A DNA stretch of 40,810 nucleotides from Phycisphaerales bacterium PN19_bin_20 (GTDB lineage: Bacteria; Planctomycetota; Phycisphaerae; Phycisphaerales; UBA1924), in the NCBI GenBank assembly GCA_021173225.1, contig JAJOLK010000023.1, positions 1 to 40,810 on the forward strand, written 5' to 3'. The position numbers and the translations under genes are program-made. This document shows, piece by piece, positions 1 through 40,810 of this stretch. The number at the start of each line of letters is the position of its first letter. Within the stretch, counting starts at the first letter, position 1. The notes under the pieces are model-generated. The model was not told the origin of the DNA and ran no database searches. It saw only the letters and a list, made by a program, of their open reading frames with translations.

Positions 1-1568
1 GCTCGGCCGGTACAAATGGCGCGGATGGCGCGCCTGGCTCGATCGGCTTGACGGGAGCAATTGGCCCCGCCGGTTCCACGGGTGCAACTGGTTCCGCTGG
101 CCCGATCGGCCCGCAGGGTGTGGCTGGCAATGACGGTGCCGCTGGCGTCGCAGGAACGCCGGGTGCCGTTGGTGCCCCCGGTGCAGCTGGTGCCGCAGGC
201 CCTCAAGGCTCGGCCGGTACAAATGGCGCGGATGGCGCGGATGGCTCGATCGGCTTGACGGGGGCAATTGGTCCCACCGGTTCCGCGGGTGCAACTGGCT
301 CCGCTGGCCCGATCGGCCCGCAGGGTGTGGCTGGCAATGACGGTGCCGTAGGCATTCAGGGCATCCCCGGGGTCGCGGGTGCGCCCGGCCCCACTGGCCC
401 TACTGGGCCCACTGGCCCCACTGGCCCCACTGGTGCAGCCGGCGCCTCCGCGCCCTTCACCATCAGCGGCCAGAACTCCACCTACAACCTCACCGGCAAC
501 ATGGGCGTCGGCGTTGCCATCGATTCGACCGTGAAGATCAACGTATCCACGAGCAGCGCCATCGGCATGCAAGCGAGCAGTACGGCGTCGGGTGGCACAG
601 GTGTTTATGGTATCGCCAACATCGGCTCCAACCCCTACGGCGTGTGGGGGACGACTTCCGCGACGGCGAGCACCTCGGTTGGCGTCGCCGGCGATGCAGC
701 CGGCGGCATGGGCGTTCGCGGTACAAGCACCGGCGCGTCAGGGTTCGGCGTTCTCGGCAGCAACTCAAGCACAGCGACCACGGCCACCGGAGTCTCCGGC
801 TCTAGCAGCCGCGGCGTGGCGGGCGCATCGGGTCTCGCTGCCAATGGCAGCAACGGCACGCAGGCCAACCGCCTGCAGGGCGGCGGCGTGTTCGGCAGCA
901 CTACAAACGCCAACGGCAACGCCGGTTTCTTCCTCGGCCGCGTCGTGATCGAAAACACCTTCGCAGCTGGTGCTCCGACGAACGATCAGGGTGCCGGGAG
1001 CCCCGATGCGTTGATCGTTTGGACGAACACGGGTGCCTCGGGCTTCAACCGATCCGGTGCATCGTTCCAACCATCGGACCGCAACGCTAAGAACGGCTTC
1101 ACCGCGGTTGATACTCGCCAGGTGCTCGAGAAGCTGGTCGAGACGCCCGTCAGTCGCTGGCACTACAACGGCGATGATCAGACCTGGTACATGGGCCCGA
1201 TGGCCCAGGACTTCAAGGCGTCCTTCGGCCTGGGTGACAAGGACACCGTGATCCACGGCGTCAACGCCGACGGCGTCGCCCTCGCCGCCATCCAGGGGCT
1301 CAACGCCAAGCTCGTGGCCGAGCTGAAGCAGCGTGACGCGACGATCGCCCAGAACGCCGAGACGCTGTCGCTCATGGACAAGCGCCTTGAGCTTATGGAG
1401 ACCAACCTGAAGGTCGGTGCGAGCGACTCGCGCCTGCTGGGCATTGGCATCGGCGTTCTGGCCCTCGGCCTGCCGGCGATCGCCGGGCTGATGCTTCTGC
1501 TGGCCCGCAAGCGTCGCCGTTCCGTTGCCGCCGCTGGTGGTCGGGAGTTGGTCCCGGTCGCAGGGTGA
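1..1568 (+). CDS. Collagen-like repeat protein with S74 chaperone domain and C-terminal membrane anchor (5' partial)
   Basis: The frame is already open at base 3, so the true start lies upstream of the window. Gly-X-Y triplets fill bases 3 to about 440. They are followed by a Gly/Ser/Thr-rich, probably beta-structured region with recurring GVxG motifs (about 450-960). From about 1070 there is a Peptidase_S74 / endosialidase-type intramolecular chaperone domain; its signature SDRNAKNGF places the predicted Ser-Asp autocleavage site at 1074-1079. A short coiled-coil-like stretch (KLVAELKQRDATIAQNAETL) and a hydrophobic helix (about 1437-1505) ending in RKRRR follow. In known families S74 domains trimerise fibrous proteins and then cut themselves off. 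A membrane anchor after the S74 domain is unusual and suggests that cleavage could release the fibre from the envelope (inference). The domain calls are firm; the function is not known. Confidence 0.85.
   Translation, partial: SAGTNGADGAPGSIGLTGAIGPAGSTGATGSAGPIGPQGVAGNDGAAGVAGTPGAVGAPGAAGAAGPQGSAGTNGADGADGSIGLTGAIGPTGSAGATGSAGPIGPQGVAGNDGAVGIQGIPGVAGAPGPTGPTGPTGPTGPTGAAGASAPFTISGQNSTYNLTGNMGVGVAIDSTVKINVSTSSAIGMQASSTASGGTGVYGIANIGSNPYGVWGTTSATASTSVGVAGDAAGGMGVRGTSTGASGFGVLGSNSSTATTATGVSGSSSRGVAGASGLAANGSNGTQANRLQGGGVFGSTTNANGNAGFFLGRVVIENTFAAGAPTNDQGAGSPDALIVWTNTGASGFNRSGASFQPSDRNAKNGFTAVDTRQVLEKLVETPVSRWHYNGDDQTWYMGPMAQDFKASFGLGDKDTVIHGVNADGVALAAIQGLNAKLVAELKQRDATIAQNAETLSLMDKRLELMETNLKVGASDSRLLGIGIGVLALGLPAIAGLMLLLARKRRRSVAAAGGRELVPVAG
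2..430 (+). repeat. 207-bp tandem repeat coding collagen-like Gly-X-Y triplets
   Basis: The sequence beginning ctcggccggtacaaatggcg at base 2 recurs nearly unchanged at base 209, giving a 207-bp period (69 residues, 23 triplets). A shorter run of nearly identical 9-bp actggcccc-type units near 392-435 codes for repeated GPT. The copies differ by only a few bases, pointing to recent duplication. The array probably continues upstream of the window. Confidence 0.85.
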
Positions 1569-1573
1569 GCACG

Positions 1574-1601
1574 CTGACCCCGGGGCCATCGCCCGGGTCA
1601 G
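1574..1601. terminator. GC-rich hairpin between convergent genes, possible bidirectional terminator
   Basis: CTGACCC (1574-1580) pairs with GGGTCAG (1595-1601), and the stem continues with GGG/CCC after one bulged C. It sits between the collagen-like gene stop (1566-1568) and the SRAP gene, whose stop codon (1598-1600) lies inside the right arm. There is no T-tract on either strand, so intrinsic termination is only a possibility. Confidence 0.4.
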
Positions 1602-2386
1602 TCGAACAGCCCGGGCTCGCGCGGTAATGGTCCCTTGGCCCCGCTGGCGTGGTCGTCGCGGCCATTGCCTGGCCCGTTTGCGGGTGTCGCGGATGGCTCG
1701 CTTCTCGGCGCTGCTATCGGCGGCTCCACGCGCTCGATGAGCGTGGCGTCGTTGATCTTCGGTGAGCCCACGCGCGTGCTCACGGGCCGCGCCTCGACCG
1801 CCGGGACCTGCGCGGGGTCGAACAGCGCGCGAGAGTCAGCCGTCACGTCCAACCACCGCGCATGGTTCGCACGCGGCACGATCACCGGCATCCGCTCGTG
1901 CAGCCCGTGCATCGAGGCGTTCGCGGCGGTCGTCAACAGTGCAAAGCTGCCCGCCGCCTCAGCACCATCGACCTCGGTCCCGCCCGCAGGCTCCCACAAG
2001 CCCGCGACACAGAAGACCGTCTCGCCCGCCGGCCTGATCCAGTATGGACGCTTGCTCTCTGGCCTTTGAGCCCACTCGTAAAACCCGCTGATGGGCACCA
2101 GGCAACGCCGGGCGGCGAAGGCGCTGCGAAACACCGCGCTGATCGCGGCCGTCTCACTGCGCGCGTTGATCGGCGCCATCGTCGGACTCTTGCTCCAGGC
2201 CGGCACCAGGCCCCAGCGCATCGGCACCAGCTCGCGCTGGCCGTGGTGGTCTAGGCGGCACACCGGCGTGCACTGCGTGGGCGCGACGTTGTACGAGGGG
2301 TCGATCTCGACCGCCGCGCCAGGGTGCAGGTCCAGAAAGTCTCTGACCTGGGACCATGTGTAGTGGCGAGTGAACCGGCCGCACAT
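1598..2386 (-). CDS. SRAP-domain protein (YedK/HMCES family), abasic-site DNA-protein crosslinker
   Basis: The predicted 262-aa protein starts MCGRF. The Cys directly after Met is the catalytic nucleophile in this family, which fixes the start at 2386 even though the frame runs about 49 codons further upstream. The other conserved elements are visible: YNVAPTQ (Asn), GFYEW (Glu) and LHERMP (His). Known members form a covalent thiazolidine link with abasic sites in single-stranded DNA and shield them. The gene lies downstream of imuA-imuB-dnaE2 on the same strand, a context described before for bacterial SRAP genes and consistent with a role in the damage response. A 165-bp gap with a 15-bp tandem repeat separates it from dnaE2, so it may have its own promoter. 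The C-terminal 40 or so residues are Pro/Ala/Gly-rich and probably disordered. Confidence 0.92.
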   Translation of the reverse strand: MCGRFTRHYTWSQVRDFLDLHPGAAVEIDPSYNVAPTQCTPVCRLDHHGQRELVPMRWGLVPAWSKSPTMAPINARSETAAISAVFRSAFAARRCLVPISGFYEWAQRPESKRPYWIRPAGETVFCVAGLWEPAGGTEVDGAEAAGSFALLTTAANASMHGLHERMPVIVPRANHARWLDVTADSRALFDPAQVPAVEARPVSTRVGSPKINDATLIERVEPPIAAPRSEPSATPANGPGNGRDDHASGAKGPLPREPGLFD

Positions 2387-2424
2387 CGCGTCGTCTCCTA
2401 CTTGGGCCCGCACGGCTGCGCGTT

Positions 2425-2487
2425 GCTGGTGCGTGCAGGTCTGGTGCGTGCAGGTCTGGGGCGCGCAGGTCTGGTGCGTGCAGGTCT
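2425..2487. repeat. 15-bp tandem repeat between dnaE2 and the SRAP gene
   Basis: Four copies of a unit close to ggtgcgtgcaggtct, followed by a degenerate fifth, lie directly upstream of the SRAP start. An upstream extension of the SRAP frame would turn them into a Cys/His/Gln/Thr repeat peptide, which is another reason to prefer the downstream MCGRF start. Confidence 0.8.
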
Positions 2488-2551
2488 GGTTCGGGTCGGT
2501 CCGGCTCGCATCAATGCTCACGCGCACAACCACCTGACCTGCCCGACAATC

Positions 2552-5500
2552 CTAGTGGAAGTCCCGCGAGTGGCTCGGGAGTGACTCGAACTGCGCGTCG
2601 AGGCTCTCTAACCGGCTGACCTGCACGTGCACCACCGGGCCTTGCCGCTCAACTCGCCCGTGCGCAAGCAGGATTGTGCTGAGCCTGGCGGCCTTGCGGA
2701 AGCGCTCAAAGACCCGCGGGCGGATGATCAGGTTGGCCATGCCCGTCTCGTCCTCAAGCGTGATAAACACAATGCCCGAGGCCGTCGAGGGCCGCTGGCG
2801 GACCAGCACCAGCCCCGCGACCAGCACGCCGCGCTTGTTGGGGCTGGCGTGCGCATCACGCAGCTCGCCGGCGGTTGTGGCCCCGCGCAGCGCGAGTGCG
2901 GCACGCAGAAAACTCAGCGGGTGCGCACGCAGCGAGACGCCCGTGGCGTTGATGTCGTCCAGCACGCGCAGCCGCGCAGGAACCTTCGGCAGCGGCACGT
3001 CGTCGCCGTCATTGCCAAGCCCACTTTTGCCAAGCCCAGCATCGCGCGGCCCGCCATGACCAAGGCCGTCATGACCAAGGCTGTCATGACCAAGGCCGCC
3101 TTCGCGTGGCCCGCCTTCACGCGCGGGTGCCTCAGCGCCCGCCACGCCCGCCACGTCCGCGGCGCACGCCGCCGCCAGCTCGGGGTCCATCTCAAACAGC
3201 GGGAGCGATTCATCGCTCAGGGTCCGCAACTGCCACAGCGACTTCTGTCGGTCCAGGCCCATCGATCGGAATGCCTCGGCCCGCCCCAGGCACCGCAGTG
3301 CCGCCACCGGCGCCACGCGGGCCCGCCACAGCGCCCCGACGCTCGCGAACGCTCCGCGCTGCGCCACGGCCAGCTCGATCGCTCGCGCGTTCTCCTCGCG
3401 CAGGCCCCTGACCATCCGCGTGCCCAGGCGCAGCGCGCGCCCGTCGTGCTCGATTGAGCAGTCCCACCCCGAGCGGTTGGCGTCAATTGCCAGCACGCGC
3501 ACGCCGTGGGCCTTGGCGTCAGCGATGATCTGCGCCGGCGCGTAGAAGCCCATGGGCTGGCTGTTGAGCAGGGCGGCGGCGAACGCCGCGGGCTTGTGGT
3601 GCTTCAGCCAGCACGAGACATACACCAGCAGCGCAAAGCTGGCGGCGTGCGACTCTGGGAACCCGTACTCACTGAAGCCCTTGATCTGCTGCAGCACGCG
3701 CGACGAGAAGTCGTGGCTGTACCCGCGCTCAAGCATCCCCGCCAGCAGCTTGCGCCCCAGCTCTTCGAACTGCGCGGTCTTGCGCTTCCACGCGGCCATC
3801 GCGCGGCGCAGGCGGTCGGCGTCGTCGCTGCTAAAGCCCCCCGCGACGATCGCCAGCTGCATCGCCTGCTCCTGGAACAGCGGGACTCCCAGCGTCCGCT
3901 CCAGCACATCTTGCACCTCCGGGCTTGGGTAGACCACCGGCTCTTCGCCGTTGCGACGCCGCAGGTACGGGTGCACCATGTCGCCCTGGATCGGCCCGGG
4001 GCGGACGATCGCTACCTCGATCACCAGGTCGTAGAAGCACGCGGGCTTCAGGCGCGGGAGCATCGACATCTGTGCGCGGCTCTCGATCTGGAAGACCCCG
4101 ACGGTGTCGGCCCGCTGGATCATCGCGTACACGTCCGGGTCCTCCGCCGGCACGCTGGCCAGCGTCAGCTCGTGCCCGTGCGCATACGCCGGGCCCGCCG
4201 CGTTGATAAGCCCGAAGCACCGGCGGATGCACGTGAGCATGCCCAGGCCCAGGCAGTCGACCTTGAGCATCCCCAGCGCGTCGATGTCGTCCTTGTCCCA
4301 CTCGATGACCGTCCGGCCTTCCATCGCCGCGTTCTCAATCGGCACCAGCTCGCACAGCGGCGTGCGCGTCAGCACCATCCCGCCCACGTGCTGCGAGAGA
4401 TGCCGCGGGAAGCCGACCAGCTCGCCAGCCACGCGCAGCACCAGCGCCAGTGTCGGGTCGTTGGGATTGAAGCCGGCCTCGCGGGCCCTCTGCGCGGTCG
4501 GCGCCTCGCCCCAGCGGTCGATGGCCTTGGCCAGCGCGCCCACCGCGTCATCCGAGAGGCCAAGGGCCTTGCCCACATCACGCACCGCGCTGCGCGCGCG
4601 GTAGCTGATGACCTCGGCGGTCATCGCCGCGCGCTCACGCCCGTACTTGGTGTACAGGTACTGCAGCACCTCCTCGCGGCGCTCGTGCTCGAAGTCGATG
4701 TCGATATCCGGCGGCTCGTTGCGGGCCCGGCTGATGAACCGCGCGAACAGCAGCTTGAACCGCGCGGGGTCAACCTCGGTGATCCCCAGGCAGTAGCACA
4801 CCGCCGAGTTCGCCGCCCCGCCCCGCCCCTGGCACAAGATCCCGCGCGAGCGCGCGAAGCTCACCAGATCGGCGCACGAGAGGAAGTACGCCTCGTACCC
4901 GAGCTCGGCAATCAGCGCCAGCTCACTGTCAATCTGGCGGCGCACGCCCTCGGGCACGCCGCCGGGGTAGCGCCGCTGCGCGCCAGCCGCCGTGAGCTGC
5001 GCCAGGTGCGCGCCGGGGCTGACCCCGGGCGGGCAGGTCTCTGATGGGTACTCGTACCTGAGCTGGTCGAGGCTGAAGGCCGCGGCCCGCAGCGCCACCT
5101 GCGCGCTGCGCTCGACCGCCCGCGCGTGCCCGAGCAGCAGGCGCAGCAGCTCAGAGGCGGGCTTGAGGTGCCCCTGCGCGTGCGCACGCAGGCGCGCCCC
5201 GGCCTGCTCGATGCTGACCCCGTGACGCACGCACGCCAGCACGTCGTGCAGCACGCGCCGCGACGGCACGTGGTAGTGCGCATCGTTGATCGCCGCCAGC
5301 GGGACGCGGGCCATCGCCGCAAGGTCAGCCACCTGGCGCAGGCGGACGTCATCATCAGGCCCGAAACCACGCGCGATCGCCAGCGAGAGCCGGTCGTCGT
5401 CAAAGACCTTCGCCAGCCCGCGCAGGGTCTCAACGCACGCTTCATCAAGCACCGCCGGCGGGATCATCACGCACAGAAGCCCACGCTCAAACTCGAGCAG

Positions 5501-5962
5501 GTCGTGCAAGCGCAGGTCGCACGTGCCCTTCGATGCGCGGCGTTTGCCACGCGTGAGCAACTGGCAAAGGTTGGCGTACCCCGCGCGGGTCTCGGCAAAG
5601 ATCAGCAGCTCAAGGCCCGCCGGCTCGCGCAGCACCAGGCGCGTGCCGATCGCCAGTGGGATGCGGGCACCCTTGGCCGCGACGTGTGCCCGCACGATAC
5701 CCGCGAGGGTGTTGACGTCAGCGGTACACGCCGCGACGTGCCCCAAGGCCGCGGCCTGCGCGACCATCTCTTCAGGATGGCTCGCGCCGGTCAGGAAGGT
5801 GAAGTTGCTGGTGACCGCGAGCTCGGCGTACGCGACGGCGGGGGCCGCGCCAGCGCCTTCGCCCGCGCCAGCGCCTTCGCCAGCGCCAGCGCGAAAGTCC
5901 GCGCCAGAACGATCGGCCTTGAACGGGTGCTGGTGCGGCTTGCTGTCAGGGTCTTGTGGCAT
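2552..5962 (-). CDS. dnaE2: Error-prone DNA polymerase III alpha subunit, DnaE2/ImuC type
   Basis: The predicted 1136-aa protein is the catalytic subunit of the ImuABC mutasome, which carries out damage-induced translesion synthesis. The N-terminal PHP domain begins YAELAVTSNF (about residues 45-54). The metal-binding His-x-His of active PHP domains is replaced by A-V-T, as is usual in this subfamily, so proofreading activity is not expected. The polymerase acidic residues are present: PDIDIDF at 418-424 and a third Asp in LKVDCLGLG near 569. A C-terminal OB-fold follows, and the protein ends SRDFH, typical of ImuC. I chose the ATG at 5962, four bases after the imuB stop; an upstream extension would overlap imuB. 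It is longer than many relatives because of a Gly/Ala/Glu-rich N-terminal segment and a Gly/Asp/His repeat insert (bases 3011-3102). Confidence 0.95.
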   Translation of the reverse strand: MPQDPDSKPHQHPFKADRSGADFRAGAGEGAGAGEGAGAAPAVAYAELAVTSNFTFLTGASHPEEMVAQAAALGHVAACTADVNTLAGIVRAHVAAKGARIPLAIGTRLVLREPAGLELLIFAETRAGYANLCQLLTRGKRRASKGTCDLRLHDLLEFERGLLCVMIPPAVLDEACVETLRGLAKVFDDDRLSLAIARGFGPDDDVRLRQVADLAAMARVPLAAINDAHYHVPSRRVLHDVLACVRHGVSIEQAGARLRAHAQGHLKPASELLRLLLGHARAVERSAQVALRAAAFSLDQLRYEYPSETCPPGVSPGAHLAQLTAAGAQRRYPGGVPEGVRRQIDSELALIAELGYEAYFLSCADLVSFARSRGILCQGRGGAANSAVCYCLGITEVDPARFKLLFARFISRARNEPPDIDIDFEHERREEVLQYLYTKYGRERAAMTAEVISYRARSAVRDVGKALGLSDDAVGALAKAIDRWGEAPTAQRAREAGFNPNDPTLALVLRVAGELVGFPRHLSQHVGGMVLTRTPLCELVPIENAAMEGRTVIEWDKDDIDALGMLKVDCLGLGMLTCIRRCFGLINAAGPAYAHGHELTLASVPAEDPDVYAMIQRADTVGVFQIESRAQMSMLPRLKPACFYDLVIEVAIVRPGPIQGDMVHPYLRRRNGEEPVVYPSPEVQDVLERTLGVPLFQEQAMQLAIVAGGFSSDDADRLRRAMAAWKRKTAQFEELGRKLLAGMLERGYSHDFSSRVLQQIKGFSEYGFPESHAASFALLVYVSCWLKHHKPAAFAAALLNSQPMGFYAPAQIIADAKAHGVRVLAIDANRSGWDCSIEHDGRALRLGTRMVRGLREENARAIELAVAQRGAFASVGALWRARVAPVAALRCLGRAEAFRSMGLDRQKSLWQLRTLSDESLPLFEMDPELAAACAADVAGVAGAEAPAREGGPREGGLGHDSLGHDGLGHGGPRDAGLGKSGLGNDGDDVPLPKVPARLRVLDDINATGVSLRAHPLSFLRAALALRGATTAGELRDAHASPNKRGVLVAGLVLVRQRPSTASGIVFITLEDETGMANLIIRPRVFERFRKAARLSTILLAHGRVERQGPVVHVQVSRLESLDAQFESLPSHSRDFH
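3011..3102 (-). repeat. 15-bp tandem repeats inside dnaE2
   Basis: Units of the form gtcatgaccaaggcc (3053-3100) and ttgccaagcccactt (3012-3040) repeat in frame. They code for a GLGHD/GLGKS-type flexible insert between the alpha-subunit core and the OB-fold. Repeats of this type are prone to slippage without frameshift. Confidence 0.75.
5847..5893 (-). repeat. 18-bp tandem repeat in the dnaE2 N-terminus
   Basis: cgcgccagcgccttcgcc is present about 2.3 times in tandem and codes for a Gly-Ala-Gly-Glu stretch ahead of the PHP domain. Confidence 0.7.
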
Positions 5963-5966
5963 GTGT

Positions 5967-7598
5967 TTAGGCCCACGCTCCGCGCACGCTCCAGCGCCCG
6001 TCGTCAAGTGCGCGCGAGACCCACAGCCAGACGCCGCGGTCGTCTTGAATCTTGAAGTAGTCGTGCCCAGACTGCCCGTCGGCGGCGCGGAGACCGTGCG
6101 GCGTCGCCACGCGCCACCACTCACCCTCGATGCGCTCGGGCCCGACGCAGGTCAGCACCGGCCCGGCATGGTCACGCCAGCGCAGCACATGGATCGGCCC
6201 GTCGGGCGTGGCGGCGATGACCTGCGCCGGCAGCGCGGGCTCAAAGAGCTGGCTGGGCCGGTGCTGACGCGCGGGGCATGACGCGAGGTGGGGCGTAGCG
6301 TGAGGGGCAGGGTGGGGCGTAGCGTGGGGGGCAGGGTGGGGGGCAGGGTGGGCATCGGGCGCGTCCAGCACGCTGCGCCGGCGCACGCACCGCGCAGGGT
6401 CGTGGCTGTCGTGACGCTCAAGGGTGCACACGCGCGCCGGCCCCAGGCGCGTCGCCAGCGCGTCGAGCAGCTCGTGCCAGCGCTGGTTGCGGGTCGGCTC
6501 GCAGGTCGGCTCGTCGGTGGTTCCGTTGGCGCGATCGCCTTGCTCGAGCGTGCCCTGGCGGGTCCGCAGCGGTGCCGTTCGGAAGGCCCGTGCGCGGACG
6601 CCCTCAACCCCGAAGCCCATGTGCAAGCTGGCGACGCGGTCGCGCAGCAGCCGCCAGAGGTGCGCCGGTGCGGCGCTGGGGCGTGTCAGCGTCAGGCCCA
6701 GCTCGACGGGCTCAAGGTCGCAGCGGGCAAAGCTCATCGTCAGCTCGCTGGCCCCCAGCCCGCGGGCCAGCAGCTGTGCGCACAGGTCACAAAGCATCGC
6801 GCGGGCCGCGGCCTGGACCGTCTCGGTGCGTGTGGTGGGGCCTTCAAAGTCCACGGCGCAGCGCAGCGGTCGCTCGGGCACGATCGCTTCGGTCCAGTGG
6901 TGGGCCAGGCCCAGGGCCTGGTCAAGCCTGAGCAAAACCTGAAGCCCAAACCGCCGCGCAACGCCCGTGCGGCCCAGCGCGACGAGCTGCTCGACACGCT
7001 CAACGCGCAGCTCGGCAAGGGCCTGGTGGGCCTTGGGCTCAAGGCGCAGAGCCGCGAGCGGCAGCGGGGCCAGCGCGGCGGCGGCCTGACCGTTCGGGCA
7101 GGCCAGGTGCGCGTCGTGGGCGAACCGGGCCAGGGCCCAGGCCAGCGCGGGGCTTGGCGCAACGCTGACGCGCGCAGTCAACCCCCAGCGGGCCAGTTGG
7201 GCGCGGACGCGAGCGAGCATGGGTGCCTCGCCGCCAAAGAGGTGCTCACACCCGGCGATGTCAACTAGCAGCGCGTCGGGCGGCTCGGGCGCGACGACGG
7301 GCGAGAACCGCAGCATCCGCTGGGCGAGTGCGCGCAACAGGGCCCGCTCACGCCGGGGGACGCGCTCGACCACGCGCGGGGCGCGCAGCACGGCCAGGGC
7401 CTGCGCCAGCGGCATCCCGGGCTGCACGCCGCTGCGCTCAGCGCGGCGGCAGCGGTCGTGGACGAGGCGGCGGTTGCTGGCGGTGACGGCGATGATGACG
7501 GGGCGGCCGTCAGCCGGCGGTGCGCCCGCGTGCTTGTCCTTGAGCCTCAACAGGTCGATCGCCGGGGTCATCAGCCACACGCACATCACCCGTTTCAT
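5967..7598 (-). CDS. imuB: ImuB, inactive Y-family polymerase-like mutasome hub
   Basis: The predicted 543-aa protein starts MKRVMCVWL, matching the usual ImuB N-terminus, and carries LLVDIAGCEHLFGGE in the palm region. The catalytic carboxylates of true Y-family polymerases are not evident, as known for ImuB, which acts as a scaffold linking DnaE2, ImuA and the beta clamp. The C-terminal part is ImuB-like (PSQLFEPALPAQVIAATPDG and HDYFKIQDDRGVWLWVSR). A His/Pro/Ala-rich linker coded by tandem repeats separates the two halves (bases 6288-6355). The start overlaps the 3' end of imuA by 89 bases in another frame, suggesting translational coupling. dnaE2 follows after 4 bases. I did not identify a clear clamp-binding motif. 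Confidence 0.93.
   Translation of the reverse strand: MKRVMCVWLMTPAIDLLRLKDKHAGAPPADGRPVIIAVTASNRRLVHDRCRRAERSGVQPGMPLAQALAVLRAPRVVERVPRRERALLRALAQRMLRFSPVVAPEPPDALLVDIAGCEHLFGGEAPMLARVRAQLARWGLTARVSVAPSPALAWALARFAHDAHLACPNGQAAAALAPLPLAALRLEPKAHQALAELRVERVEQLVALGRTGVARRFGLQVLLRLDQALGLAHHWTEAIVPERPLRCAVDFEGPTTRTETVQAAARAMLCDLCAQLLARGLGASELTMSFARCDLEPVELGLTLTRPSAAPAHLWRLLRDRVASLHMGFGVEGVRARAFRTAPLRTRQGTLEQGDRANGTTDEPTCEPTRNQRWHELLDALATRLGPARVCTLERHDSHDPARCVRRRSVLDAPDAHPAPHPAPHATPHPAPHATPHLASCPARQHRPSQLFEPALPAQVIAATPDGPIHVLRWRDHAGPVLTCVGPERIEGEWWRVATPHGLRAADGQSGHDYFKIQDDRGVWLWVSRALDDGRWSVRGAWA
6288..6355 (-). repeat. Tandem repeats coding the Pro/His/Ala linker of ImuB
   Basis: Repeated units of the type ggtggggcgtagcgtg and ggggcagggt code for alternating APHPAPHATPH residues. 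The plus strand is G-rich. Confidence 0.7.
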
Positions 7599-8412
7599 GG
7601 TCGATCCGCACGCGCCAGCGGTGCGCTCCTTGGGTTGGCCGCACGCCCTTGCAGCGCAGGAGTTCAGCGTGCCATCCTGGCGCGCAGTCGGTCGTGGTCG
7701 TGGTGGGGGAGCAGGTGGAGGTAGAGGTGGTGGGGGTCAGGCGCCAGCGTGAGCACGCGGCAGAGAGGGCCCGCAGCTCACTGATCGGGCGGGCCAGGAG
7801 CCCGATGGTCCGGCCGGCGGCGGCGGCGAGCTGGGCGCGGCGTGTGGCGGTCAGGTCAAGCCCGCTGGCGTCGGCGACGACGGCGTCAACCCCGGGGCAG
7901 CGCAGTGCCGCGTCAATGGCCCAGATGCGCTGGCGGAGGTCGGGGGGATCAACCAGGATCGGCGCGTGCAGCGCGCGTGGCAGCGCGGGCAGGTAGGGCC
8001 AGACACGCCGCCCGATCCACAGCACGCGCCTGGGTCTAGTACTGCTGGGTCTGGCACTGCTTGGCCTGGTGCTGCTGGTGCTGGAGGGCGTGCCAGCGGC
8101 GAGCCAGGCGAGCATGGTGATGGGCGCGAGCCAGTTGTTGCTCGTGGTGGGGGTGGTGGGGGTGGTGGGGGTGGTGGGGGTGGTGGGGGAGGTGGGGGAG
8201 GTGAGGGTGTGATTGGTGTCGAGGAGCCACTCATGAACCGAGCCGGGCGTTGGGCGCGGGAAGGTGTGGGCGTGGCTTGTGCGGTAGGTGTGGGCGTGGG
8301 TGGTGTTTGAATGGCTGGCGGCGAGGCCCTCGAAGGCCTGGAAGCTCGCGGCGGTCGAGCCGAGGAGGGCTTCGAGGTCTGGACGTGCTGTACTGTCTGT
8401 GTACGGGTTCAC
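7510..8412 (-). CDS. imuA: ImuA, RecA/SulA-like mutasome accessory protein
   Basis: The predicted 300-aa protein starts with GTG at 8412. It contains GSVHEWLL (typical of the ImuA N-terminal region), a beta-strand/helix core beginning RRVLWIGRRVWPYLP, PGVDAVVADASGLDLTATRR, and the late HRWRVRIDHETGD block. No Walker A motif is seen, in keeping with many ImuA proteins. Position as the first gene before imuB and dnaE2 supports the call strongly. A Thr/Pro repeat of TTP units interrupts the N-terminal third and is coded by the G-tract array at 8144-8209. I could not identify a LexA operator upstream with confidence. Confidence 0.88.
   Translation of the reverse strand: MNPYTDSTARPDLEALLGSTAASFQAFEGLAASHSNTTHAHTYRTSHAHTFPRPTPGSVHEWLLDTNHTLTSPTSPTTPTTPTTPTTPTTSNNWLAPITMLAWLAAGTPSSTSSTRPSSARPSSTRPRRVLWIGRRVWPYLPALPRALHAPILVDPPDLRQRIWAIDAALRCPGVDAVVADASGLDLTATRRAQLAAAAGRTIGLLARPISELRALSAACSRWRLTPTTSTSTCSPTTTTTDCAPGWHAELLRCKGVRPTQGAHRWRVRIDHETGDVRVADDPGDRPVEAQGQARGRTAG
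8144..8209 (-). repeat. G-tract tandem repeat in imuA (G-quadruplex-capable)
   Basis: On the plus strand ggtgggggt units repeat about seven times, giving six or more runs of five Gs within 66 bases. On the coding strand this reads as Thr-Pro repeats. The density exceeds what is needed for an intramolecular G-quadruplex. The G-rich strand is the transcription template for imuA. Confidence 0.85.
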
Positions 8413-8668
8413 GTTGTTAGGATATCGTGCGGCGACGGTCTGTCCAGTGAAATGTGACGCAAGCCGCCGATTCTGCGCAAAAGTAAGGAGTTCGTGAGGG
8501 CATGAGTATGTTTGTGTGAGCTGCTTGAGGAGCCAAGAAAAATAGCTGGTATGAGCGATTTTATCAAAAGAAGCGTGCTTGATTCAATTGGTAGTGGTCG
8601 GTTTGGTACATGGCCCCAGCCGGTGGTGTGGCCTTCGGTGGCGATGGGCGGGTGTAAGATCTTGATGT
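8413..8668. other. Intergenic region between imuA and tRNA-Arg
   Basis: No gene seen. It must hold the divergent promoters for the mutasome operon and the tRNA. It is more AT-rich around 8530-8590 than its surroundings. A possible -10 element TAAGAT lies at 8655-8660, eight bases before the tRNA; no convincing -35 element or SOS box was recognised. Confidence 0.35.
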
Positions 8669-8742
8669 GCCCTCGTAGCTCAGTTGGATAGAGCGCGTCT
8701 TTCCTAAAGATGAGGTCGCAGGTTCGACTCCTGCCGGGGGCG
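8669..8742 (+). tRNA. tRNA-Arg, anticodon CCT
   Basis: A complete cloverleaf can be drawn. The acceptor stem GCCCTCG pairs with CGGGGGC (one G-U). The D-stem is GCTC/GAGC and the anticodon stem CGTCT/AGATG (one G-U) carries the loop TTCCTAA with anticodon CCT at 8703-8705. The T-arm is GCAGG-TTCGACT-CCTGC. The 3' CCA is not encoded. It reads AGG arginine codons. Confidence 0.96.
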
Positions 8743-8851
8743 TTTATTGGGCGTGCGGGCGGCGCTTGGGGGCGCTCGTGAAAGAGAGCTGGGCGGATTG
8801 AAGCGGGTGGCGCTTCATTTCGGCGGGTTCTCGGTCGATCTTGCTTGCAGC

Positions 8852-9427
8852 ATGAAGCGCTGTGCGAGGACAGACCGGGGCCGTGGCAGTGGGGGTGGGG
8901 GTGGGCGTGGGGCGGGCGCAGGCCAAGGGTGGCGGCGCGGCTTCACGCTGGTAGAACTTATCGCGGTGCTGGCGGTGCTGGGGGTGCTCGCGGCGGCGAT
9001 GGTTGCGCGGCTGGGGACAACCAGCACGACGCGGCGGTCAGCGGCCGGGCAGCTTGTGCTGCGCGACGTGGGCTTTGCGCGTGAGCGGGCGATGAACGTT
9101 GGGCTTGTGCACTGGGTGACGGTCGTGACGGGTGCGAGCAGCAGCTACACGGTCGCGGCGGAGCCGACGGTGGGGGCGGGGTATGCCGCGCGGGTGGCGC
9201 TGGTTGAGCCGGCGTCTGGGCGGTCGATGCAGCGGGTCTTCAACCGTGATGAGTTGTCTGGGGTCACGCTCACGAGCGCGACGGCGACGGAGGTGGGCTT
9301 TAGCCGCCTGGGTCGTCCGCTGGACAGCACGGGCGCGGCGCGGAGCGCGGACTTTGCGATCGTGGTCAGCGGGGGCGCGACGGTGACGATCACGAACTCA
9401 ACGGGGGCGCTGACGCTGACACCATGA
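8852..9427 (+). CDS. Type IV pilin-like / GspH-type pseudopilin
   Basis: The predicted 191-aa protein has a class III prepilin leader: a basic N-terminus, then RRG|FTLVELIAVLAVLGVL, with prepilin peptidase cleavage expected after Gly and Phe as the first mature residue, Glu at +5. The hydrophobic helix is followed by a Ser/Thr/Ala-rich globular domain. ATG 8852 is chosen because it gives a leader of plausible length; the frame extends upstream to 8747 near the tRNA. It is first in a four-gene cluster and its stop overlaps the next start (ATGA at 9424-9427). GspH identity is inferred from order and size. Confidence 0.82.
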   Translation: MKRCARTDRGRGSGGGGGRGAGAGQGWRRGFTLVELIAVLAVLGVLAAAMVARLGTTSTTRRSAAGQLVLRDVGFARERAMNVGLVHWVTVVTGASSSYTVAAEPTVGAGYAARVALVEPASGRSMQRVFNRDELSGVTLTSATATEVGFSRLGRPLDSTGAARSADFAIVVSGGATVTITNSTGALTLTP

Positions 9428-9897
9428 CGCGGACGCACGAACATCTTGAGCGTTGGTGGGGACGTTGGTGGGGGTGCCGGCTGGGGCGTCGGCGGGGCTT
9501 CACGCTGGTGGAGCTGATCGCGACGTTGGTGCTGACGAGCCTGGCGATGCCGACACTGATGGTGGCGGTGCGTGACGCGACGGTGCGTCAGGCGGCGGTG
9601 AACCAGCGGACGGTGGCGCGGTGGCTGGCGCACGACCGGCTTGAGCAGGTGATCGCGGACCGGCACAGCGTGCAAGGGTCGCGTGGGTACGCGAACGTGC
9701 TGACGGCGAGCTATGCCGCGGAGAGCCCGGTGGGCGGGTTTGCCGGCTTCTCGCGGAGCGTGAGCGTGCTGGAGCGGAACCAGACGCTGACGGCGGCGGG
9801 GACGGGGTACAAGGTCGTGACGGTGACGGTGATGTGGACGGATGTTCGCAGCGGCAGCGCGAGCCTGGCGCTGCAGACGGTGATCACAGACTACTGA
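9424..9897 (+). CDS. Type IV pilin-like / GspI-type minor pseudopilin
   Basis: The predicted 157-aa protein has the leader RRRG|FTLVELIATLVLTSLAM, one hydrophobic helix and a small beta-rich C-terminal domain. It overlaps the preceding pseudopilin gene by four bases, so translation is probably coupled. Position as second gene, small size and the conserved leader fit a GspI-like member of a minor pseudopilin tip complex. The assignment to a subclass is by context only. Confidence 0.82.
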   Translation: MTRTHEHLERWWGRWWGCRLGRRRGFTLVELIATLVLTSLAMPTLMVAVRDATVRQAAVNQRTVARWLAHDRLEQVIADRHSVQGSRGYANVLTASYAAESPVGGFAGFSRSVSVLERNQTLTAAGTGYKVVTVTVMWTDVRSGSASLALQTVITDY

Positions 9898-9927
9898 CGC
9901 GGGAAGGGCCGGAGGTTGGATTCAACG

Positions 9928-10566
9928 ATGAGCAACTGGCGTGGAAAGCTTGGTGCGGGGTTGGCGGCGCGGCGGGCGACGCGGCGCGGTGGTGGTCATG
10001 GCGGTGCGGCATTCACGCTGGTAGAGCTGGTGGCGGTGATGGTGGTGCTGGGGGTGATTGGGACCATCAGCGTGGCGACGGTGCAGCGGGCGGCGGTGGC
10101 GAGCACGCAGGTTGGTCAGCGCGCGCAGTTGGCCAGCGAGGCGAGCATGGCACTGGACCGGATCGTGCAGATGGTCAAGTACACGCCGCAGCGGGCGGCG
10201 ACGACGGCGACGCCGGCGCTCAGCTACGTCGATGGCGATGAGATTGTCTGGGAGAACGGGGACGAGCTGGACGTGCCGACGGGCGCGCCAACGACGATGC
10301 TGCTGCGGAGCGTGCGTGACGGTGACGCGCCCGGGAGCGCGGCGCGGCTGCTGGCGCGCGACCTGCTGAGCTTTACGATCGTGCCGCTGAACGACAACGG
10401 GCAGAACCTGTTTACGGTACACGGGACGACGACGCTGAACACCCCGGCGTTGACGGCGGACGTCCACTCGATGACTCTGACGCTCTCGCTGCAACGTGCG
10501 GGGCTGACGGTGACGCTAGGCACGAGGGTGTTTTTGCGGGCCAACGCGGAGCTGAGCGCACCATGA
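9928..10566 (+). CDS. Type IV pilin-like / GspJ-type minor pseudopilin
   Basis: The predicted 212-aa protein has an Arg/Gly-rich leader, then GGAA|FTLVELVAVMVVLGVIG, here with Ala rather than Gly before the cleavage site. ATG 9928 is preferred over TTG 9916 because GGAGG at 9911-9915 is a suitable ribosome-binding site for it. The C-terminal domain is beta-rich (LLSFTIVPLNDNGQ, HSMTLTLSLQ). The stop overlaps the next gene's start by four bases (ATGA at 10563). J-like by order and size. Confidence 0.82.
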   Translation: MSNWRGKLGAGLAARRATRRGGGHGGAAFTLVELVAVMVVLGVIGTISVATVQRAAVASTQVGQRAQLASEASMALDRIVQMVKYTPQRAATTATPALSYVDGDEIVWENGDELDVPTGAPTTMLLRSVRDGDAPGSAARLLARDLLSFTIVPLNDNGQNLFTVHGTTTLNTPALTADVHSMTLTLSLQRAGLTVTLGTRVFLRANAELSAP

Positions 10567-12269
10567 GCACACGAGAACAAAGCGGTTCGAGTCGTCGCGG
10601 CAGCGTGCTGGTGGGTGTGCTGATTGCCCTGAGCCTGCTGCTGCTGATGGTCGGCGCGGTGGTGCTGGCGGGCGGGCGTGACGCGACGATGAGCGTGGAC
10701 CGGCTCGGGGCGCTGCGGGCTGAGTACAACGCGGAGGCGGCGTCGGCCATTGCGCTGCGCGAGCTGGTGACCGGCAGCGACATTGACGGCAACGGGACGA
10801 CTGGGACCTTCAACACGCTGACGCTCAACAGCGGTCAGGTCAGCGCGACGGCGGGCGTCTTGGGAGATGTGACGACGGTGACGGCGACCGGGCTGGCCGC
10901 GGGCTCTGGCGGCACGGGCGCGGTGCGGAGCGCGAACCAGTTGGCGGTGCGGCGGACGAGCACGGGGCGGCCGGGGCTGTTCTTTCAGGCCTGGGAAGGG
11001 ATGGGGTGGATGAACGTCTCGGCGATCAACTGGAATGCGACGCCGACGATCGTGGGCTGGGTGCCGAACATTGACTACGCGAACCGGAGGTCGGGCGAGG
11101 GCGTGTACCGTGGGCAGAGCGGAAGTGTGGCGATCAAGTTTGTCGGACGCATCACGGTGCCCAGCGCGGGGACGTGGGGCTTTGGGCTGGACCACGATGA
11201 TGGGGTCGAGCTGTTGATCAACGGGACGCGGGTGGTTTTCTTTGATCCCGGGACTGCGTGCCGATGGGACGCGGGCTCGATCAACCTCTCGGCCGGGACG
11301 CACAACGTTGAGCTGCGGTTTACCGACGGCGGCGGCGACCAGTGCTTGACGCTGCGCTGGCAACCGCCGGGCTCGGGAACTTGGACGGTGATCCCGGCGA
11401 CGGCGTTTACGCATGTGCCGACGCACGAGCTGCCGCCGCTGGTAACGGTGGGCACGGCGACGTTTACGGGCACGGGCAGCGCGGGGTCTTTGCTGGTCAA
11501 CGGGTACCGGAACTCTTCGGGGCCCTGGACGGGGACGGCGGTGGCGGGGATTGCGCGGGTGTCGACGGGGTCGAGCTCGGCGGGCAGCATGCCGCTGAGC
11601 AGCGGAGCGCAGGTTGATGGGATCGCGTGGAGCCCACCGGGGAGCACGGCAACGAGCGTGATCACGCTGGCGAGCAACGCGTCTGTAACGGGCGGACGTG
11701 CGGCGGCGAGCCTGCGTTACGCGGTGCCGATTGTGTATGTGCCGACGTCGTTCTCGGCGGCGAGCTCTGGGGCGCTGAATCAGACTAGCGGGACGCTGAA
11801 CCTCAGCGGGGACCGGCGGTATAGCAGCTTTGCGGTCAGCAACGCGGTGGCGGTGAACGTGACTGGCAATGCGCGGCTGGTGATCAATGGGAACGTGTCG
11901 TTCAGTGACACCTCGACGCTGAACATTCCGGCGGGGGCGACGCTGGACATGTTCGTCAGTGGGTTCTTCGACGCGTATGACACGGCGCAGGTCAACGCGA
12001 CGGGCGATCCGGACCGGCTTCGGATCTACCAGACGTCGACCAACGAGTGGAGCATCGACGACGGTGTGAAGCTGAGCGCTCACGTGCGGGTGCCGCGCGC
12101 GGCGGCGGACATCTGGCCTGCGGGGCAGAGCGCCAGCGAGTTTGTCGGGACAATCATGAGCAACACGTTTGGCGCGACGTCGGTGGCGCGGGTGCGGCTA
12201 GACGCGGGCCCGGCGGTGGGCAGTGGCAGCGGGGGTACGACGGCGATTACGTCGTGGGTTGAGCCCTGA
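10563..12269 (+). CDS. GspK/PilX-like membrane protein with PA14-like module
   Basis: The predicted 568-aa protein has a basic N-terminus and a hydrophobic helix (SVLVGVLIALSLLLLMVGAV), and it lacks the canonical FTLxE start, resembling PilX/GspK-type proteins at the end of minor pilin operons. Residues about 135-270 look like a PA14/GLEYA-type beta-sandwich: GLFFQAWEG, then FVGRITVPSAGTWGFGLDHD, DGVELLINGTRVV and a Trp-rich end. PA14 modules often bind carbohydrate or sit in adhesins. The C-terminal part is Ser/Thr/Asn-rich, with beta-helix-like repetition around LVINGNVSFSDTSTLNIPAG. In type II secretion GspK caps the pseudopilus tip, so this protein may present a binding domain there (inference). 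Confidence 0.75.
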   Translation: MSTREQSGSSRRGSVLVGVLIALSLLLLMVGAVVLAGGRDATMSVDRLGALRAEYNAEAASAIALRELVTGSDIDGNGTTGTFNTLTLNSGQVSATAGVLGDVTTVTATGLAAGSGGTGAVRSANQLAVRRTSTGRPGLFFQAWEGMGWMNVSAINWNATPTIVGWVPNIDYANRRSGEGVYRGQSGSVAIKFVGRITVPSAGTWGFGLDHDDGVELLINGTRVVFFDPGTACRWDAGSINLSAGTHNVELRFTDGGGDQCLTLRWQPPGSGTWTVIPATAFTHVPTHELPPLVTVGTATFTGTGSAGSLLVNGYRNSSGPWTGTAVAGIARVSTGSSSAGSMPLSSGAQVDGIAWSPPGSTATSVITLASNASVTGGRAAASLRYAVPIVYVPTSFSAASSGALNQTSGTLNLSGDRRYSSFAVSNAVAVNVTGNARLVINGNVSFSDTSTLNIPAGATLDMFVSGFFDAYDTAQVNATGDPDRLRIYQTSTNEWSIDDGVKLSAHVRVPRAAADIWPAGQSASEFVGTIMSNTFGATSVARVRLDAGPAVGSGSGGTTAITSWVEP

Positions 12270-12531
12270 GCGGCGGGTGCGTTGAGGCGTGAGCGGTGCA
12301 TGATCGGGGCGTGAGTTGGGGCGCGAGTGGGGCTTGTAGGGCGAGGTTCTCGGGCGTCTTGGGTGGCGGCAGCGGGGGGCGAGAACGCGCGCGATCGGCG
12401 GCATGGATGGTTCAGGCGGTGCGGGCGGCACGCGCGGCGCGCGGCGCAAGCACGCGTGACTGATTCTGATCCCCGCGGGTTGCGTCGGTAGTGATCGCGC
12501 GGCATGGTTGTCTCAGCGGAGACAGGGAACC

Positions 12532-13026
12532 ATGCTGCACAAAGACAAAGACAACCCGGTGTGCGTGCGTGCGCACGGCTGCGGCAAGGGCCGCACGCGG
12601 GCGCGGGGCGGGGCTGCTGGCGCGTGTGCGATGGTGTGCTCGGTTTTCGCGACGATAACTTTGAGCTTGGGCTTGGGTGGGTGCGCGCAACAGAGCGAGC
12701 GGGGCTTTATGCATGCGCCGGGGACGGGTGGGGGCGAAGGTGCGGGTGGCGGGTTTGTGCTGCCGCGGCCTGACGGTGGCGCGTGGAGCGAGGCGGTCTT
12801 TGATGCGCCGCTGCCGGGCGCGTATTTGGCGATGGTGGGTGGCAGCGGGGCGCTGCCGGAGTTTGCGCGGCGTGACGCGGCATTGGCGTACGGCGAGCCG
12901 GGCCCGCTGCTGGCGACAAATCAGTGGCCGGTGCCTGAACAGCCCGAGCTGGGCGATACGCGGTACCTGTGGCTGCCGTCGAGCACGAGCTATGGGGTGC
13001 AGTTGATCGCGCACCGGCGGCGCTGA
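12532..13026 (+). CDS. Small predicted lipoprotein of unknown function
   Basis: The predicted 164-aa protein has a long basic N-terminus, a hydrophobic stretch (SVFATITLSLGLGG) and a lipobox LGGC, pointing to signal peptidase II processing and membrane attachment. The mature part is Gly/Pro-rich, with no domain I recognise, and ends LWLPSSTSYGVQLIAHRRR. ATG 12532 has purine-rich AGGGA just upstream; a TTG eight codons earlier is possible. It stands alone after the pseudopilin cluster and converges with the DUF368 gene. The function is unknown. Confidence 0.6.
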   Translation: MLHKDKDNPVCVRAHGCGKGRTRARGGAAGACAMVCSVFATITLSLGLGGCAQQSERGFMHAPGTGGGEGAGGGFVLPRPDGGAWSEAVFDAPLPGAYLAMVGGSGALPEFARRDAALAYGEPGPLLATNQWPVPEQPELGDTRYLWLPSSTSYGVQLIAHRRR

Positions 13027-13036
13027 AGTGGCGCGG

Positions 13037-14101
13037 TCAGGCTTGTGCGGCGCGCTCTTCTTCACGTTCTAGCTTGGTCAGGGCCCAGCCGGCGATCAGG
13101 CCGAGGGCTACCAGCGCGAGGCTCATGGCAACTTGGGTGGTCGTTGGGGTAAAGAACTCCAGCGGCCACTTGTCTTTGTCATCCTGCAGCTTGGAGAGGG
13201 TTTGCTCGGTGACAAGCTGCCCGGCGACGCGGTCACCGACGACTGGCGCGCGGTAGGTGCCGAAGGGGTAGAGCCCGATGAAGGCGCCCAGCAGCACGCC
13301 GAGCAGTACGCCGTAGGTTGGCTTTGGGAACTTTGCGAGCAGCCAGCGCATGGCGATGGCGACGCCGCCGATGCCCAGTGCGACGCCGATGCCTGTGGGG
13401 ATGAGGACCTTGCAGGGTTCGAGCATGGCGGCAAGGTCGCCTGCGCGGAGCGCGTCGGCGAAGCGGTCGATCGCGCTGAGGATGGGGACGTATTGGCCCA
13501 GGAGCATGAGGATGTACGAGCCGTCCATACCCGGGAGGATGGTGGCGGACGCGCCCAGAAGCCCGGCGGTGAAGTTCATCAGCGGGCTGCTGGCGAGGCC
13601 GGATTGTGCGGCGGGCGAATAGGTGAAGGCGGCGGCACCGGCGGTGAGGATCAGGCCGATGATCATGCCGGTCCAGAGTGACGGGGTAGCCGGGCGTGCG
13701 AGCCGCCAGACGATGGGCACGGCGGCAAGGCGCATGCCGGCAACGATGCTGTAGGTCTGCCAGCGGTGGGTGACGATGGCATCACGGACGATGCCAGCGA
13801 GCAGGAGGATGCTGGTGCCGGCGCCCGCGCCGATGCAGGCGATGACGACGAGGTGGTGAATCTTGAAGCGCAGGGTGGTAACTGCGGCGATGGCCTCAAG
13901 GAAGGCGTGATAGACGCCCAGGATCAGCAGCATCGCGCCGCCGGAGATGCCCGGGACGATGTTGGCCACGCCCATTAGTAGCCCGGCGACGAGCGAGCGG
14001 GGCGCGAGGGCGAAGCGGTTGGCGCGCGGGCCGGGCGTGAGTGCCGCGGGCGCGGGTGGTTGTGACGGTGGCGTGGGCGCTGGCTCGGGCATGGGCGGCA
14101 T
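13037..14101 (-). CDS. DUF368 (PopT-type) polytopic membrane protein, likely polyprenyl-phosphate transporter
   Basis: The predicted 354-aa protein has many hydrophobic helices. It carries the two DUF368 hallmark blocks, one near the N-terminus (MGVANIVPGISGGAMLLILG) and an inverted-repeat counterpart in the middle (GASATILPGMDGSYILMLLG). Some DUF368 proteins have been shown to recycle undecaprenyl phosphate across the cytoplasmic membrane. That role is plausible here but is taken from the family. The first 30 or so residues are Pro-rich and probably cytoplasmic. It is divergent from the HD-domain gene, with 83 bp between the starts. Confidence 0.88.
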   Translation of the reverse strand: MPPMPEPAPTPPSQPPAPAALTPGPRANRFALAPRSLVAGLLMGVANIVPGISGGAMLLILGVYHAFLEAIAAVTTLRFKIHHLVVIACIGAGAGTSILLLAGIVRDAIVTHRWQTYSIVAGMRLAAVPIVWRLARPATPSLWTGMIIGLILTAGAAAFTYSPAAQSGLASSPLMNFTAGLLGASATILPGMDGSYILMLLGQYVPILSAIDRFADALRAGDLAAMLEPCKVLIPTGIGVALGIGGVAIAMRWLLAKFPKPTYGVLLGVLLGAFIGLYPFGTYRAPVVGDRVAGQLVTEQTLSKLQDDKDKWPLEFFTPTTTQVAMSLALVALGLIAGWALTKLEREEERAAQA

Positions 14102-14184
14102 TGTTCGGTTCGAGCGCGGCCGGGGCGTGCCGGGCGGGCGGAAATGTTTGATTGGGCCCGCTGGTGTGATCTACCATCGCCCCT

Positions 14185-15231
14185 ATGTCCAGCCCGCACT
14201 CTAGCGCCGCGTCAAACCCTGCCCAGAACAGCCCCCAGAGCACGCACCGGCGTCGGTACATCCGCGAGATGGAGCCGTCGGAGTATGTCAGCGGGTTGTT
14301 TTGCATTGCCAACGCGCAGCTGGGGCGGACCAAGACCGACAAGCCGTACCTTAAGTGCGTGCTGAAGGACAAGACCGGCGAGATGCCCGGGCGTATGTGG
14401 TCGATCGACCAGGACACGTACCGCCGCCTGCCGACAGACGGGTTTGTCATGGTTGAGGGCGAGACGCAGGCGTATCAGGGCGACTTGCAGCTGATCATCC
14501 GGGGGATTGACCCGGTTGAGCCGAGCGTGGAGGACCTTCGTGAGTTGCTGCCTGTCTCGGCCAATGACCCGGGCCAGATGATGGCGGAGGTGGCGTCGAT
14601 CCTTGAGACGCTCGAGCACCCGGCGATGAAGGCGCTGGCGAAGGTCTATCTGGAAGACAAGGCGCTGATGGACGCGTTTATGGTCTGTCCGGCGGCCAAG
14701 GCGATGCACCACGCCTATTTGCACGGGCTGCTGGAGCACACGCTCTCGTGCATGCGCCTGGCGGTGGCGGTGTGCCCGATGTACCCGAAGATCAGCCGAG
14801 ATATCGTGCTGATGGGGCTGTTCTTGCACGACCTTGGCAAGACGCGCGAGATCGTGTGGGACCGGAGCTTTGTGTACAGCGACCGTGGCGAGCTGATCGG
14901 GCACATCGTCGAGGGCGCAATCATGCTGCACGACCGCGCGCAGCTGGTGATGCGCAGCACGGGCCAGCGTCTGCCCAAGAATGCGGTGATGGTGCTGCAG
15001 CACATCATTCTGAGCCATCACGAGAAGCCGGAGTTTGGAGCGGCGCGGATCCCCGGGACGCCGGAGGCGATTTTGGTGGCGCTGCTGGACAACCTTGATG
15101 CCAAGACGTTCATCGCTCTGGCGGCGGCGCGGCCCGACCGGGCGGTGGAGATCGACCTGGGCGGGAACTTCACGGAACGGCAGTGGGCCCTCGACACCAA
15201 GCTATTTCGCCCCGACCCGCTAAAGGACTGA
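14185..15231 (+). CDS. OB-fold plus HD-domain protein, YhaM-like 3'-5' exoribonuclease
   Basis: The predicted 348-aa protein has an N-terminal OB-fold (GLFCIANAQLGRTKTDKPYL to about residue 110). A C-terminal HD domain carries HHAYLHGLLEHT, the metal-binding HDLGK (His at residue 215) and later HIVEGAI and ILSHHEKPEFG. This arrangement and length match the YhaM / CBF1 family of manganese-dependent 3'-5' exoribonucleases. The start is ATG 14185, in the short divergent spacer with the DUF368 gene. An HD phosphohydrolase with another substrate cannot be excluded. Confidence 0.85.
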   Translation: MSSPHSSAASNPAQNSPQSTHRRRYIREMEPSEYVSGLFCIANAQLGRTKTDKPYLKCVLKDKTGEMPGRMWSIDQDTYRRLPTDGFVMVEGETQAYQGDLQLIIRGIDPVEPSVEDLRELLPVSANDPGQMMAEVASILETLEHPAMKALAKVYLEDKALMDAFMVCPAAKAMHHAYLHGLLEHTLSCMRLAVAVCPMYPKISRDIVLMGLFLHDLGKTREIVWDRSFVYSDRGELIGHIVEGAIMLHDRAQLVMRSTGQRLPKNAVMVLQHIILSHHEKPEFGAARIPGTPEAILVALLDNLDAKTFIALAAARPDRAVEIDLGGNFTERQWALDTKLFRPDPLKD

Positions 15232-15375
15232 GGCGGGAATAGTGGGAACCGACGGGCCATGGGCGACGAGAGACGGGGTGGAAGAGGAACGCGGAGAAAG
15301 CGGAGCGGGTTGAGGCGCGCGGGCAGATGAGGGACGATGCAGTCGCGCTATTAAGCAATGTAAGAAGGCGAGCCG

Positions 15376-15391
15376 GGTTGGAAGCCTGCCC
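15376..15391. repeat. Solo REP-like half palindrome
   Basis: GGTTGGAAGCCTGCCC differs by one base from the core of the palindromes bounding the RAYT element in valS (18646-18661). It lies in the 223-bp gap between two convergent genes, where REP sequences are typically found. No other gene or structure is seen in that gap (15232-15454). Confidence 0.6.
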
Positions 15392-15454
15392 TCCGGAAGC
15401 TCAAGGTAGAGACAAAGACAAGAATCAAGATGAAGTCCTGCCCCGCACGAGGGC

Positions 15455-16558
15455 TTACTCAAGCCCTGCCAGAAACTCAACAGCGTCTTTGCTGCCGGCG
15501 GCGGCGGCCTTTGCAGCCAGTGCGCGGGATTGTGCAACGTCGCCGGCCTTCTGGCGCCAGCGGGCGGCTTCAAGCAAGAACGCCGCGTGATGGTCGCCCG
15601 GGCGTGCGGCGGCGGCCTCATACTGAGCGGCGGCCTCTGCCGGGCGGCGCAACATGCCCAGCGCGCCAGTAAGCTCGGCAAGCACCGCGGGCGTGAGTCT
15701 GTCAGCGTCGGCTAAGCCCACCAATACATCGGCGGCCTCTTGCGGCGCGTTGGCACGGCGGTGGGCCCGAGCCTCAACCACGCGCCAGCGGACGACCGTC
15801 GGCTGCAGCGCGCGGGCTTTGGAAGCGTGTTGCAAAGCCATCGCGGGCGTGTTGCCGCGGAGGGCGAGCTCGGCGAGTGTGCCCCAGGCCTCGGCAAGGT
15901 CAGGATCGAGCACGGTGGCGCGGACAAGGCTGGCGGTGGCGGCGGCGTCTTTGCTCTGCTTGATCTGGATCATCGCCAAGAACAGCGGGTGGCGGGCCTG
16001 GGTGGGTTCGAGGGCTTGGGCCCTTGCGTAGTGCGCGGCCGCGGCGTCAAGCTTTCCGAGCGTGTTGGCGATGGTGCCGGCCTGGACGTGCATGGTCGCG
16101 CTCGCGGGGCCGATCTCTATGGCGGTAATCAGCGACGGGAGGGCTTTGTCCCAGCGCCGCAGACCTTGATAGGCCGCGCTCATAGCAATGTGCAGCTCTT
16201 GGTCGTTGGGGTAGGCCTCGGCGGCGGGCGCGAGTATCGCGATGGCCTCTTCCCAGCGGGCGTCTACCAGCAGCGGCTGCGACCTGGCGAGTGCGTCGAG
16301 CGCTGACATAGGTACGGCGGCGGGGAGCGTGATGGATCCGGGCTGAGAGAGCTGGGCTGGCGCGGGGCCAGGGGCTGGGGCCGTGACGGCTTGCAGCAGG
16401 AGCCAGCCCATGACCAGGGCGGCGAGGATGAGGACGATCACGATGGGGGCGGTATAGCGTGCCGCGCCCGCACGGCGGGCGGGTGCGCGTGTGGGGTTGG
16501 GCGTGGAGCGCGCGGGGGCTGGGGCTGGTGATTGACAAGTTGGGCGGTGGTGGGCCAT
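15455..16558 (-). CDS. Membrane-anchored TPR protein
   Basis: The predicted 367-aa protein has a Pro/Arg-rich cytoplasmic N-terminus and a single transmembrane helix (APIVIVLILAALVMGWLLLQ, about residues 37-56). A C-terminal domain of tetratricopeptide-like repeats follows (for example RWEEAIAILAPAAEAYPND, RWDKALPSLITAIEIGP, KLDAAAAHYARAQALEP). Such proteins usually act as extracytoplasmic scaffolds. The start is divergent from valS with a short spacer. No specific partner can be named. Confidence 0.8.
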   Translation of the reverse strand: MAHHRPTCQSPAPAPARSTPNPTRAPARRAGAARYTAPIVIVLILAALVMGWLLLQAVTAPAPGPAPAQLSQPGSITLPAAVPMSALDALARSQPLLVDARWEEAIAILAPAAEAYPNDQELHIAMSAAYQGLRRWDKALPSLITAIEIGPASATMHVQAGTIANTLGKLDAAAAHYARAQALEPTQARHPLFLAMIQIKQSKDAAATASLVRATVLDPDLAEAWGTLAELALRGNTPAMALQHASKARALQPTVVRWRVVEARAHRRANAPQEAADVLVGLADADRLTPAVLAELTGALGMLRRPAEAAAQYEAAAARPGDHHAAFLLEAARWRQKAGDVAQSRALAAKAAAAGSKDAVEFLAGLE

Positions 16559-16630
16559 CGGTGCAAGGCTATCGGCTCGGCGGGGGTCGGTGCATCTATG
16601 CTGGGTGCTATGGCCGGCGAAGCACCATCA

Positions 16631-19600
16631 ATGAACCAGCAAGGTGACGGGCGTGGCGCAACTGGCAGCACCGGTGGGGGGATTGTCAGCGCGTTATCAA
16701 GCCAGTATGCGCCGGCTGAGCACGAAGGGGCCGTGCGGGCGCGATGGGAGGCCAGTGGGGCGTTTCACGCGGACGCGGGGCGTGTCGTGCGTGGCGAGGC
16801 GCCGGGGTACTGCGTGCTGATCCCGCCGCCGAACGTGACGGCACAGCTGCACCTTGGGCACGCGCTGAACAACACGCTGCAAGATGTGCTGGTGCGTGCC
16901 AAGCGGATGCAGGGCTTTGAGGCGCTGTGGATGCCGGGCACGGACCATGCGGGGATTGCGACGCAGGCGGTGGTCGAGAAGCGGCTGCGGGCCGAGGGCA
17001 AGCTGCGCGGTCCACTCAAGGGCGCGATGGCGCGCGATGAGTTCATCGGGCAGGTGCAGGCGTGGAAGGATGAGTACGAGGCCGTCATCACCAACCAGCT
17101 CAAGATGATGGGTTGCAGCTGCGACTGGGCCCGCCAGCGGTTCACGATGGACCCGCAGTGCGCGCGGGCGGTGTACGAGGCGTTCTACCGCTTGTTCTTG
17201 GACGGGCTGATCTATCGCGGCAAGCGCCTGGTGAACTGGGACCCGCTGCTGCAGACCGCCGTGGCCGACGATGAGTGCTACGACGAGGAGATCGACGGAA
17301 ACTTTTACTATCTGCGGTACCCGCTGGTGAGCCGTCGGGTTCTTGACGAGGCTGGTCAGAAGTTTGAGGCGGTGCCGGTGACATGGGGCGAGCTGCGCCG
17401 GCGCGGGTGGAATCAGCTTGAGGACGCGGCGCACGCTGACGATCTGGCGGCGTGGGTGACGGTCGCGACGACGCGGCCTGAGACGTACTTGGGCGATACG
17501 GCCGTGGCGGTGAGCCCGCACGACCCGCGAGCCACGGCGCTGCGCGGGCTCTATGCGCAGCTCCCGCTGGTTGGGCGTGTGGTGCCGATTGTCGAAGACG
17601 ACTATGTGGTGCTGCCCGAGCGGCTTGCGCGCAGCGACGAGGAGAAGGCGGACCCGAAGGCGAAGATGGCCACGGGCTTTTTGAAGGTCACGCCCGCGCA
17701 CGACCCCAACGACGAGCAGATCGGGCTGCGGCACCGGCTGGCGGTGATCAACATCTTTGGGCCCGACGCGAGCGTGAGCGACAAGCACGGGTGGAGCGAT
17801 GTTGGCGATGCGCACGTGTTTGTGGGCAAAAAGCGCGAGGAAGCGCGCAAGCTGGTGGTCATGGAGTTCAAGGCCCGCGGGCTGCACGAGGCAACGCGCC
17901 CGCACCGCCACAGCGTAAAGCACTCTGACCGCAGCAAGGCGATTGTTGAGCCGTACTTGAGCGACCAGTGGTACGTGCGTGTGACCGATCCGCGGCTGGC
18001 ACAGGCGGCAAATGAGGCGCTGGCGACAGACGTCCAAACCGTGGGGCGGGTGGTTGTTGATTCTTCGCGTGGGGCAGGTTTCCAACCTGCCCAGCTCTCG
18101 GTGGGTTCCGAGGCGGCACTGGTGGATAAGTCGATGCTGCGAGCGGAGCGTCGCTTGCCGCATTGGCAAAGAGGTGGCAGCACATACTTTGTTACCTATC
18201 GCACGCTCGACGGAGCATTGGGCGACACGGAGCGGCAGGTAGTCATTGACGCGTGGAAGCACTTTGATGGGGAACGCTACGAAGCGCACGCGGTCGTGGT
18301 GATGCCGGACCACGTACACGTGCTTGTCTCGCCGTATGTCAAGAGCGAGGGCGTGTGGCACTCGATTTCGGAGATCTTGGACAGTATCAAGCGCCACTCG
18401 GCGCTTGTGATTAATCAGGCACGCGGTCAGCAGGGGCAGCTCTGGCAAGACGAGTCGTTCGACCACATCATCCGCAACAGTGACGATTACTTCGAGAAGC
18501 TCAGGTACATCATTGAGAACCCCGTGGCCGCAGGCTTGTGCGGGCCAAGGGAGTCGTATCGCCACCTGACCGTGACTGACGAGGCGCGTCAGGGTCGGCT
18601 GCGTGCGCCTGAGCGGGTGCGTGGGGGGGCCGTGACCGGAGGGCAGGTTGGAAACCTGCCCCACGCGGAACTTGGAAACCTGCCCCACGCAACGATTCCA
18701 AGCTCTCAAACTACCGCCCAGACTGACCGCATCACCTTCCACCCGGCGCGGTACGCAAAGACGTATCAGCACTGGCACGAGGGGATCCGCGATTGGTGCA
18801 TCAGCCGGCAGCTTTGGTGGGGGCACCAGGTGCCGGTGTGGACGCATGCGACGGGCGAGCATGCGGCGGCAGAGCTGCACGCGCTGCGCGAGCTAGAGAT
18901 GGCCGGGCGTGTACGCCTTGACCTTCAGCCCGTGATGGGAGCAGACGTATTTGGGGGCACGAGCGGCGAGCGCAAGCACCGCGTGTGTGTGCGGAACCCG
19001 GGTGATGCCGAGGCCGTGGCGGTGATTGAGCGCGCGGGCTTCGTGCGCGATCCTGACGTGCTGGACACGTGGTTCTCCTCGGCACTGTGGCCGCTCTCGA
19101 CCCTGGGCTGGCCTGAGAACACGCAGGAGCTCGCGGCGTTCAACCCCTCCAGCACGCTGTGCACGGCGCGAGAGATCATTACGCTGTGGGTCAGCCGGAT
19201 GGTCATGTTCAACCGCTACCTCTATGGCGCCGGCGGCGGCAAGGGCCCGGTGCCTTTTACTGACGTGGTGATCCACGCGGTGATCCAGGACGGCGAGGGC
19301 CGCAAGATGTCCAAGAGCTTGGGCAACGGGATCGACCCGCTGGACATCATCGCCACGCACGGCAGCGACGCGATGCGATTTACGCTCTGCGCGCTGGCGA
19401 CGCAGACGCAGGACGTGCGGATGCCGGTGCAGAAGGACGCTAAGAGCGGGCGCAACAGCAGCGCGAAGTTTGACCAGGGCCGCAACTTCTGCAACAAGCT
19501 CTGGAACGCGTGCCGATTCGCGATTAGCAAGCTGCCCGCGGCGGGGCCGGAGGGCGCGGCGGTTGACATCGACCCGGCAGCGCTCTCGATTGTTGATCGC

Positions 19601-20467
19601 TGGATGCTCGGGCGCGTACACGCAGCGGTGGTGGCGATTGATCGGGCGATCGGTGAATATCAGTTTGCCGACTACGCCACGGCGCTATATGACCTGGTCT
19701 GGCGGGATTTTTGCGACTGGTACCTCGAGGCGATCAAGCCGACGGTCGAGAAGAGCCCGGCGCAGCAGGGCGTGCTGGCGGCGGTGATCGACGTGATCTT
19801 GCGGCTGGCGCACCCGGCGATGCCGTATGTGACCGAGGCGATCTTTGAGCACACGCGTCAGCTTGGCGTGCGTGCGCGGTTGGCGGGGCTTGAGCTTGGC
19901 GAGCCGCGCCGCGCGGGCTTGCTGTGCACCGCGCCTTGGCCGCAGGTTGGCCCCGAGCTGGTGGATGAGCGGGCATCGGCGGCGTTTGAGCGGCTGCGAA
20001 CGCTGGTTGAGCAGGTCCGTGAGGTGCGGGCGTCGCAGCAGATCAAGCCGCAGCACAAGGTGACGCTGCACGCGCCGGCGGCGCTGCGGGCCGAGCTTGC
20101 GGCTCCGGGCCCGCTGGTGATGGCGCTGGCGGGGCTGGCGGCGGTCGAGGTGCTCGCGGGCGAACTGCCAGCGGGCGCGATCAAGCTGCGGCTGCTGGGT
20201 GAGGACTGCGCGATCTCGGGGTTGGTCTCGGCATCGGCGTTGGGCGGGGGTGTTGGCTCGGGGGTTGATGCGGCTGCCCACGCGGCGGCGAGCGCTGAGC
20301 TTGCGGCTAAGCGTGCGGGTGATCTTCGCAAGCAGCACGCGACAATCGCTGCGCGGCTGGCCAACCCGGGCTATGCGCAGCGCGCACCGGCCAAGCTGGT
20401 CGAAGAGAGCAAGGCGCAGCTGCTGGCTCTTGAGGACGAGCTGAAGTCGATGGGGATGACGCTGTGA
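16631..20467 (+). CDS. valS: Valyl-tRNA synthetase with in-frame RAYT transposase insertion
   Basis: This class I synthetase charges tRNA-Val. HLGH (HIGH motif) lies at 16850-16861, GTDHAGIATQ follows, and KMSKS is at 19303-19317; the conserved CISRQLWWGHQVPVW block and a C-terminal coiled coil ending LKSMGMTL are also present. The frame is continuous, but between EPYLSDQWYVR and HPARYAKTYQHWHEGIRDW there are about 230 extra residues containing a complete RAYT domain bounded by REP palindromes (18067-18690). In other ValRS proteins these blocks are joined by a short loop after the editing domain. Without the insert the protein would be about 1050 aa, still somewhat long. ATG 16631 is chosen since the frame's earlier starts (16532, 16598, 16610) lack a clear ribosome-binding site; 16598 is possible. 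If the only valS, it must work with the insert or be spliced or cut. Confidence 0.93.
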   Translation: MNQQGDGRGATGSTGGGIVSALSSQYAPAEHEGAVRARWEASGAFHADAGRVVRGEAPGYCVLIPPPNVTAQLHLGHALNNTLQDVLVRAKRMQGFEALWMPGTDHAGIATQAVVEKRLRAEGKLRGPLKGAMARDEFIGQVQAWKDEYEAVITNQLKMMGCSCDWARQRFTMDPQCARAVYEAFYRLFLDGLIYRGKRLVNWDPLLQTAVADDECYDEEIDGNFYYLRYPLVSRRVLDEAGQKFEAVPVTWGELRRRGWNQLEDAAHADDLAAWVTVATTRPETYLGDTAVAVSPHDPRATALRGLYAQLPLVGRVVPIVEDDYVVLPERLARSDEEKADPKAKMATGFLKVTPAHDPNDEQIGLRHRLAVINIFGPDASVSDKHGWSDVGDAHVFVGKKREEARKLVVMEFKARGLHEATRPHRHSVKHSDRSKAIVEPYLSDQWYVRVTDPRLAQAANEALATDVQTVGRVVVDSSRGAGFQPAQLSVGSEAALVDKSMLRAERRLPHWQRGGSTYFVTYRTLDGALGDTERQVVIDAWKHFDGERYEAHAVVVMPDHVHVLVSPYVKSEGVWHSISEILDSIKRHSALVINQARGQQGQLWQDESFDHIIRNSDDYFEKLRYIIENPVAAGLCGPRESYRHLTVTDEARQGRLRAPERVRGGAVTGGQVGNLPHAELGNLPHATIPSSQTTAQTDRITFHPARYAKTYQHWHEGIRDWCISRQLWWGHQVPVWTHATGEHAAAELHALRELEMAGRVRLDLQPVMGADVFGGTSGERKHRVCVRNPGDAEAVAVIERAGFVRDPDVLDTWFSSALWPLSTLGWPENTQELAAFNPSSTLCTAREIITLWVSRMVMFNRYLYGAGGGKGPVPFTDVVIHAVIQDGEGRKMSKSLGNGIDPLDIIATHGSDAMRFTLCALATQTQDVRMPVQKDAKSGRNSSAKFDQGRNFCNKLWNACRFAISKLPAAGPEGAAVDIDPAALSIVDRWMLGRVHAAVVAIDRAIGEYQFADYATALYDLVWRDFCDWYLEAIKPTVEKSPAQQGVLAAVIDVILRLAHPAMPYVTEAIFEHTRQLGVRARLAGLELGEPRRAGLLCTAPWPQVGPELVDERASAAFERLRTLVEQVREVRASQQIKPQHKVTLHAPAALRAELAAPGPLVMALAGLAAVEVLAGELPAGAIKLRLLGEDCAISGLVSASALGGGVGSGVDAAAHAAASAELAAKRAGDLRKQHATIAARLANPGYAQRAPAKLVEESKAQLLALEDELKSMGMTL
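18067..18092 (+). repeat. Left REP palindrome of the RAYT element
   Basis: GGGCAGGTT (18072-18080), TCC loop, AACCTGCCC (18084-18092), preceded by GCGTG. It is the exact reverse complement of 18641-18666. In the valS frame it reads GAGFQPA. Confidence 0.93.
18641..18690 (+). repeat. Right REP palindrome plus tandem half copy
   Basis: GGGCAGGTT (18641-18649), GGA loop, AACCTGCCC (18653-18661), then CACGC, mirroring the left end exactly over 26 bp. A 19-bp direct copy of its right part (ttggaaacctgccccacgc) recurs at 18672-18690. In frame this codes for two QVGNLPHA/LGNLPHA-type peptides. Confidence 0.92.
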
Positions 20468-21900
20468 GGCGAACCGAACCGGCACCAGTTGCGCTTGTAG
20501 CGGTGGCTGCAATCATGGGCGGTGGGGTGTTTGGCTGCACGCACGGGCCGCGGGCCGCGCATGAGGATGGATCCAATACCGCGCGAGCGAACGAGCAGAT
20601 CGTGGCCGCTCGCACGCCGGGTGTATCAAACGTGGGGCTGATTGCTGCGGCGCGGAGCGCCGGGGCGCGCCCGACGCCTCGCCCCAAGGTCACGGCTGAC
20701 GCCGCCGCTTTGCTGAGCATTGGCGGCCCGCCCGTGGGCCCGCTGACGCCGGTGCGGCTGGGCGTTCCGCGCCCTGCTGCTGGCCAAGGTGAACTGGTCG
20801 CTGTTGAAGGTGGGCCCGCGCCGGACGCAACGCTGGCGTCGTCGGCGTCGCTGATCCGCGATGTGCGCCCGTGGCGGCTGGGCTCAAGCGTTGGGCAGGC
20901 CGTGCTGACGGATCACTTTGTGGTCTACAGCACCGAGCGGTCGGCACAGATCGGGCAAGGGATGCCCGGCTTTCTGGAGGCAGCTCTAACGCACTATCGA
21001 AGCTTTGTCGTACCCCTGCCCGCGCCCGGCGGCACGATGGACACGTACGTGCTTGCGGACCGTGCGCAGTGGCAGGCGCTGACGCGGATGCTGCTGGGCG
21101 AGACGCAGAGCCGCGCAATCGCCAGCGTGCAGCGCGGCGGGATGACCTTCAAGGGACGTGCGTTGCTGTTTGACATGGGCCCGGCCGACACGCTGGCAAT
21201 CGCCGCGCATGAGGGCTGGCACCAGTACACGCAGGTGACGTTCCGCCAGCCGCTGCCGGTGTGGCTTGAAGAGTGCGTGGCCACGCTGGCGGAGGGACAC
21301 GCGTGGGCGGGGTCTCGTCCGGTGTTTCTGCCGTGGGCCAACCCCGCACGGTTTGACCGCCTGCGCGAGACGGTCGATCGTGACGAGCTGATGAGCATCG
21401 AGCAGATCATCGCCGACTCACCCGCGAACCTGCTGGACGCGCAGGCCAGCGCGACCGGGGTTGCCCCCGGGCGAACGTCGGCCGTAAAGCGCGAGGCGGC
21501 GGCGCAGGACACGGCGGCGGCCTGGTACTCGCAGGTCTGGGCGCTGGGGTTGTTCTTAAAGCACCACGCCGGGCCCGGGGCGGCCGCGGGGCTCGGTAAA
21601 GCCGTCATCGACGCGAGCGAGGGGCGCGTGGGGTTGGTGCTGAGCCAAGGGCTTGGGCTTGACCAGTCGCAGGCGACGCGCGCCATGCTTGGGCCCGGGG
21701 CGGCGGCGGTCCATTTCGGCGTCTACTTCGGCGCGTCGCCCGAGGCCGGGGGCGAGCTGGACCGACGCTTCCGTGAGTTCGTTCACGCGCTGGTGCAGCC
21801 CGGCGGGCGTGAGGCGATCACGAAAGGGCGGTCGCCGCTGGCCGAGCCTCAACTTGTGCCTCAGACTGAGCCCGGGCCTGAGCCTGAAGGGGGCAACTGA
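20464..21900 (+). CDS. Lipoprotein zinc metallopeptidase-like protein (gluzincin type)
   Basis: The predicted 478-aa protein starts with GTG overlapping the valS stop (GTGA), so it is probably translated from the same mRNA. The N-terminus is a lipoprotein signal (VALVAVAAIMGGGVFGC, Cys at the lipobox). The central domain carries HEGWH (an HExxH zinc site) in IAAHEGWHQYTQ and, about 20 residues on, PVWLEECVATLAEGH, fitting the third-ligand Glu of gluzincins. Planctomycetes have many such secreted DUF1570-like proteins; the exact family is not certain. The C-terminus is Pro/Glu-rich. The substrate is unknown. Confidence 0.72.
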   Translation: MRRTEPAPVALVAVAAIMGGGVFGCTHGPRAAHEDGSNTARANEQIVAARTPGVSNVGLIAAARSAGARPTPRPKVTADAAALLSIGGPPVGPLTPVRLGVPRPAAGQGELVAVEGGPAPDATLASSASLIRDVRPWRLGSSVGQAVLTDHFVVYSTERSAQIGQGMPGFLEAALTHYRSFVVPLPAPGGTMDTYVLADRAQWQALTRMLLGETQSRAIASVQRGGMTFKGRALLFDMGPADTLAIAAHEGWHQYTQVTFRQPLPVWLEECVATLAEGHAWAGSRPVFLPWANPARFDRLRETVDRDELMSIEQIIADSPANLLDAQASATGVAPGRTSAVKREAAAQDTAAAWYSQVWALGLFLKHHAGPGAAAGLGKAVIDASEGRVGLVLSQGLGLDQSQATRAMLGPGAAAVHFGVYFGASPEAGGELDRRFREFVHALVQPGGREAITKGRSPLAEPQLVPQTEPGPEPEGGN

Positions 21901-22322
21901 GGCGGGATCGCTGGAACCAATCGGGGCGTGCACTCGAACCGTTGAAAGATGTTTGCTGGCCCGTGTTCGGGTCGGGCTATCGGGCGTGGTGTGAGTGGGT
22001 ATCGGGTGGTGCGTGCAGCAGGCCAAGCGGGTCGGCGGTGCCGGCCTCGATGCCAAGTTCGATTCCAGGGTTGGGCCGGTCGGAAATCTGGCGATTTCTC
22101 TGGCGTCGGGCGGGTTCTGGCTTAGGCTTGCAGCTAGGAGGTTGGTGGCAACGGCGGTTCTCGACGTGGCGACCCACCCAAAGCGAAGTTTCGAAGGCGT
22201 TCAGCAGCGTTCGGTGGTCAGGATCAGTCCTTGATAGCGCGTATGTGTGTGAGCGGCGGCGCGGTGTGCGCCGGGTGCAGCAATCTCTGGCGCGGGTTCG
22301 CCGCAGCCTGAGCGGAGTGAGC
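21901..22322. other. Non-coding gap before the amylase gene
   Basis: No gene is recognised in these 422 bases. The amylase frame is open through most of it, but the peptide there (Arg/Trp/Ser-rich) looks non-coding and precedes the signal peptide. CGGAG at 22313-22317 is a suitable ribosome-binding site for ATG 22323. No clear promoter or terminator was identified. Confidence 0.5.
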
Positions 22323-25133
22323 ATGAGCAGTAACTTGGTGTCCTCGCCAAACTCGGTTCCCGATCAACAGCGTCGTGGGGTCCGTCCCGCGAGAGCTCAC
22401 GTAGTTGTCGCGCTCGCCGGCGGGTTGATGGCCCTGAGCTTGGTGCCGGGCCTTGAGCCCGCGGCTCGGGGCAATGACAACCCGGTGATGTTGCAGTGGT
22501 TCGAGACGTCGTGGTCGAACATGGAGCGGCGGATGCCGGACCTGTTCACCGCTGGCTACGGCGGGCTGTGGCTCCCGCCGATCTCCAAGGCCTCTGACGG
22601 CTCGCCCGGATACGACCCCTTTGACCGGTTTGATATCGGCTCGCCCGAGTCGCCGACGATCTACGGGACCGAGGCGCGGTTCAAGCAGGTCGTGCAGGAG
22701 TTTCAGGCCGCCGGCGCGGCTGTGTACGTTGACATCATCATGAACCACAACGGCGGGCGCACGAACAACGCGTCGTTCATCGCCGACGGTGCCTGGCCGC
22801 AGTTTTACCTGCCCGGTACGCCCGGCGCGGGCTTCTGGGGTGACTTCCACGACGGGCTGACGCAGTCAGAGAACCCCAACCCAGCCCCGGGTAGCGAACC
22901 GTACAACCTCTTTGACGGCGACCTTGTCAACCTGATCGACATTAATCAGGCGATCAACTTCTCGTTCATCCGCCACCCGGTGGAGGCGAACGCGCAGAAC
23001 ATCCCGCCCGGGAACGTTCGGAACCGCCCGAACCCGGCGAACCGGCGCTTCTACCCGGACCGCCAGGCAACCCCGCTGACGTTCACCAACCCCACGCCCC
23101 GCGGCGACGGGTCAAGCTGGACGGTCTACCCGTTCACGACCAACGTGGCGACCACGGGTGACCCGATCCTAGAGAACGCCACGGGCGTGCTGATGCGGTC
23201 GGTGCAGTGGTACCTTGACGAGCTGAAGGTCGACGGGTTCCGCCTTGATGCGGCCAAGCACATCCCGCAGTGGTTCTGGAACAACTTCTACGACCCGATT
23301 GTCTTCAACCGGCGCGTGCTGGCCAGCGGGCTGCGGGCCGTGCCGTTCAGCTTCGGCGAGTCGGTCGCGGGCAACGACCTTGTGCAGACGTACATCCGCA
23401 AGGACGGCTTCGGAAACCGCGACGCGCTGGACCTCAACGAGGCCGGGGCGCTGCGTGACATCCGCGCCAACGGGGGCTTCCGCTCGTGGCAGCAGGTTCT
23501 CAGCGCCAGCATCGACACGCAGGACGACGGCTTCAACAACGGCAGCCAGGGCGTGCACCACGTCTACAGCCACGACAACGGGAGCGTCGGCAGCGGGTCT
23601 TCAGCCCCCGCGGTGCCGAGCACCGACCTCTACGGCCTGCCGCAGTTCGCGTACACGATCTTTCGGACCGGCGTGCCCAAGATTTATTACAACGGTCGTG
23701 AGATGCACGACCGGTTCGCCAACCGAGGATTCTGGCCGCGCGAGGGGCTGCCGAACGCGCTAGGCAACAACGACGCCGCGATCACGCGCATGGTCCGTCT
23801 GCGCAACGGGTACGCGCGTGGCAACATGTTCGTGCTCAACGGCACGGACGCGACCAACCCCTCGCTCGATGACGTGCTGCTGTTTGAGCGGGCCCAGAAC
23901 AACCTGGCCAACGTGCTGGTGGGCGTGAACGACCGCAACGACGCGGGCACCCAGCTTCGCAACGTCCAGACGCGGTTTGCCCCGGGCACGCGCTTGCAGG
24001 AGCTGAGCGGTAACGCCGCCGATCCGGTGGTCAACAACCAGGGCTTCCTTCAGCAGACTTTGGTGGTGGACGCCAACCGGCGCGTGTCGATCAGCGTGCC
24101 CAACAACCGCAACTCGGCGGGCGTCTTCCACGCACGCGGGTACGTGATCTACGGCCCGCTGGCCCCGCAGGGTCTAGTCAGCGTCAGCCCGGTGGCCGGC
24201 ACGATCGCCGCCGAGCCGACGACCGTCCCGACATACCAGCGCCGCATCACGGCGGTGGAGGTTGTGACCGCGCCGACGTTTGAGCTGCGCCTGGCGACGT
24301 TCAAGGGCGACCCGCTCGACAGCAACTTCGACGATTTCGCGGTCTTCCGCTTCAACCGCGGCTGGCAGGACCTCAACGGCAACGGCGCTACCGACCAGCT
24401 CCCGCCCGCGACCGTCGATGTCGGGTACGAGCGGTTCCTTACGCAGTTCACGCCCATCAGCGGGCCCAGCGGCAGCAACACCACGGGCCTGTACCGCCAG
24501 AGCATTGAGACCTTCCGTCTGCCCGAGGGGTTCAACTACATCTCGGTGATCGCCTACCGCCGGCGGACCGAGGCCGGGGCGTCGCCGCTGTATAACGACT
24601 TCCGCAAGGTCATCTATGTTGATCGCGTCCCTCCCAACGTGCGGCTAGTCAGCGGGACGACCATCACGGACGGGAACTTCCAGTTCCGCGTCCGGGCCGA
24701 GAACGCCCAGGGCGTGGCCGACCGCACCGTGAACGCCGTCCACATTCTGGCCAACGTTCCTGTCGGGACCGACCCGATCCCGCTGTGCAACAGCAGCAAC
24801 CAGGCCAGCCAGTACGACCGCTTCGAGTGGCGGCGCAACGCGGGCAACCTGCCGATCGGCACCAACAGCATCACCATCGTCGCGTTTGAGGTTTCGGGCA
24901 ACGTGGCGGTGCAGCGGATCGAGGGCGTGACAGTCAGCCTCGGCTCGGGCGATGTCAACCGTGACGGGCTGGTGACCATCGACGACCTCTACGCCTCTTG
25001 GATGCTCACGAGCTATCTGGGCGAGGCCGACATGAACCGCAACGGCGTGCTGGATCAGCTGGACCGCAAGGTGCTGGAAGAAAGCTTCCTGCGCTTTGGC
25101 GAGGTCGGCAAGATGCGCGGCACGCAGCGCTAG
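22323..25133 (+). CDS. Secreted GH13 alpha-amylase family enzyme with C-terminal dockerin
   Basis: The predicted 936-aa protein has a signal peptide (basic region, then VVVALAGGLMALSLVPG). The (beta/alpha)8 catalytic domain shows all four GH13 regions: VDIIMNHN (I), VDGFRLDAAKH with nucleophile Asp near residue 309 (II), SFGESVAG with acid/base Glu near 346 (III), and YSHDNGS with Asp near 418 (IV). It should hydrolyse alpha-1,4 glucans outside the cytoplasm. After beta-rich modules (about 600-860) the C-terminus is a type I dockerin-like duplicated calcium motif: GDVNRDGLVTIDDLYA and ADMNRNGVLDQLDRKVLEE. ATG 22323 is chosen for its ribosome-binding site and for the signal peptide. No cohesin partner is present in the window. 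Confidence 0.9.
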   Translation: MSSNLVSSPNSVPDQQRRGVRPARAHVVVALAGGLMALSLVPGLEPAARGNDNPVMLQWFETSWSNMERRMPDLFTAGYGGLWLPPISKASDGSPGYDPFDRFDIGSPESPTIYGTEARFKQVVQEFQAAGAAVYVDIIMNHNGGRTNNASFIADGAWPQFYLPGTPGAGFWGDFHDGLTQSENPNPAPGSEPYNLFDGDLVNLIDINQAINFSFIRHPVEANAQNIPPGNVRNRPNPANRRFYPDRQATPLTFTNPTPRGDGSSWTVYPFTTNVATTGDPILENATGVLMRSVQWYLDELKVDGFRLDAAKHIPQWFWNNFYDPIVFNRRVLASGLRAVPFSFGESVAGNDLVQTYIRKDGFGNRDALDLNEAGALRDIRANGGFRSWQQVLSASIDTQDDGFNNGSQGVHHVYSHDNGSVGSGSSAPAVPSTDLYGLPQFAYTIFRTGVPKIYYNGREMHDRFANRGFWPREGLPNALGNNDAAITRMVRLRNGYARGNMFVLNGTDATNPSLDDVLLFERAQNNLANVLVGVNDRNDAGTQLRNVQTRFAPGTRLQELSGNAADPVVNNQGFLQQTLVVDANRRVSISVPNNRNSAGVFHARGYVIYGPLAPQGLVSVSPVAGTIAAEPTTVPTYQRRITAVEVVTAPTFELRLATFKGDPLDSNFDDFAVFRFNRGWQDLNGNGATDQLPPATVDVGYERFLTQFTPISGPSGSNTTGLYRQSIETFRLPEGFNYISVIAYRRRTEAGASPLYNDFRKVIYVDRVPPNVRLVSGTTITDGNFQFRVRAENAQGVADRTVNAVHILANVPVGTDPIPLCNSSNQASQYDRFEWRRNAGNLPIGTNSITIVAFEVSGNVAVQRIEGVTVSLGSGDVNRDGLVTIDDLYASWMLTSYLGEADMNRNGVLDQLDRKVLEESFLRFGEVGKMRGTQR

Positions 25134-25169
25134 ACACAGACTGCAACGTAGAGCGCGTCACGAAGGGCG

Positions 25170-27632
25170 TTACGCGGATGGGTCGCCAACCTTCACTGCG
25201 CGGACCGCTAGAAACAGCGGAATTTCGCGCCGCGCGCGGTTCTCCTCATCGGCCCGTGGGCCCGGCTGGCTGCTGCGCCGGCTGGCCCACTCTTCAAGCT
25301 GCTCAACCAACAAGCCCGCCTGCGCGAGCGCTTGGACGTAGTGCTGGATCGGGCGGTGAAAGGTCCAGGTCACGATGTCTGGCGCGTCGCCGGGGCGCAT
25401 TTGAATGCGGTGCTGCCCGCTGGAGAGGTAGCCGTCTACGCGCCTGAACTGGCGGGCATCGGGTCCATCCCAGCCCCAGCTTGTCTGGCCGGGCGAGCGA
25501 AAGGCCGGGTGGCTGACGACAAAGACCAGCGCCCCGCCCGGGCGCAGGTGCCGAGCGATCCCCGCAAGCACCGGCTCGACCGGCTCGATGTTGGAGAGCG
25601 CCATGACGCAGACCGCCGCGTCAAAGTTCTCGCCCAGGTCTAGCTCGCCGATCCGGCGCGCATCGCCGGTGCGGAAGTCCATCAGTGTGCTGTCGCCGGC
25701 GCGCTTCTGGGCGGCCTTGACCAGCTCCGATGCCGAATCAACCCCGACGACCGTCGCGCCCTGGCCGGCCATCGCGCGGGCAACCACGCCCTGCCCGCAG
25801 GCGACATCAAGCAGGCGCTGGCCCTGGTGGGGCCCCACCAGCCGCACAACGCCCGGGACAATCAGGTCGGTGTAGTGGTCGCTCTTGCGGTCCTCGATCA
25901 GCTCGTCGTACCACGCGGCGACCTGGTTCCAGCTTGTGTTCGCCGGCGCTTCGTCGCGGTGGTTCCGCGGCTCCTCACTGGCCCGCCAGCGGGCCGCACC
26001 GGCGTCATGCTCATCCGCAAACTGCGCCGCACCCTGCGCGAAGCTGCCGGAGTCATCCTCTGCCGCGCCGTCACCCATAGGGCCCTTGCGCTCGGCCTCA
26101 GCACCCGCGACGACCGTTGGTGCCTGCGCGCCGACGGCGCGGTAGAAGCTCGCCGGCGCGGGGCTGACAAACCGCAGCGCCTGGCCCGTGCCCGGGTGCG
26201 TCAGGCCCAGCTCGCTGGCGTGCAGCGCCATGCGTGCCAGCGTGCTCTCACCTTCGGCCACCGGCGGCGCATAGAGCGTGTCGCCGACGATCGCGTGCCC
26301 GCGGCTGGCCATGTGAACGCGGATCTGGTGCTTACGCCCGCTGGCCAAGCGAACCTGCACCAAACTCCGCCCGTTGCCCGTCGCCAGCACGCGATAGTGC
26401 GTGACCGCGAGCTTGGCGATCGCCTCAGCCGCCTCAACCTCTCGGCTGGGCTGCCCGCGCCGAGTCTGCTTGTACTTGGCCCGGCTCGGGCCCGTGACCG
26501 GCCCGCGGTACTCCTCGGTCGGGATGCTCACGACCTTCCCTGTCCGAGACTCCTTGAGGAACGACTGCACGGTGCCGACGTCGCCCACGGGTCCGACGAT
26601 CCCCTCGACTACCGCGACGTAGATGCGGTGGACGCGCTTGTGCTTGAAGTCGTCCTTGAGCCACGAGTAGCCGCGCGCGCTCAGGCTCATCACCAGCAGG
26701 CCCGACGCCTCGCGGTCAAGGCGGTGGATGACACCGGGGACCGGCGCGGTCATTCCGCCGGTGTCCTCGGAGCGCTTCACGGGCTTGACCCCGTCACGGC
26801 GCAGGCGATAGCGGACGCGCGACGCGAGCGTGTCGTCCTCGCTGCCTGGGGTTGAGCTGGTCAAAAGGCCCGGCGGCTTGTCAACCACCAGCAGGTCGCC
26901 ATCACGGTGAAGCACGCGGACGCCCGGGCCCAGCGGCCAGCGCGGCACGTGGGCAGCGCGGTCATCGCCGTAGCCGCCTTCATCGCGGCGCTGGTAGCTC
27001 GCGCGAGCCGCCGGACGTGAGAACGGTCGGGGCCCATCATCACGGCGGTTGTCATCACGGCGCGGATACCGCGGGCGATCCGAGGGCGGGCCATTATCAT
27101 GGCGCGGATAACGCGGACGATCCGAGGGTGGGCCATCGTCACGGCGCGGGTAACTCGGACGGTCAGCGGGCGGGCCATCGTCACGGCGCGGATAACGCGG
27201 ACGATCCGAGGGCGGGCCATCGTCACGGCGCGGATAACGCGGACGGTCAGCGGGCGGGCCATCATCGCGGCGCGGATAGCGCGGACGGTCAGCGGGCGGG
27301 CCATCATCGCGGCGCGGATAGCGCGGACGATCCGAGGGCGGGCCATCATCGCGGCGCGGATAGCGCGGACGATCCGAGGGCGGGCCGTCGTCACGGCGCG
27401 GGTAACTCGGACGATCAGAAGGCGGGGCGTCATCACGCGGGCCTGCGGGTCGGCGGGAGGCATAGGGCGGGCGGGGCCGATCGCCGGCACTCTCTGGCCT
27501 GAATTCCGGGCGCGAATACGGCCGAGAAGTGGGGCGCGAGCTTGGACGCGAGTCTGTGTTGGAGTCAAGGGGCGGAGAAGGGCGGTCGCCGCCGGGGGTG
27601 AACTTGACGGGCCGGGGCGGACGCTTTGCCAT
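25170..27632 (-). CDS. Repeat-rich RluA-type pseudouridine synthase fused to a SAM methyltransferase
   Basis: The predicted 820-aa protein has three parts. Residues 1 to about 230 are disordered and Arg/Asp/Pro-rich, with a 14-residue repeat DRPRYPRRDDGPPS/A. Residues about 235-500 form an RsuA/RluA-type pseudouridine synthase, with VVDKPPGLLTS, catalytic HRLDREASGLLV (Asp near 303) and GRKHQIRVHMASRGHAIVGD. After a linker, residues about 560-815 are a class I methyltransferase, with LLDVACGQGVVARAM near 607 and ALSNIEPVEPVLAGIARHLRPGG. ATG 27632 begins MAKRPPRP; upstream codons look non-coding. It converges with the amylase gene with 36 bp between. RNA modification is the likely role; the methyltransferase target is unknown and the fusion is unusual. 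Confidence 0.88.
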   Translation of the reverse strand: MAKRPPRPVKFTPGGDRPSPPLDSNTDSRPSSRPTSRPYSRPEFRPESAGDRPRPPYASRRPAGPRDDAPPSDRPSYPRRDDGPPSDRPRYPRRDDGPPSDRPRYPRRDDGPPADRPRYPRRDDGPPADRPRYPRRDDGPPSDRPRYPRRDDGPPADRPSYPRRDDGPPSDRPRYPRHDNGPPSDRPRYPRRDDNRRDDGPRPFSRPAARASYQRRDEGGYGDDRAAHVPRWPLGPGVRVLHRDGDLLVVDKPPGLLTSSTPGSEDDTLASRVRYRLRRDGVKPVKRSEDTGGMTAPVPGVIHRLDREASGLLVMSLSARGYSWLKDDFKHKRVHRIYVAVVEGIVGPVGDVGTVQSFLKESRTGKVVSIPTEEYRGPVTGPSRAKYKQTRRGQPSREVEAAEAIAKLAVTHYRVLATGNGRSLVQVRLASGRKHQIRVHMASRGHAIVGDTLYAPPVAEGESTLARMALHASELGLTHPGTGQALRFVSPAPASFYRAVGAQAPTVVAGAEAERKGPMGDGAAEDDSGSFAQGAAQFADEHDAGAARWRASEEPRNHRDEAPANTSWNQVAAWYDELIEDRKSDHYTDLIVPGVVRLVGPHQGQRLLDVACGQGVVARAMAGQGATVVGVDSASELVKAAQKRAGDSTLMDFRTGDARRIGELDLGENFDAAVCVMALSNIEPVEPVLAGIARHLRPGGALVFVVSHPAFRSPGQTSWGWDGPDARQFRRVDGYLSSGQHRIQMRPGDAPDIVTWTFHRPIQHYVQALAQAGLLVEQLEEWASRRSSQPGPRADEENRARREIPLFLAVRAVKVGDPSA
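27051..27416 (-). repeat. 42-bp tandem array coding a 14-residue Arg/Asp/Pro repeat
   Basis: Eight full units and a partial ninth of 42 bp code for DRPRYPRRDDGPPS or close variants. The copies differ mainly at Ser/Ala and Arg/Ser positions. There are no spacers, so it is a coding tandem array and not a CRISPR. Confidence 0.93.
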
Positions 27633-27992
27633 GTTTGAGCGTAGTCGCACCCACCCAGTCTCAGCATCGCGGCGCGATCGAACGGCACTGGTGCAACCGC
27701 GAGACGCTAGGGCTCGTATCGGAGCGCGGGCCGCGATCGTCGCGTAAGGGCTGGCATGCGCGCGGTGCGGCCACATCGTGCCCGCAACTCGTCCGCAACT
27801 CTTGGCTTGAAGGCGGTCTTCTCACGCTTGGCTTGAAAGGTGGTCTTATCACGTATCGCCATCCCACCCCCGCGACAAGCACGCGGGTTGTGCGCGGAAA
27901 ACCCCGCCAACCGTGAAGTTTCTCCGACTCTGCACCCCCGGCCCTTCTGGGGCCGATTCCGCGCCGCATCGCGGGTATCCTTCACCCCCCCT
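27633..27992. other. Divergent intergenic region before the pilB-type gene
   Basis: No gene is recognised. It contains two small tandem duplications: ccgcaactcgt repeated near 27781-27801, and a 26/27-bp imperfect pair, cttggcttgaaggcggtctt (from 27801) and cttggcttgaaaggtggtct (from 27827), each ending in tcacg. The promoters for both flanking genes should lie here but were not recognised. Confidence 0.5.
27801..27853. repeat. 26/27-bp tandem direct repeat upstream of the pilB-type gene
   Basis: Copy one is 27801-27826 and copy two 27827-27853. They share cttggcttga at the start and tcacg at the end and differ at a few positions, including a one-base insertion. Confidence 0.8.
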
Positions 27993-29711
27993 ATGGCACG
28001 ATCACGCAAGAAGCTCGGCGACATCCTCATCGGCTGGGGTGCCGCGCAGCCCGCCCAGCTCGACGAGGCGGTCGCGAAGGCCAAGACCGCCAACAAACGC
28101 ATTGGCGAGATGCTCGTCGAAATGGGCGTGACCACCGAGGAGATGGTCTCCAAGGCCCTCGCCAACCAGTTCGGCATCGAGTACGTTGACCTGAGCGCCA
28201 ACGGTATCGCCACGCAGATCAACGCCAAGCTCGTGCCCGAAGACCTCATCAAGAAGCACGGCATCCTCCCGATGAGCAAGGCCAACGGGCGACTCACGCT
28301 CATCATGTCCGACCCGCTCAACATCGAGCTGCAGGACATGCTCCGCTTCCGCCTCAACACCGAGATCGAGCCGCGACTCGCCCCCAAGAGCCAGATCCGC
28401 AAGTTCATCGACACCAAGCTCACCCAGGCCAAGGAGGTCGCGGCCAACGAGAGCCTCGTCTCCAGCTCTATCGACAAGTCCGTTGACCGCTCGGTTGATC
28501 GCTCGGTCGACAAGTCCATCGACATCACCGGCGAGGACGCGCCGATTGTCCGCCTTGTCAACCGCATCCTGACCGAGGCCGTCAAGATGCGCGCCAGCGA
28601 CATCCACATCGAGCCCTTCGGCGACCGCGTCCGCCTGCGTTACCGTGTTGACGGGGTGTGCATGCTGCGCGACAACCTGCCCAAGCGCATGCAGAACGCC
28701 GTGCTCAGCCGCATGAAGCTGATGAGCGGGATGAACATCGCCGAGAAGCGCATCCCCCAGGACGGCCGCATCAAGCTCCAGATTGACCCCACCAACGCCA
28801 TCGACTTCCGCGTCAGCGCCTGCCCGGCGTACCACGGCGAGAGCATCGTGCTGCGTATCTTGCGCGCCGACGCCGTCCGCATCGGCCTGGTCAACCTGGG
28901 CTTCGAAGAGGACAACCTCGCGGTCTTCAACAAGATCATCCGCCGCCCCAACGGGATCTTCCTGGTCACCGGACCTACCGGCTCGGGCAAGACCACCACG
29001 CTCTACTCGGCCCTTGACGTGCTCAACAGGCCCGACAAGAAGATCATCACCGCCGAGGACCCAATCGAGTACAACTTCCGCGGCATCAACCAGTGCCAGG
29101 TGCGCGAGAAGATCGGCTTTGGTTTCGGCGTCATCCTCAGAACGATGCTCCGCCAGGCCCCCAACATCATCCTGGTTGGTGAGATCCGTGACCGCGAGGT
29201 CGCCGACATCGCCATCCAGGCCGCCCTCACCGGCCACCTGGTTTTCAGCACGCTGCACACCAACGACGCGCCCAGCGCCATCACGCGTCTGACCGATATG
29301 GGCGTCAAGCCCTTCCTGGTCGCCAGCGCCATCCAGGCCGTTATGGCCCAGCGTCTCATGCGCGTGCTGTGCAAAGAGTGCAAGCGCCCCGACCCGGACC
29401 CGGATCCCAAGTACCTCAAGCTCATCGGCATGTCGCGCGAAGAGGCTATGGGCGTCGCGCACGAGGCCGTGGGCTGCGATGCCTGCAACCGCACCGGCTA
29501 CCGCGGGCGCAAGGCGATCTTTGAGATGATGCTGATGAACAGCGCCATCCGTGATCTGGCCTTCTCGCAGGCGCCTCTGGTCAAGATCCGACAGGCCGCC
29601 ATCGACAACGGGATGCGGACGCTGGTGCAAGACGGCAAGCTCAAGGTCCTTAGGGCCGTCACCACGGCCGAAGAAGTCGCCCGCATGACCCAGGTTGAAG
29701 GGCTCGACTAA
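27993..29711 (+). CDS. pilB: PilB/GspE-type assembly ATPase with MshEN-like N-terminus
   Basis: The predicted 572-aa hexameric ATPase should power pilus or pseudopilus extension. Its N-terminus has two consecutive motifs, KLGDILIGWG...LDEAVAKA and RIGEMLVEMG...MVSKALANQ, matching the spacing of the c-di-GMP-binding MshEN domain. The catalytic core has SDIHIEPF, Walker A GPTGSGKTTT, the Asp-box ITAEDPIEY, Walker B IILVGEIRD, and LTGHLVFSTLHTNDA. A four-Cys zinc site follows (CKECKRP and CDACNRTGY). A linker of 12-bp repeats (VDRSVDRSVDKS) separates the N-domain and the core. ATG 27993 starts MARSRKKLGD. pilT follows after 133 bp. C-ending codons dominate, unlike the other pilus genes. Confidence 0.92.
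   Translation: MARSRKKLGDILIGWGAAQPAQLDEAVAKAKTANKRIGEMLVEMGVTTEEMVSKALANQFGIEYVDLSANGIATQINAKLVPEDLIKKHGILPMSKANGRLTLIMSDPLNIELQDMLRFRLNTEIEPRLAPKSQIRKFIDTKLTQAKEVAANESLVSSSIDKSVDRSVDRSVDKSIDITGEDAPIVRLVNRILTEAVKMRASDIHIEPFGDRVRLRYRVDGVCMLRDNLPKRMQNAVLSRMKLMSGMNIAEKRIPQDGRIKLQIDPTNAIDFRVSACPAYHGESIVLRILRADAVRIGLVNLGFEEDNLAVFNKIIRRPNGIFLVTGPTGSGKTTTLYSALDVLNRPDKKIITAEDPIEYNFRGINQCQVREKIGFGFGVILRTMLRQAPNIILVGEIRDREVADIAIQAALTGHLVFSTLHTNDAPSAITRLTDMGVKPFLVASAIQAVMAQRLMRVLCKECKRPDPDPDPKYLKLIGMSREEAMGVAHEAVGCDACNRTGYRGRKAIFEMMLMNSAIRDLAFSQAPLVKIRQAAIDNGMRTLVQDGKLKVLRAVTTAEEVARMTQVEGLD
28469..28524 (+). repeat. 12-bp repeats coding the PilB inter-domain linker
   Basis: Units of the type gttgaccgctcg code for alternating VDRS/VDKS tetrapeptides, giving a highly charged linker whose length could vary in frame. 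Confidence 0.75.
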
Positions 29712-29728
29712 CCCGGCCGCGGTCCTCC

Positions 29729-29822
29729 ACTCATCGCTCACCGCTGATTGCTCACCGCTCACCGCTCACCGCTCATCGCTCACGCTCGCCGCTCACGTTT
29801 ACGCTCACCGCTCACGTTCACG
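29729..29822. repeat. Degenerate ctcaccgct tandem repeats between pilB and pilT
   Basis: About ten imperfect copies of gctcaccgctca-like units fill the gap between the pilB stop and the pilT start, ending about 22 bases before ATG 29845. No gene is seen here. Confidence 0.8.
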
Positions 29823-29844
29823 CCCCTCTCTCAGGACCCTACCC

Positions 29845-30957
29845 ATGCAGATGGATCGCCTGCTCGACACCATCGTTCAGACCGGCGCCAGCGACCTGCA
29901 CCTGACCGTTGGCCGCCCGCCCACTGTCCGCCTGCACGGGCACCTGCAGAACCTCAAGACCAAAGTCCTCGAGAGCGACGACATGGTCGCCCTTATGAAG
30001 TCGATCACCCCGGAGGCCAAGCAGGCCGAGCTCTCAGAGGAGGGCGGGTGCGACTTCGGCTTCTCCTACGGCGACAAGGCCCGCTTCCGCGTCTCGATCT
30101 TCAAGCAGCGCGGCGACATCGCCATGGTTCTGCGCCTGATCCCCAACAAGCTGCTGACCTTTGAGACCATCGGCCTGCCCGAGATCTGCAAGGACCTGGT
30201 CCGCGCCCCGCGCGGCATGTTCCTGGTCACCGGCCCCACAGGCTCGGGCAAGACCACCAGCCTCGCCACGATGATCGACTACGTCAACATGAACTACGAC
30301 CGTCACATCGTGACGATGGAAGACCCGATCGAGTATCACCACAAGCACAAGCAGTCGATCATCAACCAGCGTGAGGTCGGCACCGACGTAAAGACCTTCT
30401 CCGAGGCCCTCCGCCGCGTGCTGCGGTCAGACCCCGACGTGATCCTTGTTGGCGAAATGCGAGACCTTGAGACGATGGAGGCCGCCATCCGCGCCGCCGA
30501 GACCGGCCACTTGGTCTTCGCCACCCTGCACACCACCGGCGCCGCCAAGACCATCGACCGTATCGTCGACGCCTTCCCCGTGAGCCAGCAGAATCAGATC
30601 CGCGTCCAGCTCAGCACCGTGCTCATCTCCGTGCTCAGCCAGGCCCTGCTGCCACGCATCGACATGAAGGGCGTCGTCGCGGCCTACGAGTTCCTCGTCA
30701 TGACCCCCGCCATCAGCAACCTGATCCGCGAGGGCAAAACTTTCCGCATCGACTCGATGATCCAGACTGGCAAGAAGTTCGGCATGCAGCTTCTTGACGA
30801 CCACCTCTGGAAGCACTACATGGACGGGAAGATCTCCGCCGAGGAGATGGTCGACCGCGCCAAGAACCGTGGCGAGCTCAAGGACAAGGTCCACAAGCTC
30901 GGCCGCTCCGTCGGCCGCGCCGACCTCGACATCGACGACAGCGAACTCAAGGGTTAA
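29845..30957 (+). CDS. pilT: PilT, type IV pilus retraction ATPase
   Basis: The predicted 370-aa protein starts MQMDRLLDTIVQTGASDLHL, the usual PilT opening. It shows Walker A GPTGSGKTTS, the Asp-box VTMEDPIEYHH, Walker B VILVGEMRD, and the PilT-specific AIRAAETGHLVFATLHT. Length is normal. PilT depolymerises pili for twitching and DNA uptake, so its presence indicates true dynamic pili, not only a type II secretion system. The start at 29845 is chosen for family alignment; the frame extends upstream into repeats. It shares C-rich codon usage with the preceding gene, suggesting the two travel together. Confidence 0.95.
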   Translation: MQMDRLLDTIVQTGASDLHLTVGRPPTVRLHGHLQNLKTKVLESDDMVALMKSITPEAKQAELSEEGGCDFGFSYGDKARFRVSIFKQRGDIAMVLRLIPNKLLTFETIGLPEICKDLVRAPRGMFLVTGPTGSGKTTSLATMIDYVNMNYDRHIVTMEDPIEYHHKHKQSIINQREVGTDVKTFSEALRRVLRSDPDVILVGEMRDLETMEAAIRAAETGHLVFATLHTTGAAKTIDRIVDAFPVSQQNQIRVQLSTVLISVLSQALLPRIDMKGVVAAYEFLVMTPAISNLIREGKTFRIDSMIQTGKKFGMQLLDDHLWKHYMDGKISAEEMVDRAKNRGELKDKVHKLGRSVGRADLDIDDSELKG

Positions 30958-31222
30958 GCCATCAGCTCTCCCGCGGCGTTGCGGTCGGCCGTAATTCCAT
31001 CGCGCCATTGCCTCCGCTCGGCGCAGGAATTCATCCTGCCTTCGGGTCGCAGGCCCGACCCTCATCGCACATCACTCGCTGCAGCCCCCTGCGGCTCACT
31101 TGCGCTCGCCACCTCCCCCGCCAGCTGCGTCGGTGGCGAGGACATCAAGCGCCAATGTCGTTCCCCCGCACGGCTGTGAGGGCAGGGAGAAGGTGCCGCA
31201 GCCAGCACAGCGAGCAAAATTG

Positions 31223-31243
31223 AAGGGGCGGTCTTCGCCCCTT
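31223..31243. terminator. Perfect 8-bp hairpin, possible terminator or repeat
   Basis: AAGGGGCG, loop GTCTT, CGCCCCTT. It lies about 270 bases after pilT and has no T-run, so termination is uncertain. Confidence 0.35.
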
Positions 31244-31475
31244 GCAACCGGGCCCTGCAAAAACCATATGTTAAAACGGCACACGGACACCCGACCATTT
31301 CCCACCCTCGGCCGACCCTGACCGCGTCCAGCAACCCCCGCCAAGGCCCCCAACCCAAGCCGGTAGGTCACTCAGTGCCAGGAAGGGAGCCGGGCAACCC
31401 GAACCGCCGCTCGGATGCCCAAACCAACTAGCAGGCCAAAAAACATGTCACCTGTTGCATGTCGTATCGATATTG

Positions 31476-31490
31476 CCGCTAATTTAGCGG
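31476..31490. promoter_or_regulatory. 15-bp palindrome, candidate operator
   Basis: CCGCTAA-T-TTAGCGG is a perfect odd palindrome in an unusually AT-rich patch, about 76 bases before the start of the second ATPase gene. Its size and symmetry suit a dimeric regulator. No regulator gene is nearby. Confidence 0.4.
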
Positions 31491-31566
31491 TTCTTTGTGC
31501 AACCTTTGTGGTATGGTGTGCGCATCGAGGTGGGCGATACCCTCTGTGGCGTTCGGAGATTCATTG

Positions 31567-33327
31567 ATGACCCAGGCTGGTGCAAACGCGGTTGACCTTC
31601 AGGAAACCAAGGGGCGCAAGCTCGGGCGGGTGTTGGCCAAGCTGGGCAAGACGACCCGCGAGCGCGTCCACGAGGCGCTTGAGATTCAGAAGACGCGGAA
31701 GGTGCAGATCGGCCAGTTGCTCGTTGAGCTGGGCTACTGCTCGCTGCGGGACGTTCAGGAGGGGTTGGCGGCTCAGGCCGGCCTTGGGTTCATGGATTTG
31801 GAGAAGTTCGAGCTGCCCAAGGAGGCGGTCGAGGCCATCAGCGCTGAGACGGTTCAAGCGTATCAGGTTGTGCCGGTGGCGTACAACCCGACCAGCAAGC
31901 GTCTGCGGATCGCGATGAAGGGCGTGGACAACTTCCGGGCGGTGGACGACCTGAAGCTGCTGATGGGCTTCAACGTCGAGGCGGTGGTGGCTGAGCCCGG
32001 GCAGGTTGACGCGCTGATCAAGAAGCACTACTCCAAGCGTGAGACGGTCACGGACGTGGTCAGCGAGCTGGCCAAGGACGACCGGCTGAAGAACCTGGCC
32101 AAGCAGGCGGGCGGCGGCGACAAGTCGATCGACCTGGACGCGATCGCGGGCGCGGCGAACGACAACAAGGTTATCAAGCTGCTGAACCTGGTGCTGTTGC
32201 AGGCAATCAAGGATCGGGCCAGCGACATCCACTTTGAGCCGTTCGAGGATGAGTTCAAGATGCGGTACCGCATCGACGGGGTGTTGTACGAGATGGTGCC
32301 CCCGCCCAAGGAGCTGGGGCCGGCGATCACCAGCCGCGTGAAGGTCATGGCGAAGCTGGACATCGCGGAGCGTCGCTTGCCGCAGGACGGGCGTGTCGAG
32401 CTGACGGTGGGCGGGTCGCCGGTGGACCTTCGCGTAAGCGTGCTGCCGACGATGCACGGCGAGAGCGTGGTGATGCGTGTGCTTGACCGCAGCAACGTGT
32501 CGCTGGCGCTGGACCGCATCGGCCTGCGTGAGGACGACCTGGCGACGTTCCGTCGGCTGATCAGCAAGCCCAACGGGATCGTGCTGGTCACCGGCCCGAC
32601 GGGCTCGGGCAAGACCACGACGCTGTACGCGGCGCTGCAAGAGCTCAACGACATCGAGACCAAGGTGCTGACGGCCGAGGACCCGGTGGAGTATGACATT
32701 GATGGTCTGTGCCAGTGCCAGGTGAACGTAGAGACGGAGACGACCTTTGCGCGGCTGCTGCGGTCGTTCTTGCGTCAGGACCCGGACGTGATCCTGGTTG
32801 GTGAGATCCGCGACCTTGAGACGGCGCAGATCTCGATCCAGGCGTCGCTGACGGGGCACCTGGTGCTCAGCACGCTGCACACCAACGACGCGCCCAGCAG
32901 CATCATCCGCCTGGTTGACCTGGGCGTCGAGCCGTTTCTTCTGACGGCGACAATGGAGGGCATCGTGGCGCAGCGGCTGTGCCGCACGATCTGCGCGGGG
33001 TGCAAGGTCGAGTACACGCCGACGGAAGAGGAGCTGATGGAGCTGGCGCTCAAGCCCGAGAACGTCGGTGGCAAGCGTTTCTTCCGCGGCAAGGGCTGCG
33101 AGCGTTGCTACGGCAGCGGGTACAAGGGCCGGATGGCGATCTTCGAGCTGATGGGCATCGATGACACGATGCGCGATCTGATCATGAACCGCGCGAGCAC
33201 GAATTTGCTGCGGGCGCACGCGCGGAAGCAGGGCATGCGGACGCTGCGCGAGTGCGGGCTGCTGGCGATCTATGAGGGGCAGACGACCATCGATGAGGTC
33301 GTGCGTGAGACGATCGCAGAGGAGTAG
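31567..33327 (+). CDS. gspE: GspE/PilB-type assembly ATPase (second copy) with MshEN-like N-terminus
   Basis: The predicted 586-aa protein has GGAG at 31555-31558 as a ribosome-binding site for ATG 31567. The N-terminus again shows paired MshEN-type motifs: KLGRVLAKLG...HEALEIQ and QIGQLLVELG...QEGLAAQ. The core has SDIHFEPF, GPTGSGKTTT, LTAEDPVEY, VILVGEIRD and LTGHLVLSTLHTNDA, with a zinc motif CAGCK...CERCYGSGY. It is followed by a gspF/pilC gene and four pseudopilin genes, so it probably drives that machine. Codon usage favours G-ending codons, in contrast with the first ATPase, so the two are not a recent duplicate pair. GspE versus PilB naming is by context. Confidence 0.92.
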   Translation: MTQAGANAVDLQETKGRKLGRVLAKLGKTTRERVHEALEIQKTRKVQIGQLLVELGYCSLRDVQEGLAAQAGLGFMDLEKFELPKEAVEAISAETVQAYQVVPVAYNPTSKRLRIAMKGVDNFRAVDDLKLLMGFNVEAVVAEPGQVDALIKKHYSKRETVTDVVSELAKDDRLKNLAKQAGGGDKSIDLDAIAGAANDNKVIKLLNLVLLQAIKDRASDIHFEPFEDEFKMRYRIDGVLYEMVPPPKELGPAITSRVKVMAKLDIAERRLPQDGRVELTVGGSPVDLRVSVLPTMHGESVVMRVLDRSNVSLALDRIGLREDDLATFRRLISKPNGIVLVTGPTGSGKTTTLYAALQELNDIETKVLTAEDPVEYDIDGLCQCQVNVETETTFARLLRSFLRQDPDVILVGEIRDLETAQISIQASLTGHLVLSTLHTNDAPSSIIRLVDLGVEPFLLTATMEGIVAQRLCRTICAGCKVEYTPTEEELMELALKPENVGGKRFFRGKGCERCYGSGYKGRMAIFELMGIDDTMRDLIMNRASTNLLRAHARKQGMRTLRECGLLAIYEGQTTIDEVVRETIAEE

Positions 33328-33382
33328 GCGGCGGCGCTGCTGGCCTGGGCGCTACGCGCGGGCGATTGCGACTGGACTTGCA

Positions 33383-33444
33383 GAGGTTGGAGGTTGGACG
33401 TTGGAGGTTGGGGTGTTGGTGGCTTGTGGGGTTGGTGGCTGGTG
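33383..33444. repeat. ggttgga-type repeats upstream of gspF
   Basis: ggaggttgga, ggacgttgga and ggttggtgg-like units repeat in the 133-bp gap before ATG 33461. No gene is seen in the gap. Confidence 0.7.
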
Positions 33445-33460
33445 AGCAAAGGGGCCTTCG

Positions 33461-34738
33461 ATGCCGACGTTTGATTATCAGGCGCTGAACGCCCAGAACA
33501 AGAAGGTGAACGGGACGGTGGAGGCCGCTACCAGCGACGAGGCGATCGCGCGGGTGAAGCAGCAGAACCTGTACCCGACAAGCGTGGTGCCGAAGAAGGA
33601 CGCGAGCAAGAAGGCCGCGGAGCCTAAGGCGAAGAAGAAGCGGCGTGGCGGCGGGTTCTCAATCGGCGGCGTGGGCGCCAAGCAGCTGACGACCTTTACG
33701 CGCCAGCTCAGCACGCTGCAGGATGCGGGCCTCCCGCTGCTGCGGTCGCTGCAGATCCTCGAGGAGCAGCAGAAACCCGGCAAGCTCAAGAACGTGCTGC
33801 TGGACGTCTGCGACAGCGTTGAGGGTGGCACGAGCCTCTCCGAGAGCATGGCGCAGCACCCCAGCGCGTTCGACAAGCTGTACAGCAAGATGGTGGCGGC
33901 CGGCGAGGTCGGCGGCGTGCTGGACATCATCCTGCAGCGCCTGGCAGACTTCATGGAGAAGAGCCAGCGGCTGAAGCGCAAGGTCGTCGGCGCGCTGGTC
34001 TATCCGGCGGTGGTCATCTTCGTGGCAGTGGGCATCGTGATGTTCATCATGGTGTTCATCATCCCGAAGTTCAGCTTGATCTTCGCGGAGTTCGGCGTGA
34101 AGATGCCGGCCCTGACGCTGTTCCTGGTGACGTCGAGCCGGTGGCTGGCGGGGCTCAATCCTGGGCAGTCGATCCCCGGCGTGCTCTTTATCGTCTTTGT
34201 GCCGCCACTGGTGCTGATTGGTTGGAAGCTGATCCGAAGGGCGCCGCCAGGGCGTGCGATCACTGACCGAATGGTGTTGTGGGTGCCGGTGATCGGCGGC
34301 CTGATCAAGAAGACGACGATCGCGCGTTTCACTCGGACGCTCGGGACGCTGATCAACGCGGGCGTGCCGATCTTGGAGGCGATTACGATTACGAAGGAAA
34401 CGTGCGGCAACGCCGTGTTCGAGAACGCGCTGCAGAAGGTGCACGACAGCATCCGCGAGGGCGAGACGTTCGCGCAGCCGCTGCGTGAGAGCAAGGTCTG
34501 CGACTCGATTGTGGTCAACATGATCGACGTTGGCGAGGAGACCGGCGACATGGACGCGATGCTGCTGAAGATCGCGGACAACTACGACGACGAGGTGGAC
34601 GTCGCGGTCAACGCGCTGGTCAAGCTGATCGAGCCGCTGCTGGTGCTGTTCCTGGGCATCGTTGTCGGCGGCATCGTCGTCGCGATGTTCCTGCCGCTGC
34701 TTTCGATCATCGAGAAGCTGTCCTCGGGCGGCAAGTAA
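33461..34738 (+). CDS. gspF: GspF/PilC inner-membrane platform protein
   Basis: The predicted 425-aa protein begins MPTFDYQALNAQNKKVNGTV, the typical start of the family. It has two GspF domains: QLSTLQDAGLPLLRSLQILE in the first, and TRTLGTLINAGVPILEAITI with MIDVGEETGDMDAML in the second. Transmembrane helices are seen near residues 178-206, about 240-258 and at the C-terminus (LIEPLLVLFLGIVVGGIVVA). It forms the membrane platform on which the ATPase hexamer works. An Ala/Lys-rich linker (KKAAEPKAKKKRRGG) follows the N-terminal strands. It lies between the second ATPase and the pseudopilins, as in T2SS/T4P operons. Confidence 0.94.
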   Translation: MPTFDYQALNAQNKKVNGTVEAATSDEAIARVKQQNLYPTSVVPKKDASKKAAEPKAKKKRRGGGFSIGGVGAKQLTTFTRQLSTLQDAGLPLLRSLQILEEQQKPGKLKNVLLDVCDSVEGGTSLSESMAQHPSAFDKLYSKMVAAGEVGGVLDIILQRLADFMEKSQRLKRKVVGALVYPAVVIFVAVGIVMFIMVFIIPKFSLIFAEFGVKMPALTLFLVTSSRWLAGLNPGQSIPGVLFIVFVPPLVLIGWKLIRRAPPGRAITDRMVLWVPVIGGLIKKTTIARFTRTLGTLINAGVPILEAITITKETCGNAVFENALQKVHDSIREGETFAQPLRESKVCDSIVVNMIDVGEETGDMDAMLLKIADNYDDEVDVAVNALVKLIEPLLVLFLGIVVGGIVVAMFLPLLSIIEKLSSGGK

Positions 34739-34830
34739 CGGCGGGCGTGGGGCCCGCTTCGTTTCGGGAGCTGGCTCCAGCGTTGGTATGGGCGATGGGT
34801 TTGGGCAATGGGTTTGGGTAACGGGTTGCG

Positions 34831-34890
34831 ACCCCTTGCGTCAGGTGAAGACCCCTTGCATCAGGTGAAGACCCCTTGCATCAGGTGAAG
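34831..34890 (+). repeat. Three 20-bp tandem repeats, each with a Shine-Dalgarno-like AGGTGA
   Basis: accccttgcatcaggtgaag occurs at 34831-34850 (one mismatch), 34851-34870 and 34871-34890. The last copy supplies the likely ribosome-binding site (AGGTGA at 34883-34888) for ATG 34894. Just upstream, atgggtttggg-like units repeat near 34794-34827. Confidence 0.9.
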
Positions 34891-34893
34891 ACC

Positions 34894-35925
34894 ATGAAGA
34901 CCACAGGCCAACTGATCGCCTCACCATCCCGCCGGCCGCGGGTCGACCCTCGGGTCATTCCTCGCGCCCGCCCTCGTGTTCGGGGCGGCTTCAACCTCTT
35001 CGAGGTCACGCTGGTGGCGGTGATCATTTCGCTGCTGGCGGCGCTGACGTTTGTGGCGGCCAACCGGGCGCTGAACGACCCGCGCGGCGGCGTGCGGTAC
35101 GAGGCCGAGCGGTTGGTGCTGCGGGCATTGAAGTTGGGCATCGACGAGTTTCGCAACAAGATGGGCGGGCTGCCTCCGTTGATGGACGACCAGACGCCGC
35201 TGGAGACGGTGGTGGAGTCTTCGGCCGTCCCGGCGCCGCCGCCGCGACTGCAGGTACGTGTGCGGCGTGGCACCTCGATCAATCCCAACGCGCTGGCGCC
35301 CGGGGCGTACATGCGGTATGAGAACACGCCGTACGCCACGAGCTTCGGCGGTAACGCGAATGACGCGAACGGGATCGGTGCGCGGTTCAGCGTGCTGACG
35401 CTGGCGTTCTTCGTGCTCGGTGCTGGTGACGCGGGGCTTGACGGCGTTGAGGGTCCGGGTATGACGCAGGTTGATCCGCTGCTGGGCTGGTTTTCTAAGC
35501 GCGGGCCGGGCGTGACGCTGTTGTTTGATACTTCAACGGTGCGCGAGCGGGTCCGGACGATCGGGACCGCCGGGCCGACGGCCACGCAGCTCTACCAAGT
35601 GGTGGACCGCTGGAGCCGCCCGATCCGCTACTACCGCTGGGAGCCGACGTACCACATCGCGAGCGTGACCGGTGCGCCGGTGTGCCTGTTTGAGGGCTAT
35701 CGGCGCGACGGGACTATCGGCACCGCCGCGGGCAACGACACGACGCGCGGGGGCGAGGTGCGGTCGTATAACGTCCCGGCGAGTGTTGGCAATCCGTGGG
35801 CCGAGGTTGAGCTGCGCGGCGCGCGGTACGCGCTGGTAAGCGCCGGGCCTGACGGGCAGATTAATGAGTCGCTGGCCCCGACCGAGGGCGTGAACAAGGA
35901 CAACATCGTGGAGGTTGGCCAATGA
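34894..35925 (+). CDS. GspG-like pseudopilin with large C-terminal domain
   Basis: The predicted 343-aa protein has a basic leader (RPRVDPRVIPRARPRVRGG) and then G|FNLFEVTLVAVIISLLAA, a prepilin motif with Glu at +5. It is much longer than a typical 140-aa GspG. The C-terminal part includes YQVVDRWSRPIRYYRWEPTY and YALVSAGPDGQINESLAP; the phrases 'W..P..Y' and 'SaGPDG' are common in GspG-type C-termini, where a calcium site lies. It is first of the four pseudopilins after gspF, the usual place of the major one. ATG 34894 is supported by the repeat-borne ribosome-binding site. The stop overlaps the next start (ATGA at 35922). Confidence 0.8.
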   Translation: MKTTGQLIASPSRRPRVDPRVIPRARPRVRGGFNLFEVTLVAVIISLLAALTFVAANRALNDPRGGVRYEAERLVLRALKLGIDEFRNKMGGLPPLMDDQTPLETVVESSAVPAPPPRLQVRVRRGTSINPNALAPGAYMRYENTPYATSFGGNANDANGIGARFSVLTLAFFVLGAGDAGLDGVEGPGMTQVDPLLGWFSKRGPGVTLLFDTSTVRERVRTIGTAGPTATQLYQVVDRWSRPIRYYRWEPTYHIASVTGAPVCLFEGYRRDGTIGTAAGNDTTRGGEVRSYNVPASVGNPWAEVELRGARYALVSAGPDGQINESLAPTEGVNKDNIVEVGQ

Positions 35926-37085
35926 CTCATCAGCTCTTGAATCAGCAGTGCAGCAGGCCGGTGCGCGGGTGTCAGTCGCAGGGCCCGCGGCGTTTGGGCG
36001 CGCGGCATTTGGGCGGGCGTGCATTCACGATCGTCGAGGTGCTGGTGGTGGTGGTGATCATCGGGATCTTGGTGGGCATTGCCCTGCCGGCGCTCAACGG
36101 GATGCTCAGTAGCCAGGAGCAGAGCACCAGCGAGAACCGCCTGGGCGCAGCGTTGTCTGTGGCGCGTGACGCGGCGACGACCCGCGGGCAGGGTCAGGAC
36201 ACCGCGGCGGTGTTCACCTATGACGTCCAGGGCCCGATGCGGGTTGTCCCGTGCGGGAAGGCCGGGGATTTGATCGTCGGCGGCGTGCGGTTTGAGATCT
36301 TTACGCCGCTGGGCGAGTACGAGCCGGTGGTGCTGCCCCCGGGCTTTACCGTGCGTGGCTACGCGCCGGCGACGGCGTTCGACAGCGGTGTGTGGTACGG
36401 GCAGGGCTCGGTGGTCGGCTCGGTGCTGCGGTACCCGCGCGGGCGTGGGCACTGGGTCTTCCCTGAAACTTCGTTCTTCGATCACACGCGGGCGAACGTC
36501 GGCGACGACCGGCAGACGTTCATGGTGCGGTACGCGGGCGGGAGCGGGCAGGTGGTGGGTGTAACCAGCAGCGAGGTGCTGGTGGTGCTGCCGCGGCTGG
36601 CCTCGGACGCGCGTGACGCGGCGCTGCCGACGGACCTGCGGGCCGATCAGACCGGCGACCTGGCCCGGATGGTCGGGCGGCTGCTGACTGATCCGCAGTT
36701 CTCCGGTCGCGCGGCGGAGTTGATCGGGCCGACCAGCAGCGACACGGTGCTGGCCCGCCCGGTGCAGCAGCTCGCGCTGGTGCGTGAGGTGGAGCTTGCC
36801 AACGGGCTGGGCGCGCAGGTTGACCGCATCAGCAACAGTCTTTATGCGGTCTCACCGGGAGACTTTCTGCCGGCGAACCCCGGTGGCACGGGCCTGACTA
36901 TCAGCACCGCGTGGGTGCAGGGCGCGTCGGCTGAGCGCATCAACCGGTGGATCGAGGGGTACGCGGACGTTGACCCAAGCGCGGGCGGGACGCCTACGCA
37001 AGCGACGACGCTACCCGCGCGGCTGTACATCGTTGACCGCAGCACCGGGCTGCTGCGCCCGATGATCGTGCGGCAGCGGAACTGA
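35922..37085 (+). CDS. Pseudopilin (GspH-like), large
   Basis: The predicted 387-aa protein has a leader ending GGRA|FTIVEVLVVVVIIGILVG; Ala replaces Gly before the cleavage site. The hydrophobic helix is followed by NRLGAALSVARDAATTRGQ, resembling the GspH family segment after the helix, and then a large domain of unknown fold ending STGLLRPMIVRQRN. It is translationally coupled to the preceding gene by the ATGA overlap. The subclass is assigned by position and this segment. Confidence 0.8.
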   Translation: MTHQLLNQQCSRPVRGCQSQGPRRLGARHLGGRAFTIVEVLVVVVIIGILVGIALPALNGMLSSQEQSTSENRLGAALSVARDAATTRGQGQDTAAVFTYDVQGPMRVVPCGKAGDLIVGGVRFEIFTPLGEYEPVVLPPGFTVRGYAPATAFDSGVWYGQGSVVGSVLRYPRGRGHWVFPETSFFDHTRANVGDDRQTFMVRYAGGSGQVVGVTSSEVLVVLPRLASDARDAALPTDLRADQTGDLARMVGRLLTDPQFSGRAAELIGPTSSDTVLARPVQQLALVREVELANGLGAQVDRISNSLYAVSPGDFLPANPGGTGLTISTAWVQGASAERINRWIEGYADVDPSAGGTPTQATTLPARLYIVDRSTGLLRPMIVRQRN

Positions 37086-37133
37086 TGGTTGCCAGCGTGA
37101 GTGGTTGCCAGCGTGGGTGGTTGCCAGCGTGAG
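37086..37133 (+). repeat. Three 16-bp tandem repeats after the H-like gene
   Basis: tggttgccagcgtgag occurs three times in direct succession (second copy one mismatch), starting at the first base after the stop codon. The rest of the 156-bp gap to ATG 37242 has no recognised feature. Confidence 0.9.
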
Positions 37134-37241
37134 CTGGGGGCGATGGAGGAGCTTGGGGCGTGTGTTGATCGGGGCGGTCTTTCGGGCGGTTTCTCGGGCA
37201 GTTTTACTGGCGCCCGGGCCGCGTGAGCAAAGCGAGCAAGC

Positions 37242-38459
37242 ATGAGCGGCATCAGTCACAACCCGGATGTTCGAGCGCGGCGTGATCATCGTGGTCGTTC
37301 TGGTCGTTCTGGTCGTTCTGGTCGTTCTGGTCGTTCTGGCGGCGGCTTCAGCATGGTCGAGCTGTTGATGGCGGTGCTGATCTTGGCGCTGGGCCTGCTG
37401 GGCCTGGGCGCGATCATGCCGGTGGTGGTCCGTCAACAGCAAATCGGCGCGGACCAGACGCAGGGCACGACGGCGGCACGCGCGGCCCGCGGGGTGATTG
37501 TTGCGAACGTCGGCGGCGGCGGTGGGGGCAGTGACGCGTCGTTCTGGACCAAGTGGGCCACGACGCTCCCTTCGAACACGCCGGTGGCGCTTGAGGGCGG
37601 CCAGCAGGCCCGCGATGACAACTGGCAGAACTTGCTGCCTGAGGACGGGTCGTGGTTCATCCCGGCCCTTGACGAGGCGACCAGCCGCATTCTGATCGGC
37701 CGCCAAGGCGGGCAGCAGAACGCCGGCCAGGGGATCTTCCGTCGTGAGTTCTCTGTACCGGTGGCGATGAGTGACCGTTTGTTCCCATCGGCGTCGGCGT
37801 CGCTGGGCCAGCCGCAGTTTGTGTGGGACGTGGCCTTCCGGCGGATGGGCGTGCGGAGCGTCACGGCCAACCCGGCCCGCTACGACCGCGGGTTTGACAA
37901 GGTGCAGATGGCGGTGATCGTGCGCCGGATCGACGGTAACATCCGCACGACCAAGCCCAACGCGACGGCGCCAGATTCATCGCGCGACCCGCTGTTCCGG
38001 GCCTTGTCTGACCCGACGCTGGCGAACGACCGTCGGCGCTGGGCGGTGGCGCGTGACACCAGCAGCGGCGTGCCGACGCTGGACGGCAATTTCGACGGCG
38101 CGCGGACGTATGCCTTCCCGGTGGTGGTGCCGATCCGCTTTGAGGTTGGGCCCAACGGCGAGCGCGACCGGCTGATCATGGACCCCACGGGGATCAGCAG
38201 CGTGGGCCTGAACTTCGACGCAGACGTGCTGGCGCTGCACCTGATCCAGACCGGCCAGACGCTGATTGACAACCTGGGCAACCAGTACAAGGTGCTCGGG
38301 CCCGACACGCGGGTAGCTACGCAGTACGCGGTGCGGGTCTCGCCGCCGGTGCCGGCGGGTGTGGCGGCAACGGACACGAACAACCCGCAGTCGCCGCGCT
38401 CGGTGCTCGCGACGCTTCAGTCACCGGCCTCTGTGCTGGTGGAGGTGATGAACCCATGA
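37242..38459 (+). CDS. Pseudopilin (GspI-like), large
   Basis: The predicted 405-aa protein has an N-terminal leader with five GRS tripeptides coded by 9-bp repeats, then GG|FSMVELLMAVLILALGLLGL, the I-type (PilV-like) variant of the prepilin helix. The globular part is large and not recognised, with strands such as FVWDVAFRRMG and VQMAVIVRRIDG that fit the conserved part of GspI/PilV proteins. The stop overlaps the next ATG (38456-38459). A leader this long is unusual. Confidence 0.8.
   Translation: MSGISHNPDVRARRDHRGRSGRSGRSGRSGRSGGGFSMVELLMAVLILALGLLGLGAIMPVVVRQQQIGADQTQGTTAARAARGVIVANVGGGGGGSDASFWTKWATTLPSNTPVALEGGQQARDDNWQNLLPEDGSWFIPALDEATSRILIGRQGGQQNAGQGIFRREFSVPVAMSDRLFPSASASLGQPQFVWDVAFRRMGVRSVTANPARYDRGFDKVQMAVIVRRIDGNIRTTKPNATAPDSSRDPLFRALSDPTLANDRRRWAVARDTSSGVPTLDGNFDGARTYAFPVVVPIRFEVGPNGERDRLIMDPTGISSVGLNFDADVLALHLIQTGQTLIDNLGNQYKVLGPDTRVATQYAVRVSPPVPAGVAATDTNNPQSPRSVLATLQSPASVLVEVMNP
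37293..37337 (+). repeat. Five perfect 9-bp repeats in a prepilin leader
   Basis: ggtcgttct is repeated five times without mismatch and codes for (G)RSG tripeptides just before the prepilin peptidase site. Gain or loss of units would change leader length in frame. Confidence 0.92.
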
Positions 38460-40660
38460 TGAACACGACACGCACGCCAGTGACGGTCGGGCTGAGTTCT
38501 TGCGCGGGCACCGCGCGGGGCCATGCCCTTGTACCCGCGCCGCGCGGCTTTACGCTGACAGAGATGGTGCTGGTGGTCGGCGCGGTGGCGCTGCTGAGCA
38601 TCGCTGTAGCGCAGGTCTTTAGCCTGACGAGCAAGACGGTGCAGGCCGGGCGGCGGCTGAGCGCGGTGAACCAGGCGGCGGCGGCGATGGAGCGGCAGAT
38701 GCGGGCCGACTTTGCCGCGCTCTCGCGCGACGGGTTCATGGTCATCCGCAACCAGCTCACGTCGGCAAACCCATGGGACGCGGGTGGCGGCGACGTGCGC
38801 CAGATGCCCCCGGTGGCGACGCGGCTAACCCCCACTGACCCGAGCCCGCGCGTGCGCCGGGTCGACGAGCTGCTGTTCTTTGCCAAGGGTGACTTCACGA
38901 CCAAGCGTGAGCCGCTGGCCCCCGGGGCGGTGGCGCGGTCAAACACCGCGATGGTCTACTACGGGCACGGGCAGGGCCAGATCCGTGATAACGACATCGA
39001 TGTCAACGCGCCGGCGGGCTCGGGCTTCAACACGCCGGTGCGGATCGACGATCAGAACGCGGTGTTCGCGCAGACCAACGGCGCGCGGGCGGCGCAGATG
39101 CTCGGGGTTGTGCAGCTTGGCAGCCCCAACAGCTACGCCAGCGACTGGAACCTGCTGCGGCGCGAGGTGGTGCTGGCCACGCCCTCGTACGGGCTGCGGC
39201 CGGCGCTCACGAGCCTGGGCATTCCGCTCGAGCGCGCCCAGGACAACTCGAGCCAGATCGCGTATCAGCCGGCGGTCGGCAGCGTCTTTAAGGGCGCGAG
39301 CTTCGTGGGGTTCTTCGGCCCGTTCAACGTGCGGCAGGGTGGCGTGCCGCAGCTTTCCAGCGGCGTGGTGGATGTCGCGGTAGGTGACCTTGACGCGGTG
39401 CGTGACTCGGTGCTGCAGGCGGCCCGCGACCCGTTCAGCACGGGCGGGTTTTCGTTCCCGGGCTTCCGCAACCCGATGCGGTTTGATATTTCGCTGCCGC
39501 CGGAGGGCACGCCGCGGTACACGCCGTCGTTCAGCATCCCGAACGGGCAGATGCAGCGTGAGATGCTCGACGCGCTGCCTTCGTACAGCGACGCGGGGTA
39601 CCGGATGCGTGCAGAGAGCGACGTGCCAGACTATTTGGGCTGGCGCAAGGCGGTGCCGATCAACGACGACCTGCAGCGTCAGGACCAGGCGATGCTGACC
39701 TCGGGCGTGTTCCTGCCGCGGTGCACTGAGTTCATCGTTGAGTACTCGCTGGGGCTGACCAACGCGCCGACGCCCGAGCGTCGGACGGTGCTGGGGCGTG
39801 AGGTGCCGGCGCAGCCGCAGCGGTTTGCCAACGCGCCGCAGGGGCTTGTGTGGCACGGGATCGAGCGGCTGGTGCCCGCAGACCCGAGCGTTGACCCGGC
39901 GACGGTCAACCTGAATACCGACGCGCTGTCACTGACGGTGCCGTACGGGGTCTACTTCCGGCTCAACCGCGCCGACATCGCGCCGTACCAGCTCGATCAG
40001 GACGCTCAGCCGTGGCGCGGGTTTGACCGTCGCTCGCCGGTGACGGGATACTTCTACTCGGTGCCCGTGACGACGCGCGGGGGCCGGACGCTGGAGCTTG
40101 CGCACCCGGTGCTGCCGCAGTCGATTGAGTTCGGCGGCGACTATGTGAACACGTTCAACACGCGGATTGTGTACGCGTCGATGTTCGGGTACGTGGACGC
40201 GACGTGGACGCCTGAGATCGGGCAGCGCCGCCGGGCGGACTACACGGTGACCCTCAGCGACGAGACCCGGCGTGAGTACAAGTCTCAGGCGGCGTTCCTG
40301 GGTGAGGACGACTCGGTGGGCGTCAACCGGCTGACGTGGTTTGACCCGACGTGCGTGGTCAACAACCCGGTGATCTACAACGTGCCCAACGGCAACCGGG
40401 TTGAGAACCCGGTGACGTACGACCCCAATCGCGGCGACATCCGCGCGTGGGAGCTGGTCAAGGACGTCAACGGCGACGGGCTCTACAACCCCAGCCAGGG
40501 CGATGCGGTGCGGTTCAACCAGCCGACGACGATGCCGGCGGTCTGGCCCAAGCTGGTTCGTGTGACCTACTCGGTGGCGGACCCCTCCGACCCGAGCTTT
40601 GAGCAGACGTTCCAGATCATTCTGGAGGTGCCCGCGGGCACGCAGTTGCCGACGTATTAG
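38456..40660 (+). CDS. Pseudopilin (GspJ-like), very large, with EF-hand-like loop
   Basis: The predicted 734-aa protein has the leader PRG|FTLTEMVLVVGAVALLS, followed by AVNQAAAAMERQMRADFAAL, which resembles the post-helix segment of GspJ/PilW proteins. It is several times longer than typical GspJ (about 200 aa); the added region contains aromatic-rich beta-type sequence. Near the C-terminus DVNGDGLYNPSQGD matches a DxNxDG calcium-binding loop like those in dockerins. It ends VPAGTQLPTY. A GspK-like gene would be expected next, beyond the window. Confidence 0.8.
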   Translation: MMNTTRTPVTVGLSSCAGTARGHALVPAPRGFTLTEMVLVVGAVALLSIAVAQVFSLTSKTVQAGRRLSAVNQAAAAMERQMRADFAALSRDGFMVIRNQLTSANPWDAGGGDVRQMPPVATRLTPTDPSPRVRRVDELLFFAKGDFTTKREPLAPGAVARSNTAMVYYGHGQGQIRDNDIDVNAPAGSGFNTPVRIDDQNAVFAQTNGARAAQMLGVVQLGSPNSYASDWNLLRREVVLATPSYGLRPALTSLGIPLERAQDNSSQIAYQPAVGSVFKGASFVGFFGPFNVRQGGVPQLSSGVVDVAVGDLDAVRDSVLQAARDPFSTGGFSFPGFRNPMRFDISLPPEGTPRYTPSFSIPNGQMQREMLDALPSYSDAGYRMRAESDVPDYLGWRKAVPINDDLQRQDQAMLTSGVFLPRCTEFIVEYSLGLTNAPTPERRTVLGREVPAQPQRFANAPQGLVWHGIERLVPADPSVDPATVNLNTDALSLTVPYGVYFRLNRADIAPYQLDQDAQPWRGFDRRSPVTGYFYSVPVTTRGGRTLELAHPVLPQSIEFGGDYVNTFNTRIVYASMFGYVDATWTPEIGQRRRADYTVTLSDETRREYKSQAAFLGEDDSVGVNRLTWFDPTCVVNNPVIYNVPNGNRVENPVTYDPNRGDIRAWELVKDVNGDGLYNPSQGDAVRFNQPTTMPAVWPKLVRVTYSVADPSDPSFEQTFQIILEVPAGTQLPTY

Positions 40661-40810
40661 CGCGGGTGAACCGCGGCCCGTGAACGCTGCGGGTGGGGGG
40701 CGGCGCGTGGGGGCAGCGCGTGGGGGCGGCCCGTGGAGGGCGGCGCGCGGGGGGCGGGTGAGCGCGGACGTCGGTGGTCGGATGAAGTTGGACTCACGGT
40801 GTTCGACTGA
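40661..40810. other. G-rich non-coding end of window
   Basis: The 150 bases after the last stop contain repeated gcgtgggggcggc-like units (about 40690-40760) with several G-runs. No gene is recognised before the window ends. Confidence 0.5.

Follow-up and report, generated by a model that had tools for sequence, protein, structure and literature searches.

An in-frame REP-associated tyrosine transposase in valyl-tRNA synthetase suggests a protein-resident form of REPtron

The persistence of selfish DNA in compact bacterial genomes is usually explained by intergenic sites, by splicing (introns and inteins) or by domestication. The locus examined here lies on a window of 40,810 nucleotides, one whole contig of a Phycisphaerales assembly (3.10 Mb, 59 contigs, 90.9% complete), and raises the question of whether a transposase with its own terminal repeats can reside within the coding sequence of an essential enzyme. 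A first-pass annotation had described a complete REP-associated tyrosine transposase (RAYT) in frame inside valyl-tRNA synthetase (ValRS), and our analysis bears this out. A single frame without internal stop runs through both on the plus strand (16532..20467; 1311 codons from the first TTG), and the corresponding database protein (P0001, 1278 aa) would begin at the ATG at 16631. NCBIfam recognised a valine--tRNA ligase (NF004349; 899.7 bits, cut-off 704) in two stretches flanking the insert, together with REP_Tyr_transpos (NF047646), which scored 84.7 on 18065-18691 alone, over its curated cut-off of 80, and 79.8, slightly below it, in the whole protein. The Pfam matches were tRNA-synt_1, Anticodon_1, Val_tRNA-synt_C and Y1_Tnp, the last below cut-off in the whole protein and above it for the insert alone.

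Both ValRS halves are intact, as the same annotation had held, and the insert occupies a normally short loop. The N-terminal half (16697..18061, plus strand) comprises the catalytic and editing domains up to the loop, with the HIGH motif as HLGH (16850-16861, by alignment); the C-terminal half (18737..20464, plus strand) comprises the DWCISRQLWWGH block, the anticodon-binding domain and the C-terminal arm, with the KMSKS motif at 19304-19318, likewise placed by alignment. From SDQWYV to DWCISRQ the window's loop measures 271 aa; relatives with the shortest empty loops have 39 aa there. Within it, the RAYT domain, a TnpAREP-type HUH/Tyr transposase (18131..18580, plus strand), retains its HUH motif MPDHVH (18302-18319) and its catalytic tyrosine codon TAC (18506-18508, in the motif LRYIIENPV), so that the earlier statement of intact motifs stands on direct reading of the sequence. 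The domain is bounded by a GTGG-tagged palindrome on the left (18066..18092, plus strand; translated RGAGFQPA) and its perfect reverse complement on the right (18641..18667, plus strand; translated GQVGNLPHA), followed by a partial third copy of 19 nt (18672..18690, plus strand), a direct repeat of 18648-18666. The two arms are 100% complementary, as had been noted, at a length of 27 nt and not the 26 bp given before; each contains a 21-nt palindrome, and both are free of stops in all six frames. The element had further been given as exactly 200 codons long. Measured from REP to REP it is 602 bp, and the figure of 200 codons marks no natural unit and carries no special meaning, because elements in ValRS span 514 to 712 nt from tag to tag. 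On the minus strand, a 727-codon open frame runs antisense to valS (16697-18880) and crosses the insert too; GC-rich coding DNA likely produces it as a shadow frame.

Structure prediction is consistent with a transposase carried as an additional domain. An AlphaFold model of 16697-20221 reached a mean pLDDT of 77.6, with 80-97 in the RAYT and 23-47, in ten-residue blocks, in two linkers; the isolated RAYT domain was modelled at 87.3. The best match of the whole model was Thermus ValRS (1gax), and Foldseek returned TnpAREP (4er8) as the first match of the isolated domain, with a TM-score of 0.66-0.67. Four weaker matches of the RAYT to WD40/WRAP-type repeat proteins, from a sequence search of solved structures, were judged spurious. 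The model thus predicts a normal ValRS fold from one loop of which a folded transposase hangs by disordered linkers, these being the REP-coded stretches.

The first-pass annotation had described the arrangement in this one gene and had proposed a search of related genomes for filled and empty sites. It is not a single case. Using only the N-terminal half of ValRS as query, and thus blind to the RAYT, we searched 61 genomes, of which 58 matched, and read the 30 best loci, the window's own included. In nine (L001, L020, L025, L028, L029, L034, L035, L042 and L048) a RAYT lies in frame between SDQW and DWCISRQLWWGH; in L025, which is cut by a contig end, and in L035 the motif scan saw one side and the RAYT was placed by profile. 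The shortest empty loops have 39-41 residues. In a second set of 80 named loci, titled almost throughout as Phycisphaerales or other Planctomycetota and over-representing RAYTs since the query itself included one, 25 carry a RAYT of one of three types, with the signatures LPHWQ.GGSTYF (type A), TFTTYGTWLHGD (type B) and LPHVEL.GATYF (type C). When filled loci were aligned at the DNA level with their empty neighbours, in seven groups, all three types fell in the same short ValRS segment, each with its own mirrored repeats. As read from these alignments, the ValRS loop is a recurrent hot spot for at least three RAYT types in Phycisphaerales. Verrucomicrobial ValRS rows have a different insertion site, judged by the flanking residues. 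Traces of past occupancy in empty loops were weak (stems of at least 7 in 15 of 60 loops and in 109 of 726 control windows). Four RAYT-free loops (L022, L043, L087 and L100) show, by eye, a solitary GTRG-type tagged palindrome, possibly a scar or a landing site. Two loci labelled Leptolyngbya and Cyanobacteria (L071 and L103) encode ValRS of Phycisphaerales type and are probably mislabelled bins.

Similar inserts occur in many other housekeeping proteins. A search among large proteins, scored on the RAYT region and restricted by length, gave 140 matches, and in 114 of the 120 listed at least 80 residues of protein lie on both sides of the RAYT. Hosts besides ValRS include LeuRS, RdgB, an HscA-like chaperone and, among 16 proteins scanned with NCBIfam and over cut-off there as ValRS itself was, IleRS, ThrRS, AlaRS, ArgRS, PurH, PriA, RecG, CarB, MetH and DnaE. 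The same scan named HscA and a DUF1156 antiphage-associated protein below cut-off and gave no host name for P0098; it also led us to relabel two rows read as ValRS, which are IleRS, and one read as DnaK, whose best match is HscA, below the curated cut-off. RAYTs were also seen within defence-type or methylase-type proteins (P0018, P0024, P0050 and P0115; DUF1156 antiphage-associated; Pfam PF06634, PF02384 and PF04313). Automated annotation already records single RAYT fusions (e.g. P0047, P0067 and P0071).

A census of the window's family found a RAYT in 98 of 150 genomes. The matches listed fall, by our reading, into two kinds: a longer one, in open reading frames of about 170-430 aa, and a shorter one, in frames of 368-1517 aa. 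We fetched 47 further loci of the shorter kind and identified among their hosts ValRS, LeuRS (at two sites), RdgB/Ham1 and one KBL-like enzyme, the last label being our reading of an Aminotran_1_2 match. RdgB/Ham1 itself has only about 200 aa, yet in 17 loci (e.g. L161, L162, L173 and L189) it contains a RAYT almost as large, near the last third of the protein. LeuRS carried an embedded RAYT in all three of the congeners searched (L144, L201 and L205, in genomes G001, G003 and G002); in the window genome LeuRS lies on contig C14, and no RAYT was detected outside valS. With a profile derived from type A copies embedded in ValRS, embedded copies of types A and C reached 118-265 bits and the family's free-standing ones 34-61, a gap that is expected in part from the use of embedded copies for training; one free-standing census match (L153) fell below its threshold. 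The census and this gap had suggested an exclusively protein-resident subfamily, which we rejected since similar free-standing RAYTs exist across the phylum.

Are the embedded transposases maintained? The analyses of dN/dS, REP flanks, start codons, frame phase and the RAYT tree exclude the window duplicates L005, L006 and L019, the masked L177 and the refetched free-standing copies L206-L209, with identical RAYT cores collapsed (19 in the RAYT tree); those of dN/dS, start codons and frame phase further exclude L025 and L069. The HUH and Tyr patterns are both kept in 171 of 177 embedded copies, and one of the six failures is cut by a contig end. In the seven most similar embedded pairs dN/dS was 0.10-0.16; in more distant listed pairs it rose to 0.50 or was not computable through saturation. 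By this codon-level measure, the transposase of related embedded copies is under purifying selection. These observations bear on the notion that the arrangement is an assembly chimera or a pseudogene. Most of the genomes are metagenome assemblies, and repeats flank the insert, but the frame is preserved in many independent assemblies, including long contigs (P0005, 4.62 Mb; P0045, 4.38 Mb; P0053, 4.85 Mb), and selection acts across embedded RAYTs, so that we give this explanation next to no weight. Indeed, chance or a local chimera is excluded because the same arrangement recurs in many independent genomes. With the first-pass annotation, a chimera at the junctions had been named as one ground for doubt and a second valS as another; the former is contradicted by this recurrence, and for the latter the only other valS-like matches in the window assembly, at its 90.9% completeness, were IleRS and LeuRS.

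Inverted REPs flank 58 of 61 embedded copies, beating 20 shuffles (ValRS 30/30, LeuRS 11/13, RdgB 16/17, KBL 1/1), and inverted REP pairs also accompany 20 of 27 free-standing RAYTs. Of the 40 embedded copies with a recognisable tag, 34 have a length of 1 mod 3 from tag to tag, the window being an exception. The same phase was seen in 10 of 14 free-standing copies (L130-L157), without an obvious coding constraint to account for it. If the RAYT were instead expressed separately from an internal start, the fusion would be incidental. Such a start is at hand in the window, where an in-frame ATG (18134) lies near the beginning of the RAYT, and some ATG, GTG or TTG is found there in 38 of 61 embedded copies. 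Moreover, P0012 (800 aa), which bears the annotation of a REP-associated tyrosine transposase, starts 8 residues before the RAYT core and extends into the ValRS C-terminal half, which is either an effect of start calling or a truly split valS. Yet only 17 of the 61 embedded copies keep ATG itself, whereas 22 of the 27 free-standing ones do (Fisher 4.6e-6), a Shine-Dalgarno-like motif precedes a possible start in only 3 of 61 (also low in free-standing copies, 3 of 27), and the ValRS C-terminal half would still require read-through of the insert. We therefore regard separate expression as improbable.

How did the RAYT come to occupy this loop in some genomes and not in others? When 204 RAYT domains were placed on a tree, the host labels required 32 changes, where 26 is the minimum and shuffled labels average 139.3 (0 of 200 shuffles gave so low a count); RAYT lineages are therefore tied to host proteins. 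Either a preference for particular targets or transfer through recombination within the conserved host gene could account for such host-specific lineages. Type B RAYTs are absent from the RAYT trees. A ValRS core tree, with the loop removed, was built from 105 rows with enough sequence on both sides (60 empty, 37 type A, 4 type B and 4 type C); on it the empty state changes 24 times, at least 22 of these forced by starred branches, and supported sister ValRSs carry different types (C and A in L159/L179; B and A in L068/P0020). For 35 type A copies, RAYT data reject the host topology (AU p = 1.3e-6) and host data reject the RAYT topology (1.6e-19), values not to be pressed exactly given the LG+G4 model and the short RAYT alignment. 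In the same copies the distances of RAYT and host remain correlated (Mantel r 0.35, a value reached in 0 of 2000 permutations), so that part of the RAYT history is shared descent or co-transfer with the host gene. A single ancient insertion into ValRS, inherited vertically and lost many times, would agree with this correlation and with the placement of most type A ValRS copies in neighbouring regions of the RAYT tree. It is hard to reconcile with a loop that has taken up three RAYT types or more, with the type-mixed sisters and with the mutual rejection of topologies, and we consider it very improbable; as a full account, purely vertical descent is contradicted by the last two and by the forced changes.

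A more plausible rival, though still an unlikely one, is that the RAYT was captured by ValRS as a domesticated domain that serves the host, for example in regulation via REP DNA or RNA, its mobility being purely historical. Purifying selection on the RAYT and its persistence in an essential single-copy gene would fit, as would the description of RAYTs elsewhere as resembling housekeeping genes in their behaviour, in the available parts of an earlier survey (PMC6006769). Capture of this kind sits poorly with the patchy presence of the insert, given the forced changes on the ValRS tree, with the occupation of one loop by different RAYT types and with the finding of such inserts in functionally unrelated enzymes. 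Across the phylum, a related RAYT was found at E <= 1e-15 in 104 of 392 genomes, and 18 of 26 placed relatives are free-standing. On the phylum-wide tree (without L210, L212, L213 and L225) embedded and free-standing states change 10 times, at least 6 of them forced, with a long-branch warning at one free-standing row; protein residence therefore arose or reverted several times.

Taken together, we find an in-frame, stop-free, REP-bounded insert with conserved catalytic motifs that recurs and turns over at one loop, all of this at the level of sequence. In our view it is probably a protein-resident REP-RAYT-REP element, a REPtron inside host proteins that would be translated as a separately folding extra domain of ValRS. 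With somewhat less assurance, we favour the wider reading of a class of mobile element that would have proteins as its habitat: its repeat ends stop-free, itself a domain of essential enzymes, returning in an intein-like manner to host-specific loops and dispensing with splicing since the host protein tolerates the insert. Its hosts would then include six aminoacyl-tRNA synthetases as well as replication, repair and purine enzymes. The window's RAYT domain is, by prediction, a putative cutter and mover of REP DNA, and its genome holds possible substrates: 14 REP palindromes, two of them the element's own ends, with none for the reversed pattern. The remaining ones lie, by eye, outside conserved genes, several in short arrays; a permissive count with 3 mismatches (44 forward and 40 reverse against 33 and 22 in the control) was uninformative. 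Searches of the assembly with the window's own RAYT and with NF047646, both of which type B might escape, gave no second RAYT. The window's copy, the sole RAYT detected, is probably the one that serves the same-type REPs dispersed in the genome.

Under such residence, the RAYT would be produced whenever the essential host gene is expressed, the fusion protein being made with a functional synthetase half, and would act on REPs in trans as well as on its own ends. The element might spread via single-stranded DNA between its REP ends, as IS200-type enzymes do, and insert into loops that tolerate inserts, with repeated swapping and loss thereafter. Decay that broke the frame would cost the host its synthetase, which would protect the element; the element would also gain a steady level of expression from the essential gene around it. 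Several points weigh against a mobile REPtron: REPtrons seem immobile as a unit and RAYTs mostly vertical in the available account (PMC6006769), most of the placed relatives across the phylum are free-standing, free-standing copies are REP-flanked too, and RAYT and host distances correlate; to these may be added the six pattern failures, the window's in-frame ATG and its departure from the common frame phase.

Were the reading correct, an essential enzyme would tolerate the element as one of its in-frame domains, and the element would persist there with its expression and survival coupled to the host gene. The embedded copies would then be a natural collection of inserts, about 150-230 residues long, that essential enzymes tolerate. 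They would also offer a direct route to asking whether RAYTs are selfish or useful, a matter debated in the RAYT literature. No description of a RAYT inside a host protein was found in the titles or abstract openings of the papers listed, bioRxiv and most subscription papers being outside this search. An earlier survey, as far as its available text goes, set aside "unexpectedly long" RAYT proteins as fusions or annotation errors (PMC6006769), and there is now reason to re-examine those it discarded.

Among known systems, the window element belongs with RAYT/TnpAREP by its curated score, its HUH and Tyr motifs, its tagged REPs with cognate genomic REPs and its fold. With the REPtrons, as described in the accessible parts of earlier work (PMC2817692, PMC3733652, PMC6006769), it shares the HUH and Tyr residues, GTRG-tagged inverted REPs, dispersed REPs of the same type and the 4er8 fold. 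Known REPtrons are intergenic and seemingly do not transpose as a unit, to judge from the available text (PMC6006769), whereas the window element is stop-free, in frame in an essential enzyme and subject to site turnover. REPs within open reading frames, tRNA synthetases included, are already known (PMC3733652), and Rickettsia palindromic elements (RPEs) form in-frame inserts in protein-coding genes, according to the accessible description (PMC10969869). Both resemble our element as in-frame palindromic repeats in coding genes, tRNA synthetases among them; in the available accounts (PMC3733652, PMC10969869) they are short repeats or repeat groups, RPEs being compared by description, while here a mobilising enzyme lies between the repeats. 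IS200/IS605 elements and IStrons share the Y1 HUH transposase fold and terminal hairpins, in the portions available (PMC4227781), but the NCBIfam IS200 model scored 21.4 against a cut-off of 55, and the window insert had no Rfam match that would indicate an intron; in contrast to IStrons, harmlessness would come from remaining in frame. Inteins are likewise in-frame inserts in conserved proteins, sporadic, in lineages tied to host proteins and with an internal nuclease, as described in part in the available text (PMC1635734). They differ from the window insert, whose ends are REPs and which shows no sign of splicing; it had been called free of intein splicing motifs, and no intein family, splicing domain or homing-endonuclease domain was found among the Pfam and NCBIfam matches of the valS-RAYT protein. 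The outcome of residence in proteins would thus be an intein-like distribution, achieved without splicing.
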